Below, piece after piece: positions 1 to 64,000 of a DNA stretch of 64,000 bases (position 1 is the first letter of the stretch; every line of letters begins with the position of its first letter). Origin of the DNA: Egicoccus sp. AB-alg2 (GTDB taxonomy: Bacteria > Actinomycetota > Nitriliruptoria > Nitriliruptorales > Nitriliruptoraceae); contig NZ_JBGUAX010000006.1 of NCBI RefSeq assembly GCF_041821065.1, forward strand, positions 248,001 through 312,000. Reading direction: 5' to 3'. A program made the translations under genes and the position numbers. Under the pieces are notes generated by a model that was not told the origin of the DNA, ran no database searches, and saw only the letters and a program-made list of their open reading frames with translations.

Positions 1-364
1 CGGGCTGGACGCAGGCGTCCGGCTGCACGGTGCTGACCAGCAGCGCCAGCGCCGCGAGGTCGCCGGCGAGCCAGTCGTCGCGGACGCGCGGGATCTGGCC
101 TCGCGAGGTGAGCGCGCCCAGCAGTTCCTCGTCGTGGCGCAGCTCGGCGCGGACGTCCGGCAGGCCGCGCTGCGACAGCGACGCGCCCGAGGCGTCATGG
201 ACGAGGGCCTCGTGGCCGGCCGCGAGCAGGACGAAGGAGTCGACCCGCGGCAGCGCCGTCAGCGTGAAGTCCACGGCGGCCCGCAGCGCCCGCACCGTGT
301 CCTCGCTCGCGCCTTCGAAGAGCGCGACCGCCGTCGGCAGGACGGCCCGGCCGACCAGGGTCAC
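1..364 (-). CDS. Partial protein of the class III extradiol dioxygenase-like (DODA fold) type found beside miaB
   Basis: The reading frame begins with a GTG at 364 that overlaps the miaB stop codon (GTGA) and runs off the left edge, giving about 121 visible residues. The visible part has a hydrophobic stretch with LLAAGHEALVHDAS and ends in a small Ala/Leu-rich helix. In actinobacteria the gene after miaB often encodes a hypothetical protein of the extradiol dioxygenase subunit B fold, and the visible sequence is compatible with that, but no metal-ligand motif falls inside the fragment. The assignment therefore rests mainly on position. Codon use and the translational overlap argue that it is a real gene co-transcribed with miaB. 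Confidence 0.55.
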   Translation of the reverse strand, partial: MTLVGRAVLPTAVALFEGASEDTVRALRAAVDFTLTALPRVDSFVLLAAGHEALVHDASGASLSQRGLPDVRAELRHDEELLGALTSRGQIPRVRDDWLAGDLAALALLVSTVQPDACVQP

Positions 365-1872
365 CGCACGACCGGCACGGACGTCAGCACGGGCAGTCGT
401 AGTCCTGCCGCGCCCGGGGTCGGGGGCGTCTGCGCCGGCAGGCCGTGCCCTTCGCCGCGGGCCAGGGCCGCCCCGGCGGCCAGGCCGGCGGCCGTGCGAC
501 GCAGCACCCCGGCCTCGCCACCGATGGCGTAGTTGGTGGCGGCCTCCACGACCTCGACGGTGACCAGGTCGCCGGGCGCGAACGCGGGCGTGCCGTCGGC
601 GGCGCCCTGGGGGGCCGGGAAGTGCACCAGGTGGTTGCCGCGTGTGCGGCCCGACCACCGCGACGGGTCGGTCTTCGACGGCGCCTCGACCAGCAGTTCC
701 TGGCTGGTGCCGAGCAGCCGCTGGTGGGCGGTCAGCGACTGGGCGCGGGTCAGGGCCTCCAGCCGGCCATAGCGCTCGCGAACCACCTCGGCCGGCACGA
801 ACTCGTCGACCAGGTCGGCCGCCGGCGTACCGGGCCGTGGCGAGTACTGGAACGTGAACGCCTGGTCGAACCCGACCGCGTCCACGACCTCGAGCGTGGC
901 CTCGAAGTCCTCGTCGGTCTCGCCCGGGAACCCGACGATGATGTCGGTCGTGAGCGCGGCATCGGGCATGAGCGCACGCGTCTTGTCCACCAGGGCGAGG
1001 TAGCGCCGGGCACGGTAGGAGCGCCGCATGCGCCGCAGCACCCGGTCGGAGCCCGACTGCAGCGGCAGGTGCAGGTGGTGGCAGACGTTGGGCGTCTCCG
1101 CCATCGCGTGCAACACCTCGTCGGTGAAGTCGCGCGGGTGCGGCGAGGTGAATCGGACCCGTTCGAGGCCGTCGACCCGGCCGAGTTCGCGCAGCAGGTC
1201 GGCGAACTGCGATGCGCCGGCGAGGTCACGCCCGTAGGAGTTGACGTTCTGGCCGAGCAGGGTCACCTCGACGACGTCGTCGGCGACCAGCGCCTCCACC
1301 TCCTCGACGATCTCACCGATGCGACGCGAGCGTTCCGGACCGCGCAGGCTCGGCACGATGCAGAAGGTGCAGCTGTTGTTGCAGCCGACGGCGATCGACA
1401 CCCAGGCGTGGTGGCGCACCGAGCGCTTGGCGGGCAGGGCCGAGGGGAAGGTCTCCAACTGCTCGACGAGTTCGACCACGGGGATCGCGGCCGAGTCGGC
1501 CTGGGCGAGCAGCTTGGGCAGCTCGGGAAGGTTGTGGGTGCCGTAGACGACGTCCACCCATGGCGCCTTCTCCGCCACGGTGGCGCCGTCCTTCTGTGCC
1601 AGGCAGCCGCCGACCACGATGGTGAGGTCGCGGCCCTCGCGGCGGCGCTCGTCCTTCAGGCCCTTCAGGTGACCGAGGGTGCCGTAGAGGCGGTTGTCGG
1701 CGTTCTCGCGTACGGCACAGGTGTTCAGCAGCACGAGGTCGGCCGACGCCTCGTCGGCGGCGCGCCGGTAGCCGAGGGTCTCCAGCAGGCCGGCGGCACG
1801 ACCGGAGTCGTGCTCGTTCATCTGGCAGCCGAAGGTGCGGACGGCGTAGGTCTTTGGCACAGCGGAACTCAC
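361..1872 (-). CDS. miaB: tRNA-2-methylthio-N6-dimethylallyladenosine synthase MiaB
   Basis: MiaB is a radical-SAM methylthiotransferase that adds a methylthio group to i6A37 of tRNAs. The 503-residue product has the full architecture. The N-terminal UPF0004 domain carries the auxiliary-cluster cysteines C16, C52 and C90, and the radical-SAM motif CNNSCTFC supplies C164, C168 and C171. A TRAM domain lies at about residues 390-465, followed by a short Ala/Pro-rich tail. The start is the GTG at 1872, and a TACCAT -10-like box sits at 1895-1900 on the minus strand. It precedes and overlaps the partial gene at the left edge. The order recA-recX-miaB matches other actinobacteria. Confidence 0.96.
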   Translation of the reverse strand: MSSAVPKTYAVRTFGCQMNEHDSGRAAGLLETLGYRRAADEASADLVLLNTCAVRENADNRLYGTLGHLKGLKDERRREGRDLTIVVGGCLAQKDGATVAEKAPWVDVVYGTHNLPELPKLLAQADSAAIPVVELVEQLETFPSALPAKRSVRHHAWVSIAVGCNNSCTFCIVPSLRGPERSRRIGEIVEEVEALVADDVVEVTLLGQNVNSYGRDLAGASQFADLLRELGRVDGLERVRFTSPHPRDFTDEVLHAMAETPNVCHHLHLPLQSGSDRVLRRMRRSYRARRYLALVDKTRALMPDAALTTDIIVGFPGETDEDFEATLEVVDAVGFDQAFTFQYSPRPGTPAADLVDEFVPAEVVRERYGRLEALTRAQSLTAHQRLLGTSQELLVEAPSKTDPSRWSGRTRGNHLVHFPAPQGAADGTPAFAPGDLVTVEVVEAATNYAIGGEAGVLRRTAAGLAAGAALARGEGHGLPAQTPPTPGAAGLRLPVLTSVPVVR

Positions 1873-2021
1873 AGGCCGACACGGGGAAGCTCGGATGGTA
1901 CGCCAGGACCGTACGTCGGCCCGGCGACGCCTGTGGCCGGATCGTGCCGGCGGTCCTGCCGACCTCGTGGCGCGGCTCCGTACCTGGCCGACGCGCGCCG
2001 GCGGTCGCCGTGACGGCGTCG

Positions 2022-2318
2022 TCAGGGGGCGCCGTCGCCACCCTCGCGGGCCGTGGTCAGCCGCTTGCGGTTCTGGTGGTGCTCCGGCAGGCCGGCGTCG
2101 CTGTGGGTACCGCGCCCGGCGGCGACGAACGCCACCAGGACGATGCCGAGGAGCGACGCCGAGATGACGTCGCCGGGGACGGTGACGAAGAACACGACGA
2201 GCCCGGCGAGCAGCGCGTACCCGAACCAGGCCCGGCGCTGTGACTGGCCGGTGAAGAGCCCCAGCGCGACGGCGAGGACGGGGACGCCGACGATCACCCA
2301 GGCCTGTACGACGTCCAC
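2022..2318 (-). CDS. Small integral membrane protein, function unknown
   Basis: This encodes 98 residues from a GTG at 2318 that is preceded by a strong GAGGAGG ribosome site 5 nt upstream. There are three closely spaced hydrophobic segments, at about residues 5-21, 31-47 and 48-66. A hydrophilic, basic and His-containing C-terminal tail (about 70-98) is probably cytoplasmic. I do not recognise the family. A small membrane protein near miaB is common in actinobacteria, but no function follows from that. It is separated from the miaB start by 149 bp with no gene in it. Confidence 0.72.
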   Translation of the reverse strand: MDVVQAWVIVGVPVLAVALGLFTGQSQRRAWFGYALLAGLVVFFVTVPGDVISASLLGIVLVAFVAAGRGTHSDAGLPEHHQNRKRLTTAREGGDGAP

Positions 2319-2380
2319 GGCGCCTCCTCGCTCACCCGCACCACGTGGTCCTCAGGCTAGCGGAGCCGGCGGCTGCGGCC

Positions 2381-2527
2381 TCAGTCGGGATCCTTCGGCA
2401 GCTCGCCCTCGTTGGGCGGGTCGTCCGGTCCCTCGGAGGGCACGGTCGTCTCGCCGCCCTCGGGTGGCAGTGGCGCGGTCTCGTCGAGCAGTCCAGGATC
2501 CTCGTCGCGCCGGTCGGGGTCGCTCAC
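2381..2527 (-). CDS. Very acidic 48-residue protein, function unknown
   Basis: A GTG at 2527, preceded by GAGGAAGG at proper spacing, opens a 48-residue frame closed by TGA at 2381-2383. The product is dominated by Asp, Glu and Pro (it begins MSDPDRRDEDPGLLDE and ends GELPKDPD) and contains no Cys, aromatic residue or hydrophobic segment, so it should be an unstructured, strongly negative peptide. It lies between a membrane-protein gene and two PRC-barrel genes, all on the same strand. The good ribosome site and clean stop make it likely to be translated. No homology is claimed. Confidence 0.55.
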   Translation of the reverse strand: MSDPDRRDEDPGLLDETAPLPPEGGETTVPSEGPDDPPNEGELPKDPD

Positions 2528-2622
2528 GATCGTTCCTTCCTCGGCAGGTCGTGTGACACGAAGGTGGCGGCGCCGGGCAGGGCCCGCGCGCCGCCACCTC
2601 GCTCAACGGTCACCGATCGGCG

Positions 2623-3516
2623 TCAGCGCTGCTGGTCGCGCGACTCCTCGAGCCCGGCGACGTCGATCTCTTCCTTGCGGACGTCTTCCTCGACGCGCTC
2701 CTGCTCGGTGTGGACGTCCTTCTCCAGCCGGACGCGCTCCTTCGGCACCGCCCGCTTCTCCACGACGGGCTCCTCCTCGTGGAGGATGACCTCGTGCTCT
2801 TCCTCGGAGATGGCAGGGCCGCTGGTCGCCGCGTCGACGTTGCCCTCGGTGATGGGCTCGCGCTCGAGGTGGACCTCCTCACGCTGGACCGGCACGGTCT
2901 TGGTTACGTGCTCGGTCACGACGTGCTTGCGCAGGCGCACGCGCCCGGCCTCGTGGCGCTCCTTGCCGACGTGCAGCTCCTCCTCGGAGCGGGTCATGGC
3001 ATCGTCGGTGGTGGGCCCACTGGTGTCGTGCCCGGCCGTGCCGAACTGGTTGCGGTCCTCGTCGAGCGTGCCACCGGTCACACCGGCGGTGCCGCCGGTC
3101 ATGCCGCTCGTGTCGCCGCCGATCCCGCCGGTCTCGGTGCCGGCCGGCTGGGTCGTGTCCTGGGCGGTCGCGTCGTCGCGGAGGTTCTCGCCGTAGCCCT
3201 GCTCGTACGGCATCCCGTAGTAGCGGTAGAGCTCGGCTTCCTCGGACGGGTCGAGGTGGCCCTCGGCGTCGATGTTCGGGGCGTCCTTGACCTTGTCCTT
3301 GGCGTAGCCGACGTGGAGGTCGTCGTCGGTCAGGTTCGCGTCCTGGATGGGCACGAACGACGAGCGTGTGCCGAACAGCCCCGTGTTGACGAGGGCGAAG
3401 GTGGGCTCACCGGTCTGGTCGTCGACGAAAACGGTGTCGACGCTGCCGATGCGGTCGCCGTCCTGGTCGTAGGCGGTCGCGCCCATGACGCGGTCGAGAT
3501 CCTGCTTCGTGATCAT
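2623..3516 (-). CDS. PRC-barrel / YsnF-AvaK (DUF2382) stress-type protein
   Basis: The 297-residue protein starts at the ATG at 3516 (MITKQDL), with AGGGA upstream. An upstream in-frame extension lacks a ribosome site. Residues about 1-85 form a PRC-barrel domain (GSVDTVFVDDQTGEP, GTRSSFVP). A Gly/Thr-rich linker follows (about 115-165). The C-terminal 120 residues are a Glu/Arg/Lys-rich DUF2382 domain of the YsnF/AvaK type with repeating HVxKE-like strands. PRC-barrel/DUF2382 proteins are associated with general stress and desiccation responses, but the molecular role is not known. A shorter paralogue follows directly upstream at 3702-4334. Confidence 0.88.
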   Translation of the reverse strand: MITKQDLDRVMGATAYDQDGDRIGSVDTVFVDDQTGEPTFALVNTGLFGTRSSFVPIQDANLTDDDLHVGYAKDKVKDAPNIDAEGHLDPSEEAELYRYYGMPYEQGYGENLRDDATAQDTTQPAGTETGGIGGDTSGMTGGTAGVTGGTLDEDRNQFGTAGHDTSGPTTDDAMTRSEEELHVGKERHEAGRVRLRKHVVTEHVTKTVPVQREEVHLEREPITEGNVDAATSGPAISEEEHEVILHEEEPVVEKRAVPKERVRLEKDVHTEQERVEEDVRKEEIDVAGLEESRDQQR

Positions 3517-3701
3517 GTGTTCCCTGTTCCGTCGGGGATGTCCATGCCTCAACGAAACCGGACGAAGCACGCATCTGCGACCCTCTGGTGCCCGCCAGCG
3601 CCGGGGTCACAACGTCCCCTGTCCGGCCATCGGCAGGACCTCCGGGGACCTCGTCCGGTTCAGCTGACGGCCACCTCCCCACGGTTGCCCGCAGCGCCCC
3701 C

Positions 3702-4334
3702 TCAGCGGTCGGCGACGGTGCCGCGATCAGGATGTCGTGTCGTGGTGGTGGCGTCGGTCGAGCCTTGCGACGCATCGGGGTCGTCGTACATCCTCGGTTC
3801 CTCGGCGTGTCCGACCGGCGCTCCGAGGCGACGCAGGCGCAGCCGCTCGTCCGGCGCGACCATGGGGCCGTCGAGCATGGGGTCGATCCCCTGGTCGGCG
3901 ATGAGGTCGGCCCCGGACGGCAGGTGACCGCCGGCGGGGGCGCCCGTCCCTTCGGCGTCGGTGGCGCGCGACGCGTCACCGTCGTCGGCGGCGTCGGAAT
4001 GGGCGGACGTCACGTCGTCGGCGAGTGGGATGCCGTAATAGCGGTACAGCTCGCGCTCGTCGGCGGCGGCGAGGTGCTCGTCCACGTCGATGTTCGGCGC
4101 GTCGTGGACACGATCCTTGGCGTGGGCCACGTGCAGGTCGCCGTCGCGGAAGTTGGCGTCGACCAGCGGCACGAACGACGACCTGGTCCCGAACAGGCCG
4201 GTCGTGACGGCGGCGAAGGTGGGCTCTCCGGTCTCCGTGTCCACGAACACCGTGTCCACCGTCCCCAGCTTCTGCCCATCGCGGTCGTAGGCGGTCGCCC
4301 CGATCAGCTCGTAGAGGTCCTGCTTGCCGTACAT
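3702..4334 (-). CDS. PRC-barrel domain protein (paralogue of the neighbouring gene)
   Basis: It encodes 210 residues from the ATG at 4334 (MYGKQDL), with GGGGGAG just upstream. Residues about 1-85 closely parallel the PRC-barrel of the downstream gene: IGATAYDRDG, GTVDTVFVDTETGEPTF, GTRSSFVPLVDANF and DAPNIDVDEHL all have counterparts there. The two genes are therefore a tandem duplication. The second half is Asp/Gly/Ala-rich and acidic and has no DUF2382 domain, so the paralogues differ mainly in the C-terminus. The 185-bp gap between them holds no gene. Confidence 0.86.
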   Translation of the reverse strand: MYGKQDLYELIGATAYDRDGQKLGTVDTVFVDTETGEPTFAAVTTGLFGTRSSFVPLVDANFRDGDLHVAHAKDRVHDAPNIDVDEHLAAADERELYRYYGIPLADDVTSAHSDAADDGDASRATDAEGTGAPAGGHLPSGADLIADQGIDPMLDGPMVAPDERLRLRRLGAPVGHAEEPRMYDDPDASQGSTDATTTTRHPDRGTVADR

Positions 4335-4442
4335 CGCTCCCCCGGTTCGCTTGGGTGAACGATCACGGAAGCGCACCGTGGGCCCACCGGAGCGGGCTGG
4401 CTGCCGCCGCTCGTCCGGGGCCGAGGTGTCGACGCGTGGGCA

Positions 4443-4466
4443 CGTCAACGCGTCAACGCGTCAGTG
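4443..4466. repeat. Three tandem 8-bp units at the recX stop codon
   Basis: The unit cgtcaacg occurs at 4443-4450 and 4451-4458 and, with two changes, at 4459-4466, where it overlaps the recX stop codon. It is too short to be a regulatory array and is recorded only as local structure. Confidence 0.5.
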
Positions 4467-5216
4467 ACCGGCGGTTCGCTGGGCGTCGCGGGCGGTGAAC
4501 ACGGCTTCGCGGGCGACCTTGCGCGCCAGTCCTTCGGCATACCCACGCCGGACGACGTGTGCGGCCACACGCCGGAAGGCGGCCTCGGGCGCCAGGCCGG
4601 TGCAGCGCGCCGCCTTCTCGCTCGCCAGCGCGTACGCGGCCGCCTCGGGGTCCTCGGCATCGGCCGGCGTCAGCGCACGGTCGAGCAGTGCGGCGTCGAA
4701 GCCGCGTTCGCGCAGGTCGCGGCGGATCCGCGCGGGGGCGTGACCCTTGCGGCGGCGCTCGTCGACGAGCGCGGCGACCATCGCCTCGTCGTCGACCAGC
4801 CGTTCCCGGCGGGCGCGTTCCAGGGCCTGCTCGACGACCGCAGAGGGGGTGCCCCGCCCGCGTAGCTTGTCGCGCAGGCGTGCCTCGCTCTGCGGTGCCA
4901 TCGCGGTGGAGCGGCGCAGGAACGCGACCGCTTCGGCGACGTCGTCGTCGAGCCGGGGGGCCGCCGGGTCGGGCGTGGCGGCGCGCTCGTCGGCGCGCCG
5001 CACGGCCTCGTCGTGTGCCTCGGCGGCCAGGCGGCCCGCCTCGCGAGCCGAGGTGGGCGGAGCGGGCGAGGACGCGTCCGGCGCGGCGGGCCCCTGTGCC
5101 CCACCGCCCTCCTGGGCCGGTTCCGGGGCCGTGAGCGGGACCCGGATGGGATCACGCGGCACGCCGCGCTGCGCCAGCCAGCGCTCGGCGTCCTTGAAGC
5201 CGCCCGCTTCCGACAC
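4461..5216 (-). CDS. recX: Regulatory protein RecX
   Basis: RecX binds RecA filaments and limits recombinase activity. The 251-residue product starts at a GTG at 5216 whose ribosome site (GGAGG) lies inside the last codons of recA, so translation of the two genes is probably coupled. The stop-to-start gap is 2 bp. The first 95 residues are Ala/Glu-rich and not conserved. The RecX three-helix repeats occupy about 100-240 (AVAFLRRSTAMAPQSEARLR, ERARRERLVDDEAMVAALV, RKGHAPARIRRDLRERGFD). A recA-recX tandem is the usual actinobacterial arrangement and implies co-induction by DNA damage. Confidence 0.93.
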   Translation of the reverse strand: MSEAGGFKDAERWLAQRGVPRDPIRVPLTAPEPAQEGGGAQGPAAPDASSPAPPTSAREAGRLAAEAHDEAVRRADERAATPDPAAPRLDDDVAEAVAFLRRSTAMAPQSEARLRDKLRGRGTPSAVVEQALERARRERLVDDEAMVAALVDERRRKGHAPARIRRDLRERGFDAALLDRALTPADAEDPEAAAYALASEKAARCTGLAPEAAFRRVAAHVVRRGYAEGLARKVAREAVFTARDAQRTAGH

Positions 5217-5218
5217 GC

Positions 5219-7567
5219 TCAGCCCTCCAGGTCGTCGGCGTCGTCGGCGGCCAGCGGGTTCACGCCGAGCTTGTCCTTGACCTTCTTCTCGATCTCGGCG
5301 GCGACGTCGACGTGCTCCTTCAGGAAGTTGCGGGCGTTCTCCTTGCCCTGCCCGAGCTGCTCGCCGTCGTAGGTGTACCAAGCACCCGCCTTGCGGATGA
5401 TGCCCTCCTCGACGCCGACGTCGATGAGCGAGCCCTCCCTGGAGATGCCCTCGCCGTAGAGGATGTCGAACTCGGCCTGCCGGAACGGCGGCGCGACCTT
5501 GTTCTTCACCACCTTGACACGCACCCGGTTGCCGACCGCGTCGGTGCCGTCCTTGAGCGTCTCGATCCGGCGCACGTCCAGGCGCACCGAACTGTAGAAC
5601 TTCAGCGCGCGCCCACCCGGGGTCGTTTCGGGCGAGCCGAACATGACGCCTACCTTTTCACGCAATTGGTTGATAAAAACAGCACATGTCTTGGACTTGC
5701 TCAACGAACCGGAGAGCTTCCGCAGCGCCTGCGACATCAGACGGGCCTGCAGGCCGACGTGGCTGTCACCCATCTCGCCCTCGATCTCCGCGCGCGGGGT
5801 GAGTGCGGCGACCGAGTCGATGACGATGAGATCGACCGCGCCGGAGCGGATCAGCATGTCTGCGATCTCCAGCGCCTGCTCGCCCGTGTCGGGCTGCGAC
5901 ACCAGCAATTCGTTGATGTCGACGCCGAGCGCCTTCGCATAAACCGGGTCGAGCGCGTGCTCGGCGTCGATGAACGCCGCGATCCCACCCGCCTTCTGGG
6001 CTTCGGCCACCGCGTGCAACGCCACGGTGGTGTTGTGGGACAGGACGCCATTGGCGAGGAAGCTGTGCGTCCCAGGCACAACGACGTCAAAGGTCGGCAC
6101 CGAACCCACCGCCTCGATCGCGGTGATCCGCTCGTAGGTGAGCGGACGTGCAGCGAGCTCGTGCAGTTGCGCCACCAGCGGGCGCGCGCTGGCTGGGACG
6201 TGCTTGGACTCGATCCACTCGAGCACGGCCAGCAGCCGGTTCGGCGAACAGTCGATGCTGCCGTCGGCCCGACCCGTGAGGTCCGTACGCCGCAGGTCGC
6301 CGATCAGCGCGTCGAGTTTCCGATCCCCACCCAACGCGTCGCGCAGGTCGAACAGCAGCTCACGGACGTGGGGCAGGTGTTCGTGACGGGACGCCGGCGA
6401 GGTACCCGGTGCCGTATCGAGGTGGCGCTCGACCTGTGCGGCCCGGCGTTGCGAGCGGAAGCCGATCTGCTCCAGGAATCGGTGCACGGCGCCCGCGCCG
6501 ACCAGGACCGTGTGGTAGTCGCGGTCGAGTTCGTCATGGTGGCGCTCGAAGCGCGTGGCCGGGATGCCCAGCCCGTACAGCAGCAGTTGAACCTGCTCGG
6601 CCAGCGTCACCGAAGCCGTGGTCAGTCCGATGCCGGGCCCCTGCTCGATCCAGCCGTCACCCTCGTACAGAGCGGACAGGAACGCGCGCTGGACCTTCGG
6701 CCCACCGGTCCGAACGGCGTGCGGGATCTCCTTGTCCGCGGAGAGACCGAAGCCGAGCCCATACTCGTCCGCGAGCCGTTTCCGGGCTGCGGTGTCGTGG
6801 ACGCAGTGCTCCTTGCCCTGGTAGGTGACGACACGGTCACGGCTGACGCCGAGGACATGCTCGAGCAGGGAGACGTACTCCTCGTAGACGTCGGGGTCGT
6901 ACGCGTTGGTGAAGTTGATGGCGTGGCGCGCGTTGTCACCCAGGGAACCCTCGGCCACCAGATAACCGAGCAGCACCGCCTCGTCCTCCGTGAGCTGGCT
7001 ACCGCCGGGTGAGGCGTCGGCACCGAACAGCGCCGACACCAACACATCGCCGTGCCGCAGCTCTGCAACTGTGCGCCAAACGATGCGTCCCCGCTCGTTA
7101 AGCACCCGGAGCGGATGGTTTGCGGTCGCCTCAACATGACGGCCCGACTCGAGCGTGACGCGCCAGACCGGCTTGCGGTTGTTGTGCGTCACGCCAGCCA
7201 TCAGCTCGAGGTTCGCCTCCTCGTTGACGAGGCGGACGCCGTAGTCGCTGACGTCCGTGACCCTGGACGTGCAGCTCGTCGGCTGATCGACGCGGAAGAA
7301 GAGCTCGTCGACCGTTTCCAGCCCGTGGTCGGTCCACACGTAGGTGCCGGCCGGCAGGCACTTGCCGGAGCTCTCCGGACCGTAGATCTCCACGACCCGG
7401 CCCTTGGGCAGGCCGCCGATGCCGAGCGCCAGGTCCAGCGACAGGGCCCCGGTCGGGATGGCGGCGACCTTGACCGCGGCCTCGTCGCCGAGCTTCATCA
7501 GCGAGCCCTTGCCGAACTGCTTCTCGATGTTGGCGAGCGCCAGGTCGAGGGCCTTGTCCTTGTCCAC
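5219..7567 (-). CDS. recA: Recombinase RecA interrupted by an in-frame intein
   Basis: RecA forms filaments on single-stranded DNA, drives strand exchange and stimulates LexA self-cleavage. The 782-residue precursor starts at a GTG at 7567 (ribosome site GGGAGG). Residues 1-69 are the N-extein, ending inside the Walker A motif GPESSGK. Residues 70-512 are an intein (6032-7360). The remaining 270 residues restart with [12 protein letters not shown] and carry the Walker B region, loop L2 (GRALKFYSS) and the usual acidic C-terminus. Spliced RecA would be 339 residues, normal for the family. Without splicing the ATP site is split and the protein should be inactive. A LexA box lies upstream. One stretch of the C-extein (5651-5689) has strikingly AT-rich codons. 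Confidence 0.97.
6032..7360 (-). mobile_element. RecA intein with LAGLIDADG homing-endonuclease domain
   Basis: It is an in-frame insertion of 443 codons between Lys and Thr of the RecA P-loop. Splicing residues are all present: Cys1 (CLPAGTYVW), block B with His82 (ATANHPL), block F ([16 protein letters not shown]), penultimate His442, terminal Asn443 and a Thr as first C-extein residue. Two LAGLIDADG helices are visible, LLGYLVAEG at about 130-138 and [10 protein letters not shown] at 227-236, with the acidic residues retained (Glu137 and Asp235). The endonuclease therefore looks intact and potentially mobile. Base composition is somewhat less GC-rich than the flanking recA. The mycobacterial RecA inteins I know of sit at other positions in the protein. 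Confidence 0.94.
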
Positions 7568-7687
7568 GGGTGCCTCCCGGTGGGCCCGCCGCGTCCCGGC
7601 AGGCGAATCGTCGTGTCGGTGGAGCGTCACGGTACGTCGCGGCTGCGACACGGTGGCGGATGCGCTCGGTCGCCGCTGTGGACATCG

Positions 7688-7709
7688 ACGTTACCCGAAC
7701 GGGTGTTCG
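7688..7709 (-). promoter_or_regulatory. LexA (SOS) box and candidate -10 of recA
   Basis: CGAAC-GGGT-GTTCG at 7696-7709 matches the CGAACN4GTTCG consensus of actinobacterial and Gram-positive LexA exactly. On the minus strand a TAACGT -10-like hexamer follows 2 bp later (7693-7688), so bound LexA would cover the recA promoter. The predicted leader to the GTG at 7567 is about 110 nt. The 255-bp intergenic region also serves the divergent exonuclease gene. Confidence 0.85.
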
Positions 7710-7822
7710 GATGCGAGCACCCACGAAGCGTCCGTCCACCGGTGCCCGCCGACGTCCCGCGGCCGTGACACGGGTCCCGGCTACGGTGTGGCCGACCGAT
7801 CCCCACCGAAGGCAACGACCCC

Positions 7823-8602
<780 letters not shown>

Positions 8603-8611
<9 letters not shown>

Positions 8612-8920
8612 CGATCGCTCCGCGACGGCCCCGCCGAACGCCGCCGCACCAGGAATCGCGTCGACCGCGAAGGTGACGTGCCCGACCGGGACGCGGTCAC
8701 CGACGGCTGCCGCCACACGGGCGGCATCGGGCAACGGGAAGCCACCACAGAGCTCGATCAGGCGCACGCCCTCGTCCACGAGCTGGCCCGCCACCTGCAC
8801 GGCCATGGCCGCGTCGGGTACGGGCACCAGCAGCGTCCGCAGGCCCGCCCGTTCGACGACGTGGCGGTCGGCGACCGGATCGGTGTCGGGATGCTCGTAG
8901 ACATAGGCCCACTGGATCAT
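8603..8920 (-). CDS. DUF6506 family protein
   Basis: This 105-residue protein starts at the ATG at 8920 (MIQWAYVYEHPDTDP) with AGGAG 6 nt upstream. The sequence alternates short hydrophobic strands and helices (LLVPVPDAAMAVQVAGQL, LIELCGGFPLPDAARV, VGHVTFAVDA) and resembles the small alpha/beta proteins grouped as DUF6506, whose function is not known. It is convergent with the exonuclease gene and overlaps its last three codons. Its promoter has a striking dyad within a 19-bp spacer (8953-8983), so expression is probably controlled by a MerR-family activator. Confidence 0.78.
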
Positions 8921-8952
8921 CGCGGCTCCTGGATCTCGGGAAGACCCCCGGC

Positions 8953-8983
8953 ACGCTAGGACCTCGACTTTGCTCGAGGTCAA
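8953..8983 (-). promoter_or_regulatory. Promoter with 19-bp spacer and central dyad (MerR/SoxR-type)
   Basis: On the minus strand TTGACC (8983-8978) and TAGCGT (8958-8953) are separated by 19 bp instead of the usual 17. The perfect inverted repeat GACCTCGA-N6-TCGAGGTC (8960-8981) fills the spacer. This geometry is the hallmark of MerR-family promoters, and the arms CCTCGA/TCGAGG resemble the SoxR box (CCTCAAG...CTTGAGG). The start codon of the DUF6506 gene lies about 26 nt after the expected transcription start. No MerR-type regulator is encoded in the window. Confidence 0.72.
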
Positions 8984-9011
8984 GCGCCGACGCGGCACCG
9001 GCGCGATTCCC

Positions 9012-9569
9012 TCACCAGGTCGGATACCGCCCGCCCAGTGGTGCGTCGTGCTCCACGGCGTAGCGGGCGGGTCCCTTGCCCAGCCGTGACGACCACAGCT
9101 GCAACGAGGTGGCCCGCCAGCGCACCTCGGGCACCTCGAGGCGGTCCACCAACGAGCGGTCGACGGCCCGCCGGCGGCTGCGTGCCACCGTCACGTGCGC
9201 ATGGACGTCACGCCGCTGCACCGGCAGGTCCGCGGCCTCCAGGGCCTGCTGCACCTGTTCCCCCAGGCGGGCGACGGCACCGGCGGGCTCGTCGTCGACC
9301 CCCAACCACAGCACGTCGCGGCGGAACCGGCCCACCGCACCGGACGCCAGGTCGATCGCATCGGCGCCGCCGGCCACGGCGCCAAGGACCGCGACGACCG
9401 TGTCGACGCGGTCGTCCGGCACCGTGCCGAGGAACGCCAGCGTCAGGTGCCAGCCCTCGGCACGGGTCCAGCTCAGCCCCTCGGATGCCCGGTCACGCAG
9501 CGGCTGCACCGCCGTGTCCAGCGCCGTGCGCAGGTCCGCGGGGATGGGCAGCGCGACGAACAGGCGCAT
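9012..9569 (-). CDS. thpR: RNA 2',3'-cyclic phosphodiesterase (2'-5' RNA ligase family)
   Basis: ThpR opens 2',3'-cyclic phosphates at RNA ends. It belongs to the 2H phosphoesterase superfamily. The 185-residue product has both HxTx signature motifs, HLTLAFLG near residue 41 and HVTVARS near residue 128, spaced as expected for the two-fold symmetric active site. The N-terminus MRLFVALPIPADLR is typical, which supports the ATG at 9569. The gene follows cinA with a 6-bp gap, an association common in actinobacteria, and is the last gene of the rodZ-like-rimO-pgsA-cinA-thpR unit. Confidence 0.92.
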   Translation of the reverse strand: MRLFVALPIPADLRTALDTAVQPLRDRASEGLSWTRAEGWHLTLAFLGTVPDDRVDTVVAVLGAVAGGADAIDLASGAVGRFRRDVLWLGVDDEPAGAVARLGEQVQQALEAADLPVQRRDVHAHVTVARSRRRAVDRSLVDRLEVPEVRWRATSLQLWSSRLGKGPARYAVEHDAPLGGRYPTW

Positions 9570-9575
9570 GCCGCC

Positions 9576-10880
9576 TCAGCGCTCCTGCAGGCGCCGCCGC
9601 AGCAGGTCCAGGCCGGCGCTGCCGAGCCGCTTGATCACCTGCTGCCGATCGCCGGGCAGCCGGCGCCCGTGCACCTCGACGTGGCCGTCGGGGTGGGCCA
9701 GCGCCCAGAAGGTGGTGCCGACGGGCAGGCCGTTCTGCGGCTCGGGTCCGGCGCAACCGGTCACGCCGATCCCCCAGTCGGCGCCGAAGCGCTCGCGTGC
9801 CAACCGGGCCAGCTCGCGGGTGACGGCCTCGCTGACGGGTCCGTGCTCGTCGAGCAGGGCGCGGTCGACGCCGAGCACCTCGTGCTTCACGTCGGTGTCG
9901 TAGACGACCATCCCGCCGAGCAGCCCGTGGGAGGCCCCCGGCACCGTGCCGAGCCGGGCCGCGATGTCCCCGGCGGTGGCGGACTCGGCGGTGGCGACGG
10001 TCTGGTCGACGTCGCCGAGCAGGCGCAGGACGACGTCCTCGAGGCCTTCCTCGTCCACGCCGGCCACGGACCCGCCGAGCGCGTCGATGACCTCCTCCAG
10101 CAGCGGTTGGGACGCCTCGCGCGCCTTGTCCGGGTCGTCGGCGCTGACGGTCAGCCGGACCTGGATCTCGTGCGAGCGGGCCAGGAACGACAGCTCGACC
10201 TCGTCGCGGTCGCCGACGATCGGTTCCACGACCTGCGCGACGTCCGACTCGCCCCGGCCGATCACGTGCACCACGCGGGTGACGGTCGCGCGCGCTCCGG
10301 CGATGGCCTGGACCTCCGGGGCCACGTCACGGTGGAACAGTTCGCGCAGCTCCCACGGGACCCCGGGCAGGGCGTAGACGCGTACCGGCTCGGGGTCGGT
10401 CATCGTGATGGCGAAACCCGGCGCGGTCCCGACCGGCGGGAACGGACGCGCCCCTTTGGGAATGCCCGCCTGACGGGCGTTCTGCGGCGGCATGGAACGG
10501 CCCATCGCCGCGAAGCGCTGGAGGATGGCCTCCTCGAGGTCGTCGTGGTGCTCGAGCGACACGCCGGCGGCGGCCGCGACCGACTCGCGCGTGCGGTCGT
10601 CGGAGGTGGGGCCGAGCCCGCCGCCGCACACGATCACGTGCACCCGCGCGGCCAGCCAGCGGAGTGCGTCGACGAACTCCTCGGTGTCGTCGCGCACGGC
10701 GAGGTGGTGCACCACCTCGACGCCCATGTCGCGCAGCTGCGACGACAGCCACGTCGCGTTGGTGTCGGTCAGGTCACCCAGGAGCAACTCGCTGCCGACC
10801 GACACGATGGCGGCCCGCGGGATCTCGCCAGCCGGGCGGATCTCCAGGCCGTCGATGACGCCGGTGTCCTCGTTGCTCAT
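9576..10880 (-). CDS. cinA: CinA family nicotinamide-nucleotide amidohydrolase
   Basis: The 434-residue protein combines an N-terminal MoCF-biosynthesis-like (COG1058) domain (AAIVSVGSELLLGDLTDTN, VCGGGLGPTSDD) with a C-terminal PncC domain (about 270-434, TVATAESATAGDIAARLG, GVTGCAGP). PncC-type domains hydrolyse nicotinamide mononucleotide, recycling it into NAD synthesis, and the N-terminal domain acts on pyridine-nucleotide by-products in characterised relatives. The start ATG at 10880 overlaps the pgsA stop (ATGA). In the PncC domain GVTGCAGP and VVYDTDVK replace the more common GITGIAGP and VAYSNEVK. These are conservative differences in loops. Confidence 0.93.
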   Translation of the reverse strand: MSNEDTGVIDGLEIRPAGEIPRAAIVSVGSELLLGDLTDTNATWLSSQLRDMGVEVVHHLAVRDDTEEFVDALRWLAARVHVIVCGGGLGPTSDDRTRESVAAAAGVSLEHHDDLEEAILQRFAAMGRSMPPQNARQAGIPKGARPFPPVGTAPGFAITMTDPEPVRVYALPGVPWELRELFHRDVAPEVQAIAGARATVTRVVHVIGRGESDVAQVVEPIVGDRDEVELSFLARSHEIQVRLTVSADDPDKAREASQPLLEEVIDALGGSVAGVDEEGLEDVVLRLLGDVDQTVATAESATAGDIAARLGTVPGASHGLLGGMVVYDTDVKHEVLGVDRALLDEHGPVSEAVTRELARLARERFGADWGIGVTGCAGPEPQNGLPVGTTFWALAHPDGHVEVHGRRLPGDRQQVIKRLGSAGLDLLRRRLQER

Positions 10881-11509
10881 GTGGGGTCTCCTTCGCGTCG
10901 CGTGCGGACGAGCCGGCCCGCACGGAAGGCGTACTCGATGCCGGACCAGATGGTGAGCACGATGGCGACGTCCAGGACGAGCTCCGCCACGCCCGTCGGG
11001 ACGCCTGGCGCCAGGAACGCCGCCACGGCCACCACCTGCGAGACGGTCTTGGCCTTGCCCCAGTTGCTGGCCGGCATGACGAGGTCGAGGCGCCGGACCA
11101 GCCGCACCCGCAGCAGGGTCACCGCGACCTCACGGGCGATGATCACGTTGACCGCCCACCACGGCAGGTCGCCGACGACCGCCAGGCTGGCGAGCGAGCC
11201 GATGATCAGCAGCTTGTCCGCGATCGGGTCAGCGAGCTGGCCCCAGCGCGTCACGCCGTTCCAGCGGCGCGCCACCCAACCGTCGATGGAGTCGGTGGCG
11301 GCGGCGAAGACGAACACCGCGAACGCCCACCACCTGGCCGTGTCGCCCTCGCCGTCGACGGCGAGCAGCCACAGGATCACGGGGACGAGCAGCGCGCGCA
11401 GGAAGGTGAGCAGGTTCGGCACGTTGAACCAGTGCGGCTCCGGTGTGCGCAGGTCGGCGAGCGGTACGACGTCTGGCTCGCCGTCCTGCGGCCGCGGCTC
11501 GTCGGTCAC
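10877..11509 (-). CDS. pgsA: CDP-diacylglycerol--glycerol-3-phosphate 3-phosphatidyltransferase
   Basis: PgsA makes phosphatidylglycerol phosphate at the membrane. The 210-residue protein contains the CDP-alcohol phosphotransferase signature D-x2-D-G-x2-A-R-x8-G-x3-D-x3-D, read here as DSIDGWVARR followed by GQLADPIADK, and about five transmembrane helices. The first 25 residues are hydrophilic and acidic. The GTG start at 11509 overlaps the rimO stop, and its own stop overlaps the cinA start, so rimO, pgsA and cinA are translationally coupled. Actinobacteria have several CDP-alcohol transferases with different substrates; the position next to cinA and rimO supports the PgsA assignment. Confidence 0.9.
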   Translation of the reverse strand: MTDEPRPQDGEPDVVPLADLRTPEPHWFNVPNLLTFLRALLVPVILWLLAVDGEGDTARWWAFAVFVFAAATDSIDGWVARRWNGVTRWGQLADPIADKLLIIGSLASLAVVGDLPWWAVNVIIAREVAVTLLRVRLVRRLDLVMPASNWGKAKTVSQVVAVAAFLAPGVPTGVAELVLDVAIVLTIWSGIEYAFRAGRLVRTRREGDPT

Positions 11510-13128
11510 GAACCGGCCGAGCGTCCGTCGTCGGCGGTCACGCGTGCGACCAGGTCGACCCCGACGGCCTCGACGACCTCGACCCGCACGCGGGCACCCA
11601 CGTCGAGGTCGGCGGGCCGGCCGTCGGCGTCCACCACCTCGATCTCCCCGTCCGTGTCGGGTGCCTCACGATAGGAGCGCGCGAGGGCGACGGCGCCATC
11701 GACGGTGGGCCGCTCCTGCACGAGCACGTCCAGTTCCCGGCCCACGAAGCGGCGGGCGGCTTCGTCGGCGAGCCGCTCCTGCAGGTCGGACACGCGCTGC
11801 AGCCGGTCCTGGGCGAGCTCGGCCGGGACCTGGTTCGGGAACGACGCCGACGCCGTGCCGTCCTCCTCGCTGAACGTGAACAGGCCGACCCAGTCGAGCA
11901 CGTGCGTGGCGAGGAAGTCCTCCAGGGCGGCGACGTCGTCGTCGGTCTCGCCCGGGAAGCCGAGGATGAAGTTGGACCGGAACACGGCCTGCGGGTCGAG
12001 GCCGCGGATCCGCTCGATCAGGGCCCCGAAGCGCTGGGGGTCGCCGGAGCGTGCCATCGCCTTCACCACCGGAGCGGCGACGTGCTGCAGCGACAGGTCG
12101 AAGTACGACGCGACCTTCGGCAGCTCCGCCATCGTCTCCAGCAGCGGCAGGGTCAGCTCGGCCGGCTGCAGGTACATCAGCCGGATGCGCTCGAGCCCGT
12201 CGATCTGCGCCAGCTCGCGCAGCAGCGTGGGCTGCAGGCCGCGGCCGCCGGGCAGGTCCTTGCCCCACGAGGTGGTGTTCTCGCTGACCAGCACGAGCTC
12301 GCGGGCGCCGCCTTCGACGAGCCAGGCCGCCTCGGCGAGCAGCTCGTCCAGGGGGCGGCTGCGGAAGCGGCCCCGGAAGGACGGGATGGCGCAGAAGGTG
12401 CAGACCCGGTCGCAGCCGGACGCGATCTTGAGGTACGCCCAGGGCCGCGGCACCCCGCCGGTCTGGGGCAGGCGTACGGGGAAGCGCGGCCCCGAGGCCG
12501 GCACCCGGTCGAGCGCGTCCTGCGCGGTGGCCGCCGGCGTGGCCGTCCGGGGCGCCTCGGGCGGCAGCTCCAGCGGCTGCAGGCCGAGCACCAGGTGCTC
12601 GAGGTCGTCGGCCGTGGACGGTGCCGACACGGGCAGCGCCGGGGCGTGCGCGTCGCCGACCGGCGCCACCATCAGCGGCAGCTCGCGCCGTGCGGGTCGG
12701 GCACCGGGGTGGGCCTCGCCCACGCCGATGACGCGCTCGCGCTGGCGGCCGGCCAGGACGTCGTCGACGACGCTGGGCAGCGTCGCGTAGCCGTCGAAGC
12801 CGACGATCGCGTCCGCCTCGGGGATGGCCTCGGCGAGCTCGTTCGGGTAGCGCTGTGCCATGCAGCCGACGACGAGCACGGCGCGCGCCCGCCCCTCGTC
12901 CTTCAGCTGACACGCCTCGAGGACGGTGTCGATCGACTCCTGCTTGGCCGGCGCGATGAACGTGCAGGTGTTGACGAGTACCACGTCGGCCGACTGCGGG
13001 TCGTCCACGACCTCGCGGCCCTCGCGGTGGAACAGCCCCGCCAACTGCTCGGAGTCGACCTCGTTGCGGCCGCAGCCGAGCGTGACGACGGCGACGGCGT
13101 AGGCGTCCGTGGAGGGGGCGGCTGACAC
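11506..13128 (-). CDS. rimO: Ribosomal protein S12 methylthiotransferase RimO
   Basis: RimO is the radical-SAM enzyme that methylthiolates an Asp of ribosomal protein S12. The 540-residue product has the UPF0004 cysteines C19, C55 and C89, the radical-SAM motif CDRVCTFC and a C-terminal TRAM domain. The GTG at 13128, with GGAGG 9 nt upstream, gives the typical N-terminus VVTLGCGRNEVDSE. The protein is longer than most RimO because about 70 Pro/Ala-rich residues separate the N-terminal domain from the SAM barrel (about 130-205). It differs from MiaB at 361-1872 by the GCGRNEVDSE start and by its neighbours. Confidence 0.94.
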   Translation of the reverse strand: MSAAPSTDAYAVAVVTLGCGRNEVDSEQLAGLFHREGREVVDDPQSADVVLVNTCTFIAPAKQESIDTVLEACQLKDEGRARAVLVVGCMAQRYPNELAEAIPEADAIVGFDGYATLPSVVDDVLAGRQRERVIGVGEAHPGARPARRELPLMVAPVGDAHAPALPVSAPSTADDLEHLVLGLQPLELPPEAPRTATPAATAQDALDRVPASGPRFPVRLPQTGGVPRPWAYLKIASGCDRVCTFCAIPSFRGRFRSRPLDELLAEAAWLVEGGARELVLVSENTTSWGKDLPGGRGLQPTLLRELAQIDGLERIRLMYLQPAELTLPLLETMAELPKVASYFDLSLQHVAAPVVKAMARSGDPQRFGALIERIRGLDPQAVFRSNFILGFPGETDDDVAALEDFLATHVLDWVGLFTFSEEDGTASASFPNQVPAELAQDRLQRVSDLQERLADEAARRFVGRELDVLVQERPTVDGAVALARSYREAPDTDGEIEVVDADGRPADLDVGARVRVEVVEAVGVDLVARVTADDGRSAGS

Positions 13129-13265
13129 GTGTGGGGTCCTCCGGGCGGGACGCGGCGGGACGGGGTGGCGGGGCGGCGTGCGGACGGTGACGGTGGTCGG
13201 CGGCGACCTGGCGGCACCGGTCGTGCGGGAACCGATGGTGTCGACCGGCGGGGCCGGTGCAGGGC

Positions 13266-14048
13266 TCAGGCGGTCTCCGCGCCGTCGGCAGTGAACCGCA
13301 CCTCGACGACCTGGCCGCGGGCGCCCAGCGAGTCGACCTCCTCGCCGTTGACCTGCGCCCGTACGCCGCCGGCGTTGCCGAAGCGGACGACGACCTCGTC
13401 GGCGCCGTCGCCGCCGAACGCGCGGGTCTCGCCGGCGGGCACGGTCTCCTCGAGCACCACCGACCCGTCGATCGTGACGCGCATCCAGGAGCTCTCCTCC
13501 AGCGCGAGGAGCACCTCGACGCCGTCGAAGGTGGGTTCGGGCTCCGGCTCGGGCTCCGGTTCGGCGTCGGCCGCGTCGTCCTGGTCGCCCGCCTGGTCGG
13601 GATCCTCGGTCTGCACCGGCGCGGGCGGCGGCGAGGCGGGATCCTGGCTGGCCTGCTGTGGGGCCCGTCCGGAGCCGAGCGTGCCGATGAAGGCGAGCCC
13701 GGCCAGCACGACCACGGCCACCAGGACCCAGGCGATCCACGGCGGCGGTGCGTTGCGCGGCGTCGGCCGGGTGGCGGCACCGGAACTGACCAGCACGGTC
13801 GAGCCGATCTCCTCGCCGTGTTCGCGTCGGTAGGTCTCCAGCAGCGGCTGCGGATCGAGCCCGAGCTCCGCCGCGTAGTTGCGCAGGAAGCCCTTGGCGT
13901 AGATGTCGCCGCCGAAGACCTCGAACCGCTCGTCCTCGAGCGCGCGCAGATAGTCGGACCGCGTCCGCAGGACCTGCGCCACGTCCTCGACGGAGCGCCC
14001 ACGATCCTGGCGCGCGGTGCGCAGCGCCTCGCCGATACCCGTGCTCAC
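13266..14048 (-). CDS. RodZ-like membrane protein (HTH_25 plus DUF4115)
   Basis: The 260-residue protein has an N-terminal helix-turn-helix of the HTH_25 type (about 5-70, SVEDVAQVLRTRSDYLRALE, YAKGFLRNYA) and one transmembrane helix (about 102-123, WIAWVLVAVVVLAGLAF). A Pro/Asp/Glu linker with an EPEPEPEPEP run follows, and then a DUF4115 beta-domain outside the membrane. This is the RodZ layout, in which the cytoplasmic HTH contacts MreB. The actinobacterial form next to rimO-pgsA is of unproven function. The GTG at 14048 was chosen because it directly precedes the HTH. A TAGGCT -10-like box lies about 65 bp upstream. Confidence 0.82.
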   Translation of the reverse strand: MSTGIGEALRTARQDRGRSVEDVAQVLRTRSDYLRALEDERFEVFGGDIYAKGFLRNYAAELGLDPQPLLETYRREHGEEIGSTVLVSSGAATRPTPRNAPPPWIAWVLVAVVVLAGLAFIGTLGSGRAPQQASQDPASPPPAPVQTEDPDQAGDQDDAADAEPEPEPEPEPTFDGVEVLLALEESSWMRVTIDGSVVLEETVPAGETRAFGGDGADEVVVRFGNAGGVRAQVNGEEVDSLGARGQVVEVRFTADGAETA

Positions 14049-14216
14049 GCCTGCTTGGCCCTCGTCTTCGTGCACGACGGTCTCCGGGTCACACACGGCA
14101 CCCGAGACTTCCGCGCCAAGCCTACGACGACCGGCCGACGACCGCACGATGCGCGCCGCCCGCGACCGCCACCGGCGGTGGTGGCGGCCGATGTCTGGGT
14201 CGCGCAGCGGTGTGGC

Positions 14217-14222
14217 TACGAT
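14217..14222 (+). promoter_or_regulatory. -10 box TACGAT for a leaderless transcript
   Basis: TACGAT ends 7 nt before the ATG at 14230, the distance expected when transcription begins at or next to the first base of the start codon. No ribosome site precedes the ATG. Confidence 0.55.
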
Positions 14223-14229
14223 GCGCGCC

Positions 14230-14541
14230 ATGAACGCAACCTCGAAGATCCTGCGCTCGTCCGCGGCCGCGTTGGCGGCCGTCGTCCTCGTGGCCGGCCC
14301 CGTGTCGGCCGCCGAGGAGCCCGCTGCCGAGACCGGCACCGAGGCGGGCACCGAGGCCCCCGTCGGCGACCACGGCGAGGCCGAGGCCGGCAAGTACCAG
14401 ATCGCGGACACGCCGCGTCAGCAGGTCGGGCTGATCCTGCTCGGCGCCCTGGGGGTCGGTGCCTGGCTGGCCGCCGGCAACGCCCGCCGACAGCTCAAGG
14501 GCGAGCGTCCCCAGGCGACCGGCGAGTTCCGCTGGCGCTGA
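14230..14541 (+). CDS. Small exported membrane-anchored protein, function unknown
   Basis: It encodes 103 residues from the ATG at 14230; an ATG 9 nt upstream overlaps the -10 box and is unlikely to be used. A signal peptide (about 1-27, SSAAALAAVVLVAGPVSA) is followed by a short Glu/Ala/Gly/Thr-rich region with TGTEAGTEAP. A second hydrophobic segment (about 66-85, VGLILLGALGVGAWLAAG) ends in a basic cytoplasmic tail with RRQLKGERP. A single-pass protein with a small extracellular domain is therefore predicted. It lies alone on the plus strand between rodZ-like and ftsK, convergent with ftsK. I do not recognise the family. Confidence 0.72.
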   Translation: MNATSKILRSSAAALAAVVLVAGPVSAAEEPAAETGTEAGTEAPVGDHGEAEAGKYQIADTPRQQVGLILLGALGVGAWLAAGNARRQLKGERPQATGEFRWR

Positions 14542-14563
14542 CGCACACCGCGCCCCGAACCAC

Positions 14564-14591
14564 GAGAAACCGGCCTTCGGGCCGGTTTCTC
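14564..14591. terminator. Bidirectional hairpin terminator between a small gene and ftsK
   Basis: The perfect 12-bp stem GAGAAACCGGCC / GGCCGGTTTCTC is closed by a TTCG tetraloop. It sits 22 bp after the plus-strand stop and 60 bp after the ftsK stop on the other strand. There is no T tract, as usual in this GC-rich DNA. Confidence 0.85.
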
Positions 14592-14650
14592 GCCGTCCGG
14601 GGCGGCGACCCGCGCCCGCCCGAGGAGACGCCCGCCGTGCCTCGGCCGGC

Positions 14651-17176
14651 CTAGAGGTGGCCGGCGCTGCGGGCCTCGTCGAGCTGCTCCGGCGTCCACA
14701 GCACGTCGCGGGCCTTGGAGCCCTCGTTGGGGCCGACGACGCCGAGCTCCTCGAGCTCGTCCATGAGCCGGCCCGCGCGGGCGAAGCCGATCCGCAGCTT
14801 GCGCTGCAGCATGGAGGTCGAGCCCAGCCCGGACACCACGACCTGCTCGGCGGCGCGGCGTAGCAGCGCCTCGTCGGAGTCGTCGTCGCCGGAGCGGACC
14901 GAATCGGCGCGCTCGGCGTCCTCGCCGGTCTTGACGACCGTCTCCTCGAACTCGGCCTCGCGCTGCTGCTTGCAGTAGGTGACGGCCGAGACGACCTCGC
15001 GTTCCGTGACCCAGCAGCCCTGCAGTCGCGAGGGCTTGCCCTGGCTGGCGGGCAGGAACAACATGTCGCCCTTGCCGACCAGCTTCTCCGCCCCACCCAT
15101 GTCCAGGATGGTGCGCGAGTCGGTCTGCGAGGCGACCGCCAGCGCGAGCCGCGACGGGATGTTGGCCTTGATCAGGCCGGTGATGACGTCCACGGACGGG
15201 CGCTGGGTGGCGATCACCATGTGGATGCCGACGGCGCGCGCCATCTGCGCGATCCGGCAGATCGCGTCCTCGACGTCTCGCGGGGCCACCAGCATGAGGT
15301 CGGCCAGCTCGTCGATCACGAGCAGGATGTAGGGCAGCTCCTCGGGGACGATCTCCTCACCGTCACGTCCGGGGCGCGGGGCGACCTCGCCGGCACGGAC
15401 GGCGTCGTTGTAGCCGTCGATGTTGCGGAAGCCGAGCAGCGCCAGCAGCTCGTAGCGCTGCTCCATCTCCTTGACGCACCACTGCACCGCGTCGGCAGCG
15501 CGGCGCGGGTCCGTCACGACCGGCGAGAGCAGGTGCGGGGTGCCCTCGTAGCCGTTGAGCTCGACCCGCTTGGGGTCGATGAGGATCATCCGCACCTGGT
15601 CGGGCCGGGCACGCATGATGATCGAGGTGATCATCCCGTTGAGCGTGACGGACTTGCCGGACCCGGTCGCCCCGGACACCAGCAGGTGCGGCATGGTCGC
15701 GAGGTTGACCAACGCGGGGTTGCCGGCGATGTCGACGCCGAGCGACACGGTCAGCGGGTGCGGGTCGCGCTGCGCCTCGGGCGAGCGCAGGATGTCGCCG
15801 AGGGTGATGAGGTCGCGCTGACGGTTGGGGACCTCCACCCCGATGGCGGACTTGCCGGGGATCGGCGCGACGATGCGCACGTCCGGGGCGGCCAGCGCGT
15901 AAGCGATGTCGTCGCCCATGTTGGCGACCTTCTTCACCTGCACGCCCGGGCCGAGCTCGATCTCGAAGCGGGTGACGGTCGGGCCGCGCGACCAGCGGGC
16001 GACGGTCGCGTCGATGCCGAACTGGTCGAAGGTCTCCTGCAGGGCGGCGGTCTGGGCCTCGATCGTGCGCGTGGACTCCTTGCCCATCTTCTTGCCGCCG
16101 GCGAGCAGGTCCATCGGCGGCAGCGAGTAGTCGTCCCACGACTGCACCGGGGCGACCTTGGCCGCCTTCAGCGTGGCCGGGTCCACCGGCACCTTGGCAC
16201 GCTCGACCGGCGGGTCGGGGGCACGGCCGGCGAGGCGGTCGGCCGCGGTGGACCCGTCGTCCGCGTCGTCCTCCGCGAGTGCCGGCTGCTCGTACGCCTT
16301 GTTCGCGAGCGTGGCGCGCACCCGGGTCGGGCGGATCGCCTCGGTGGACTGCTCGGCCTGCGTGTCGTCGGGGGCGTCGTCCGCCGCCGCGGCGGCCTTG
16401 CGACGCCGTGAGGTGTTCGCCTTGGCCACCTTCTGCGTGACGTCGGGATCGGTGGCCGGGGACGCCGCGGTGTCGTCGTCCACCTCGTCGTCGTACTCGC
16501 GGGTGAACACGCCGCGCACGGCGTCGATCACGGCCGAGAACGGGGTCTTGGTGACCACGAGGAGGCCGAGCGACACGAACGCGACGACCACCGCGCCGGC
16601 GCCCCACACGGACAGCGCGGCCGTGAGGGGCCGGCCGATCGCCCAGCCGAGCAGGCCGCCGGCCAGCCACAGCCCGCGGACGCCGTCCGCGGGCTCGGGA
16701 CCGCCCGCGAGCAGGTGCAGGCCGCCGAGCACGCCGATGCCAAGCAGCACGGCGCCGACGCCGATGCGGCCGATCTCCGGGCTGGGCCGGCCGATCACGA
16801 CCAGCAGCCCGAACCAGGCCAGCAGGACCGGGACCGCGTAGCCGAGGAGCCCGAGAAGGCCGAGCGCGACCGCCTCGAGGAAGCTGCCGACCGGCCCGGC
16901 CGCGTCGGCGTACGTGCCCAACCCGGTGAGGACGCCGAGCAGGATCAGGAAGATGCCCAGCGCGTCCTGCTTCTGCGCCGACAGGTGCTCACCGACGGCG
17001 CTGCCGGCCTTGGAGACGGTGCCTTGCTTGCGGGTCGCGCCGCCGCGGCCACTCCCGCGACCGCCGCCACCACTGCGGCCACCGCGGCCACGGGCGGTGC
17101 TGCCACGCGACGGGCGTCGCGCGGCCGGCTTGCCCCGGGCCTTCTTCTTCGGCGGGTTCTTGGTGGTCGACGCCAC
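14651..17176 (-). CDS. ftsK: DNA translocase FtsK/SpoIIIE
   Basis: FtsK pumps chromosomal DNA through the division septum. The 841-residue product starts at the GTG at 17176 with a basic, Gly/Arg/Ser-rich N-terminus. Four transmembrane helices follow (about 65-235), then a charged linker. The alpha/beta RecA-like motor has Walker A GATGSGKS and Walker B LLVIDELADLM. A gamma winged-helix domain occupies the last 70 residues (SMLQRKLRIGFARAGRLMDEL). Its length is normal for actinobacterial FtsK. The QTDSRTILDMGGAEKLVGKG motif of the translocase is intact. It is convergent with the small gene at 14230-14541 and shares its terminator. Confidence 0.96.
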   Translation of the reverse strand: MASTTKNPPKKKARGKPAARRPSRGSTARGRGGRSGGGGRGSGRGGATRKQGTVSKAGSAVGEHLSAQKQDALGIFLILLGVLTGLGTYADAAGPVGSFLEAVALGLLGLLGYAVPVLLAWFGLLVVIGRPSPEIGRIGVGAVLLGIGVLGGLHLLAGGPEPADGVRGLWLAGGLLGWAIGRPLTAALSVWGAGAVVVAFVSLGLLVVTKTPFSAVIDAVRGVFTREYDDEVDDDTAASPATDPDVTQKVAKANTSRRRKAAAAADDAPDDTQAEQSTEAIRPTRVRATLANKAYEQPALAEDDADDGSTAADRLAGRAPDPPVERAKVPVDPATLKAAKVAPVQSWDDYSLPPMDLLAGGKKMGKESTRTIEAQTAALQETFDQFGIDATVARWSRGPTVTRFEIELGPGVQVKKVANMGDDIAYALAAPDVRIVAPIPGKSAIGVEVPNRQRDLITLGDILRSPEAQRDPHPLTVSLGVDIAGNPALVNLATMPHLLVSGATGSGKSVTLNGMITSIIMRARPDQVRMILIDPKRVELNGYEGTPHLLSPVVTDPRRAADAVQWCVKEMEQRYELLALLGFRNIDGYNDAVRAGEVAPRPGRDGEEIVPEELPYILLVIDELADLMLVAPRDVEDAICRIAQMARAVGIHMVIATQRPSVDVITGLIKANIPSRLALAVASQTDSRTILDMGGAEKLVGKGDMLFLPASQGKPSRLQGCWVTEREVVSAVTYCKQQREAEFEETVVKTGEDAERADSVRSGDDDSDEALLRRAAEQVVVSGLGSTSMLQRKLRIGFARAGRLMDELEELGVVGPNEGSKARDVLWTPEQLDEARSAGHL

Positions 17177-17327
17177 GTGGCCTCGTTCCCCTCGCCCACA
17201 CCGCCGGGACAGGGGCCCCGGCCGCAGGCGGTCTACGTACGGCCTGGAGAGGATAACGGGCAAACACACCCCTGGAACTACACGTTCGACGGGCCGCGTG
17301 CGGTGGGGCGCCCAGCGGCCGGCCCGC

Positions 17328-18209
17328 TCAGCCCTTGGTCGCCCCGGCCAGCAGCCCGCGCACGAAGTAGCGCCCGAGCAGGATGTAGACGATCAGCGTC
17401 GGCAGCGCCGCCATCAAGGCGGCCGCCATCTGCACGTTCCACTCCACGATCTGGCTGCCGGAGAGGTTCTGCAGCGCGACCATCACCGGCCGTTGGCCGG
17501 CGCTGGTGATGCTGACCGCGAACAGGAACTCGTTCCACACCTGCGTGAACTGCCAGATGGCGACGACCACGAACCCCGGGACCGACAGCGGCAGCGCGAC
17601 GCGGAGGTAGGTGGAGAAGACGCCGGCGCCGTCGACCTGCGCCGCCTCGGTGATGTCGGCCGGGATGCGGGCGTAGAAGTTGCGGAAGATCAGTGTGGTG
17701 ATCGGGATGCCGTAGACGACGTGCACGAACACCAGCCCGGCGATCGAGTTGTACAGGCCCATCTGCTGCAGCGTCACGACCAGCGGGATCAGGACGATCT
17801 GGTAGGGGATGAAGAGCCCGAACAGCAGCAGGTTGAAGATGGTCTCCGAACCGGGGAACCGCCACTTGGCGAACACGTAGCCGTTCAGGGACCCGAGGAG
17901 GGCGCTGAAGACGGTGGCCGGGATCGCCAGCGCGAAGCTGTTCATCAGGTAGGGCCGCAGCGTCGCCCAGGCCTGCTCCCAGGCGCCGAGGCTGAGTGAC
18001 GACGGCAGGTCCCACATGCGTCCGACCGTCGCCTCGACCGGCGGCTTGAGGCTCGTGACCAGCATCACGTAGATCGGTACGAGCGCGAACGCCGCCGCGA
18101 GGGCCAGGACGAGGTACTTGGGCGCCCCGCGCAGCCGGCGCCCGGCCGCGCCCCCGTCGTCGGTGGGGCGCAGCCGGCGGTCGTCCGCCGTGGGCGTGGC
18201 CGTGCTCAT
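17328..18209 (-). CDS. Sugar ABC transporter permease, MalG type
   Basis: It is one of the two membrane subunits of a carbohydrate importer. The 293-residue product has six predicted helices and the EAA loop that contacts the ATPase (EAAQVDGAGVFSTYLRVALP). It ends in VRGLLAGATKG, typical of MalG-like permeases. The ATG at 18209 overlaps the stop of the MalF-type gene (ATGA), so the frame open further upstream is not used. It belongs to the operon substrate-binding protein, MalF, MalG. No ATPase gene lies in the operon, so a shared MsiK-type ATPase encoded elsewhere is likely. Confidence 0.93.
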   Translation of the reverse strand: MSTATPTADDRRLRPTDDGGAAGRRLRGAPKYLVLALAAAFALVPIYVMLVTSLKPPVEATVGRMWDLPSSLSLGAWEQAWATLRPYLMNSFALAIPATVFSALLGSLNGYVFAKWRFPGSETIFNLLLFGLFIPYQIVLIPLVVTLQQMGLYNSIAGLVFVHVVYGIPITTLIFRNFYARIPADITEAAQVDGAGVFSTYLRVALPLSVPGFVVVAIWQFTQVWNEFLFAVSITSAGQRPVMVALQNLSGSQIVEWNVQMAAALMAALPTLIVYILLGRYFVRGLLAGATKG

Positions 18210-19198
18210 CCGAGTGCCTCCTCGGTGCGCCGGCGCGCCCACAGGGCCGGGACCATCAGGAGCGCGACCAGGCCGAGCAGCAGCAGGGAGATCGCGGCGC
18301 CACGCGCGAACTGGTTGCCGCGGAAGGTGGTCTCGTACATGTAGACGGCGGGGACGTCGGTGACGTAGCCGGTACCCGGCCCGGTCATGACGTAGATGAG
18401 GTCGAACGTCTTCAGGGAGATGTGCCCGAGCACGATGATGATCGTGATCGTCATCGGCCGGAGCATGGGCAGCAACACGCGGCGGTAGACGGCGATCTCG
18501 GACGCGCCGTCCATGCGGGCCGCCTCGCGCAGTTCGTCGGGGATGCCCTGCAGACCGGCGAGGTAGATCGCCATCGCGAAACCCGACATCTGCCACGCGG
18601 CCGCGATGACGACCGCGATCAGCGCCACCGGCACGACGACGTCGATCTGGCCCCACCGCCAGCCCGGCACGATCGTCGTGCTGACGTACCACAGGGGCAG
18701 GTCCTCCCACCCGAAACGGTTGAGCAGGAGGTTGACGCCGGCGCGCGGGTTCAGCAGCCACTGCCACACCACGCCGGTGACCACGAACGACAGCGCGACC
18801 GGGAACAGGAACAGGTTGCGCCAGACCGGCGCGCCGAACGGGTCACGGTCGATGATCATCGCCAGCACGAGACCCACCACGAGGCACACGCCGACGAACA
18901 GCACCGTGAACACCACGACGTTGCGCAGGCCCGACAGGAACCGGAAGTCCCCGAACAGCCGCGTGTAGGCCCCGAAGCCGTTGAAGCTGAGGTCGCGGAC
19001 GAACGTCGTCCAGTTGCTGACGGACACCCAGCCGGTCCAGGCGATGAAGCCGTAGACGAACACGCCGATGGCGAGGATCGACGGCAGCACCATCAGCACC
19101 GGCGTGGCCGTCTCCAGCCGGCGCCGGCGCCGTGACGGACCGGCGTCGGCCGCGGCCGCCGCCGCGCCCGCCGGCGCCGGCGTGGTGGTGGAGGTCAT
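18206..19198 (-). CDS. Sugar ABC transporter permease, MalF type
   Basis: The 330-residue product has a basic Ala-rich N-terminus (SRRRRRLE), six predicted membrane helices and the EAA loop DELREAARMDGASEIAVYRRV. It pairs with the MalG-type permease downstream. Both ends overlap neighbouring genes by 4 bp (ATGA), which couples synthesis of the three importer subunits. The substrate cannot be told from the permease. Confidence 0.92.
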   Translation of the reverse strand: MTSTTTPAPAGAAAAAADAGPSRRRRRLETATPVLMVLPSILAIGVFVYGFIAWTGWVSVSNWTTFVRDLSFNGFGAYTRLFGDFRFLSGLRNVVVFTVLFVGVCLVVGLVLAMIIDRDPFGAPVWRNLFLFPVALSFVVTGVVWQWLLNPRAGVNLLLNRFGWEDLPLWYVSTTIVPGWRWGQIDVVVPVALIAVVIAAAWQMSGFAMAIYLAGLQGIPDELREAARMDGASEIAVYRRVLLPMLRPMTITIIIVLGHISLKTFDLIYVMTGPGTGYVTDVPAVYMYETTFRGNQFARGAAISLLLLGLVALLMVPALWARRRTEEALG

Positions 19199-20541
19199 GA
19201 CCGCAGGTAGTCGTCCGCGGCCTGCTGGAGCGCATCGGCCGCCTGCTGCGGGTCACGCTGCGACATGAAGATCTCCAGCACCTGCAGCGCCTCGTCGGTG
19301 AAGTTCGGGGGCGCTGCGGAGTTGTGGGCCAACGACGGCAACAGCTCGTCGGACTGGAACTCCTCGTAGGTCTGCTGGCCGTACTCGTTGTACTGGGAGA
19401 TGTCCGCGTCGGTCCGCGCCGGGATCGAGCCCTTCAGCGGGTTGAAGGTGTCCTGGCCCTCGACCGAGCCGAGCAGCCGCAGCCACTCCACGGTGCCGTC
19501 GCGGTTGGGTCCGCCCTCGGGCAGCCCGAAGGTGTCGATCACCGTGATGAACATCCCGTCGGTGCCGGGCGTCGGCGCCCACACGAAGTCCGTCTCCGGC
19601 TGCAGTTCCAGGTCGGTCGCGAAGTAGCCGGCCGCCCAGTCACCCATGATGGTCATCGCGGCCTCGCCGTCGGCGACCAGTTGCGAGGCGTCCTGCCAGT
19701 TGCGGGCGGCGTGGTCGTCGTTGATGTACTGGAACATCTCGTCGAGGTGCTCGAACGACTCGATCACCTCGGGGCTGGTCCAGTCGGCCTCGCCGGCGAA
19801 CAGGTCGCGGTACAACTCCGGGCCGGCCGAGGCGAGCAGCACGCCCTCCCAGGTGTGCACCAGCGTCCACGTCTCGTTGTCGCCGAGGGCGAGCGGCGTG
19901 ACACCGGCTTCCTGGAGGGTCTGTGCCGCCTGGACGAACTCCTCGTGGGTGGTGGGCAGCTCGACGCCGTTCTCCTCGAGCACGGCGGCGTTGGCGAACA
20001 CCACGTTGGAGCGGTGTACGTTCACGGGGACGGAGTAGATCTCGCCGTCGTCGCCGGTGACCTGCTCGACGATGGACTCCGGGAAGACGTCGCGCCAGCC
20101 CTCCTCGTCCCACAGGAACGTGATCGGCTCCATCGCGCCGGCGGCGACCCAGGTGTCGAGCAGCGCTCGGCTGGCATGGATCTGGAAGCTGCTGGGTGGG
20201 TCGCCGGCCTGCATGCGGCTCGCGAGCACGGCCCGGGCGTCCGTGCCGGCCCCGCCGGCAACGGCCGAGTTGACCACCGTGTAGTCGGTCTGCTGCTCGA
20301 ACATGTCGATCAGCGCGAGCAGACCCGCCTCCTCGCCGGCGCCCGTCCACCAGGAGAAGATCTCCACGTCGTCCTGGTCGAGTTCGGGGGCCTCCGCGTC
20401 CTCGGCGGCAGCACCCTCGTCCTGTGCCCCGCCAGCCTCTTCCTCCATGGCGCCCAGCGGGTCTTCCTCGCCGCCGCCGCACGCGGTCAGCGTCAGCGCA
20501 CCCGCACCCAGCACGGCCAGCGCTCGTGTCCATCGCCGCAT
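19195..20541 (-). CDS. Sugar-binding lipoprotein of an ABC importer
   Basis: The 448-residue protein starts with a lipoprotein signal peptide whose lipobox is LTAC (Cys21), followed by a Gly/Glu/Asp/Ala-rich spacer to about residue 52. The rest is a family 1 solute-binding fold (EIFSWWTGAGEEAGLLALI, LASRMQAGDPPSSFQIH, EAAMTIMGDWAAGYF). The opening WWTGAGEE resembles glucose- or oligosaccharide-binding proteins of actinobacteria, but the ligand is not certain. It is the first gene of the importer operon, and the region upstream has nested inverted repeats (20588-20664) suitable for a repressor. Confidence 0.92.
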   Translation of the reverse strand: MRRWTRALAVLGAGALTLTACGGGEEDPLGAMEEEAGGAQDEGAAAEDAEAPELDQDDVEIFSWWTGAGEEAGLLALIDMFEQQTDYTVVNSAVAGGAGTDARAVLASRMQAGDPPSSFQIHASRALLDTWVAAGAMEPITFLWDEEGWRDVFPESIVEQVTGDDGEIYSVPVNVHRSNVVFANAAVLEENGVELPTTHEEFVQAAQTLQEAGVTPLALGDNETWTLVHTWEGVLLASAGPELYRDLFAGEADWTSPEVIESFEHLDEMFQYINDDHAARNWQDASQLVADGEAAMTIMGDWAAGYFATDLELQPETDFVWAPTPGTDGMFITVIDTFGLPEGGPNRDGTVEWLRLLGSVEGQDTFNPLKGSIPARTDADISQYNEYGQQTYEEFQSDELLPSLAHNSAAPPNFTDEALQVLEIFMSQRDPQQAADALQQAADDYLRS

Positions 20542-20587
20542 CGTGGCACTCCCTCCCGTCGATGCCTCGGCGGACGCGGACCTCCCA

Positions 20588-20664
20588 GAACGGCCCGTCG
20601 ATCAGCCGCTGATCGTCACGGTAGACACCGCCGAACGGGCGGTCGACGCCGGGACGGGCCGTTC
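20588..20664 (-). promoter_or_regulatory. Nested inverted repeats upstream of the sugar importer
   Basis: GAACGGCCCGTC (20588-20599) and its perfect complement GACGGGCCGTTC (20653-20664) lie 53 bp apart. Inside, 17 bp of dyad GATCAGC-C-GCTGATC with matching flanks spans 20599-20615. On the minus strand a TACCGT -10-like hexamer lies just before the inner dyad. A repressor bound there would block initiation of the importer operon. The regulator is not encoded nearby. The 279-bp gap contains no gene. Confidence 0.6.
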
Positions 20665-20820
20665 GGACACGGCGCGACCGGTGTGGTCCGGAGACGTCGG
20701 CCGGCCGGTTGGGCGCCTGTGCGCGGCGGCGGCGTCCGTGGGTCGGATCCGCACTCGACGCAACCCGGCCGCGCAGGTCGGCGAACCAGGCCCGCATCGT
20801 CTCTCGACCCCAAGGAGTCC

Positions 20821-21585
20821 ATGGTGCGCAGGATGTTCACGACCCTCGCGGCGACCGGCGCGGTCCTCGCGCTGCCCGCGACGGCAGCGTTCGCCCAGTC
20901 CCCGCAGACCTACACGGCCAACCTGTCGCAGGCCAACGAGAGCGGGGCCAGCGGCACCGTCACGATCGAACTCGACGGAACCACTGCCGACATCCGTATC
21001 GACGGCCGCGACTTCTTCGACGGCTTCCCGCACGCCATCCACTTCCACGGCGAGCCGGGCGGCGACAACGTCTGCGGGCCCCTCAACCCGGGTGACCCGG
21101 GCTTCGACGAGGCCGACGAGGACGGTGACGGCCTCATCAGCGTCGTGGAGGGGGTGCCCGCCTACGGCCCGGTGACGGTGTCGCTGACGACCGAGGGCGA
21201 CACCAGCCCGGACAGCGCCCTGGCCGTCGACCGGTTCCCGACCTCGGGGACGCTCGACTACCAGCGCACGATCGAGCTGCCGCAGGAGGTGGCCGACCAC
21301 CTCAGCACGCTGCACGTCGTCGTCCACGCTGCCGACCTGGACGACTCCGGCGAGATCGGCGACTTCGGCACGCCCAGCTCGCTCGACCCGGAGCTCGACA
21401 TCGAGGCGACGATCCCGGCCGCCTGCGGCCAGATCACGGCGTCCGCGGCCGGCGGTGTCGCGACCGGTGCAGGCGGGACCGCGACCGAGGGCGGCGGCAA
21501 CGGTGCCGCCGCGGCGCTGGCCGGTGCGGCCGGTCTGAGCGCGATCGGGTTCGCCGGTCTGCGTCGCCGTCGCGACGAAGCCTGA
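20821..21585 (+). CDS. Secreted CHRD-domain protein with C-terminal membrane anchor
   Basis: It encodes 254 residues from the ATG at 20821, with AAGGAG 4 nt upstream. A signal peptide (about 1-25, ending AAFA) precedes a CHRD/superoxide-dismutase-like beta domain (YTANLSQANESGASGTVTIE, PHAIHFHGEPGG, LHVVVHAADLD) to about residue 205. A Gly/Ala/Thr linker follows, then a hydrophobic segment and an RRRRDEA tail. Such an ending is typical of surface anchors, but I find no LPxTG-like motif. The Asp-rich segment DEADEDGDGLISVVEG resembles a calcium-binding loop. The function is unknown. A sortase gene follows after a terminator hairpin. Confidence 0.82.
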   Translation: MVRRMFTTLAATGAVLALPATAAFAQSPQTYTANLSQANESGASGTVTIELDGTTADIRIDGRDFFDGFPHAIHFHGEPGGDNVCGPLNPGDPGFDEADEDGDGLISVVEGVPAYGPVTVSLTTEGDTSPDSALAVDRFPTSGTLDYQRTIELPQEVADHLSTLHVVVHAADLDDSGEIGDFGTPSSLDPELDIEATIPAACGQITASAAGGVATGAGGTATEGGGNGAAAALAGAAGLSAIGFAGLRRRRDEA

Positions 21586-21593
21586 TCCGACCC

Positions 21594-21640
21594 GGGTGTC
21601 CGGCCGGCTCCATCGCGAACCCCGAGCCGGTCGGACACCC
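21594..21640 (+). terminator. Hairpin terminator after the CHRD gene
   Basis: Seventeen-base arms at 21594-21610 and 21624-21640 pair throughout, with one G-T wobble, around a 13-nt loop. They begin 8 bp after the CHRD stop codon and end 41 bp before the sortase start. Confidence 0.8.
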
Positions 21641-21680
21641 GACCTCCCCCATGGAGGACTCGCCGACGAGGAGCCGACCC

Positions 21681-22478
21681 GTGCGCCGCATCCCACGCCC
21701 CATCGCCCTGCTCGCCGCTGCACTCGTCGTGACCGCCTGCGGTGGCGGTGCCGACGTCGCCGGCGACACCGCCCCGCCGTCCGCGAGCGTCCAGACGGCG
21801 GACACCGACCACGCCGACCATGCCGAGGAGGCCGACCACGCCGACCACGCCGACCACGCCGACCACGGCGAGCACGGCGACGCGCCGGCGGGCGAGGCCG
21901 CACGACCCGCAAGGACCACCGAGGACACCATCGCCCAACTGCTGGCGATGGACCCGGACCACCTCGCCTCCCTGCACGACCACGACGGCGACCACGCCCA
22001 CCACCACGACCGCGAGGTGGCCCACCCCAACGGGATCGACCCGGTCCGGATCGTCGTCCCCGCCATCGGGGTCGACGCGGACGTGATCGAGCTCGGCCTC
22101 GAACCCAACGGCGAGATGGAGGTCCCCACGGACTTCGCGCAGACCGGCTGGTTCAGGCACGGACCGCGCCCTGGCCGCGTGGGGCCGGCCGTGATCGCCG
22201 GCCACGTCGACGACCGTGGCGGCCCGGCCGTCTTCCACCGCCTGCGGGAGCTGTCGGCCGGCGACGAGATCCAGGTCCACGGCGCCGACGGCGAGGTCGT
22301 GACCTTCGCCGTCCGCGAGCTCGAGCAGCACCCGAAGGCCGCCTTCCCCACCGAGCGCGTGTACGCCGGGACGCCCGGGCCGGAACTGCGGCTGATCACC
22401 TGTGGCGGCGAGTTCGACGGTGCGGAGCGCAGCTACCGCGACAACGTCATCGTCTTCGCCGAACGCGTCGACTCCTAG
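21681..22478 (+). CDS. Class F sortase with lipobox and His/Asp-rich region
   Basis: Sortases attach proteins to surface acceptors by transpeptidation. The GTG at 21681 has GAGGAG upstream and gives a clean lipoprotein signal (RRIPRPIALLAAALVVTAC, Cys20). An ATG 30 nt earlier lacks a ribosome site. The catalytic domain (about 118-265) has His175 (AGHVDD), Cys241 (LITCGGEFD) and Arg253 (SYRDN), the class F pattern. Between them and the lipobox lies a region rich in His and Asp (residues 43-67 and 100-110, for example DHADHADHADHGEHGD). It could bind metal ions. A lipobox instead of a simple membrane helix is unusual for this class. Confidence 0.9.
   Translation: MRRIPRPIALLAAALVVTACGGGADVAGDTAPPSASVQTADTDHADHAEEADHADHADHADHGEHGDAPAGEAARPARTTEDTIAQLLAMDPDHLASLHDHDGDHAHHHDREVAHPNGIDPVRIVVPAIGVDADVIELGLEPNGEMEVPTDFAQTGWFRHGPRPGRVGPAVIAGHVDDRGGPAVFHRLRELSAGDEIQVHGADGEVVTFAVRELEQHPKAAFPTERVYAGTPGPELRLITCGGEFDGAERSYRDNVIVFAERVDS
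21834..21869 (+). repeat. Four tandem 9-bp units encoding Asp-His-Ala
   Basis: Units of gaccacgcc at 21834, 21843 and 21852 and a variant at 21861 encode the DHA repeats of the sortase. The near-identity of the units suggests recent expansion. Confidence 0.75.
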
Positions 22479-22534
22479 CGGTCGCCGCACGCACGTCGCC
22501 GCAGGATGCGCGGCCGTCGAGGGGCGCGCCTGCC

Positions 22535-22540
22535 TAGTCT
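22535..22540 (+). promoter_or_regulatory. -10 box TAGTCT for a leaderless moxR transcript
   Basis: TAGTCT ends 8 nt before the ATG at 22549, and no ribosome site is present in between, so transcription probably starts at the start codon. Confidence 0.5.
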
Positions 22541-22548
22541 CCGCCGCC

Positions 22549-23502
22549 ATGGAGACCACGACCGCCGCATTCGCCCGTTCCGTCCTCGCCGCCGCCGGCC
22601 GCGCCGTCGTCGGCCTCGACGACCAGCTCGAGCTCGTGCTCGTCGGCCTGCTCGCCCGCGGGCACGTCCTGGTCGAGGACGTCCCCGGCACGGGCAAGAC
22701 CTCGGCGGTCCGCGCCCTGGCGACCGTCACCGGGCTGCCGGCCGGGCGGCTGCAGTGCACCCCGGACCTCCTGCCGACCGAGGTGACCGGCGTCAACGTC
22801 TACGACCAGACCACCGGCAGCTTCCGGTTCCGACCCGGACCGGTGTTCCGCTCGTTGCTGCTGGTGGACGAGATCAACCGCGCGACGCCACGCACCCAGG
22901 CGGCACTGCTGGAGGCGATGGCGGAACGGCAGGTCACCGTCGACGGCGAGTCCCACGCACTGGGGCCCGAGTTCACGGTGATCGCCACCCAGAACCCCGT
23001 GGAGCAGGCCGGCACCTTCCCGTTGCCGGAGGCGCAGCTGGACCGGTTCCTGCTACGGGTCGCGTTCGGCTACCCCTCGCGAGACGCGCACCGCGAAATC
23101 CTGCGCGGCCGTCGCGGCGAGGAACCACTCGACCAGCTCTCGCCGGTGGTGGACGCCATGCAGCTCCTGCCCGCGCTGTGGGCCGAGGTGGGCCGCGTGC
23201 ACGTCGATCCGGGCCTCGAGGACTACGTGCTCGACCTGGTCGACGGCCTGCGCGACCACGACGAGGTGGCGGTGGGCCCATCGGTGCGTGCGGTGCTGAT
23301 GCTCGAACAGGCGGCCCGCGCGGCCGCGGCCGTCGCCGGCCGCGACCACGTCCTGCCCGACGACGTCAAGCGCCTGGCCGTTCCGCTGCTGGCCCACCGC
23401 CTGGTCCTGCACGAGGACGCGGCCGTCCACGGCCGGGACGCCGCCGCGCTCGTCGAGGAGGTCCTCGCGGCTACGCGCGTGCCGATCCAGCTGGACCGCT
23501 GA
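22549..23502 (+). CDS. MoxR-family AAA+ ATPase
   Basis: MoxR ATPases act as chaperones that remodel or activate partner proteins with von Willebrand A-like domains. The 317-residue product has Walker A EDVPGTGKTS, Walker B LLLVDEINRA, sensor FTVIATQNP and the C-terminal lid domain (LPDDVKRLAVPLLAHRLVL). It starts at the ATG at 22549. It heads a tight three-gene unit with a DUF58 protein (1-bp gap) and a DUF4129 membrane protein, the standard MoxR gene neighbourhood. The biological target of the unit is unknown. Confidence 0.93.
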   Translation: METTTAAFARSVLAAAGRAVVGLDDQLELVLVGLLARGHVLVEDVPGTGKTSAVRALATVTGLPAGRLQCTPDLLPTEVTGVNVYDQTTGSFRFRPGPVFRSLLLVDEINRATPRTQAALLEAMAERQVTVDGESHALGPEFTVIATQNPVEQAGTFPLPEAQLDRFLLRVAFGYPSRDAHREILRGRRGEEPLDQLSPVVDAMQLLPALWAEVGRVHVDPGLEDYVLDLVDGLRDHDEVAVGPSVRAVLMLEQAARAAAAVAGRDHVLPDDVKRLAVPLLAHRLVLHEDAAVHGRDAAALVEEVLAATRVPIQLDR

Positions 23503-23503
23503 C

Positions 23504-24685
23504 GTGTCGCGCTGGATCTGGCCGGCGACGCTCACGGCGCTCGCCCTGGCGGTGGTGCTGCCCTCGCCGGCCGGCTGGGGCCTGGCGATCGGCCTGTTGC
23601 TGCTGAGCCTGGGCAGCACCGCCTGGGCGGCCGTGCTGCGCCGCCGCGTGCAGGTCGAGGTGGTCCTGCCGGCGCGCCTGATCCGCGGCGAGCACGCCGA
23701 ACTCACCGTGGTGGCCACCAACCGGAGCCGCCTGCCGGCCACCCGCGTCCGCGTCGAGGTACAGCTCCCCCCGGGTGGGCTCAGCCCCTCGTCGCTGTCG
23801 TTCGAACTCGCCGTCCCCGCCCGCAGCACGGTCCGCCGCGGCGCGCCGGTCACCGCGTTCAACCGCGGCCGGTGGGAGCCCGTGCCGCGGCCGGCGCTGG
23901 TCGGCGACCCGTTCGGGATCCACGAGATCGCGACCCGCCGGCCGCCCACCGCGGCCCCCGTCGTCGTGCTGCCCGACGTCCTGCCGGTCCGCCGCATCCA
24001 TCTGCCGGCCGCCTCGCCGTTGGCGGAGGTCCCCGACCGCCGGTCGCTGCTGACCGACCCGACCGCCATCGTCGGCGTGCGTCCCTACGCGCCCGGCGAC
24101 CCGCTGCGGGCCATCCACTGGCCGGCCACCGCCGCCACCGGCACGCTGGTGCGGCGCGAGACCGAGCGCGCGTGGGCCCGGGACCTGCTGGTCGTCGTCG
24201 ATCTCGACCACGACGGCTGGGAGCGCCACGACCACGCCCCGGAGGTCGGCATCGTCGTGGCCGCCTCGCTGCTCGCGGACGCGCTGCTGCGGCTGCGTCA
24301 GCCGGCCGGGCTGTTGACCTCGTGGGTCGACCGCGTCGGCGAGGAGCCGCGCGCGACCGCGTTCCGCATCGCGGGCGCGCGCCCCCACCTCGACGCCATG
24401 CTCACGCACCTCGCGGTCGCCAAGCTGCATCCCGGCATCCCGCTCCCGGACCTGGTGGGTCGGGACGTCCGGCGCCACCAGCCGGGCACGACCGTCGCCG
24501 TGGTCACCGGCCGGCCCGGCCGGCACCTGGCCGACGCGCTGCGGCCGCTGCGCCGCAACGGCCTGGCACCGGTGGTCGTCCACGTCGCTCCCGACCAGGT
24601 CCTGCGCGCCGAGGTACCACCGACCGGCGGCTGCCCGCGCATCCCGGTCGCCAGCGACGTGCCGCTGTCGAGGTTGACGCTGTGA
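23504..24685 (+). CDS. DUF58 domain protein (vWA-like partner of MoxR)
   Basis: The 393-residue protein starts at a GTG 1 bp after the moxR stop. Two N-terminal membrane helices (about 3-42) are followed by a beta-rich extracytoplasmic-type region and the DUF58 core VRPYAPGDPLRAIHWPATAA at about 193-212, then a vWA-like fold. DUF58 proteins are regular partners of MoxR ATPases. The stop overlaps the start of the next gene (GTGA). Confidence 0.88.
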   Translation: MSRWIWPATLTALALAVVLPSPAGWGLAIGLLLLSLGSTAWAAVLRRRVQVEVVLPARLIRGEHAELTVVATNRSRLPATRVRVEVQLPPGGLSPSSLSFELAVPARSTVRRGAPVTAFNRGRWEPVPRPALVGDPFGIHEIATRRPPTAAPVVVLPDVLPVRRIHLPAASPLAEVPDRRSLLTDPTAIVGVRPYAPGDPLRAIHWPATAATGTLVRRETERAWARDLLVVVDLDHDGWERHDHAPEVGIVVAASLLADALLRLRQPAGLLTSWVDRVGEEPRATAFRIAGARPHLDAMLTHLAVAKLHPGIPLPDLVGRDVRRHQPGTTVAVVTGRPGRHLADALRPLRRNGLAPVVVHVAPDQVLRAEVPPTGGCPRIPVASDVPLSRLTL

Positions 24686-26136
24686 GCGGCCCGACGACGG
24701 ACGAGGTGCGCGCGGTCGCCGACGCCGACGGCCACCGCCACGCGCTCGGCCTGACGGTGGCGTTCGTCGCGCCGTTCTCGGCCCTGGTGGTGGAACTGGC
24801 CGACGCGCGCCTGGCCGCCTTCCCCCGTGCGCTCACGTTCGCGGTGGCCGTGCTGACCGCGGTCGTGGCCGTCCTGCTGACGGCGGACGGGGCCGTGCTC
24901 GGGCTGCGGCGTGCGGCGGCGCGGGGCTTCGGCGTCGTGCTGCTCGCGCTGGCCGTGCGCTTCGCCGCGCCGAGCCCGCCCGCCGCCTGGGCGTCCTACC
25001 GCGCCGGTGACGAGGCGCTGGTGTCGGGCCGGTTGCTGGTGCCGTTGCTGCTGTTCCTCGTCGCGCTCGCGGCCGGCCAGATCGTGACGTTGCGGGTCGC
25101 GGCCGCGATCGTGGGCGACCGCACCGCCGGTGCCGACCGGGCCCGCGAGCGCACGGCGCTGCAGGTCTGGTTCGCCACCAGCGGGGTCCTGCTGCTGCTC
25201 GCCGCGACGCCGGCGGCCCGCGTGCCGTGGGTGTTCGCCACGCTGGTGCTCGGTCCGCCGGCCGCGTTGTTCGTGCTGGCCGACCTGCGCACCCGCCTGC
25301 GTGGGCCGTCCAACGAGCCCGACGTCCTGCGTGGCGGGCCCCGGGGGGTGGTACGCGCCACCGCCGTGGGGACGCTGGTGGCCGTGCTGGCCGTCACCGT
25401 GCTCGCGGTCGTGATGCTGCCGCCGCGGGCGATGCAGGGCCAGGGCCGCCCCAGCGAGTGGATCGCCGACGTGGCCTTCGACTGGGAGGTCCGCCAGCGC
25501 ACCGGCCAGCGCGACGGCGTGGTGGGGGCCGGCCAGCACCGGGCTCAGAACGACGGCGGCGACGGATCCGGCGGGCAGCCGGCCGACCCGACCGGGCTGT
25601 TCGAGGCGGTCCCGAACCCGCCGTGGTGGGTGCTGCTCGCCGCCGCGGCCGTCGTCACCTCGATGATCCTGCGGCCGCGGGCCTGGGGACGTCTCCTGCA
25701 CCGCCTGGCCACGATGCTGCGCGGCACCGGTACGGCGGACGTCACCGACGACGACGTGCAGCGGTGGCAGGAGCGGGCCGGCCGGCCACGCGAGCAACGG
25801 CGGCTGCGCGACGCGCTGCAGCGGTTCCTGCCCCGTCCGCGCGATCCACGCCAGGCGATCGTCCACGACTACCTGCGGGTCGAGCGCGCCCTGGCCCGCG
25901 AGGGCGCCGACCACCCGCGCGCCCGGGCGCTGTCGGAGACGCCGCTCGAGCACGCCGACCGGATCTCGCTCGGCGAGGCGCACGCGGAACTGGCGGCACT
26001 GGCGTCGCAGGCGAGGTTCGCGCGCACGGCGCCGACCGCCGCGGACGCCGACCGGTCGTTGGGATTGCGCCAGGCCGTCGAGCAGGCACTGCGCGAGCCG
26101 ACCGAGGGTTCAGGCGATCAGGCGCCCGTCGCGTAG
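24682..26136 (+). CDS. Multi-pass membrane protein with C-terminal DUF4129 domain
   Basis: The 484-residue product starts at the GTG at 24682, overlapping the DUF58 gene. About eight hydrophobic segments lie between residues 15 and 250. A hydrophilic loop (about 255-310) and one more helix (WWVLLAAAAVVTSMILRP) follow. A cytoplasmic DUF4129 domain forms the end (RDPRQAIVHDYLRVERALAR, RALSETPLEHADRI). In many MoxR clusters DUF4129 sits on TgpA-type proteins with a transglutaminase domain, but no such Cys-His-Asp domain is visible here. The last 27 bp overlap the convergent ABC ATPase gene. Confidence 0.82.
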   Translation: MSGPTTDEVRAVADADGHRHALGLTVAFVAPFSALVVELADARLAAFPRALTFAVAVLTAVVAVLLTADGAVLGLRRAAARGFGVVLLALAVRFAAPSPPAAWASYRAGDEALVSGRLLVPLLLFLVALAAGQIVTLRVAAAIVGDRTAGADRARERTALQVWFATSGVLLLLAATPAARVPWVFATLVLGPPAALFVLADLRTRLRGPSNEPDVLRGGPRGVVRATAVGTLVAVLAVTVLAVVMLPPRAMQGQGRPSEWIADVAFDWEVRQRTGQRDGVVGAGQHRAQNDGGDGSGGQPADPTGLFEAVPNPPWWVLLAAAAVVTSMILRPRAWGRLLHRLATMLRGTGTADVTDDDVQRWQERAGRPREQRRLRDALQRFLPRPRDPRQAIVHDYLRVERALAREGADHPRARALSETPLEHADRISLGEAHAELAALASQARFARTAPTAADADRSLGLRQAVEQALREPTEGSGDQAPVA

Positions 26137-26772
26137 CCGCAACCGACGCGGGGCCTGCGCGATGATCTCCTCGTCGTGGGTGGCGACGAGCACGGCACTC
26201 CCGGCGGCGGCCGCCTTGCGCAGCCCGTCCATGACGCCGGAGGCCCAGGCGGCGTCCTGGTGCCCGGTCGGCTCGTCGGCCAACAGCAGTCGTGGCACAC
26301 CGACCAGCGCCCGGGCCAGGGCCGTGCGCTGCTGCTCGCCCAGCGACACCTCGGACGGCATGCGGTGGGCGAGGTGGGCGATCCCGAACGCCTCCAGCGC
26401 GGTCTCCAGTCGCTGGGCGCGGACGGCGCGGTCCTCGCCACCGGCCAGGCGCAGCGGCAACTCGACGTTCTCGCCGATCGTCAATTCCGGCAGCAGCCCG
26501 AGCCGCTGCGGGGCGATGGCCAGCAGGTCCCAGCCCGGCGCCGTCACCGTCGTGCCGCGTTCACCCCACGCCAGCTGGCCCGTGTCGGGTGTCTCCCAGC
26601 CGGCGAGGATGTTCAGCAGCGTCGTCTTGCCGGACCCCGACGGGCCGGTCAGGACGACGAGTTCCCCCGGCTCGAGCCGGAAGGACACGTCGGCCAGCGC
26701 GACCACCTCCTCGGCACCGCGACGGTAGGTCCGGCCAAGACCGGACGCGATCAACAGCGGGGCGAGGCTCAT
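26110..26772 (-). CDS. ABC transporter ATP-binding protein, LolD/MacB type
   Basis: The 220-residue ATPase has Walker A GPSGSGKTT, Walker B LLLADEPTG and the H-loop VLVATHDEE. The signature motif reads VSLGEQQRTALARAL, with SLGEQ in place of the usual SGGQ, so the Gly after Ser is changed. This may weaken or alter ATP-dependent dimer closure. It is the last gene of a four-gene export cluster with a second ATPase and two FtsX-family permeases. Its ATG overlaps the stop of the second ATPase (ATGA). Confidence 0.9.
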   Translation of the reverse strand: MSLAPLLIASGLGRTYRRGAEEVVALADVSFRLEPGELVVLTGPSGSGKTTLLNILAGWETPDTGQLAWGERGTTVTAPGWDLLAIAPQRLGLLPELTIGENVELPLRLAGGEDRAVRAQRLETALEAFGIAHLAHRMPSEVSLGEQQRTALARALVGVPRLLLADEPTGHQDAAWASGVMDGLRKAAAAGSAVLVATHDEEIIAQAPRRLRLRDGRLIA

Positions 26773-27623
26773 ACGGTCCTGCCTGGTGGGGTGATGCGGA
26801 TGCCGTCGGCATCGACCGTGACGACGGCGCGACGGTCGGGGAACCGGGCGAGCTCCGACGGCGGGATCTGGACCCGACCGGAGTCGTCGATGACGGCCAG
26901 CACGCCGGCGTCGGTGGTCTCCGAGGCGACCGCGCCACGGTGCAGCGACAGGGTCCGCTCGGCGGCCTGCACCACCCGCGGATCATGGGTGGAGAGCACG
27001 ATCGCGACCCCACGGTCGGCCAGCAACCGCATCTTGCCGAGCAGCAGGTCCGCCGAGCCGGAGTCGAGTTCGGCGGTCGGTTCGTCGGCGATCACCAGCG
27101 ACGGCCGGCCGACGACGGCCTGGGCGAGCGCCACCCGCTGCTGCTGCCCGCCGGACAACTCGTGTGGACGATGGTCGCGCCGGTCCCCCAGCCCGAGGTC
27201 GCCCAGGAGGCCGTCCGCCTCCCCGGCCGCCTGCCGCCGCGACAGGCCCCGCAGCCGGCCGGCCTGGGCGACCTGGTCGAGCGCCGTGACGCCCGGCAGC
27301 AGGTTGTCGGACGGGCGTTGGAACATGAAGCCGACCTTGCGCCGACGCAGCCGGCGCAGGGCCCGGCCGGAGAGTTGGTCGATCGGTTCACCACCGAGCC
27401 GGACGGTGCCGGCGCTGGGCCGGTCGAGCGCGGCGAGGATGCGCAGCAGCGACGACTTGCCGCTGCCGGACGGACCGACGACCGCGGAGATGGTGCGTGC
27501 GGGGAAGCGGGCGTCGACCCCACGCAGGGCGTGCACCTCGCCACTGGCGATCGAGTAGATCCGCACGACCCCGGCGCACTCGGCTGCCATCGACGCGGTC
27601 ACGGAGCGACTGGACTCAGGCAC
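26769..27623 (-). CDS. ABC transporter ATP-binding protein with AbrB-like C-terminal tail
   Basis: It encodes 284 residues from the GTG at 27623, which has GGAGG 9 nt upstream and overlaps the permease stop by 8 bp. GTG at 27602 or ATG at 27590 are alternative starts. The core has Walker A GPSGSGKSS, signature LSGGQQQRVALAQA, Walker B LVIADEPTAELD and H-loop VLSTHDPRV. About 40 extra residues at the end (VLAVIDDSGRVQIPPSELAR and onward) resemble a SpoVT/AbrB strand pattern, an addition I know from some actinobacterial ATPases of FtsX-family exporters. It should power the adjacent permeases. Confidence 0.88.
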   Translation of the reverse strand: MPESSRSVTASMAAECAGVVRIYSIASGEVHALRGVDARFPARTISAVVGPSGSGKSSLLRILAALDRPSAGTVRLGGEPIDQLSGRALRRLRRRKVGFMFQRPSDNLLPGVTALDQVAQAGRLRGLSRRQAAGEADGLLGDLGLGDRRDHRPHELSGGQQQRVALAQAVVGRPSLVIADEPTAELDSGSADLLLGKMRLLADRGVAIVLSTHDPRVVQAAERTLSLHRGAVASETTDAGVLAVIDDSGRVQIPPSELARFPDRRAVVTVDADGIRITPPGRTV

Positions 27624-30206
27624 GGCGCAACACCTCCGCGACGTCGGCACGGTCGGCGCTCCGCTGCAGCGCCGCCGCACCGGCGATCCCGCCCGCCGCG
27701 AGCGCGCCGACCAGCACGAGCAGGACGGTGCCCGGCAGCACGACCCGCGGGCCGGGCAGGAGTTCGGGCAGCGGGTCGATCCCGCCGCCCACGGCCGCCG
27801 CCGCGAACAGGCCCAGCGCGGTGGCCAACCCGAGCGCGAGCAGCAGCAGCACGAGGACCTCGACCACCAATGCGAGCGCGTGTGCCCGCGAGGTGAGACC
27901 CATGCGGCGGGCCAGCGCGTAGGAGACCTGGAGGTCGCGTTGGCGCACGGCCACGAACAACAGGACGCCCAGCAGCGCCAGTCCCGTCGCCAGCGCACCC
28001 AACGCCTGCAACGCGCCGAGCGCCCACGACACGGCGACCAGCCGGGGCCGGGTGGCCTCGGCAGCGGCGGTCCGCACCGTCTCCGCGTCGACGCCGGCGA
28101 CCGCCAGCCGGTCCTCGGCGTCGTCGCCGGTGGCCCAGATCTCGCCGCGCCAGCGTGCCCGCGCCAGCCCGTCCGCGCCGCCGGCGACCGCGAGCGCCTC
28201 GGCCGTCTGCAGGCTGGCGACGAGCAGCGGCCGCCCGGCGGCCTGGCCGGGCAGGGCCTCGGCGCGGCCCACCACCTCGACCGGCACGCCGAAGCCGGGG
28301 ACGTCCAGTGCGGCCGGCTCGTCCTGCGCCCCGGCCACGAGGACGGGCAGGCGGCCCTCTCCCCCGGCGAGACGGGCGAGCAGGCCGTCGAGCGGCGTGC
28401 CCACCAGATCGCGGCGCCAGAACGCGACCTGGGCGAACGACTCGGGCGTGACCAGCAGCACGTCGACCTCGGCGTCGGAGGGCGCGACCCGGCCGCGGGC
28501 GCGCAGCAGCTGGGTGGTGCCGGCGGGCGGGGCCTCGTCGACCTGCTCGGCCGCCATCGGGGCCGTGGCCGCGGCACCAGTTGCAGGACGGCCTTCTCCT
28601 CGACCGCCGTCGCCAACGACGCCGACAACGCCGAGGTGTAGACGACCAGCCCGAGCGACGTCGCCGCCGCCCCGGTCAGCAGCAGCCCGGCGCCGCTGGC
28701 GGCGGCCAGCCGGCGGACGGCGAGGTAGGGCCCGGCAGCGCTCGCGCCGCCGAGGCGGCGCAGTCGCGGCAGCACACGCCGTGCGCCGCGCAGGATCAGC
28801 CCGACGCCGCCGATGAGCAGCAGGACCGGGAAGGCCAGCACCAGCGGTCCGAGTGCCGTAGCCCCTTCGACGTCGCGGACCCCACCGCCCGTCCGTAGTT
28901 GCGCGAGCGCGACGCCGGCCAATCCCAGGGCGACCAGCTCCCACGGGAACCGCCGCAGCCGGCGCACGCGTGCGACGCGGCCGACCCGCACCGACCGTCC
29001 CGCCACCACGGCGGTCGTCACGGCGACCACCACGGCCGCCGGCAGCAGCGAGACCGCGGCAGCAACGGCGGCGTCGGCGAGCACCGCGGCGGGCAACCCG
29101 CGCGGCGCGTTGGCGAGGGCCACGACCGCCACGGCGGCACCCCAGCCGCCGGCGGCGCCGGCGGCCAGCCATGGCAGCGCACGTCCCGCCGCCTTCGTGC
29201 CCTGCAGCGGCAGGGACCGGCCGCGCACGTTCTCCAGTCGTAGCTCGATGGCCCGCTGGCGCGCGGCGAACAGCGCCGCCATGCCGACGACCACCAGTGC
29301 GACCGCCTGTCCGGCCGTGCCGGCGATGCGCACGGGCCCGGCGACGGCGGCGACCGCCCGGTCGGCCTCGCGGACGACGTCGCTCAGCCCGACACTCGTG
29401 TCGACGTCGGTGCGTGACACGGCGTCCAACGCCCCGCCGAGGTCGGTGCGGGGGTCACGAGCGGCGCTCGCGACGCGGAGCAGCCGGCGGCGCGCACGGT
29501 CGGCGGCTGCCCGGCCTTCCAGCCCGGCTGGCACGGGCACCGCCCAAGTGGCCTGCACCTCGGCGCCCAGGGCCGTCGTGTCGGCCAGCACGTCGGCGAC
29601 GTCGGCGAACACGAGGTCCAGGGACCGGGCGGCGGGATCGTCACCGACCGCCACGGTGGCCGCCAGCGACCGAAGCCCTGCAGGGGCGGTCTCGGGATCG
29701 AGCGTGCGGTACACGCCGGCGATCGTCCGAGCGACGGTGTGATCGCCGCGCTGGAGCTCCACGACGTCGCCCGGTGCCAGACCGAGCTCCTCGGCGAGCA
29801 GCTCGGGCACGAGCAGCCCGCCGTCGCGGGCGCCGGCGAGCAGTTCCACCTGGTCGAGCGCGCCGGTCCGGGCGACGAGACGCATGCGACGGTCGTCACG
29901 TCCTGCGACCAGCGACATCGGGTCGGAGCGCAGCTGCAGCGCCGGTGCACCGAGGTCGCCGAGCGAGCCGGACAGCAGTCGGTCGATCTCCGCCGCCTGG
30001 GCGTCGGTCAGCGACCCGGTCGCGGCCACGCGGAGCCCGACTTCGTCGGGTTGGAGCCGCTGCAGTTCGCTGGCCGTCGCCGCGTCCCCCGCCGCAGCGA
30101 GGTACGGCGCCACGACCGAGGCGGCGAGGGCGAGCACGGCTCCGGCCGCGGCCAGCGCGATCCCGACCGGCGACGGACGCCATCGGTGCGACCGGTGCCC
30201 CATCAC
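27616..30206 (-). pseudogene. FtsX-family ABC permease, frameshifted
   Basis: The reading frame starts at a GTG at 30206, overlapping the upstream permease stop, and encodes a MacB/FtsX-like permease with an extracytoplasmic domain and several membrane helices. After VEEKAVLQL, near 28577, the homologous sequence jumps to another frame (GAAATAPMAAEQVDEAPPAG), which continues with the second extracytoplasmic domain and the last membrane helices to the stop at 27616. Restoring one base there (CTGGTGCC to CTGGGTGCC) would give a protein of about 863 residues parallel to the intact permease next to it. Either the gene is inactive or the base was lost in sequencing. Read without correction, the frame runs on misleadingly into the ATPase gene. 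Confidence 0.82.
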
Positions 30207-32917
30207 GTGCCCTCCCGCAGCAGGGCCGTGACGTCGGTCCGCGCGGCCCGCCGGCGGGCGAGTCCGACGGTGGCGATCACGGCGCCGACGGCGGCAGCCA
30301 GGATCGGGCCCGCCAGCTCCGTCGGCGTGGCGACCACGACCGGCAGCGGCACGGCCGGCAGCGGGTCGTAGTCGCCGGCGACCAGGCGCGCGGCCGACAG
30401 CCCGGCACCGGCACCCAGCAACGCGGCCCCGAGGACGAGCACACCCAGTTCGATGGTCTGGGCCGCGGCCTGTGACCGTGGTGGCAGCCCCATGCGGTGC
30501 AACAGGGCCGCGGACAGGGCACGGTCGCGGGTCTGTGCCAGGTGGTGGGCGAGCAACGCGGCGAGGCCGAGGGCCGCGATCGCCACCGCGAGCCCGCGCA
30601 GGAACCGGAACACGGCCACGACGGGCGCGATCGTCGGGGCGGCACCGAAGTCGGCCGCGAACGTGAACGTTTCGCTCCCGAACGCCGACGCCAGCTCCTC
30701 GCGCAGCTGCTCTGGGATCGCCGCGCCGCCGTCGAGCCAGAGTTCGTGCACGACGTTGGGCAACAGTCGGGCGCGGGTCGCGACGTCCTCGGGTTCGAGC
30801 GGACCGTCCGCGGCCACCACGATCGCGGGCCGTTCCCCGGTGATCCCGGGGAACACACCCGTCCGCGCCACCACCTCGACGTCCAGGTCGACCCCGGGTA
30901 CCTGCACCAGGCCGCGGTCGGGGACGCCCGCGCCGACCGCGACGACGGGCACCCGGCCGGACGCGGGGTTCCGCAGGGGCCCGAGCAGGTCGTCGAGTTC
31001 GACCGCACCCTCGCTCCGCGGCTGATAGGCGACCGCGCCGAACCGGTCCGGGTCGACCACCAGCACGTCGACGTCGCGGCGCTGGTCGAGCAGGCCGTCG
31101 TTGACGCGGCGCACCACCGTCGCGGCAGCGGGCACGGTCGCCATGGACGCCAGGACCTCGGCCCGGGAGGCGTCCGAGCGCGGGAGCTCCATGGTCGCGT
31201 CGGCCCCGACGAGCACACCGGCCTTCGCCGCCACGGTCACCTGCGCCGAGGCGGCGAGCGTGGCCCCGGCGACCAGGATCCCGACACCGGCCGAGGTGAC
31301 GAACAGCAGTGCCGCCGTGGTCACGGGCAGCGAGCGCAGCCGCCGGAAGGCGAGGAAGGCGCCGCCGCGCCAGCGCCAGGCGGTGGCGCGACGGTCGGCG
31401 GCGCCGACCCCCGCGCGCAACGCCGAGCGCAGCAGGCGGGCGCCGACGGCCGCCGTGGCCAGTATCAGCAGCAGCGGGAACGCGAAGACCAGGAGGTCCA
31501 CCTCGGCGCTCCCGTCGCCGCGCGACAGGACGGGTGGACTACCCGGGTCTCGCGCCCACCAGGCGACCGCGGCCAGCGCGACCAGCAACAGCTCGACGAC
31601 CGGCGGGAAGCGGACCTCGCCCGCCTGCGTCCGTGCCCGTGTCCGCGCCGTCACGCCCACCGTCGCGGCGACGACCAACAGGGCGGCCACCACGGCGGTC
31701 GGCGCCTGCACCCGTGCGACCGCCAGCAACGGAGCCGCGACCCCCTCGCCGAGTCGCAGCACCTCGGGCGCCGCGACGGCGAGCGCCCAGCCGGCGGCCA
31801 CACCGGCCGCGACCGCCGGTGTCGCCACGGTCGTGCTGCGCAGCGCCAGCCACAGCGGCGAGACGCCGCGAACCGCGTACAGGCGCGCCCGCGACAGGCG
31901 GTGACGGAACGCCTGCATCGCCGCGACCGCGACCACCGCCAGGGCCAGCACCTGCGCGGCGAGCCCGAGCCCGTCGACCGGGCGGGCCAGCAGCGCCAGC
32001 GACGTGTCGGTGCGCGCCACGGCCGACGCCAGCTGTCCCGACACGTGGGGCGCGTCGCCGAACCCGCCACCGGCCGCTGCCGTCAGGGCCTGCCCGAGCG
32101 GTGTCGTGCGGTCCACGGCGCGGCGCTCGACCTCGGTGAACCGCGGCACGAGCGCGGCGGCATCGGTCAGTGAGCGCTGCTCCCCGACCGGGACGTCCCA
32201 CGCCCCCACGAGCAACGGTGGCGTGTCACGTTCGTCCGTGGCCTCGGGCGAGACCGTCACGTCCGGCCTGCCTGCCGGGTCCCCGTGGAATGCCGCGCCG
32301 ACCAGAACGCCGAGGGTGTCGACGTCCATCAGCAGTGCGGGCGGCGGCACCATCGTCTGGGGGTTCTGGTCGTCGCTGACCAGCGCACTGACCGGACGCC
32401 AGAAGGCGGGCATGGCGTAGTAGTCGAAGTCCTCGACGATCGGGCCGAGCGGCACCTCGACGTCGCCGGAGGTGCCGCGCAGCCGCAGGGTGTCGCCGGC
32501 CCCCAGCCCCAGCCGCCCGGCGGACCAGGCGGTGACCGCGACCGGTCCGGGTCCGTCCGCGACGATCGCCGGCAGGTGCTCGAGCGCGTCCTCGAACCCG
32601 ACGAGGTTCACCTCCACCGAGCGGTCGCCGTCGGCCAGCGCCACGTCCCGGGCGAGCAGCCGCTGGTGCGGGGCGCCGGCGCCGAGTGCCGCCAGCTCCT
32701 CGCGCAGCAGCCGGTCGGCCTGCGCGACCACGGTCGGCGGGGTGGCCGCGGCCACGTCGACCGTCAGAGCCTTGGGGGCTTCGCCGTAGCTGGCGAGCTC
32801 GTCCTGCAGGAGCCGGTCGCCGCTGAGGGTCACGAAGACCGGCGCGGAGCCGCCCGCGACACCCAGCAGCAGGCCCGCCGCGACCAACCACGCGAGACGG
32901 CGCAGGCGCCCGAGCAC
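30203..32917 (-). CDS. FtsX-family ABC transporter permease
   Basis: The 904-residue product starts at a GTG at 32917 (GGAAGGGG upstream). An N-terminal signal-anchor helix precedes a large extracytoplasmic region (about 30-310). Membrane helices follow at about 315-350 and 360-470, then further helices, a second extracytoplasmic region, and three C-terminal helices ending in RRRAARTDVTALLREGT. It aligns with the frameshifted permease that follows, including KAGVLVGADATMEL and DVDVLVVDPDRFGAVAYQ. These two permeases and two ATPases probably formed one export or lipoprotein-release system. The substrate is unknown. Confidence 0.88.
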   Translation of the reverse strand: MLGRLRRLAWLVAAGLLLGVAGGSAPVFVTLSGDRLLQDELASYGEAPKALTVDVAAATPPTVVAQADRLLREELAALGAGAPHQRLLARDVALADGDRSVEVNLVGFEDALEHLPAIVADGPGPVAVTAWSAGRLGLGAGDTLRLRGTSGDVEVPLGPIVEDFDYYAMPAFWRPVSALVSDDQNPQTMVPPPALLMDVDTLGVLVGAAFHGDPAGRPDVTVSPEATDERDTPPLLVGAWDVPVGEQRSLTDAAALVPRFTEVERRAVDRTTPLGQALTAAAGGGFGDAPHVSGQLASAVARTDTSLALLARPVDGLGLAAQVLALAVVAVAAMQAFRHRLSRARLYAVRGVSPLWLALRSTTVATPAVAAGVAAGWALAVAAPEVLRLGEGVAAPLLAVARVQAPTAVVAALLVVAATVGVTARTRARTQAGEVRFPPVVELLLVALAAVAWWARDPGSPPVLSRGDGSAEVDLLVFAFPLLLILATAAVGARLLRSALRAGVGAADRRATAWRWRGGAFLAFRRLRSLPVTTAALLFVTSAGVGILVAGATLAASAQVTVAAKAGVLVGADATMELPRSDASRAEVLASMATVPAAATVVRRVNDGLLDQRRDVDVLVVDPDRFGAVAYQPRSEGAVELDDLLGPLRNPASGRVPVVAVGAGVPDRGLVQVPGVDLDVEVVARTGVFPGITGERPAIVVAADGPLEPEDVATRARLLPNVVHELWLDGGAAIPEQLREELASAFGSETFTFAADFGAAPTIAPVVAVFRFLRGLAVAIAALGLAALLAHHLAQTRDRALSAALLHRMGLPPRSQAAAQTIELGVLVLGAALLGAGAGLSAARLVAGDYDPLPAVPLPVVVATPTELAGPILAAAVGAVIATVGLARRRAARTDVTALLREGT

Positions 32918-33022
32918 ACCCGGCCCCTTCCCGGCGGCCGCCTTCCGCGACCGCGTCGGCGGCGAACCTAGTCGCCGGGGCGGCCGGACGGCCGAAAGGT
33001 CAGAGGGTCGCGGCCGGGCCGG

Positions 33023-34708
33023 TCAGACCTCGTGGACGACGGGCAGGATGAAGGGGCGCCGCCCGGTCTCCGACCGCCAGAACGTCCCGAGTGCCTGCAC
33101 GACGTGGCGCTGCACGACCTGGGGGTCCTCGAACTTCACGCTGGCCATGCCGGCGAGCTCGAGGTCGACGGCCTTCTTCGCCTGCTCGAGGATGTCCTCT
33201 TCGGTGCCGACGAACACGACCCCCTTCTGCGAGACGATCACGTCGCCCACCGGGCCACCTTCGTGGGTGTCGATCGCGACGACGCACACGCAGATGCCGT
33301 CCTCGCCGATCCGCCGACGGTCGCGCAGCAGGGCCGGTCCGACGTCGTCGAGCAGCCCGTCGATGTAGACGTGGCTGGTCGGCACCGGCTCGCCGCGCGT
33401 GACGACGCCGTCCTCGAGCACGACCGTGTCGCCGTCCTCGCAGATCAGCACGTGCTCGGGCAGCGCGCCGGTGATCTCCGCGACCTCCGCGTGGGCGCGC
33501 AGGTGGCGGTACTCGCCGTGCACGGGCACGAAGTACTCCGGCTCGAGCACGTTGTGGAAGAGGATCAGCTCCTCGCGGCTGGCGTGGCCCGACACGTGTA
33601 CCGGCGCGAGCCCCTTGTGCACGACCCGGCAGCCGCGCCGCGACAGGTTGTTGATCGAGCGGTAGACGGCCTGTTCGTTGCCGGGCACGAGGCTGCTGGC
33701 GAGGATCACCAGGTCACCCTCGCCGACCTGGAGATGCTTGTGGTCGCCCGCGCCCATCAGCGACAGGGCGCTGAACGGCTCACCCTGCGAGCCCGTGGAG
33801 ATCACGATCAGCTCGCTGCGGTCGTACTGGTCGACCTCGTGCAGCTCGACGACCGCGTCGGGGTCGAACTCGAGGTACTCGAGGTCACGGGCGATGCCCA
33901 TGTTGCGCACCATCGACCGGCCGACGAACACGGGCCGGCGGCCGACCTCGGCGGCGGCGTCCAGGATCTGCTGCACGCGGTGGACGTGTGACGCGAACGA
34001 CGCGACGACGATCAGCCCGTCCTTCTGGGCGGCGATGTGCTCGCGCACGTTGCGGCCGACGGTGCGCTCGGTCGGCACGTGACCGGGCATGTCCGCGCCG
34101 GTCGAGTCGGCCAGCAGCAGGTCCACGCCCTCGTCGCCGAGCCGCGCGAAGTGGGCAAGGTCGGTGGGCCGATTGTCGATGGGCGTCTGGTCGAGCTTGA
34201 AGTCGCCCGTGTGCACGATGATCCCGTGCGGCGTGCGGAAGGCGAAGGCCACACCGTCGGGGATGGAGTGGCTGACCTGGATCGCCTCGACGACGAAGGG
34301 GCCCTCCTCGACCGTCTCGGCCGGCTCGATGACCTCGAAGCGGGGCTCGGGGATGTCCGGCCACTCCTCGAGGATCGCCTGCGCGAACGCGACCGTGAGC
34401 TGGGTGCCGTAGACGGGGATGCCGTCGCGGTCGAGGTCGCGCAGCAGGTACGGCAGTGCACCGATGTGGTCGAGGTGGCCGTGGGTGAGGAAGATCGCCT
34501 CGACGTCGTCGGCGCGTTCCCGGACCACGCTCCAGTCGGGCAGGATCAGGTCCACGCCGAGGTGCTCGGCGTCGGGGAACAGCACCCCGACGTCGACGAC
34601 GGCGAGCCGGCCGTCCACCTCGATGGTGGCCATGTTGCGGCCGATCTCGCCGAGGCCGCCGAGGAAGGTGACGGTCACGGGCGCCGCGTCGGATCCTGCG
34701 TCGGTCAT
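33023..34708 (-). CDS. rnj: Ribonuclease J
   Basis: RNase J is a metallo-beta-lactamase-fold endonuclease and 5'-3' exonuclease of mRNA decay and rRNA maturation. The 561-residue product has the zinc motif THGHLDHIG (H76, H78, D80, H81), the beta-CASP region with STGSQGEPFSALSLM, and the C-terminal domain. The ATG at 34708 overlaps the dapA stop. The dapA-rnj pair is conserved in actinobacteria. Confidence 0.96.
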   Translation of the reverse strand: MTDAGSDAAPVTVTFLGGLGEIGRNMATIEVDGRLAVVDVGVLFPDAEHLGVDLILPDWSVVRERADDVEAIFLTHGHLDHIGALPYLLRDLDRDGIPVYGTQLTVAFAQAILEEWPDIPEPRFEVIEPAETVEEGPFVVEAIQVSHSIPDGVAFAFRTPHGIIVHTGDFKLDQTPIDNRPTDLAHFARLGDEGVDLLLADSTGADMPGHVPTERTVGRNVREHIAAQKDGLIVVASFASHVHRVQQILDAAAEVGRRPVFVGRSMVRNMGIARDLEYLEFDPDAVVELHEVDQYDRSELIVISTGSQGEPFSALSLMGAGDHKHLQVGEGDLVILASSLVPGNEQAVYRSINNLSRRGCRVVHKGLAPVHVSGHASREELILFHNVLEPEYFVPVHGEYRHLRAHAEVAEITGALPEHVLICEDGDTVVLEDGVVTRGEPVPTSHVYIDGLLDDVGPALLRDRRRIGEDGICVCVVAIDTHEGGPVGDVIVSQKGVVFVGTEEDILEQAKKAVDLELAGMASVKFEDPQVVQRHVVQALGTFWRSETGRRPFILPVVHEV

Positions 34709-35616
34709 CGCTTGGCCTCGATCGCTTCGTAGACGCCGACGACCGCCTTGACCGTCTCCGGGGACGCCTCGGCGAGCGGGCCCCGCACCGGCCCGGCCGG
34801 CAGACCGAGGTGGTTGAGGGCGCCCTTCAGCGGGGCGGGAGAGGTCTCGGCGAACAGGGCGCGGTGCAGTGGCAGGCAGCGTAGGTGGAGTTCGAGCGCC
34901 CGGGCCGGATCGGACGGGAAGACGCGGACCATCTCCGCGAGCTCCTGGCCGACGAGGTGGGCGCTGACGGAGACCAGCCCGCGACCGCCGACGGCCAGCA
35001 CCGGCAGGTTCATCTCGTCGGAGCCGCACCACAGGTCGAACCCGCCCGGGGCGCCCAACGTCGCCAGGCGCACGTCGGCGGCCTTGCCGAGGTCGCCGGT
35101 CGCGTCCTTGACCCCGACGATGTTGGGCACGCCGCTGAGTTCGGTGAGCGTGGCGACCGACAGGGCGGTCACGGTGCGGCCCGGCACGTCGTAGAGCAGG
35201 ACCGGCAGGTCGGTCGCGTCCGCGACCGCGCGGAAGTGGGCCACCAGACCGTTCTGCTGGGGCTTGTTGTAGTACGGGGTCACGACGAGCACGGCATCGG
35301 CGCCGGCCTCGGCCGCCCGCGCGGTCGCCGCGACGGTCCGGGCCGTGTCGTTGGAGCCCGTGCCGATCATCACGGAGGCGTCGTCGCCGACCGCCTCGCG
35401 GACGGCGGCGAGCAACTCCCAGGGGGCCTCGCCGTGCAGGGTCGGTGACTCCCCCGTGGTGCCGTTGACCAGCACCGTGTCGCTGCCCGTGTCCACCAGG
35501 TGTCGTGCCAGGCGCCCGGCACCCTGGAGGTCGATGTCCCCGTCGGCGGTGAAGGGCGTGATCATCGCCGTCACGACGGCGCCGATGGGGTCGCTGGCCG
35601 CCGGCCCGCTGCTCAT
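34705..35616 (-). CDS. dapA: 4-hydroxy-tetrahydrodipicolinate synthase DapA
   Basis: DapA condenses pyruvate with aspartate semialdehyde in the lysine/diaminopimelate pathway. The 303-residue TIM barrel has the substrate loop NGTTGESPTL, tyrosines in VTPYYNKPQ, Y142 in LLYDVPGRT and the Schiff-base lysine K170 in VGVKDATGD. It begins at the ATG at 35616 and overlaps rnj by 4 bp. A TAGGAT -10-like box at 35682-35677 lies about 60 bp upstream. Confidence 0.97.
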   Translation of the reverse strand: MSSGPAASDPIGAVVTAMITPFTADGDIDLQGAGRLARHLVDTGSDTVLVNGTTGESPTLHGEAPWELLAAVREAVGDDASVMIGTGSNDTARTVAATARAAEAGADAVLVVTPYYNKPQQNGLVAHFRAVADATDLPVLLYDVPGRTVTALSVATLTELSGVPNIVGVKDATGDLGKAADVRLATLGAPGGFDLWCGSDEMNLPVLAVGGRGLVSVSAHLVGQELAEMVRVFPSDPARALELHLRCLPLHRALFAETSPAPLKGALNHLGLPAGPVRGPLAEASPETVKAVVGVYEAIEAKR

Positions 35617-35676
35617 GGTCTGCCTCGCGTCGTCGGTTCGCCGTGCCCGTTCGGGGTCACGACCGGCCGACGGCCT

Positions 35677-35682
35677 ATCCTA
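35677..35682 (-). promoter_or_regulatory. Candidate -10 (TAGGAT) of the dapA-rnj operon
   Basis: TAGGAT on the minus strand lies 60 bp from the dapA start. The overlapping plus-strand reading TATCCT (35676-35681) could serve the divergent gene at 35774, so the two transcription units may share a promoter region. Confidence 0.45.
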
Positions 35683-35773
35683 CTGGCCCGCACCGTCCCG
35701 CCCGGGCGCCGGGCACCGGTCCGCCGATCGGGTCGCGGCACCGGCCGACCGAACCACTCGCCAGGGAGCCGCC

Positions 35774-36073
35774 ATGATCCTGCACGCCGTCCGGTTCGAC
35801 TGCTCCGGCGTCGACGAGGCGGACCGCCGGGAGTTCGAGGACGGGCTGGCCGCGCTGGCCGACCTCGACGTGGTGCTGTGGCTGCGCGTCGGCCGGGACC
35901 TCACCGATCCCGCCGTCACGGGGCTGCTGACGGCGCACGCGGACGCCGACGCGCTGGAGGCCTACCGCGTGCACCCCGACCACCAGCCGAGCGTGCAGCG
36001 CGTGGCCAGCCTCGGCATCCCCGCGACACGCTTCGACATCGAGGTACCCGACGTCCCGGCGCAGGGCTCGTGA
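35774..36073 (+). CDS. Small Dabb-like (stress-response A/B barrel) protein
   Basis: The 99-residue protein starts at an ATG with AGGGAG 6 nt upstream. It has the alpha+beta pattern of Dabb dimeric barrels: an N-terminal strand ILHAVRFDC, a central strand VVLWLRVGRDLTD and a helix with EAYRVHPDHQPSVQRVAS. These resemble the conserved YxxHPxH segment of the family. Catalytic function is unknown. Its stop overlaps the GTG start of the next gene (GTGA), so the two are co-translated. Confidence 0.72.
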   Translation: MILHAVRFDCSGVDEADRREFEDGLAALADLDVVLWLRVGRDLTDPAVTGLLTAHADADALEAYRVHPDHQPSVQRVASLGIPATRFDIEVPDVPAQGS

Positions 36074-36840
36074 GCGACCTGCTCACCTCGCTGACCCCGA
36101 TCGTCGCCCACGCCGGAGCGGGCTCGACGTGGCAGGCGCTGCTGGTCGCGGTCGCGCTCGGCCTGCTCGTCGTCGTCCTCCTGGCCGTCGTCGGCAAGGT
36201 GCGGGTGGACAGCCTCGACGACCTCGTGATGCCGCTGGCCGCGGTGGCGATCGTGTCGTCGCTGGCGCCGCTGGCCGACTACTGGCTGTCGGACTGGATC
36301 GGCTGGGCGTTCCCGCTGGGCGTCACGCTGCTGGTCGGCCTCCTGGTCGCCGCACTGACGCCGCTGGACCTCACGCTGCGCTCGCCGCTGACCTGGGGGG
36401 TGGCGGCCGTCGCCACGGTCGGCGCGCTGTTGCTTCACCAGCCGCTGACGGTGGCCTGGCACCCTCCGCCGGACTACCTGCCGCTCGCCACCGACGCCCA
36501 GGTCGAGCTGGTGGTGCCCCAGGACGGTGACGTCATCGAGGCGGGGACGCTGGAGGTGGCCGTGGCCGTGACCGGCGGCACGATCGGTCCGGGCAACGTG
36601 CCCCTGGAGCAGTTGCCGGCCGATCCGGAGGAGGCCGGCGGGCTGACCGTGACGCTGAACGACGAGCGGGTCGTCGTGTCGTACCTCGAGGACTGCACGG
36701 TCGAGCAGCCGTGCCAGACGGTCACCTTCCCGATCGAGATCGAGGCCGGCGCGCACGAGCTGTACGTCGAGTTCACCCGTGGCGACGGGATCCCGCTGGC
36801 GCCCATGGTCACCGACCGGGCCGTCTTCGAGGCCGAGTGA
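36070..36840 (+). CDS. Membrane protein with extracytoplasmic beta domain, function unknown
   Basis: The 256-residue protein starts at the GTG at 36070. Four membrane helices (about 20-135) are followed by an extracytoplasmic region with the strand pattern VELVVPQDGDVIEAGTLEVA and two cysteines close together (CTVEQPC) that may form a disulfide. The end resembles an immunoglobulin-like or carbohydrate-binding fold, as judged only from strand spacing. It is coupled to the Dabb-like gene. I do not recognise the family. Confidence 0.7.
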   Translation: MSDLLTSLTPIVAHAGAGSTWQALLVAVALGLLVVVLLAVVGKVRVDSLDDLVMPLAAVAIVSSLAPLADYWLSDWIGWAFPLGVTLLVGLLVAALTPLDLTLRSPLTWGVAAVATVGALLLHQPLTVAWHPPPDYLPLATDAQVELVVPQDGDVIEAGTLEVAVAVTGGTIGPGNVPLEQLPADPEEAGGLTVTLNDERVVVSYLEDCTVEQPCQTVTFPIEIEAGAHELYVEFTRGDGIPLAPMVTDRAVFEAE

Positions 36841-36852
36841 GCCGGGCGTGAC

Positions 36853-37230
36853 TCAGGCGCGCGGCCCGCGGGCCAGCGCGTACGCGTACGCCCCGACGAC
36901 GGCGAAGGCGACCGCCTGCGACGCGAAGCTGTCGGTCACCAGCGGCAGGCTGGGCAGCCACGCGGGCGAGGAGGTCGCCACCGAGGGCAGCGCCGCGAGC
37001 AGCAGCACCGCGATGGCCACGACCGCGACGAGCCGGTCGCCACGCGCCGCCGACACCCCGAAGGCCGCGATCGCACCGACGCCGACGAAGCAGGCGATCG
37101 GCCACCAGACGCTGGTGCCGCCGGGGTCGGCGAACACCGCGTCCTGCAGGACCCGGGCGAGGTCGAGCAGCAGCAGCGGCGCCAGCCCGGCGAAGAGCCC
37201 CACCAGCACGGATCGGGCGCGCTCGTTCAT
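36853..37230 (-). CDS. Four-helix membrane protein, function unknown
   Basis: It encodes 125 residues from the ATG at 37230. Four hydrophobic stretches span about 8-26, 43-60, 68-84 and 102-121, and the loops are short. It is convergent with the membrane protein at 36070-36840 (12-bp gap) and divergent from thyX. No motif suggests a role. Confidence 0.65.
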   Translation of the reverse strand: MNERARSVLVGLFAGLAPLLLLDLARVLQDAVFADPGGTSVWWPIACFVGVGAIAAFGVSAARGDRLVAVVAIAVLLLAALPSVATSSPAWLPSLPLVTDSFASQAVAFAVVGAYAYALARGPRA

Positions 37231-37303
37231 GGCGGGGCTTCGGTTCCTGGACGGGGGGCGTGACGGCGGCCGGAGACTACCGGGGCGCTCGGCACCCGCT
37301 CTG

Positions 37304-37309
37304 TAGGAT
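37304..37309 (+). promoter_or_regulatory. Candidate -10 (TAGGAT) of thyX
   Basis: TAGGAT lies 34 bp before the GTG at 37344. It overlaps an in-frame ATG (37308), which is therefore unlikely to be the start of translation. Confidence 0.5.
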
Positions 37310-37343
37310 GACCCGCGCCCGAAGCCGACGAGGTGTTGCTCCC

Positions 37344-38207
37344 GTGGTCACCGCATCCTCCCCCGCCCCGGCCGCGACGGTCAGCGGCCCCCGCGCCGAG
37401 GTCGTCTGCGACAGCGTCTCGCCGGACGGCGCACGGGTGACCACCATCGAGGTCACGCTGCACCGCTTCGTGCTCGCGGAGCTCAACACCCACCGGGCGT
37501 TCTCCCGCAACTCGGCGAGCTCGCGTGCGATCCCGGTCCAGCGCCAGCTCGACGCGGTGCTGCAGGACCCGGCCGTGCCGTTGGAGTTCGGCGCCAACCA
37601 GCGCGGCATGCAGGCCGGGCCGCCGCTGACCGGCGACGCCCACGACCGGGCGCTCGCGGCCTGGCTCGAGGCACGCGACGGTGCGGTCGCGGCGACCCGC
37701 GGGCTGCTCGACCTCGGGGTCCACAAGCAGGTCGCCAACCGGCTGCTGGAGCCGTTCATCTGGCACACCGTGATCGTCACCGCCACCGACTGGGACGGCT
37801 TCTGGCAGCAGCGCTGCAGCCCGCTGGCCCAACCGGAGATCCGCGCCGCCGCCGACGCCATGCGCACGGCCTACGAGGCCAGCACCCCAGTCGAGGTCGT
37901 GGCGGGCGACTGGCACACCCCCTACATCCGCGACGAGGACGGCGAACTGGACGTGGAGACCCGCAAGCGGGTGGCCGCCGCCCGCTGCGCCCGGGTCAGC
38001 TACCTCACCCACGACGGGCGGCGCGACCTGTCCGCCGACCAGCAGCTCTACGACCGGCTGGTCACGGCCGAACCGCCTCACTGGTCGCCGCTCGAGCACG
38101 TCGCCACACCGCTGGCCGCCGGCGAGCCGCCGCTGGGCAACCTGCGGGGCTGGCGGCAGCTGCGCCACGTCGTCGAACGGCAGCGGCGCACGGCTGCGCA
38201 CGCCTGA
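37344..38207 (+). CDS. thyX: FAD-dependent thymidylate synthase ThyX
   Basis: ThyX makes dTMP from dUMP with a reduced flavin. The 287-residue product starts at the GTG at 37344 (AGGTG upstream). Its signature THRAFSRNSASSR corresponds to the ThyX motif RHRxxSxNxxSxR, with Thr replacing the first Arg, a form I associate with a subgroup that also includes phage enzymes. Further conserved parts are LHRFVLAELNTHR, HKQVANRLLEPF and HWSPLEHVATP. thyX normally sits between dapB and dapA in actinobacteria on the same strand. Here it keeps that neighbourhood but is inverted relative to both. Confidence 0.85.
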   Translation: MVTASSPAPAATVSGPRAEVVCDSVSPDGARVTTIEVTLHRFVLAELNTHRAFSRNSASSRAIPVQRQLDAVLQDPAVPLEFGANQRGMQAGPPLTGDAHDRALAAWLEARDGAVAATRGLLDLGVHKQVANRLLEPFIWHTVIVTATDWDGFWQQRCSPLAQPEIRAAADAMRTAYEASTPVEVVAGDWHTPYIRDEDGELDVETRKRVAAARCARVSYLTHDGRRDLSADQQLYDRLVTAEPPHWSPLEHVATPLAAGEPPLGNLRGWRQLRHVVERQRRTAAHA

Positions 38208-38354
38208 CGCGCAGGGCCGGCGCCGCGCGGGAGGCGCAGCCAACCACCACGGGCGACGCGGACCGGGAAGCGCCGGGTCGTCTGCGACGTTCTCGCCTGC
38301 GAACATCTCCGTGCGGGCCGACGAACCCGCCGACGAGCACCCCAGGACCCGCCC

Positions 38355-40238
38355 GTGCGACCAGCCAGTTACGGCCACCTGCGCCTGCGCCCCATCGGCG
38401 ACGCCGACGCCCTGAAGGGGCGCGGCGTCGACGTCGCGGTGGTCAAGCGGGCCTGGGGCCTGGCCCGGCCGTACCGGGCGCGGCTCGGGGCGTACCTGCT
38501 GCTGCTCGTGGCGACCTCGATCACGGCGGTCGTGCCGGCCCAACTCATCCGGCTCGCCATCGACGACGCGATTCCGGCCGGTGACCGTGGCCTGCTGTTC
38601 TGGTTGTTCGCGGGGCTCGTCGGCGTCGCCGTCTTCGAGGCGATCCTGTCGCTGGTCGAGCGCTGGCTGTCGTCCAGCGTCGGCGAGGGGTTCATCTACG
38701 ACCTGCGCCGGATGCTCTATCGGCACGTCCAGTCGATGCCGCTGGCGTTCTTCACACGGACCCAGACCGGCGCCCTGATCACCCGGCTGAACAACGACGT
38801 GATCGGGGCCCAACGGGCACTGACCGGCACGATGGGCACGGTCGTCGCGAACCTCATCGGCGTGACCGTGACGTTGGTCGCGATGTTCTCGCTGAGCTGG
38901 CAGGTGACGCTGCTGGCGCTGGCCCTGCTGCCGCTGTTCATCTTCCCCGCCCGGATCGTCGGCCGCCGCCTGCAGGGGCTGGCGCGGCGGTCGATGGAGC
39001 TGAACGCGGAGATGAACACGACCATGACCGAGCGCTTCCACGTCGCCGGGGCGCTGCTGGTCAAGCTGTTCGGCCGCACCGACCGCGAGACGCAGCGGTT
39101 CGGCGATCGGGCCGAGCGGGTGGCCGACATCGGCGTCCGCACGGCCCTGTACGGCCGCGGGCTGTTCGCCGCGCTCGGCCTGGTCGGCGCCACCGCCACC
39201 GCACTGGTCTATCTCGTCGGTGGCCTGTTGGTCATCTCGCCGGACTCGGCCCTGCAGATCGGTGTCGTCGTCGCGCTGGGCATGTACGTCACGCAGCTGT
39301 ACGGCCCGCTCGCGCAGCTGTCGAACGCGCCGGTGGACCTGATGACGGCCCTGGTCAGCTTCGAGCGGGTCTTCGAGGTCATGGACCTGCCGCGCGCGAT
39401 CGACGAGAAGGACGACGCCGTCGCCCTCACCGCTCCCCGCGGGCACGTGCGCTTCGAGGCGGTGTCGTTCCGCTACCCGGCGGCGCTCGGCTCGAGCCTG
39501 GAGTCGTTGGAGGGCCCCCGCTCGGCCCATGGCGACGAGGCGTCCGACTGGATCCTGCGCGACATCGACCTCGACCTGCGCCCCGGCACCGTCACCGCGC
39601 TGGTCGGGCCGTCCGGGGCCGGCAAGTCCACGCTCTCCTCGCTCGTTCCGCGGCTCTACGACGTCACGGAGGGCCGCGTCACCGTCGACGGTCACGACGT
39701 GCGCGACCTCACCCTCGAATCCCTGGCGGCGGCCATCGGCGTGGTCAGCCAGGACGCGCACCTGTTCCACGAGTCCATCGCCGACAACCTGCGCTACGCA
39801 CGACCGGATGCGACGCAGGAACAGCTGGAGGCGGCCTGCCGGGCGGCGCGGATCCACCACGTGATCGAGCGGCTGCCCGACGGCTACGACACGGTGGTCG
39901 GCGAGCGTGGCTACCGGTTGTCGGGCGGCGAGAAGCAGCGGCTCTCGCTGGCGCGGGTGCTGTTGAAGGATCCGGTGGTGGTCGTGCTCGACGAGGCGAC
40001 CGCCCACCTCGACACGGAGTCCGAGCGGCTCGTGCAGGCGGCGCTGCGCGACACGCTGGTCGGTCGCACCGCACTGGTCATCGCCCACCGGCTCTCCACG
40101 GTGGTCGAGGCGGACGAGATCGTGGTGCTCGACGAGGGACGCATCGTCGAGCGCGGCCGTCACGACCAACTGCTGCGCCGCGAGGGCCTGTACGCCGAGC
40201 TCGCACGGACGCAACTGGTCACCTCCGAGGCCTCCTGA
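38355..40238 (+). CDS. ABC exporter, fused membrane and ATPase domains
   Basis: The 627-residue half-transporter starts at a GTG with AGGA 8 nt upstream. Six membrane helices span about 40-335. The nucleotide-binding domain has Walker A GPSGAGKST, signature RLSGGEKQR, Walker B VVVLDEATAHLD and H-loop ALVIAHRLS. An insertion of about 25 residues (AALGSSLESLEGPRSAHGDE) lies early in the ATPase domain. It resembles multidrug or lipid exporters of the MsbA/BmrA type and should work as a homodimer. The substrate is unknown. It stands alone. Confidence 0.92.
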   Translation: MRPASYGHLRLRPIGDADALKGRGVDVAVVKRAWGLARPYRARLGAYLLLLVATSITAVVPAQLIRLAIDDAIPAGDRGLLFWLFAGLVGVAVFEAILSLVERWLSSSVGEGFIYDLRRMLYRHVQSMPLAFFTRTQTGALITRLNNDVIGAQRALTGTMGTVVANLIGVTVTLVAMFSLSWQVTLLALALLPLFIFPARIVGRRLQGLARRSMELNAEMNTTMTERFHVAGALLVKLFGRTDRETQRFGDRAERVADIGVRTALYGRGLFAALGLVGATATALVYLVGGLLVISPDSALQIGVVVALGMYVTQLYGPLAQLSNAPVDLMTALVSFERVFEVMDLPRAIDEKDDAVALTAPRGHVRFEAVSFRYPAALGSSLESLEGPRSAHGDEASDWILRDIDLDLRPGTVTALVGPSGAGKSTLSSLVPRLYDVTEGRVTVDGHDVRDLTLESLAAAIGVVSQDAHLFHESIADNLRYARPDATQEQLEAACRAARIHHVIERLPDGYDTVVGERGYRLSGGEKQRLSLARVLLKDPVVVVLDEATAHLDTESERLVQAALRDTLVGRTALVIAHRLSTVVEADEIVVLDEGRIVERGRHDQLLRREGLYAELARTQLVTSEAS

Positions 40239-40323
40239 CGGCGACCCGACTAGCCCACTCGGGCACGTCCGGCTCGTCCGATCGATCCCAGTCGTCCGTT
40301 CGCCGTCTTTCGGTCGTACTGCC

Positions 40324-41835
40324 ATGGTGAGCAGGCACGCGACGGGAAAGGGAGGCGTGCCACCACAGCAGAAGCTTGACCGCAACGAGCAGCGAACGAG
40401 GGGCGACGAGGGGCGAGGGGGCCGGCGACCACTGGCGCTGGCGTCCGGGCTGGCCCTGGCCGCGACCACCGTGCTGGGCACCGGCCTGGCGAGTGCGCAG
40501 GAGGACGAGCAGGACCTTCCGTACGAGCGGGGAATCGCCGCTGCCTGCACGGCCGCCGCGCAGAGCAGCGACCCGCCGGCGTTCCCGGACATTGCCGACA
40601 CGCCACACCGCGCCGCCATCGAATGCCTGGCGCGCTGGGAGGTCGTGAAGGGCCGCGACGCCGGTGACGGCGAGCGCCGCTACGCCCCCGGCGGCCGGGT
40701 CGACCGGGCGGCGATGGCCTCGTACGTCGCACGTGCACTGGCGCCGGGCACCTACGAGTTCCCACCGCGTGAAGACGGGGATCCCGACGCCTTCCCGGAC
40801 ATCGTCGACGTCCACGTCCCCAACATCAACGCGCTGGCGGACGCCGGCATCGTCGAGGGCTACCCGGACGGCAACTACCACCAGACCCGCAGCGTGCCGC
40901 GCGGCCAGATGGCGTCCTACGTCGCCCGGGCCATCGAGACGGTGACGGGGACGGAACTGCCCAGCGCCCCAGGGACCTTCCCCGACGAGGTCCCGGTGCA
41001 CCAGGAGAACATCGACAAGCTGGCGGCGATCGGCGTCGTCCAGGGCCGCGAGGACGGCACCTACGACCCGCAGGGTGTCGTGACACGCGCCGCCATGGCG
41101 TCGTACATCGCCCGCTCGCTCGACTACCTCGCGGTGCTCGGTCTGCACCCAGTCCCCTACGAGGTCGAGCTGTCGGCGGAGAGCGACGAGCAGCCCGCCA
41201 ACCTGCGCCACCGGTTCGACGGCCAGGTGCTCGACCAGTTCGGGCGTGGCTACTTCCAGGCCGACGTGCGCTTCGAGGTGCATCGCGAGACCGCCGACGG
41301 CTACCAGGTCGTGAACAGCGGCGAGATCGTCAGCGGGCTGGGCGGCGAGCTCGACTTCAGCTACCTCGGCGAGGCGCAGGCCGGTGACGTCGATCATGTG
41401 GCGGCCTGCACGGTCGGCGCGAACGAGGACTTCGAGCCGGACGCCACCGCGTGCGCCGCGGAGAACGACGACGGCGAACTCGAGGGTCACGACGACCGCG
41501 GCACCACGATCGTGACGGTCGGCTGGACCGAACCGGTCGAGCCTTCCGTCGCCGAGCCCGACGAGTACATGGTCGAGGCCATCGCCGTCGACACGAGCGC
41601 GGGCCTGCTCTACGTGCAGACGATCACGCCCGACCGTGACTTCCTGGAGTTCGGCTACGACGTGAACAACGACTTCCAGGTCGAGGGCCAGGACACCGAT
41701 GCTTATGTGTTCGGTTGCGCCGTCGAAGCCACGTTGGACGCGGGTGCGCAGCACTCCATGAGCATCCTGCTCGAGGACGACGGCACGGGCAGCTACGCGC
41801 TGGCCACGGCCGCCGACGTCGACGCCTGCTGGTGA
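40324..41835 (+). CDS. Secreted protein with three SLH (S-layer homology) repeats
   Basis: The 503-residue product has a long basic N-terminus and a signal peptide (about 34-59, ending LASAQ). Three SLH repeats span about 80-265: FPDIADTPHRAAIECLARWE, FPDIVDVHVPNINALADAG and FPDEVPVHQENIDKLAAIG, each ending in a MASYVARA/MASYIARS helix. SLH domains bind cell-wall polymers. The remaining 235 residues are an acidic beta-rich domain with four cysteines and no recognised family. The ATG at 40324 has no clear ribosome site. The internal GTG at 40357 would still keep the signal peptide but is too close to its GGAGG. A terminator follows. Confidence 0.84.
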   Translation: MVSRHATGKGGVPPQQKLDRNEQRTRGDEGRGGRRPLALASGLALAATTVLGTGLASAQEDEQDLPYERGIAAACTAAAQSSDPPAFPDIADTPHRAAIECLARWEVVKGRDAGDGERRYAPGGRVDRAAMASYVARALAPGTYEFPPREDGDPDAFPDIVDVHVPNINALADAGIVEGYPDGNYHQTRSVPRGQMASYVARAIETVTGTELPSAPGTFPDEVPVHQENIDKLAAIGVVQGREDGTYDPQGVVTRAAMASYIARSLDYLAVLGLHPVPYEVELSAESDEQPANLRHRFDGQVLDQFGRGYFQADVRFEVHRETADGYQVVNSGEIVSGLGGELDFSYLGEAQAGDVDHVAACTVGANEDFEPDATACAAENDDGELEGHDDRGTTIVTVGWTEPVEPSVAEPDEYMVEAIAVDTSAGLLYVQTITPDRDFLEFGYDVNNDFQVEGQDTDAYVFGCAVEATLDAGAQHSMSILLEDDGTGSYALATAADVDACW

Positions 41836-41858
41836 CCTCGGGGGACACCGCAGGATCC

Positions 41859-41883
41859 GTGCCCCGGCCTCGTGCCGGGGCAC
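41859..41883 (+). terminator. Hairpin terminator after the SLH gene
   Basis: The perfect 10-bp stem GTGCCCCGGC / GCCGGGGCAC around a 5-nt loop starts 23 bp after the stop codon. The rest of the 245-bp gap to the HNH gene holds no gene. Confidence 0.82.
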
Positions 41884-42080
41884 GTCCTCGTGGCACCGCC
41901 GGATTCCCACGCCGCAGCGTTCCTCGGAGCCTCGGAGCCGAGCCGAAGACCGCCTGCCCGGGTTCTCGGACAGGCGGCAGCGGCTGGAGCGCGGCGCGAG
42001 GGGCACACGAATGCGGCGCCGCGGTGAGAGCTGCGCAGGGTCGGACGATCCAGCAGATTGCGGTCGCGGCGGCTGCGGGG

Positions 42081-43574
42081 TCAGGCGGTGAGTGGATGTC
42101 GCCGTAGCGGCGGGTCCGAGGTCGCGCGGCGGCGTCCCCGTTTGACGGTGACGGTCCCGTCGACGGTCATGTCGAGTTGCCAGCGGCCTTCGGTGACCGC
42201 GGTGTGATGCCGGCGGCAGAGCGCGACCAGGTTGTGCACCACCGTGTGGCCGCCGTGTTCGCGTGGGATGACGTGGTGCAGGTCGGTCCAGGCGGCCGGC
42301 ATCCGACAGCCCGGGAACCGGCAGCCCTGATCGCGGGCCAGCACCGCCTGACGCAGCCGGGCCGGGATCGACGCGGTCGGGGCACTGATGCCCAGCACCT
42401 CGTGCCCGTCGGTCAGTACGAACTGCAGACGGCAGTCATCCGCCAGCCGCCGCAACGCCAACGGGGTCAGCGCCGGCGGCGCGCCCGGCAGCCGCCACAA
42501 CAGCCGCGCCCGCCGCGCCTGCTCGGAGTCGCCGACCAGCGCCTGGATGTCGGTGACCACCAGCATCGACGGGCGGGCCCGCACCATGGTGCCGTCGGCC
42601 CGGTGGCCGGACAGGAACACCTCGGCCAGCTTGACGAACGCATCCGCCAGCTGCCGGCCCCGCGGCCGATCGAACCCCTCGCCGAGCACGTCCGGGCCGT
42701 CGTCGTCGACGGTGTCCGGATCAGGATCGAGCGCGTCACGGGTCACGTCGCGGTCACCGGTGGGCGGTGCGGCGGCGGCTTCGAGCGCCTCCCGGATCAG
42801 CGCCCCGTCGGTGGCCGGGAACGCGAAGCTGCCGCGCACCCCGCCTTCGAAGTCGGGTTGGACGTGCAGATAGCGCCGCTCGACCCGCCGGACGCTGCGG
42901 GCCTGTTCGAGGTCTTCGCGCAGCCGGCTGGCCGCGACCCGCATGTGGTCGACCAGGTCGTCGGCCTGCAGCCGCTCGAGCTCGTCGAGATCGGCAAACC
43001 GCTGGTCCAACTCAGCCCGCAGCGCGACCGTCAACGGGCCGGCTTCGCATACGATCGCGCGGACCTGCCCCCAGCCGAGCGCACCGGCGTGGAATGCGGC
43101 CTTGACGTTGGGCATACAGGCGAGCACGTCCCGGACGGTGTGTAGGAACCGCCGGTCCCCGAACGTGGTCTTGGACTGCAACGCCAGCAGCCCTTCCAAC
43201 GGCAGACCGGCCCGGCGTTCGGACAGCGAGCCGTCTTCGATGCGGTCGACCAGCTCCACCACCGCGGCCTGGCAGGTGTCAGCGGTGGCGAGCAGTTCCA
43301 GCAGTCCGGCCAGCTCCCCGTTACCAGTCACGGCCCGGTCGGCCGCCAACACCCGGACCCGCTCCACCGCGGCCGCCGCCTGCCGGATCGCCAGGCGCAG
43401 GTCCCCACCATCGGTGTGACCGGCGTCGGGCGCAGGAGCAACTTCGGTCGTGTAGTCCGGGGCGTGTTCGCGGGCGATGCTGTGGTGCCGCCGGACTGCT
43501 CGATACCCCGCGCGAGACGTGGTCGCGGGCACCGCATTGCGGGTGTTGGGCGGGGTGGGAGTGGGGCTGAACAT
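42081..43574 (-). CDS. DUF222 / HNH endonuclease domain protein
   Basis: The 497-residue protein has an N-terminal DUF222 region (about 60-330) and a C-terminal HNH nuclease domain: CRFPGCRMPAAWTDLHHVIP, then HGGHTVVHNLVALCRRHH, with the paired Cys and the catalytic HH. DUF222-HNH genes are abundant and often multicopy in actinobacteria. Some behave like selfish elements, but their role is unsettled. The ATG at 43574 is 7 nt from a TAGAAT box, implying a leaderless transcript. No inverted-repeat ends or duplicated target are visible. Confidence 0.88.
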   Translation of the reverse strand: MFSPTPTPPNTRNAVPATTSRAGYRAVRRHHSIAREHAPDYTTEVAPAPDAGHTDGGDLRLAIRQAAAAVERVRVLAADRAVTGNGELAGLLELLATADTCQAAVVELVDRIEDGSLSERRAGLPLEGLLALQSKTTFGDRRFLHTVRDVLACMPNVKAAFHAGALGWGQVRAIVCEAGPLTVALRAELDQRFADLDELERLQADDLVDHMRVAASRLREDLEQARSVRRVERRYLHVQPDFEGGVRGSFAFPATDGALIREALEAAAAPPTGDRDVTRDALDPDPDTVDDDGPDVLGEGFDRPRGRQLADAFVKLAEVFLSGHRADGTMVRARPSMLVVTDIQALVGDSEQARRARLLWRLPGAPPALTPLALRRLADDCRLQFVLTDGHEVLGISAPTASIPARLRQAVLARDQGCRFPGCRMPAAWTDLHHVIPREHGGHTVVHNLVALCRRHHTAVTEGRWQLDMTVDGTVTVKRGRRRATSDPPLRRHPLTA

Positions 43575-43581
43575 GGGTCGG

Positions 43582-43610
43582 ATTCTACCCGCTGAGTTCG
43601 CGATTCAGCG
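43582..43610 (-). promoter_or_regulatory. HNH-gene promoter (TAGAAT) with upstream dyad
   Basis: TAGAAT (43587-43582) is followed by 7 nt and the ATG. Immediately upstream, CGCTGA and TCAGCG (43590-43595 and 43605-43610) form a 21-bp dyad located between the -10 and -35 positions, where a repressor could bind. Confidence 0.55.
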
Positions 43611-43712
43611 GCTGGATCTGCGGTTCCTTGTGGATTCGGCGGTCAGCGATCCACAGCCTGCAGCACCGCACGACCAGGATGGCGCCCGCGCCACACGACG
43701 TTGATCGGGCAC

Positions 43713-44162
43713 CTACGACGTCGGTCTGGCGGCCCCGACATCCTTGACGAAGACCTGCTGTCGCTTGTGCGGGCGATAGCCGGCGCGCACGTAGAAACGG
43801 TGCGCCTGCTCGCGCGCTTCGCCGGACCGGACGAACAGCGTGGAGCACCCGGCCTCAGCGGCCCACCCTTCGGCCCGTCGCAACAACGCCGCCGCCACGC
43901 CGCGACCGTGCCAACCGTCGAGGACGGCGAGGCCACCCAGCTGCGCCCGCCGCTCGAGCAGCAGGGTGTGGTCGACGTAGACGTGCACGAACCCGACGAC
44001 GTCGTCGACGTCGTGAGCGACGAAGACGGCGTGGTCGGCCGGCAACGAGTGCAGTCGATCGGCAGCCGAGGCCGTCGAGACCTCGTAGCCCATGACGGCA
44101 GTGAGGGCGGCGAGCCCCGCGGCGTCCTCACGGACGGCAGGTCGGAGATGGACCTCGTGCAT
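43713..44162 (-). CDS. GNAT family N-acetyltransferase
   Basis: The 149-residue protein has the GNAT fold with the acetyl-CoA loop in GGLAVLDGWHGRGVAAALLRR (about 76-96) and the C-terminal FYVRAGYRPHKRQ segment. The acceptor substrate is unknown. The ATG at 44162 was chosen over one 21 nt upstream because a TAGGGT -10 box (44175-44170) ends exactly 7 nt before it, implying a leaderless mRNA. It is divergent from the ASCH gene. Confidence 0.87.
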   Translation of the reverse strand: MHEVHLRPAVREDAAGLAALTAVMGYEVSTASAADRLHSLPADHAVFVAHDVDDVVGFVHVYVDHTLLLERRAQLGGLAVLDGWHGRGVAAALLRRAEGWAAEAGCSTLFVRSGEAREQAHRFYVRAGYRPHKRQQVFVKDVGAARPTS

Positions 44163-44169
44163 GGACGCG

Positions 44170-44175
44170 ACCCTA
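44170..44175 (-). promoter_or_regulatory. -10 box TAGGGT for a leaderless GNAT transcript
   Basis: TAGGGT on the minus strand ends 7 nt before the ATG at 44162. The spacing equals that at the HNH gene and at 14217-14230. Confidence 0.5.
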
Positions 44176-44315
44176 GGCGGCATGCTGCCGACCGCGCCGG
44201 AGGGGGCGGGTGTCCGGAACGGATGAGGGGCGGCACGTGGACGACCGGCTGGTGCCGTTCTACTCCACAGGTCGTCGCCAAGGCACAGCGACTGACTTCA
44301 CGAGGAGGCGTCAGC

Positions 44316-44900
44316 GTGCTCTTTCCGCAACACCAGCACGAGGCGATACGGCGCGGCGACGTCACCGTCGCCTTCCGCCGATGGAAGCGTCCATCGGTCC
44401 GCAGCGGCGGGACCCTGCGCACTCCTGCCGGTGTGCTGGCGATCGACGAGGTGGCGCGTATCGAGCCCCCAGAGGTGACCGACGCCGACGCTGCTCTGGC
44501 TGGTCACGCCGACGCGGCAGCGGCCCTGGCCGCCACGGACGGACACGACGGCGCGCTGTACCGGGTCAGATTCCACCGACTCGGCGACGACCCGCGCCTC
44601 GCACGCCGGACGTCACTGCCCGACCCCGCGGAGTTGGACCGTATCGCTGCCGAACTCGGCCGTATCGACGCTCGCAGCCGCCGTGGTGCCTGGACCCGGC
44701 CGGTCCTGGAGCTGATCGAGGCCAATCCCGGTCGCCGAGCCCCCGAACTCGCGGCGTTGCTCGGTCGTGAGACGCAGCCGTTCAAGCGCGATGTCCGACG
44801 CCTGAAGGAACTCGGACTGACCGTGAGCCTGCCCGTCGGCTACGAGCTCTCGCCACGGGGCCACGTGGTGCTGGCGCACCTGCGCACGTACGAGAACTGA
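44316..44900 (+). CDS. ASCH domain protein with C-terminal winged-helix region
   Basis: The 194-residue protein starts at a GTG with GAGGAGG 7 nt upstream. Residues 1-90 have the ASCH/PUA-like pattern HEAIRRGDVTVAFRRWKRP, GVLAIDEVARI and YRVRFHRL. ASCH domains bind RNA, and some hydrolyse N4-acetylcytidine. The catalytic Lys of the YqfB motif (GRKTxTxR) is not present here (GDVTVAFR), so a binding role is more likely. Residues about 120-190 resemble a winged helix (PVLELIEANPGRRAPELAAL, FKRDVRRLKELGLTVSL). I recall related ASCH proteins in other actinobacteria. It is divergent from GNAT and convergent with the PPR gene. Confidence 0.75.
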   Translation: MLFPQHQHEAIRRGDVTVAFRRWKRPSVRSGGTLRTPAGVLAIDEVARIEPPEVTDADAALAGHADAAAALAATDGHDGALYRVRFHRLGDDPRLARRTSLPDPAELDRIAAELGRIDARSRRGAWTRPVLELIEANPGRRAPELAALLGRETQPFKRDVRRLKELGLTVSLPVGYELSPRGHVVLAHLRTYEN

Positions 44901-44964
44901 CCCTCGACGCCGCCGAACCAACCGGCGGCAACACGACGCAGCGTGTCGCGGACGGCCACCCGGG

Positions 44965-47136
44965 TCACTCGCCGCCAGCCCGCACCTGCTCGCCATCGGC
45001 CGGCGTCCCTGACGGGTCATTGCCGTCGGCGGTCGGCGTCCCTGACTGGTCATTGCCATCGGCGGTCCGGGCATGCGGCTCCGCGGCAGGAGCCGGCTCC
45101 TCCGCGGTCGGATCCGCGGCAGCGCTCGGCGGCTCGGTTGCGGCGCCGGGTGTGTCGTCGGTCGATGCCTCGTCGCTCGGCAGCTCGTCGCCAGCGGCGG
45201 GGCTCGCCGGCGCCTCGGGCTGCGGCTCGGCGGCAACTGCCTGCGGCTCGGCGGTCTCGGCTGGCGGCTCGGCGCCGGCCGCACGCTCTCCCGCCGGTCC
45301 GCCCGCGTCCGGGGTCGCCGGCGCTTCCGTAGCCGCCGCGGGCTCCGGTGCCTGCTCACCCGTGACGGGGGTCGCCTGCTCGGCTCGGGTCGTCGACGAC
45401 TCCTCGGCCGCGGGCGCCGCGTCGGACGCCGGCTCGGCACCCGCCGTCGGCGACTCCTGGTCCGAAGGCGCCGCGTCCGACGCCTGCTCGGCGGCAGCGA
45501 TGGCGTGCGGTGCCTCGGGGTGCTCGAGCTGGTCGGCCGGATTGGCGACGACCAGGACCTCGCCGCCCGGCTCGGCGGCGTCGCCGGCGTCGGCATCGTC
45601 GGACCGCCGGCGCTTGGTCTCGCCGGACGCCCACTCGAGGGCCTTCTGGTGCCGATCGTCCGGGGTGATCCCGGCCGCCACCATGCGGGCGTACACCTCG
45701 CGGGCCGGCTCGTGCTGGCCCTTGCGGGCGTGGGCCCACATCAGCTCGCGGTAGGTCGGCTCGTCGACCTGCACGCCCGCGTCGCCCAGCGACGCGAGCA
45801 GGTCGTCGGCGGTCGCCAGGTCCCCGGCCCGGATCAGGCCGCCCAGCAGCTTCGAGGCGTCGGCGCTGGCCGGCAGGATCTTGTGCGACAGCATGTGCTG
45901 CAGCAAGGCGATCGCCTCGTCCGCGCGCTTGGCCGCGACCAGCCCGTTGAGCAGCGAGCCGTAGTGGCGTCCGTGCGTGAGCGTGCCCGAGGCCCGCAGC
46001 CGCTCGAGCAGGTCGCGTGCCTCGTCCAGCCGCTTGGCCCGAACCAGCCGCTCGACCAGGTCGCGCGCGGTGCGGCGGTCGGCCGGCACACCGCGGGCGG
46101 TCACGAGCTCGAACAGCGCCAGGCCCGTGTCCAGCTCACCGGCCTGCAGGTGGCGGCCGATGACGTCGGCCGCCTTCTGCGGCGGGACGGGGACGCCGAG
46201 GATCAGCATCCAGTCGATGACGCCGCTGGCGGCTGCGACCTGGTTCGCCGCGAGGCTGACGTCGATCAGGCCCTCGAGGTTCTCGCCCGACGGGATGCGC
46301 CCGTCCTGGGCGAGGCCGAGCGCGACGGCCCAGGCGCCATCGGCGTCGCCGGCGGCGATGCGGGCGCGCAGCACGGCGTTGCGGTGGAAGCTGGACGGTC
46401 GCGTGCCGGCCTGCTCCATCGCCGTCAGGGCCTGGTCGGCCGCCTCGGCGTCGCCGGCCTTGGCGTAGGCCAGCAGGAGTTCGGTGTGGACGTCGCCGCG
46501 CAGCTCGACCCCGGCCTCGCTCATGCGCTGCAGCAGGTCGAGGGCACGGTCGGTGTGGCCGGCCCGGGCGACCATCGCGACCAGCTCGGTGGCCAGTCGC
46601 GGCGAGGGCGCGCGGCCGACCTGCAGCATGAGGTCGACGACGGTGCGCGTGTCCTTGATGGCCCGCCGCTCGAGGCAGTCGCGCAGCAGACGCTCGTAGT
46701 CCGCATCCGCGGCCGCCTGCCCCCGCTGCGCCATCTGCCGGACCACGGCTCGTGCGGCCGGGTAGCGGCCGGCGGCGAGGTAGACCTGCAGCACCGCCGA
46801 CGCGTGGTCGGCGTCGGGTTCGACACCCTCGCGGTGGAGGTCGTCGAGCATCCCGAGGGCCTCGTCGGTGCGGCCCGCGCGCCCGGTCGCGATGGCGACG
46901 TCCCAGCGCGTGCCCGCCGGCACCTCCACCCCGGCCGCCTGCATGCCCGCCAGGACCTCGCGGGCGCCGGCCAGGTCCCTGGCGTCGAGATGCGCCTTGA
47001 GCAGGAGCTGGAAGTGCTCCTCGGACGGCGCCACCTCGCGCTGCTGCATCGAGGCGAAGACCTGCCGCATCATCCGGAGATCGCCGGAGAAGCGGCGCAT
47101 CGCGTCGAGGTACTTGTCGCTGGACTCGTACGACAT
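44965..47136 (-). CDS. Pentatricopeptide repeat (PPR) protein with 13 tandem motifs
   Basis: It encodes 723 residues from the ATG at 47136 (GGGAGG 8 nt upstream). Residues 39-493 consist of thirteen consecutive 35-residue motifs. The conserved Gly at motif position 31 recurs at 69, 104, 139, 174, 209, 244, 279, 314, 349, 384, 454 and 489 (Lys at 419), an exact 35-residue period. Motifs read like EAADQALTAMEQAGTRPS and EPAREVYARMVAAGITPD, the PPR helix-turn-helix signature; TPR repeats would be 34 long with other residues. PPR proteins bind single-stranded RNA in organelles, and bacterial examples are rare. The last 220 residues are Ala/Pro/Glu-rich and disordered. There is no signal peptide. 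It is divergent from RNase Z. Confidence 0.9.
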   Translation of the reverse strand: MSYESSDKYLDAMRRFSGDLRMMRQVFASMQQREVAPSEEHFQLLLKAHLDARDLAGAREVLAGMQAAGVEVPAGTRWDVAIATGRAGRTDEALGMLDDLHREGVEPDADHASAVLQVYLAAGRYPAARAVVRQMAQRGQAAADADYERLLRDCLERRAIKDTRTVVDLMLQVGRAPSPRLATELVAMVARAGHTDRALDLLQRMSEAGVELRGDVHTELLLAYAKAGDAEAADQALTAMEQAGTRPSSFHRNAVLRARIAAGDADGAWAVALGLAQDGRIPSGENLEGLIDVSLAANQVAAASGVIDWMLILGVPVPPQKAADVIGRHLQAGELDTGLALFELVTARGVPADRRTARDLVERLVRAKRLDEARDLLERLRASGTLTHGRHYGSLLNGLVAAKRADEAIALLQHMLSHKILPASADASKLLGGLIRAGDLATADDLLASLGDAGVQVDEPTYRELMWAHARKGQHEPAREVYARMVAAGITPDDRHQKALEWASGETKRRRSDDADAGDAAEPGGEVLVVANPADQLEHPEAPHAIAAAEQASDAAPSDQESPTAGAEPASDAAPAAEESSTTRAEQATPVTGEQAPEPAAATEAPATPDAGGPAGERAAGAEPPAETAEPQAVAAEPQPEAPASPAAGDELPSDEASTDDTPGAATEPPSAAADPTAEEPAPAAEPHARTADGNDQSGTPTADGNDPSGTPADGEQVRAGGE
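45001..45066 (-). repeat. Two tandem 33-bp units in the PPR-protein tail
   Basis: Units at 45001-45033 and 45034-45066 differ at only two bases and encode an 11-residue repeat of the type ADGNDxSGTPT near the C-terminus of the PPR protein. A partial copy precedes the first. Confidence 0.85.
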
Positions 47137-47363
47137 GGCACGACCTCCCTCGTGCCCATCCCGGAACGCGGGATCGCGTGGCGGCGCCACACGACCTGCG
47201 TGCACCCGTTCGGGCCGCACACCCACCCACGTGCGCTGTGGCCAGCCGACCATCGGCCGGACCCTGGACGGTAGCGGGTCGTTCGCGTCGCCGTGGAGCA
47301 GGCGCGGGCTACGGTGCCCGGCGCGTGCGGACGGACGCGTGGGCCGCCCTCGCGGGAGGGCTG

Positions 47364-48290
47364 GTGTCGATCCGGGAGCTGGTGGTACTGGGCACGGCGA
47401 GCCAGGTGCCGACCCGGACCCGCAACCACAACGGCTACGTGCTGCTGTTCGACGACCTCGGCATCCTGTTCGACCCCGGGGAGGGCACGCAACGCCAGTT
47501 CTCGTTGGCCGGGCTGACGATGGCGCGCATCCACCACGTCTGCATCACGCATGCCCACGGCGACCACTGCCTCGGACTGCCGGGCGTGCTGCAGCGCCGC
47601 GCCGTGGACGGGCTGACCACGCCGGTCACGGTCCACTTCCCCGCGGGCGCCGCCGAGACGATTGCGCGCCTGCGGCACGCCACCCCGTTCGACGACACGG
47701 CCCCGGTGACCTTGCGTGCCGTCGACGACGGTGGCGCGACCCCGATGGACCTGGGCGGGGTGGTGCTGCACGCCGCGCCGCTCGTCCACGGCGAGCCGAC
47801 CCTGGGCTGGCGGGTCCAGGAGCCCGACGGCTGGCGCCTGCTACCGGACCGGTTGGAGGCCGTCGGCGTGCCGCCGCCGTTGCGGCGCCGCCTCACGACC
47901 CACGGCGAGGTGGACGTCGACGGCCGGCAGGTGCGGGTCGAGGAGGTCGGCGTCCGCCGGCCCGGCCAGTCCATGGCGTTCGTGATGGACACGCGCGACT
48001 GCGACGGTGCCCGCCGACTGGCGCAGGACGTCGACCTGCTGGTGATCGAGGCGACGTTCCTGGACGACCAACGGGCGCTCGCCGAGGAAGTGGGGCACCT
48101 CACCGCGGGACAGGCGGCCCGTCTGGCGCGTGAGTGCGGCGCCCGACGGGTCGTGCTGACACATTTCTCACAGCGCTACCCCGACCTGGCCGGCCATCTC
48201 GAGGAGGCGCGGGCGCACGCGCCGGGGCTGGACCTGACGGTCGCGCAGGACCTGATGCGGATCCCGCTGCCACCGCGCCGGGCGGAGTGA
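47364..48290 (+). CDS. rnz: Ribonuclease Z
   Basis: RNase Z cuts tRNA precursors at the 3' side before CCA addition. The 308-residue product begins VSIRELVVLGTASQVPTRTR, the usual N-terminus of the family, with a GGGAGG site 4 nt before the GTG at 47364. The zinc motif is THAHGDHC (H63, H65, D67, H68), and VIEATFLDD and LTHFSQRY supply the distal ligands. A GTG at 47325 would add 13 residues; a TACGGT box 9 nt before it leaves room for a leaderless longer form. The 227 bp between this gene and the divergent PPR gene must contain both promoters. Confidence 0.92.
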   Translation: MSIRELVVLGTASQVPTRTRNHNGYVLLFDDLGILFDPGEGTQRQFSLAGLTMARIHHVCITHAHGDHCLGLPGVLQRRAVDGLTTPVTVHFPAGAAETIARLRHATPFDDTAPVTLRAVDDGGATPMDLGGVVLHAAPLVHGEPTLGWRVQEPDGWRLLPDRLEAVGVPPPLRRRLTTHGEVDVDGRQVRVEEVGVRRPGQSMAFVMDTRDCDGARRLAQDVDLLVIEATFLDDQRALAEEVGHLTAGQAARLARECGARRVVLTHFSQRYPDLAGHLEEARAHAPGLDLTVAQDLMRIPLPPRRAE

Positions 48291-48300
48291 TCCCGCCCCG

Positions 48301-49353
48301 TCACCCGAGCAGCGACTCCACGAGCTCCATGCGCCGGGCGGTGTCACGCTCGTAGGCGGCGAGACGGCCGGCGTCCTGGGCGCGCGCGACCCGATGTTCG
48401 TGCCAGGCCAGCATCTGGACGTGGGCCAGCGCGAACTGCTCCTCCAACGCGTAGCCGTCGCTGCCCCGCCCGACGCGATCACCGAACGTGTCGCGGAAGA
48501 CCGCCAGCATCTGTTCGGGGTGGCGGGCCTGCAGGTGGAGCTTGGCGAGGTCGAAGGCGACCGGCAGTTCCCCGGCATGCTCCCAGTCGATGAGGACGAC
48601 CCGCTCCATGTCGCCGACCAGCACGATGTTCGAGCCGACGATGTCGCCGTGGCCGAGCCCGACCTCCAGGTGCGCGTCGCGGTCGAACAGCGTCTGCACC
48701 CGCTGGCGCACGGTGGCGGAGACGGGCAGGTGCCCGACGGCGGCTGCCCACCGCTCGGGCAGGCGGTCGCTGGTGACCTCCGAGAGCCGCTTGCGGGCCA
48801 GCCCCGCCGAGCGGTGCAGGTGGTCGAGCGCGGCGGCGACGTGCGCCCCGGCCTGCTGCACCTCGCCGCGGTCGGCCGGGTGGCGCCCGTCGAGGCACTC
48901 TTCGCTGAGGAAGCCCATCTTCGCCCGCTTGTCGACGCCCACCTCGAACAGGCGGGGTGCGACCTCGGGTGCGTGCTGCGCGACCACCCTGCGGGCCCGC
49001 GCCTCGCGTACGACGCCGCGCATGTGGGCACCCTGGAACCGCTGGACGCGCAGCGTGGTCGCCGGCGCGTCCGCCGACGCGTAGAAGGCACGCAGGCGTA
49101 GCTCCGCGGCGACGTCGAACTTGCCGAACTGCACGACGTCGGCGGCACTGCGGGCATGCAGCACCGCGTCCACCGGCGCCGCGTCCTCGGCGTCGAGCAG
49201 CAGGGCGGGCAGTCCGTCGAAGCCGGCGTCCTCGGCCCGTGCCGTCGCGCCCCGGATGCGGAAGGCGCGCCGAGGCCGCAGGCGGCGACCGAACGCCCGG
49301 CCCTCGAGCCGTGCCAGCAGACGCAGGGACGTCTGCCACCGATCGCGCTTCAC
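48301..49353 (-). CDS. APH/choline kinase-like phosphotransferase
   Basis: The 350-residue protein starts at a GTG (GGGGGAG 6 nt upstream). Its C-terminal half has the kinase catalytic loop LGHGDIVGSN and the metal-binding IDWEHAGELPVAFDLAKL motif of aminoglycoside phosphotransferases and choline kinases. The N-terminal lobe (about 60-140) contains VVQFGKFDVAAELRLRAFYA, in which a Lys could bind ATP. The substrate is unknown; resistance should not be assumed. It is convergent with RNase Z (10-bp gap). Confidence 0.8.
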   Translation of the reverse strand: MKRDRWQTSLRLLARLEGRAFGRRLRPRRAFRIRGATARAEDAGFDGLPALLLDAEDAAPVDAVLHARSAADVVQFGKFDVAAELRLRAFYASADAPATTLRVQRFQGAHMRGVVREARARRVVAQHAPEVAPRLFEVGVDKRAKMGFLSEECLDGRHPADRGEVQQAGAHVAAALDHLHRSAGLARKRLSEVTSDRLPERWAAAVGHLPVSATVRQRVQTLFDRDAHLEVGLGHGDIVGSNIVLVGDMERVVLIDWEHAGELPVAFDLAKLHLQARHPEQMLAVFRDTFGDRVGRGSDGYALEEQFALAHVQMLAWHEHRVARAQDAGRLAAYERDTARRMELVESLLG

Positions 49354-49501
49354 GACACTCCCCCGACACCCGGCACCGGACCTGCTGCGACCGCAACGTA
49401 CGGTGCGCCCCTCGGCGCCACCTGAACCACGGATGAGAACGCGTTCAGGCGACGTTCACCGGTCGGCGACCGAGCCTAACCGCTGGGCGACCGCCACGGG
49501 G

Positions 49502-50287
49502 TCAGAGCAGGTGCTCGAGGCCGACGACCAGGCCGTCGAGGCCGGCGACCTCGCGGCAGGCCAGGAGCACGCCCGGCATGAACGACGTGCGGTCGATCGA
49601 GTCGTGCCGGATCGTGAGCGTCTGGCCGGCGCCGCCGAAGATGACCTCCTGGTTGGCCACGATTCCCGGCAGCCGCACGCTGTGGACCCGGACGTCCGCG
49701 TGGACCGCGCCCCGGGCGCCGGGATGCCGGTCGTCGCCCAGGGGCGCCTCCGGGACCTCACGGCGGGCCTGGGCGATCAACTCGGCGGTGCGCAGCGCGG
49801 TGCCCGACGGCGCGTCGACCTTCCGGTCGTGGTGCAGTTCGATGATCTCCACGTGCGGCAGGTGCTTGGCGGCCTCGGCCGCGAACTGCATCAGCAGGAC
49901 CGCGCCGATGGCGAAGTTCGGGGCCACCAGGGCGTTGGCACGGCCGGCCGCGGCGGTCTCGCGGGCCGCGGCCAGGTCCTCGTCCGAGATGCCGGTCGCC
50001 CCGACGACGGCGTGCACGTCGTGGTCGAGGAGCCAGCGCAGGTTCGCGCCGACCGCGGCGGGGCCGGTGAACTCCACGGCGACGTCGCAGTCCGCATCGA
50101 CGATGGCGTCGAGGTCGGCCGCGACGGTGAGGTCGGTGTCGATGCCGGCCACGTCGCGCAGCGACGCACCGCCGTGATGGGGGTCCACGGCCGCGACGAG
50201 CCGCAGGTCGTCGGTGCCGCTGACGGCCCGGCAGACCTCGGACCCCATTCTCCCGGCCGCGCCGATGACCCCTACCCGCACCGTCAC
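49502..50287 (-). CDS. dapB: 4-hydroxy-tetrahydrodipicolinate reductase DapB
   Basis: DapB reduces the DapA product using NAD(P)H in the diaminopimelate/lysine pathway. The 261-residue protein has the nucleotide-binding loop GVIGAAGRMGSEV, the catalytic region ELHHDRKVDAPSGTAL and the FxIGA motif APNFAIGAVL. The GTG at 50287 has AGAAGGAG 6 nt upstream. It follows the M16 peptidase gene after 126 bp. dapA lies 14 kb away instead of two genes away as in other actinobacteria. Confidence 0.96.
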   Translation of the reverse strand: MTVRVGVIGAAGRMGSEVCRAVSGTDDLRLVAAVDPHHGGASLRDVAGIDTDLTVAADLDAIVDADCDVAVEFTGPAAVGANLRWLLDHDVHAVVGATGISDEDLAAARETAAAGRANALVAPNFAIGAVLLMQFAAEAAKHLPHVEIIELHHDRKVDAPSGTALRTAELIAQARREVPEAPLGDDRHPGARGAVHADVRVHSVRLPGIVANQEVIFGGAGQTLTIRHDSIDRTSFMPGVLLACREVAGLDGLVVGLEHLL

Positions 50288-50413
50288 GTCGTCTCCTTCT
50301 GCGATCGCTCGTCCCGGCCGGTCCGGTGGCGATCCGCTCCACCACCCGCCGGTCGCACGGCGGAGCCTACGCGCGCCCCCGAGGTCCGGCCGTCGAGGTG
50401 GATCCGGCGCAGG

Positions 50414-51679
50414 TCAGTCCAGTGCCGCAGCGAACCGGTCGTGCTCGTTCGCGGCGAACGGACCGACGACGGCCAGGTCGCGCGGCCGCTGCAGGACCCG
50501 GGCCGCGACCCGCTGGACGTCATCGACCGTCACCGCGCCGATGTGCGCCAGCGCGTCGTCGACGGTCACGAAGTCCGCCCCGGTGGCGACCTGCTTGCCC
50601 AGGCGCGACATCCGTGAGCCGCTGTCCTCGAGCGAGAGCACCGTGCCGCCCTTGAGCGCGCCCTTGGCGCGGTCCACCTCGTCGGCCGTCACGTCGTGGG
50701 CAACGGCGTCGAGTTGCTCGCGCAGCACCTGCAGGGCCTCGTCGACCTTGCCCGGCGCCGTGCCGACGTAGGCGCCGAACAGCCCGCCGTCGGTGTAGGA
50801 GGAGGTGTAGCTGTAGGTCGAGTACGCCAGGCCGCGGGTCTCGCGGATCTCCTGGAACAGCCGCGACGACATGCCGCCGCCCAGCAGCGTGTTGAGCACC
50901 CGCAGCGCCCAGCGGTCCTGGTCACGGTGGGCGATCCCCGGGACGCCGAGCACGACGTGGGCCTGCTCGGTCGGGCGCGGACGCAACCGCACGTGGTGCT
51001 CCCCGAAGCGGTCCGGCGCGGCGCGTTCGGGGCGTCGTCCACCGGGACGGCCGAGGTCGCCCAGCAGGTCCTCGGCGAGTGCCACGACCTGACCGTGATC
51101 GACGTTGCCGGCCGCCGCCACCGTCAGGTTCTCCGGCCGGTAGGTGCGCCGGTAGTAGCCGTCGACGGTCTCGCGCGTCATCGCGGTGATCGAGTCGGCG
51201 CTGCCCAGCGTCTCCAGGGCGAGCGGGTGGGTGTCCAGCACCGCCTCGGCGAAGTCCGAGTGGACCAGGTCGTCGGGCGTGTCGAAGTGGATGTCGATCT
51301 CGCTCAGCACGACCTGACGCTCGGCCTCGACGTCCGCCTCGGTGTTCCTCGCGTCCACGACCATGTCGGCCAGCACGTCGAAGGCCAGTGGCAGGTCCCG
51401 GTCGAGGATGCGGGCGTAGAAGCAGGTGAGCTCCTTCGAGGTGAAGGCGTTCATCTCGCCACCGACGGCGTCCAGCGCCTCGGCGATGTCGCGGGCGCTG
51501 CGACGCGAGGTGCCCTTGAAGAGCAGGTGCTCGAGGAAGTGCGAGCAGCCGGCCTCGTCACCGGTCTCGTCGCGTGAGCCGACCCCGAGCCACAGGCCGA
51601 GCGTCGCCGACCGCACGGCCGGCATGTGCTCGGTGACGACGGTCACCCCGGAAGCCAGGTCGGTCAGCTGGTGCACCAC
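50414..51679 (-). CDS. M16 family zinc peptidase
   Basis: The 421-residue protein has the inverted zinc motif HFLEH (H47, E50, H51) in CSHFLEHLLFKGT and the later M16 C-terminal segment GGGMSSRLFQEIRETRGLAYS. It starts at the GTG at 51679 with AGGA upstream. M16 peptidases next to pnp are standard in actinobacteria and other Gram-positives. The single-domain length indicates a homodimer like mitochondrial processing peptidase subunits. It lies 94 bp downstream of pnp. Confidence 0.94.
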   Translation of the reverse strand: MVHQLTDLASGVTVVTEHMPAVRSATLGLWLGVGSRDETGDEAGCSHFLEHLLFKGTSRRSARDIAEALDAVGGEMNAFTSKELTCFYARILDRDLPLAFDVLADMVVDARNTEADVEAERQVVLSEIDIHFDTPDDLVHSDFAEAVLDTHPLALETLGSADSITAMTRETVDGYYRRTYRPENLTVAAAGNVDHGQVVALAEDLLGDLGRPGGRRPERAAPDRFGEHHVRLRPRPTEQAHVVLGVPGIAHRDQDRWALRVLNTLLGGGMSSRLFQEIRETRGLAYSTYSYTSSYTDGGLFGAYVGTAPGKVDEALQVLREQLDAVAHDVTADEVDRAKGALKGGTVLSLEDSGSRMSRLGKQVATGADFVTVDDALAHIGAVTVDDVQRVAARVLQRPRDLAVVGPFAANEHDRFAAALD

Positions 51680-51773
51680 GTCGTTCCTCTCCGCTCGGGC
51701 GGCGTGCCTCGTGTCCGGCGTGCGCAGCGGGGCGATCCCGTTTGGGACCGCCCGCCGACGTCCGGATGTCGTC

Positions 51774-54404
51774 TCAGTCGCGCTCACGGCTGCGGCTGCG
51801 GGTCCGCGTGCGGGTCCGCTCGCCGCCGTCGCCGCGCTCGTTGCCGTCGCCGCGCTCACGACGCTCGCCGCGGTCACGGTCGCGGCCACGCTCGCGGTCC
51901 CCGTCGCGGTCGCGGTCACGACGCTCGTCGCGGTCCCGGCCACGCTCGCGGTCACCGTCGCGGTCACGGTCGCGACGCTCGTCGCGGTCCCGGCCACGCT
52001 CGCGGCGCTCGCCGCGGTCACGGTCGCGGTCACGGCCACCACGATCACCACGGTCACGGTCACGACGCTCACCGTTGTCGCGGTCGCGGTCACGACCGCC
52101 GCGGCCACGCTCGCGGCCGCCGCGCGACTCCTCGGCGTCCTCGCGCTCGGCGTCGTCCGACTTGCCGCGGTCGTCGCCGCCGGCACGCTCGTCCTCGGCG
52201 CCACCGGCGCGTTCGCCGACGTACTCGAGCTTGAACTTGCGCCCGCCGTCGAGGACGTCCTTGACCTCGACGAGCACCTGCTCGCCGACCTCGACCGCCT
52301 CCTCGGCGTGGTTGAGGCGCTTGCCGGCCATCTTCGACAGCTCGGAGATGTGCAGCAGGCCGTCGGTGCCCGGCGTGAGGTTCACGAAGGCGCCGAAGTC
52401 GACCGTCTTGACCACGGTGGCGTGGTAGCGCTCGCCGACCTCGGGCAGCTGCGGGTTCGCGATCGCGTTGATGCGGTCGAGGGCGTCCTGCGCCTGCTCG
52501 CGCGAGTTGGCGTAGATCTTGACGACGCCGCGGCCCTCTTCCTCGTCGACGTCGATCTGGGCGCCGGTGACCTCCACCAGTTCCTTGATGATCGCGCCGC
52601 GCGGGCCGATGACCGCACCGATCTTGTCCTGCGGGATGTTGACGATCTCCACGCGCGGGGCGGTCTCGGCCACCTCGTCGCGCGGCTCGGCGATCGCCTC
52701 GTTCATGACCTCGAGGATCTGCAGGCGCGCGTCACGGGCCTGCAGCAGCGCGTCCTGGAGCACCTGCGCCGGGATGCCGGCGAGCTTGGTGTCCAGCTGC
52801 AGGGCGGTGATGAAATTCTCCGGCCCGGCGACCTTGAAGTCCATGTCGCCGAAGAAGTCCTCGACGCCCTGGATGTCGGTGAGGGTCGTGTACTTGCCGT
52901 TCTCGTAGACCAGGCCCATGGCGATGCCGGCGACCTGGGCGTGGACCGGCACGCCACCGTCCATCAGCGCCATGGAGGCGGCGCAGACCGAACCCATCGA
53001 GGTCGAGCCGTTGGAGCTCAGGACGTCCGAGACGACCCGCATCGCGTAGGGCCACTCGCCCTGGTCGGGCAGCACCGGGATGAGCGCCCGCTCGGCCAGC
53101 GCACCGTGGCCGATCTCGCGGCGCTTGGGGCTGCCGACGCGGCCGGCCTCACCGGTCGAGTAGGGCGGCATGTTGTAGTGGTGGAGGAAGAGCTTCTCCT
53201 CCTCGGGGTCCAGCGTGTCCAGCCGCTGGCCCTCGCGCTGGGTGCCCAGGGCGAGGACGGACAGGACCTGGGTTTCGCCGCGCTGGAACAGCGCCGAGCC
53301 GTGGGTCTTGGGCAGCACGCCGACCTGGGCCGACACCTCGCGCAGGTCCGCGACCCCGCGGCCGTCGACCCGGAAGCCGTCGTCGACGATGAGCTGACGC
53401 ACGACCTTCTTCTCGGTCGACCGGAACGCCTCGGCGGCCTGCTTGCCGCGGGCCTCCTCGTCGAGGTCGGCCGGGCCGTTCTCCGTGACGTGCGCGATGG
53501 TCTCCTGGCGGACCACGTCGAGCTGGTCGTTGCGCTCGGACTTGGTCACCTCGGCGTCGCGGTAGATCGCGGTGACGCGCTCGGCGGCGAAGTCGAAGAC
53601 CTGCTCGAAGACCTCGTCGGTGTAGTCGAGGAAGAGCGGGAACTCGCCGGCGTCACGGGCGCCGACCTGGTCGACGAACGCCTGCTGCGCCTCGCACAGC
53701 TGCTTGATGATCGGCTTGACGTCCTCGATGGCCTGACCGACGACCTGCTCGGTCGGGGCCGGCGCGCCCATCTCCACCTTCGTCCAGGCGTCGGGGGTCG
53801 CCTCGGCCTCGATCATGAGGATGGCGACCTCGCCGTCGTCCTCGACACGGCCGGAGATGACCATGTTGAAGACCGCCTCCTCCTGGAGCTCCTCGAAGGA
53901 GGGGAAGGCGATCCAGGAGCCGTCACGCAGCATCGCGTAACGGACCGCGGCGACCGGCCCGGCGAACGGCAGGCCCGACAGCATCGTCGACAGCGACGAG
54001 CCGTTCATCGCGACGACGTCGTAGGGGTCGAACTGGATGGTCTGCACGACCGTGTTGACGACCTGCACCTCGTTGCGCAGCCCCTCGGCGAAGGTGGGGC
54101 GCAGTGGGCGGTCGGTCAGGCGGCAGACGAGGATGGCGTTCTCCGACGGCCGGCCCTCGCGCTTGAAGAACGAGCCGGGGATGCGGCCGTTGGCGTACAT
54201 CCGCTCCTCGACCTCGATGGTGAGGGGGAAGAACGGCAGGAAGTCCTTCGGCTGCTTGGACGCCGTGGTCGTGGTGAGGACCTTGGTGTCGCCGATGGAG
54301 GTGACGACGGCGCCGCCGGCCTGCTGGGCCAGCGTGCCCGCCTCGAAGGTGATGGTCTTGCCGTCGATCTCGACGGCGTGTTCGTACGTTCCGAGCGTGC
54401 CCAC
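51774..54404 (-). CDS. pnp: Polynucleotide phosphorylase with long Arg/Asp-rich tail
   Basis: PNPase degrades RNA phosphorolytically from the 3' end. The 876-residue product has two RNase PH domains (about 1-215 and 320-540), an alpha-helical linker, a KH domain (VNIPQDKIGAVIGPRGAIIK) and an S1 domain (VGERYHATVVKTVDFGAFVN) ending near 725. The final 150 residues are almost only Arg, Asp, Glu and Gly, built from repeats such as RGRDRDERRDRDRDGDRE. Such a tail is much longer than in model PNPases and may bind RNA or form assemblies. The GTG at 54404 has GAGGAGG 5 nt upstream. rpsO lies upstream. Confidence 0.96.
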   Translation of the reverse strand: MGTLGTYEHAVEIDGKTITFEAGTLAQQAGGAVVTSIGDTKVLTTTTASKQPKDFLPFFPLTIEVEERMYANGRIPGSFFKREGRPSENAILVCRLTDRPLRPTFAEGLRNEVQVVNTVVQTIQFDPYDVVAMNGSSLSTMLSGLPFAGPVAAVRYAMLRDGSWIAFPSFEELQEEAVFNMVISGRVEDDGEVAILMIEAEATPDAWTKVEMGAPAPTEQVVGQAIEDVKPIIKQLCEAQQAFVDQVGARDAGEFPLFLDYTDEVFEQVFDFAAERVTAIYRDAEVTKSERNDQLDVVRQETIAHVTENGPADLDEEARGKQAAEAFRSTEKKVVRQLIVDDGFRVDGRGVADLREVSAQVGVLPKTHGSALFQRGETQVLSVLALGTQREGQRLDTLDPEEEKLFLHHYNMPPYSTGEAGRVGSPKRREIGHGALAERALIPVLPDQGEWPYAMRVVSDVLSSNGSTSMGSVCAASMALMDGGVPVHAQVAGIAMGLVYENGKYTTLTDIQGVEDFFGDMDFKVAGPENFITALQLDTKLAGIPAQVLQDALLQARDARLQILEVMNEAIAEPRDEVAETAPRVEIVNIPQDKIGAVIGPRGAIIKELVEVTGAQIDVDEEEGRGVVKIYANSREQAQDALDRINAIANPQLPEVGERYHATVVKTVDFGAFVNLTPGTDGLLHISELSKMAGKRLNHAEEAVEVGEQVLVEVKDVLDGGRKFKLEYVGERAGGAEDERAGGDDRGKSDDAEREDAEESRGGRERGRGGRDRDRDNGERRDRDRGDRGGRDRDRDRGERRERGRDRDERRDRDRDGDRERGRDRDERRDRDRDGDRERGRDRDRGERRERGDGNERGDGGERTRTRTRSRSRERD
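51884..52000 (-). repeat. Tandem 54-bp units coding for the PNPase tail
   Basis: Copies begin at 51884, 51938 and 51992 (the third partial), each encoding the 18-residue unit RGRDRDERRDRDRDGDRE or part of it. Shorter degenerate repeats of the same kind fill about 51780-52140. Confidence 0.82.
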
Positions 54405-54618
54405 GTGGGCCTCCTCGTGTGGTTCGTCACGCGAGGACGCCGAGACGGTCGGCCGGGGTGTCGGTGCATCAGTGAGGGCGGCTCGAGCGGGGCTCGAGAC
54501 GTCTCCACTGACGACCGACGCGGTCGGCCGGCGGTGTCGCGCGTCCTGGTGCGCGGGGGTCTGCAGTTGTCGGTGGTGCGGCGGTGCGGGCGTGTGCCCG
54601 CCCCGGGGAACGAGACGA

Positions 54619-54641
54619 GCCGGGGTCGCCTGGACCCCGGC
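54619..54641 (-). terminator. Hairpin after rpsO
   Basis: The 9-bp stem GCCGGGGTC / GACCCCGGC around a 5-nt loop begins about 10 bp after the rpsO stop. It lies in the 246-bp region between rpsO and pnp, which holds no gene. It may terminate rpsO mRNA partly or protect its 3' end. Confidence 0.65.
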
Positions 54642-54650
54642 CCGATCATG

Positions 54651-54923
54651 TCAGCGGCGCAGTTCGAGCTCCGCGATGAGCGCCCGGTAGCGCTCGATGT
54701 CCTTGTCACGCAGGTAGTTCAGCAGCCGCCGGCGCTGACCGACCAGCATCAGCAGCCCGCGCCGCGAGTGGTGGTCGTGCTTGTGCTCCTTGAGGTGCTC
54801 GGTCAGGTGGCTGATGCGCTTGGTCAACAGCGCGACCTGGACCTCGGGGGAGCCGGTGTCGCCCTCGGCGCGGGCGAACTTGGCGATGATCTCCTGCTTG
54901 TCGTCGGGAAGGACGGCAGCCAA
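54651..54923 (-). CDS. rpsO: Ribosomal protein S15
   Basis: S15 binds 16S rRNA early in small-subunit assembly. The 90-residue product begins at a TTG at 54923 (AGGAG 6 nt upstream), giving the normal family length. An open frame further upstream lacks S15 sequence. Conserved parts are [40 protein letters not shown] and the end [20 protein letters not shown]. It precedes pnp as in most bacteria. A promoter and a hairpin lie at the start of its leader. Confidence 0.95.
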
Positions 54924-55060
54924 CGGTTCTCCTGTCGTGGTCGGGCCCTGCGTCGCCGGGTGGCGAACGTGTCGCCGCGGGGGATCTGCGAGGTGACGGC
55001 GCCACGAAGCGCCAGTACGTCGATCAGGGAACCCCGACACCCGAACGGGCACGGTGAAAG

Positions 55061-55114
55061 CGACCCTGTCGGGTCGTCAGCCAGGCAGTGTAGCCGCCGG
55101 CCGGAGCTCGGCAA
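55061..55114 (-). promoter_or_regulatory. rpsO promoter and 5' leader hairpin
   Basis: On the minus strand TTGCCG (55114-55109) and TACACT (55092-55087) are separated by 16 bp. Right after the expected start, CGACCC-N4-GGGTCG (55061-55076) can form a hairpin at the 5' end of an approximately 155-nt leader. S15 represses its own synthesis in other bacteria through leader structures, so this may be regulatory. Confidence 0.55.
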
Positions 55115-55136
55115 CACGTCCCGGCGCGCCCGCGAC

Positions 55137-55190
55137 ACTTCGGCGGGCCGTGACACGTCGGCGGGCCGTGACACGTCGGCTGGCCGCGTC
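55137..55190. repeat. Three tandem 18-bp repeats
   Basis: Units at 55137-55154, 55155-55172 and 55173-55190 share the core cggcgggccgtgac, and the third has diverged. They lie between the rpsO promoter and the stop codon of the acyltransferase gene, outside any accepted coding region. Confidence 0.85.
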
Positions 55191-55192
55191 CC

Positions 55193-56599
55193 TCAGGCGG
55201 TGGCGCACGCGGCCTCCAGCTCGTCGAGGCTGTCCTCGAGGTGCTCGAGCAGGCGCTGCAGGGACGGGACGCGGGCGCGGCAGCCGGTGAGCCCGAAACC
55301 GAGGTAGCCGTCGTTGCTGGTCACCGTGATGTTGAGGGCCTGGCCGTCGTAGGGCACCGACGCCGGGTACACCCCGTCCAGGCGCGCGCCGTTCCAGTAC
55401 CTCGGCTCGCGTGGGCCCGGCACGTTCGAGATGATCAGGTTGAACGCCGGCTTGCGCAGCGGCCGGAAGCGGAACAGCGGTCCGAACGCGACCGGCCCGA
55501 AGCTCAGCGCGCTCAGCAGCAGTACGGCGGCGGGCTGCAGGTCGGCCAGCTGCGACTTCGAGTCGCGCATCGAGCGGTGGATCAGCTCGAAGCGCGCCAC
55601 CGGGTCGGCGAGGTGCGTGCCGAGGTTGCACAGCACCACCCCGACCGCGTTGCCGCGACCCGGCTCGTCGGAGGCGTCGCGCAGGGAGACCGGCACCGCG
55701 GCCACGAGCGGACGGTCCGGCAGCGCGTCGTGGTCGAGCAGGTAGCGCCGCAGGGCGCCGGCGCTCATCGCCAGCACCACGTCGTTGACCTTGCCGCCGG
55801 TGGCCGCACAGACGCCCTTGATCCGGTCCAGCGGCCAGCGGTCGGCCGCGAACCGGCGGGCCGCGGTGATCGGCTGGTTCAGCATCGTGCGGGGCGCCTG
55901 GTAGGGCAGCGCGGCGGCCTGGTCGTCCAGCGCCCTGGCGACCGCGCGCATGGCGGTGGTCCCGGCCTGCCCGAGCGCCCGGCCCGCGACGCGTGCCTCG
56001 TCGGCCACGCCGCCGGTGAACGAGGCCAGCAGCCCGCCGCCGTCCTGGTCCCCGGTGACCTCGGCGTGCCGCGACTCCCCGGCCTGGGCCGGCAACGAGA
56101 AGGCGGGCGGCATGCCGCGTTCGTCGGGGTCGGTGCTGAGGCTGCGGATCAGCCACCGCATCGCCGCCGTGCCGTCCAGCAGCGCGTGGTGGACCTTGTT
56201 GTAGACGGCCACCCGTCCGTCGGCGAGCCCCTCGATGATGTGGGTCTCCCACAGCGGGCGGTTGCGGTCCAGCATGGCCCCGTGCCACCGGGACACCAGG
56301 GTCAGCAGTTCGCGGACCTGCCCGGGATGCGGGAGCGCCGAATGCCGGACGTGGTACTCGAGGTCGAAGTCGTCGTCCTCGGTCCAGGCCCACGGGCCGA
56401 CGCCACCGAGCATCCGGGTCGGCCGCAGCCGGAACAGTGGCGCCGGCTCGTGTTCGAGCGCAGCGCGGTACTGGGTGCGCACGAAGTCGGGGCCGGCCCC
56501 CTCCGGCGGCCGGAACAGCTGCAGGCCACCGACGTGCAGGGGGCGACCCCGCACCTCGCCGAGCAGGAAGATGGCGTCGGTCACCGGTACCGGTCGCAC
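55193..56599 (-). CDS. Wax ester synthase / diacylglycerol acyltransferase (WS/DGAT)
   Basis: WS/DGAT enzymes transfer acyl groups from acyl-CoA to alcohols or diacylglycerol, producing storage lipids in actinobacteria. The 468-residue protein has the catalytic HHALLDG (H137, H138, D142, G143), and the conserved PLWETHIIEGL, NDVVLAMSAGALR and FNLIISNVPGP segments. The GTG at 56599 (AAGGA 8 nt upstream) was chosen for the start VRPVPVTDAIFLLGE; a valine codon five positions on is an alternative. It is divergent from the PhyH gene. Confidence 0.92.
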   Translation of the reverse strand: MRPVPVTDAIFLLGEVRGRPLHVGGLQLFRPPEGAGPDFVRTQYRAALEHEPAPLFRLRPTRMLGGVGPWAWTEDDDFDLEYHVRHSALPHPGQVRELLTLVSRWHGAMLDRNRPLWETHIIEGLADGRVAVYNKVHHALLDGTAAMRWLIRSLSTDPDERGMPPAFSLPAQAGESRHAEVTGDQDGGGLLASFTGGVADEARVAGRALGQAGTTAMRAVARALDDQAAALPYQAPRTMLNQPITAARRFAADRWPLDRIKGVCAATGGKVNDVVLAMSAGALRRYLLDHDALPDRPLVAAVPVSLRDASDEPGRGNAVGVVLCNLGTHLADPVARFELIHRSMRDSKSQLADLQPAAVLLLSALSFGPVAFGPLFRFRPLRKPAFNLIISNVPGPREPRYWNGARLDGVYPASVPYDGQALNITVTSNDGYLGFGLTGCRARVPSLQRLLEHLEDSLDELEAACATA

Positions 56600-56639
56600 C
56601 GCGCTCGTCCTTCCCGGGCGTGCCTGCAGACGGTCACCG

Positions 56640-56649
56640 ACGCTAGCGT
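56640..56649. promoter_or_regulatory. Palindromic shared -10 (ACGCTAGCGT) for divergent genes
   Basis: The palindrome reads TAGCGT on both strands, so it can serve as -10 for the acyltransferase gene (minus) and the PhyH gene (plus). It is bracketed by TCACCG and CGGTGA about 14 bp to either side. Confidence 0.5.
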
Positions 56650-56703
56650 GCCCGCTGGCGGTGACGACACGTCCGAAGTGCCCCGTCGCGAACGGGAGTC
56701 CCC

Positions 56704-57546
56704 ATGTCCGAGACCCTCCCCCAGCCGGCCGTCGACGAGGCCACCGTCGCGGCCTTCCAGCGCGACGGTGCGGTCGTCGTCCGCGGCCTGGCGAGCCCGG
56801 CGGAGCTCGCACTGGTCGAACGCGGCATCGAGAAGGTGCTGGCCGACCCCAGCGAGCGCTTCCTGGTGGCCAGCCGCGACGCCGATGCCGGCCGCTTCGT
56901 CGAGGACTTCTGCAACTGGCAGCGGATCCCCGAGTACGAGCAGTTCATCCGGCAGTCACGGGCGGCCGAGGTCGCCGCAGCGCTGATGGGGTCGCGCACC
57001 GTGCGGCTGTTCCACGACCACACGCTGGTCAAGGAGCCGGGGACGCAGCAGCGCACCCCGTGGCACCAGGACCAGCCCTACTACAACGTCGAGGGGCGAC
57101 AGAACTGCTCGATGTGGCTGCCGGTCGACCCGGTCGCCCGCACGTCCACACTCGAGTTCGTCGCCGGCTCCCACCGCGGCCCGTGGCTGATGCCGCGCAG
57201 CTTCATGGACGACCAGGCCAAGTGGTTCCCCGAGGGCAGCCTGCAGGATTTGCCCGACATCGACGGCGACCTGGCCCGCGATGCCGGCGCGCACCGCATC
57301 CTCGGCTGGCAGCTCGAGCCGGGCGACGCCGTCTTCTTCCACATGCTGGAGCTGCACGCGGCCGGCGGCGTCGAGGGCCCCCATCGCCGCCGGGCCTTCT
57401 CCGTGCGCTTCCTCGGCGACGACGCCGTGCACGCGCCGCGCGCCTGGACGACCTCGCCGGCCTTCCCCGGACTCGGCGACGAACTGCCCGCCGGTGCGCC
57501 GATGGACCACCCGCTGTTCCCACGGCTGTGGCCACGCGGCGGCTGA
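56704..57546 (+). CDS. Phytanoyl-CoA dioxygenase (PhyH) family protein
   Basis: PhyH-type proteins are Fe(II)/2-oxoglutarate-dependent hydroxylases. The 280-residue product has the iron ligands H121 and D123 (TPWHQDQPYY) and H218 (MLELHAAGG), with an Arg further on (RAFSVRFLG) for 2-oxoglutarate. The substrate is unknown; the divergent lipid acyltransferase hints at an acyl compound but does not prove it. The ATG at 56704 has GGGAG 5 nt upstream. Confidence 0.9.
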   Translation: MSETLPQPAVDEATVAAFQRDGAVVVRGLASPAELALVERGIEKVLADPSERFLVASRDADAGRFVEDFCNWQRIPEYEQFIRQSRAAEVAAALMGSRTVRLFHDHTLVKEPGTQQRTPWHQDQPYYNVEGRQNCSMWLPVDPVARTSTLEFVAGSHRGPWLMPRSFMDDQAKWFPEGSLQDLPDIDGDLARDAGAHRILGWQLEPGDAVFFHMLELHAAGGVEGPHRRRAFSVRFLGDDAVHAPRAWTTSPAFPGLGDELPAGAPMDHPLFPRLWPRGG

Positions 57547-57555
57547 CCGCCGCGC

Positions 57556-58053
57556 TCAGCCGCCCGGCGGGGCGTCGCCGAACAGGGCGGCACCCCGTTC
57601 GCGTGCCTCGTCGCCGAGGGCGCGGCGATGATCGCGAAGCGCCGACGCCAGCTCCGGGTCCGACGTCGCGAGGATCCGCAGGGCCAGCAGGCCGGCGTTG
57701 GCGGCGCCGCCGATCGCCACCGTCGCGACGGGCACGCCCCGCGGCATCTGCACGATCGACAGCAGCGAGTCGAGCCCGTCCAGGGTCTTCAACGCGACCG
57801 GGACGCCGATCACCGGCAACTCCGTGACGCTGGCGAGCATGCCGGGCAGGTGCGCCGCGCCGCCGGCGCCGGCGATGACGACCTTGAACCCGCGGTCCGC
57901 GGCGGCGTGCCCGAACGCGAGCATCTCGTCGGGCATCCGGTGGGCGGAGACCACCTGCTCGTGGCAGTCCACGCCGAAGCGTCGCACGACCTCGGACGCC
58001 TCGCGCATGACGGGATGGTCGGACGCGGACCCCATGACGACGGCGACGCTCAC
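57556..58053 (-). CDS. purE: N5-carboxyaminoimidazole ribonucleotide mutase PurE
   Basis: PurE converts N5-CAIR to CAIR in purine synthesis. The 165-residue product has the conserved GSASDHPVM loop, SAHRMPDE with its catalytic His, and [14 protein letters not shown]. The GTG at 58053 directly abuts the purK stop at 58054-58056. The gene is convergent with the PhyH gene (9-bp gap). Confidence 0.96.
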
Positions 58054-59208
58054 TCAGACCTCCTCGGCGGCGGCCGCGGTCAGCAGGTCGGCGGCCCGTT
58101 CGGCGACGACCCGGGCCGCCTCGACGTCGTCGCCGACGGCCGTGACGTGCCCGAGCTTGCGGCCCGGACGGTAGTCCTTGCCGTAGAGGTGGACCGCCGC
58201 GGCGGGCACGCGCGCCAGCGTCGCCGCCAGCCGGTCGGCGGGGTCGACCTGCCCGCCGACGACGTTGACCATCGCCGCCGGCCCCCGGGAGGTCGTCGCG
58301 CCCAGCGGCAGGTCGGCGACCGCACGCAGGTGGTTCTCGAACTGCGAGGTGAGCGCGCCCTCGATGGTCACGTGGCCGGCGTTGTGGGGGCGGGCCGCGA
58401 GTTCGTTCAGCAGCACCTCGTCGGTCCCGGCGTGGCCGCTGCCGGGTGGCCGGCCGACGAACAGCTCCACCGACAGCATGCCGACCGAGCCGATGGTGTC
58501 CGCGACCAGCTGCCCGATGTCGCGGGCGCGGCGCACCACGTCCGGCGCGACCCGGGGGGGTTGCAGGACCTCACGACACATCGCGTCGACCTGGACGGTC
58601 TCCACCGGGTCGTAGACGGCGGTCTGTCCTCCGGGCCGGCGGGCGACCAGGACGGCCAACTCGCGGGTGAGTGCCAGCTTCGGCTCCAGCAACAATGGCT
58701 CGCCGCCGACCTCCTCGACGACGGCGGCCGCGGCGTCGAGGTCGTCGACCATCCACACGCCGCGCCCGTCGTAGCCGCCGCGGGGTCGCTTGCACACCAG
58801 CGGCCAGCCGTGGGCGTCGCCGAACGCGGCGATCTCCGCGACGGTGGTCGCCAGCACCCACGGCGCGACCGGGACCCCGGCGGCGCCCAGGACCTCGCGC
58901 TGACGCACCTTGTCCGTGGCGGTCTGCAGCGTCGCGGCGGAGGGACGCACGGGCAGCCCCTCGGCCTCCAGTGCCCGCATCGTGTCCAGGTCGACCAGCT
59001 CGTGCTCGACGGTCAGCACGTCGACGCGCTCGGCGAGGCGCCGCAGGCCGTCCGCGTCGGGTTCACCCTCGACGACGTCGGGCCACACCGCCGCCACCGC
59101 GTCACCGGGACGCGCCAGGAAGACCAGCGACAGGCCGAGCCGCGCCGCGGGTGGGAGCAGCATCCTCGCCAGCTGTCCCCCACCGACGACCCCGATCCTC
59201 GGTGGCAA
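58054..59208 (-). CDS. purK: 5-(carboxyamino)imidazole ribonucleotide synthase PurK
   Basis: PurK carboxylates AIR with ATP and bicarbonate. The 384-residue ATP-grasp enzyme starts at a TTG at 59208 with GGAGG 8 nt upstream, which gives the typical beginning RIGVVGGGQLARML. Characteristic segments are VCKRPRGGYDGRGVW and NELAARPHNAGHVTIEG. It is paired with purE. The terminator at 59307-59339 separates it from the DUF4383 gene upstream. Confidence 0.95.
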   Translation of the reverse strand: MPPRIGVVGGGQLARMLLPPAARLGLSLVFLARPGDAVAAVWPDVVEGEPDADGLRRLAERVDVLTVEHELVDLDTMRALEAEGLPVRPSAATLQTATDKVRQREVLGAAGVPVAPWVLATTVAEIAAFGDAHGWPLVCKRPRGGYDGRGVWMVDDLDAAAAVVEEVGGEPLLLEPKLALTRELAVLVARRPGGQTAVYDPVETVQVDAMCREVLQPPRVAPDVVRRARDIGQLVADTIGSVGMLSVELFVGRPPGSGHAGTDEVLLNELAARPHNAGHVTIEGALTSQFENHLRAVADLPLGATTSRGPAAMVNVVGGQVDPADRLAATLARVPAAAVHLYGKDYRPGRKLGHVTAVGDDVEAARVVAERAADLLTAAAAEEV

Positions 59209-59306
59209 GCGCGTCCTCCACGGCCGGCGTTCAGTGGGCGGCGCGGCAGCCGACGTCCGCGCGGGCGCGAGCCTACAAGCGGGACGGACCGGGCTTCGCA
59301 CACGCC

Positions 59307-59339
59307 GGCGCCCCCGGCACGGGAGTAGCCGGGGGCGCC
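59307..59339 (-). terminator. Hairpin terminator after the DUF4383 gene
   Basis: The perfect 12-bp stem GGCGCCCCCGGC / GCCGGGGGCGCC around a 9-nt loop starts 13 bp after the DUF4383 stop on the minus strand. It separates that unit from purKE. Confidence 0.85.
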
Positions 59340-59352
59340 GAGGGTGGCCGGA

Positions 59353-59811
59353 TCAGCGGGTCGCGCGCGCGGCGGGGGAGCGATCCCGTGCCGGCCAGAG
59401 CGCGATGGCCAGACCGGCCAGCGCACTCACGAGGTGCAGGACGTTGTCTGCCTGGTTGAGGGCGAGGAAGTTGGCGGGTTCGTCGCTGTTGGCCACGAAC
59501 AGGCCGTACACGAACGTCACGCCGTACACGCCGGCGAGCAGCCAGCCGAAGGTGCGCGCTCGGTCGAGTCGGTTCCACAGCGCCAGACCGGCGGCGCCGA
59601 TGAGCAGGTGCACGATGTTGTGCAGCGGGTTGACCTCGAAGCCGAGCAGGAGGTCGCCCTCCGGCGCGGCGAAGCCGTCGAAGCCGGTCACGAGGAAGCC
59701 CGCCAAGCCGACGAGGAGGTAGATCGCCCCGACGGCGAGCGCGAGGTACTGGGCGGGATGCCGATCGGTCCGCGCCCTCGCGGCGGGACCGGGCTGCGGA
59801 GCACGACTCAC
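59353..59811 (-). CDS. DUF4383 membrane protein
   Basis: The 152-residue protein starts at a GTG (GGAAAGGG upstream). It has four membrane helices with the DUF4383 pattern NPLHNIVHLLIGAAGL and ALNQADNVLHLVSALAG, in which His-containing motifs recur. The family is common in actinobacteria, and its role is unknown. It is followed by a strong terminator. Confidence 0.82.
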   Translation of the reverse strand: MSRAPQPGPAARARTDRHPAQYLALAVGAIYLLVGLAGFLVTGFDGFAAPEGDLLLGFEVNPLHNIVHLLIGAAGLALWNRLDRARTFGWLLAGVYGVTFVYGLFVANSDEPANFLALNQADNVLHLVSALAGLAIALWPARDRSPAARATR

Positions 59812-59979
59812 GGTGCGGCCCTTTCCGTGGACATCGGAACACCCGCACCGTCGCACCGGCCGGCCGCAGTCCCCCCGTACGGCCGGCGGCATCCGGCGCC
59901 GGCCGGGCCGGACCAGCCGGTCGAGACCTGCCCGCGGCGGTGGCCGGGCGACGGCCACCGGCCACCGACCTGCGCCGGT

Positions 59980-60912
59980 TCAGCCCACCAAGCGGCGGGC
60001 CTGGTCGATGTCGGCGTGGATCTGCGCCACCAGCGCATCGATGCCGTCGAAGCGACGCTCGTCGCGGAGCCGGTGCTCGAACGTCACCTCGAGTTGGTGG
60101 CCGTAGAGGTCGGCGTCGGCGTCGAGGAGGTGCGCCTCGACCGTGCGCGTCGTCCCGGCGAAGGTCGGGCGCAACCCGACGTTGGTCACCGCCGGCCAGC
60201 GACGCCCGTCCGCACCGGCGGTCCCGGCATAGACGCCGTTGGCCGGCACGAGCCGGTCCGCCGGCACGTCCACGTTCGCCGTCGGGACGCCGATCGTGCG
60301 TCCCCGGCCGTCGCCGGGCACGACCTCGCCACGGACGTGGTAGGGGCGCCCGAGCGCCTGGTTGGCCCAATCGATTCGGCCCGCGGCGAGGTGCTCGCGG
60401 ACGGCCGTGGACGAGATCGCGACCCCGTCGAGTTCCAGCAGCGTGACGGCCTCGACCTCGAATCCGTGCTGCTCGCCCTCCTGCACCAGCGTCACGACGT
60501 CACCGGCCGCCTTGTGCCCGAACCGGAAGTTGGTGCCGACGATGACCCGCCGGGCCCCCATCGGGCGAACCAGGACGTCGCGCACGAACGCCTGCGGGGT
60601 CAGCTGCGAGAGTTCGCGGGTGAAGGTCAGCACGACGACGAGGTCGACCCCGACCTCCAGCAGCCGGGCCACCCGCTCGTCGGTGGCCAGCAGCGTCGGC
60701 GGCTCGCTGCCCGGGCGCAGGACGGCCGCGGGGTGCGGGTCGAAGGTGACCGCCACCGCCCGGGCATCGCGGTCGTGGGCCGCGTCGACGGCACGACGCA
60801 GCAGCACCTGGTGGCCGCGATGGACCCCGTCGAAGTTGCCGATGGTGACCGCCGAGTCGACCGGGGTCAGCTCGGCGAGGTCGTGTACGTCCCCGTGGAA
60901 CACCTCGCTCAC
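59980..60912 (-). CDS. ribF: Bifunctional riboflavin kinase / FMN adenylyltransferase RibF
   Basis: RibF makes FMN and FAD. The 310-residue product has the adenylyltransferase motif TIGNFDGVHRGHQ, IVGTNFRFGHKAAG and the kinase motif RTIGVPTANV, with the C-terminal kinase domain ending VAQIHADIDQARRLVG. The GTG at 60912 overlaps the truB stop (GTGA). The truB-ribF arrangement is conserved. Confidence 0.96.
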   Translation of the reverse strand: MSEVFHGDVHDLAELTPVDSAVTIGNFDGVHRGHQVLLRRAVDAAHDRDARAVAVTFDPHPAAVLRPGSEPPTLLATDERVARLLEVGVDLVVVLTFTRELSQLTPQAFVRDVLVRPMGARRVIVGTNFRFGHKAAGDVVTLVQEGEQHGFEVEAVTLLELDGVAISSTAVREHLAAGRIDWANQALGRPYHVRGEVVPGDGRGRTIGVPTANVDVPADRLVPANGVYAGTAGADGRRWPAVTNVGLRPTFAGTTRTVEAHLLDADADLYGHQLEVTFEHRLRDERRFDGIDALVAQIHADIDQARRLVG

Positions 60913-61925
60913 GGGGCAGCCCTTCCGCTGTCGGTCGGATCGTCGACGGGTGCGGATCGTGCCGCATCCGCGGGGTCCGGCGCGACCCGTGGTGCGAGTT
61001 CCTCGGGCCGCGTCCACACCAGCTGCGAGCGGGCCCCGGGCCCACGGTCGGCGAAGACGCCCAGGAGGTGGCCGCCGTGGCGCACCGCGTAGTCACCGGT
61101 GCGGCCCTGCGCCGCCAGGGCCGGCTTGCCCTGGGTGAGCGCGAGCGCCAGGTCCGGGTCGTCGACGTCGACGGTCGGCAGGGCGCGGGCGATCGCCTCC
61201 TCCGGGCGCAGCAGCAGCCGGTCCAGGACGCCGTTCGCGCCGGCGTCGCGGACGGCGTCGAGGTCGTGGGCCTCGTCGACCGTGAAGGGGCCGTTCGCGA
61301 CCCGGCGCAGGGAGGTCAGGCTCGCCCCGACACCGAGTTCGGCACCGACGTCGTGGGCCAGGGTGCGCACGTAGGTGCCGGCCGAGCAGGTGACGAGGAA
61401 GGACACGCGAGGATGATCCGGGTCGCTGTCGTCGTAGGCGTCGAGCACCAGGTCGTGGACCGTCACCGGACGGGCGTCGCGCTCGACCTCCTCGCCACGA
61501 CGGGCGCGTTCGTGCAGCCGCTCGCCCGCGACCTTGACCGCCGAGACCATCGGCGGCACCTGGAGCAGTTCGCCCTGGAAGCGGGTCAGGGCCTCGCAGA
61601 CCCGCCGTTCGTCGATACCCCGTGCCGGCACCCGCGCCAGCACCTCGCCCTCGGCGTCCTGCGTCGAGGTCACGACGCCAAGCACCATCTGCGCGGCATA
61701 GGTCTTGTGGCCGGCCTGCAGGTACTGCACCAGCCGGGTGGCGCGACCGAGGCAGACCACCAGCACGCCGGTGGCCGGCGGGTCGAGGGTGCCGGTGTGT
61801 CCCACCCGCCGTTGGCCGGCGGCGCGGCGCACGGCCTGCACGACGTCGTGGGAGGTCGGGCCGGCCGGCTTGTCGATCACCAGCACGCCGTCGCGGTCGT
61901 CCGGGCTGCGTCGCTTGCGGGGCAT
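60909..61925 (-). CDS. truB: tRNA pseudouridine(55) synthase TruB
   Basis: TruB makes pseudouridine 55 in the T-loop of tRNAs. The 338-residue product has the catalytic Asp48 in GHTGTLDPPATG, the KTYAAQMVLG segment and SAGTYVRTLAHDVG. The C-terminal region about 245-310 is PUA-like, and a short Pro/Ala tail follows. The ATG at 61925 directly abuts the nrnA stop. Its stop overlaps the ribF start. Confidence 0.96.
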   Translation of the reverse strand: MPRKRRSPDDRDGVLVIDKPAGPTSHDVVQAVRRAAGQRRVGHTGTLDPPATGVLVVCLGRATRLVQYLQAGHKTYAAQMVLGVVTSTQDAEGEVLARVPARGIDERRVCEALTRFQGELLQVPPMVSAVKVAGERLHERARRGEEVERDARPVTVHDLVLDAYDDSDPDHPRVSFLVTCSAGTYVRTLAHDVGAELGVGASLTSLRRVANGPFTVDEAHDLDAVRDAGANGVLDRLLLRPEEAIARALPTVDVDDPDLALALTQGKPALAAQGRTGDYAVRHGGHLLGVFADRGPGARSQLVWTRPEELAPRVAPDPADAARSAPVDDPTDSGRAAP

Positions 61926-62951
61926 TCAGGCCCTCCGCAGCGCGTCGACGACCCCGGCGACGACCTCGTCGACCGTGCCGTCGGCGGTGAATCCGGCCGC
62001 GAAGGCGTGCCCGCCACCACCGAGCGACTCCGCGATGGCGCCCACGTCGACCGACCCGTGCGAACGGAGCGAGGCCCGCCAGGTGCCGTCGGGGGCCGGC
62101 TTGCACACCAGCGCCACCTCGGCGACGTCGGCGGTGCGAACGACGTCGATGAGTGCTTCGGTGGCCTCGATGCCGGTGCCCGTGCGTTCGAGCTCCTCGG
62201 CCGTGAGGTGGGTGTGGACCAGCGAGACGTCCGGCACGAAGGAGAGCCGGTCCAGGGCACGGCCGAGCAGCCGCAGCTCACCCAACGACGAGGTGCCGTA
62301 CAGGCGCCGGGTGAGCTCGGCGTGCTCGACGCCGGCCTCGATCAGGCGGCCACCGAACTCCATCGCCGCGCGGTCGGTCGAGGCGTGCCCGAACCGGCCG
62401 GTGTCGGTCACCAGTCCCACGTACAGGCACGTCGCCAGCTCGACCGTCAGCGGTACCTCGAGGCGGTGCAGCAACTCGTCGACGATCAGCACGGTGGCGG
62501 CCGCACGCGGCGCCACCAGCCGCAGGTCGCCGAACGCGGTGCTGGAGGCGTGGTGGTCGACCACGATGGTCGGCACGCCGGCGTCGAGCAGCCGGCTGAT
62601 GCTGCCCAGCCGCGCCGGGCTGGCGGCGTCGAGCGTCACCAGCAGGTCGACGTCGACGGGGTCGGGCAGCGAGGACGGCGTGACGAGGTCACGCACACCG
62701 GGCAGGTCCGCCAGCGGGGCCGGCACCTTCAGCGGCTCCTCCCCCACGGTCGGGACGGTGCGGGCACCCAGCCTGGACAGGGCCACGTGGAGCGCGAGGG
62801 CGGCCCCCAACGCGTCCCCGTCGGGACCGACGTGGGCCGCGAGCACGATGCGGCCGCCGTCGTGGGCGCAGCTCGCGAGGCGGCGTACCGCCTGGTCGAG
62901 CACCTGCGGGTCCAGGTCGTCGAGCCACGTGGGCTCCACGCGGGTGGTCAC
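61926..62951 (-). CDS. nrnA: DHH/DHHA1 phosphoesterase NrnA (oligoribonuclease / pAp phosphatase)
   Basis: NrnA degrades short RNA oligonucleotides and hydrolyses pAp. The 341-residue product has the DHH motifs AAHVGPDGDALG (H40, D44, D46; Gly where Asn is more common), VVDHHAS, and the DHHA1 glycine motif SLGGGGHAFAAGF. The GTG at 62951 overlaps the rbfA stop. The rbfA-nrnA-truB order is standard. Confidence 0.93.
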   Translation of the reverse strand: MTTRVEPTWLDDLDPQVLDQAVRRLASCAHDGGRIVLAAHVGPDGDALGAALALHVALSRLGARTVPTVGEEPLKVPAPLADLPGVRDLVTPSSLPDPVDVDLLVTLDAASPARLGSISRLLDAGVPTIVVDHHASSTAFGDLRLVAPRAAATVLIVDELLHRLEVPLTVELATCLYVGLVTDTGRFGHASTDRAAMEFGGRLIEAGVEHAELTRRLYGTSSLGELRLLGRALDRLSFVPDVSLVHTHLTAEELERTGTGIEATEALIDVVRTADVAEVALVCKPAPDGTWRASLRSHGSVDVGAIAESLGGGGHAFAAGFTADGTVDEVVAGVVDALRRA

Positions 62952-63358
62952 GCCTGGTCCTGGCCGTCGGCGCCACCACGGCCGAGATCCCGCAGCAGCT
63001 GCTCGACCCGGTTGGCCTGCTCGACGACGGGGTCAGGGCGGAAACGCAGCTCCGGCGAGGTCCGCAGACGCGCCCGACGGCCGACGAGCCCGCGCAGACG
63101 CGGGGCCGCCGCCTCCAGGCCGGCCTCGACCTCGTGGGCCTCGGGCAGGCGGTCGCCGCCGGTGCGCCGCGGGTCGCCGCTGACCAGCGTCGGGTCCAGC
63201 GTCGAGTAGTAGATCGTCGCGACCTCGTGGTCCTGGGTGACCTCGGCCTCGGTGATCGTGATCAGCTGCAGGCGCGGGTCGGCGATCTCGGACTCGAGCA
63301 GGTCGGCGACGGCTTCGCGCACGGCCCGGTCGACCCGGGGATTGCGTTTCTTGGCCAT
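62948..63358 (-). CDS. rbfA: Ribosome-binding factor A
   Basis: RbfA assists late maturation of the 30S subunit. The 136-residue KH-like protein contains RVDRAVREAVADLLESEI, DPRLQLITITEAEVTQD and LRTSPELRFRPDPVVEQANR. It starts at the ATG at 63358 and overlaps nrnA by 4 bp. It is slightly longer than usual because of an insertion near residue 65 (SGDPRRTGGDRLPEA). Confidence 0.95.
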   Translation of the reverse strand: MAKKRNPRVDRAVREAVADLLESEIADPRLQLITITEAEVTQDHEVATIYYSTLDPTLVSGDPRRTGGDRLPEAHEVEAGLEAAAPRLRGLVGRRARLRTSPELRFRPDPVVEQANRVEQLLRDLGRGGADGQDQA

Positions 63359-63396
63359 GGCGGGCTCCTATCGGGAGGCGGCGGCGTGCGGGCCGG

Positions 63397-63738
63397 TCAG
63401 GACAGCGGGGGCAGCCCGGAACCGTCGGCGTCGAGCGTGTCGGCGAGGTCTTCCGTGCCGAGCACGACCATACGGGGGTCGCGCTCGAGGACCGCGGTCA
63501 CGCGGTCGAGCACCCGGTCGACGCCGGTGTGGGTGGAGGCGGCGACGGCGACGCCGAGCACGGCGCGTTGCCAGCGGTCCTGGTCGCCGACCTCGGCCAC
63601 GGACACACCGAGTTCGTTCTGCAGCCGCGAGCGGGCGCGGTTGAGCAGCGCACGCTTGCCCTTGAGGCTGTCGATGCCGGGCAGGTGCAGGTCCACGCGT
63701 GCGACCCCGAAATGCACGCGACCGTCACCGGACGTCAC
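63397..63738 (-). CDS. DUF503 family protein
   Basis: The 113-residue protein has the family segment VARVDLHLPGIDSLKGKRAL and a GDQDRWQRAVLGVAVAA core. DUF503 genes regularly lie between infB and rbfA; their function is unknown. The start is the GTG at 63738. Confidence 0.92.
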   Translation of the reverse strand: MTSGDGRVHFGVARVDLHLPGIDSLKGKRALLNRARSRLQNELGVSVAEVGDQDRWQRAVLGVAVAASTHTGVDRVLDRVTAVLERDPRMVVLGTEDLADTLDADGSGLPPLS

Positions 63739-63768
63739 GTGCGGCCCTTTCTGCTCGTGGAAACCGGT

Positions 63769-63798
63769 CGGCGCCCGGCCCGGTCGGGCCGGGCGCCG
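63769..63798 (-). terminator. Hairpin between infB and the DUF503 gene
   Basis: A perfect 12-bp stem (CGGCGCCCGGCC with its complement) around a 6-nt loop lies 15 bp after the infB stop. It may act as a terminator or attenuator upstream of the DUF503-rbfA unit. Confidence 0.75.
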
Positions 63799-63813
63799 AG
63801 AGGCGTGGAACGG

Positions 63814-64000
63814 TCAGTCGCGGGCGACCTCGACGGTCACGTAGGCCTCGAAGACGTCGCCCTCCTTGACGTCCTGGAACTTCTCCAGGCCGATGCCGCA
63901 CTCGAAGCCCTCGCGGACCTCGCGGACGTCGTCCTTGAAGCGGCGGAGCGAGGTCATCTTGTCCTCGGCGATCACGACACCCTCGCGGATGACGCGCACG
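63814..64000 (-). CDS. infB: Translation initiation factor IF-2, C-terminal end
   Basis: The last 61 residues are visible, and the gene runs off the right edge. [37 protein letters not shown] and the ending [13 protein letters not shown] match the C-terminal fMet-tRNA-binding beta-barrel of IF-2. Its position before DUF503 and rbfA agrees. Confidence 0.95.

Follow-up and report, generated by a model that had tools for sequence, protein, structure and literature searches.

A pentatricopeptide repeat protein conserved across one deep actinobacterial order and encoded near the rpsO-pnp-M16-dapB cluster

Pentatricopeptide repeat (PPR) proteins have been described as essentially eukaryotic. A 2010 paper counted 12 bacterial PPR proteins known earlier, in two species (PMC2824747), and a 2013 paper spoke of the family as absent from bacteria (PMC4029402). 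The window analysed here, a 64,000 nucleotide stretch of the Egicoccus sp. AB-alg2 genome, contains a gene that was picked out from the bare sequence as coding for a bacterial PPR protein of thirteen motifs. The questions raised by this locus are whether the protein does belong to the family, how widely it is found, and whether its motifs could read RNA in the way that plant PPR motifs do. The features of the gene and its neighbours are listed in Table 1.

Table 1. Position of the PPR gene, the parts of its product and the neighbouring genes in the window
Feature	Coordinates	Strand	Remarks
PPR protein gene	44965..47136	-	723 aa, stop codon included in coordinates; ATG at 47136
N-terminal degenerate hairpin (motif 0)	47023..47127	-	residues 4-38; Y9, A12, V26 and M30 invariant order-wide
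Array of 13 PPR motifs	45658..47022	-	residues 39-493
Motif 7	46288..46392	-	residues 249-283
Motifs 7-13, conserved half	45658..46392	-	residues 249-493
C-terminal cap	45604..45657	-	residues 494-511, DDRHQKALEWASGETKRR; most conserved stretch order-wide
Disordered acidic Ala/Pro/Glu-rich tail	44968..45600	-	residues 513-723
HNH endonuclease-domain protein	42081-43574	-	near the PPR gene
Ribonuclease Z	47367..48290	+	divergent neighbour of the PPR gene
APH-family kinase gene	48301-49353	-	between dapB and ribonuclease Z
dapB	49502..50287	-	
PNPase (pnp)	51774..54404	-	member of the conserved rpsO-pnp-M16-dapB cluster
Ribosomal protein S15 (rpsO)	54651..55052	-	

Repeat register, profiles and predicted fold

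The window protein is a PPR protein by profile, register and predicted fold. Glycine occupies position 31 in 12 of the 13 tandem, degenerate 35-residue motifs (residues 69, 104, 139, 174, 209, 244, 279, 314, 349, 384, 454 and 489), with Lys at residue 419 as the sole break in the series, exactly as the original prediction had placed them. In 20,000 shuffles of the array the best phase held at most eight Gly. When periods from 25 to 45 were compared, 35 was the only one strongly preferred (z = 18.5), and the array did not have the 34-residue spacing of the tetratricopeptide repeat (TPR) proteins (z = -0.8).

The original prediction had proposed that PPR profiles be set against those of TPR and SEL1, and PPR came out far ahead. 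The protein matched the Pfam models PPR_2 (1.1e-26), PPR_long (2.8e-26) and PPR (1.8e-22) and the NCBIfam PPR profile TIGR00756 (8.2e-37), whereas the best TPR models of Pfam reached only about 9e-5, under the cut-off, and the SEL1 profile gave no match in Pfam at E values up to 1. Two composition-preserving shuffles of the protein matched nothing in Pfam. Some orthologues do pass TPR cut-offs, but the best PPR model was ahead in every orthologue scanned, including those. No other domain was matched in Pfam or NCBIfam, nuclease, SMR, DYW and methyltransferase domains included. The closest solved structures by sequence were designed PPR proteins (6e-64), and the best natural one was maize PPR10 (about 1e-30).

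An AlphaFold2 model, built on an alignment of 16 orthologues (pLDDT 89.3), forms one unbroken solenoid in which 13 hairpins of 35 residues are capped at both ends, N-terminally by a degenerate hairpin and C-terminally by one helix. The first of these (residues 4-38) and the last helix (residues 494-504) are additional to the thirteen motifs recognised originally. The two-helix pattern read from the sequence of each motif is found throughout the model, with the antiparallel pairs stacked into the superhelix that structure prediction was expected to reveal. The top Foldseek match was PPR10 (5e-15), followed by designed PPRs, PPR subunits of the plastid RNA polymerase and mitoribosomal PPRs. Using VIA-align, the model scored Z 22.8 against a designed PPR, whereas the top-scoring TPR superhelix reached about 14. 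Full-length superpositions gave a large rmsd, which is expected because the solenoid is flexible. We regard the PPR fold as virtually certain.

Distribution and chromosomal setting

The gene is present as a single copy in its own genome, and orthologues with 35-88% identity to the window protein were found in 27 of the 31 sampled genomes of the order, almost always in one copy. In the class sample, these were 26 of 30 genomes of its own family together with the one genome from the second family of the order, and no orthologue was detected in the 30 genomes from the rest of the class. Among the 246 genomes of the phylum sample the gene was present in 11, all members of the order, and absent from the other 235. 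A scan of genome contigs, which took in bacterial and archaeal species widely and detects close relatives only, yielded 15 loci, 14 assigned to Nitriliruptoraceae and one to Actinomycetota. In the samples searched, the protein therefore occurs, within its phylum, in a single deep order of actinobacteria; the original prediction had suggested a survey of homologues in deep actinobacteria. We found no paper linking Nitriliruptor with pentatricopeptide proteins.

The gene has been retained in genomes of 1.7 Mb (completeness about 96-97%). Two of the four own-family genomes that do not carry it (G048 and G059) are both of the sampled members of genus g17, making a true loss possible in that genus; the other two may reflect assembly gaps. 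Order specificity and vertical inheritance are strongly supported. A mobile or phage origin was considered and rejected, as no relatives were found in viral contigs or plasmids and there was no PHROG or PADLOC match. In the second-family genome (G007), a broken partial duplicate (L052, bases 5384-6109, minus strand) adjoins the intact copy. A further candidate for a second match (L051) was judged by eye to resemble an aminopeptidase.

In the window, rpsO, pnp, an M16 peptidase gene and dapB are consecutive, and ThyX and RNase J are encoded further on. The conserved site of the PPR gene is right after dapB in this cluster, and the dapB/pnp synteny is seen in both families. This link, like the order-wide conservation, could not be seen from the one sequence on which the original prediction was made. 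In the divergent genera dapB and the PPR gene come in that order on one strand, mostly separated by about 60-160 nt and once by 20 nt or less, and in one genome from these genera a longer gap holds an intervening open reading frame (ORF). In most close genera the ribonuclease Z gene lies between the two on the opposite strand. Of the 15 contig loci, 14 have it beside the PPR gene and one is truncated by the end of its contig; two own-family loci (L038 and L040) have dapB and the PPR gene with no detectable ribonuclease Z gene between them. A core association with ribonuclease Z was rejected, as the PPR gene follows dapB without it in the divergent genera; its presence beside the PPR gene is a later insertion.

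This bears on whether the protein works in tRNA processing, either as a partner of ribonuclease Z or, like PRORP, in place of RNase P. PPR_long, the second-best Pfam model, represents the PRORP PPR region, and most close genera have ribonuclease Z as the divergent neighbour, but the two genes are not adjacent in the divergent genera and a nuclease domain was not matched. Furthermore, an RNase P RNA gene was found in the genome (256.8 bits), and replacement of RNase P by the PPR protein is therefore excluded in practice. Overall, a role of this kind is very unlikely.

The outgroup genomes read have the pnp-M16-dapB cluster but lack the PPR gene, so adjacency alone is no proof of a shared role. 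The ORFs at the outgroup site were considered as a possible PPR or TPR ancestor and discarded, since by eye they resembled a cysteinyl-tRNA synthetase, a GAF-like protein, a subtilase and an SLH protein. Scans for promoters, terminators and Rfam families found nothing, and the APH-family kinase gene was not detected in the orthologous PPR loci. A relative of the HNH protein is also found near the PPR gene in L052. The PNPase of the window ends in a disordered-looking tail of about 135 residues in which Arg, Asp and Gly are abundant (RGG/RD-like), and the PNPases of relatives and outgroups also end in charged tails, of varying length.

Groove residues and possible roles

The original prediction also held that the array could bind a single-stranded RNA of about 13 nt, one nucleotide per motif. 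The perfect register of the thirteen motifs is compatible with this, but the residues that would read the bases are not. In plant PPR proteins, 64% of motifs have a common code pair at positions 5 and 35 (PMC3420917), compared with one of 13 in the window protein (binomial P = 4e-5), namely motif 7 (N253/S283), and none to two of 13 in each of 26 orthologues. In motif 7, Asn at position 5 is invariant across the order and position 35 is Ser or Thr. Motif 12 carries SD, a further pair discussed in PMC4837458, where the roles of a hydrophobic residue at position 2 and of Lys at position 13 are also described. In the window protein, charged and small residues prevail over hydrophobic ones at position 2 of motifs 1 to 13 (E, G, D, A, R, D, F, E, Q, R, R, A, P), and position 13 is basic in six of 13 motifs and Lys once, which differs from the P-class pattern. 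Nor does the protein have code pairs in most of its motifs, as one-base-per-motif recognition of the P-class type would entail. As most motifs do not have the plant base-reading residues, the target is not predictable by the plant code. Together with position 5 of motifs 1-6, which is unconstrained (see below), this makes the plant-like reading of about 13 nt highly improbable. From the original prediction, the PPR identity, the bacterial setting and the restriction to a single order stand, and the 13-nt target falls.

Conservation along the protein was examined in an alignment of 27 sequences, which share 35-88% identity with the window protein. Hardly any gaps interrupt the array, and the sole inserted columns within it are a few residues close to where motifs 5 and 6 meet, present in the orthologues of the divergent genus g9. 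Outside the helix cores the invariant residues include N253 (motif 7, position 5) and R463 and D493 (motif 13, positions 5 and 35), along with R495, H496, W502, G505, T507 and R509 of the cap, where the conserved and partly basic pattern is RH..A..WA.G.T.R. Position 5 of motifs 7-13 (N-E-A-R-G-S-R) is mostly non-canonical, yet it is constrained in motifs 7, 8, 10, 11 and 13; in motifs 1-6 it drifts. In motifs 7-13 its mean entropy is 0.84 versus 1.63 for the exposed helix-B positions (p = 0.011), and in motifs 1-6 it is 2.12 versus 2.00, that is, there is no extra conservation. These statistics are modest because sequence weighting leaves only about six effective sequences. A strong constraint on the C-terminal half of the protein is strongly supported. 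The orthologue tails range from 16 to 286 residues, some being cut by contig ends, and all are acidic. The array itself is slightly acidic (net charge about -1.4 per 100 residues), as are many other proteins of the window to an equal or greater degree.

With so few canonical residues, the protein may bind RNA weakly, in a different manner, or not at all. One alternative is that the 35-residue PPR-type hairpins form a TPR-like scaffold for protein-protein contacts that does not bind RNA. The mostly non-canonical residues at positions 5 and 35, the weak TPR profile matches, stronger in some orthologues, and the acidity of array and tail would all suit such a scaffold. However, all orthologues scanned score higher with the best PPR model than with the best TPR model, sequence comparison places PPRs nearest among solved structures, PPR10 was first in Foldseek, and the groove positions are conserved in motifs 7-13, including the invariant Asn of motif 7. 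We consider the scaffold rather unlikely, and think it somewhat more likely than not that the protein binds RNA.

A second alternative is a ribosome-associated factor, comparable to the PPRs of the plant mitoribosome, that would bind rRNA by its shape and not through a code. The mitoribosomal proteins mL102/rPPR5 were among the best natural matches in both sequence and fold, rpsO belongs to the same cluster, and a non-canonical groove and a conserved, partly basic cap would be in keeping with it. Against this, the ribosomal PPRs are no closer to the window protein than are PPR10 or PAP2, and the pnp cluster also occurs without the PPR gene. Such a role is a minority possibility.

The explanation that we favour, by a modest degree of confidence, is a housekeeping PPR protein found throughout the order, gained once and binding RNA with its C-terminal half. 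The gene would have been acquired at or before the base of the order, landing behind dapB in the rpsO-pnp-M16-dapB cluster, and maintained from then on in one copy with a housekeeping function. The groove of motifs 7-13 and the cap may bind a single conserved RNA, or else rRNA, tRNA or another structured RNA, with motifs 0-6 acting mainly as a scaffold and the acidic tail possibly serving as a solubility or partner segment. A housekeeping RNA-binding factor is the most likely identity, and it could function in constitutive RNA maturation or protection, as organellar PPRs do in shielding RNA ends from exonucleases. In the chloroplast, where PNPase and RNase J are exonucleases, PPRs protect RNA ends (PMC5897788), and both enzymes are encoded in the window with the PPR gene. 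By analogy, the protein might protect RNA ends against one of them, though we think this unlikely. Tentatively, the order may have relied on a PPR protein of its own for an important RNA step throughout its history, independently of organelles, with a non-plant mode of recognition in the groove (N, E, R, G and R at position 5 of motifs 7, 8, 10, 11 and 13, plus the cap).

Comparison with known PPR systems

As a vertically inherited, order-wide bacterial case, the gene allows the job of a PPR protein to be asked in a free-living cell with its own PNPase, RNase J and RNase P, and it raises the question of RNA recognition by PPR domains outside the plant code. The bacterial PPR-domain proteins of Ralstonia, Rhodobacter and Legionella longbeachae (PMC2824747), compared here by description only, are a handful from single species, whereas the window gene is common to a whole order and occupies one site.

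Like the P-class organellar PPRs of plants, for which maize PPR10 is the example, the window protein has tandem 35-residue motifs, no other domain and, as predicted, the same solenoid. It differs in being bacterial, in its largely non-canonical code residues and in its acidic disordered tail, and the genomes of the order have one such gene rather than the hundreds of plants. The designed consensus proteins dPPR-U8N2 and cPPR-Telo1 are the closest by sequence and by structure comparison, but they were built for base reading and the window protein departs from them at positions 2, 5, 13 and 35. It resembles PRORP in the PPR_long match and in the structure of the PPR domain; however, no NYN metallonuclease domain was matched after the PPR region, where a low-complexity acidic tail extends past residue 512. 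In the same way, the absence of a C-terminal SMR, DYW or methyltransferase match sets it apart from the PPR-SMR, PPR-DYW and PPR-TGM fusions. With mL102/rPPR5, which are subunits of organellar ribosomes, it shares a long PPR solenoid, a likeness of sequence and predicted fold.
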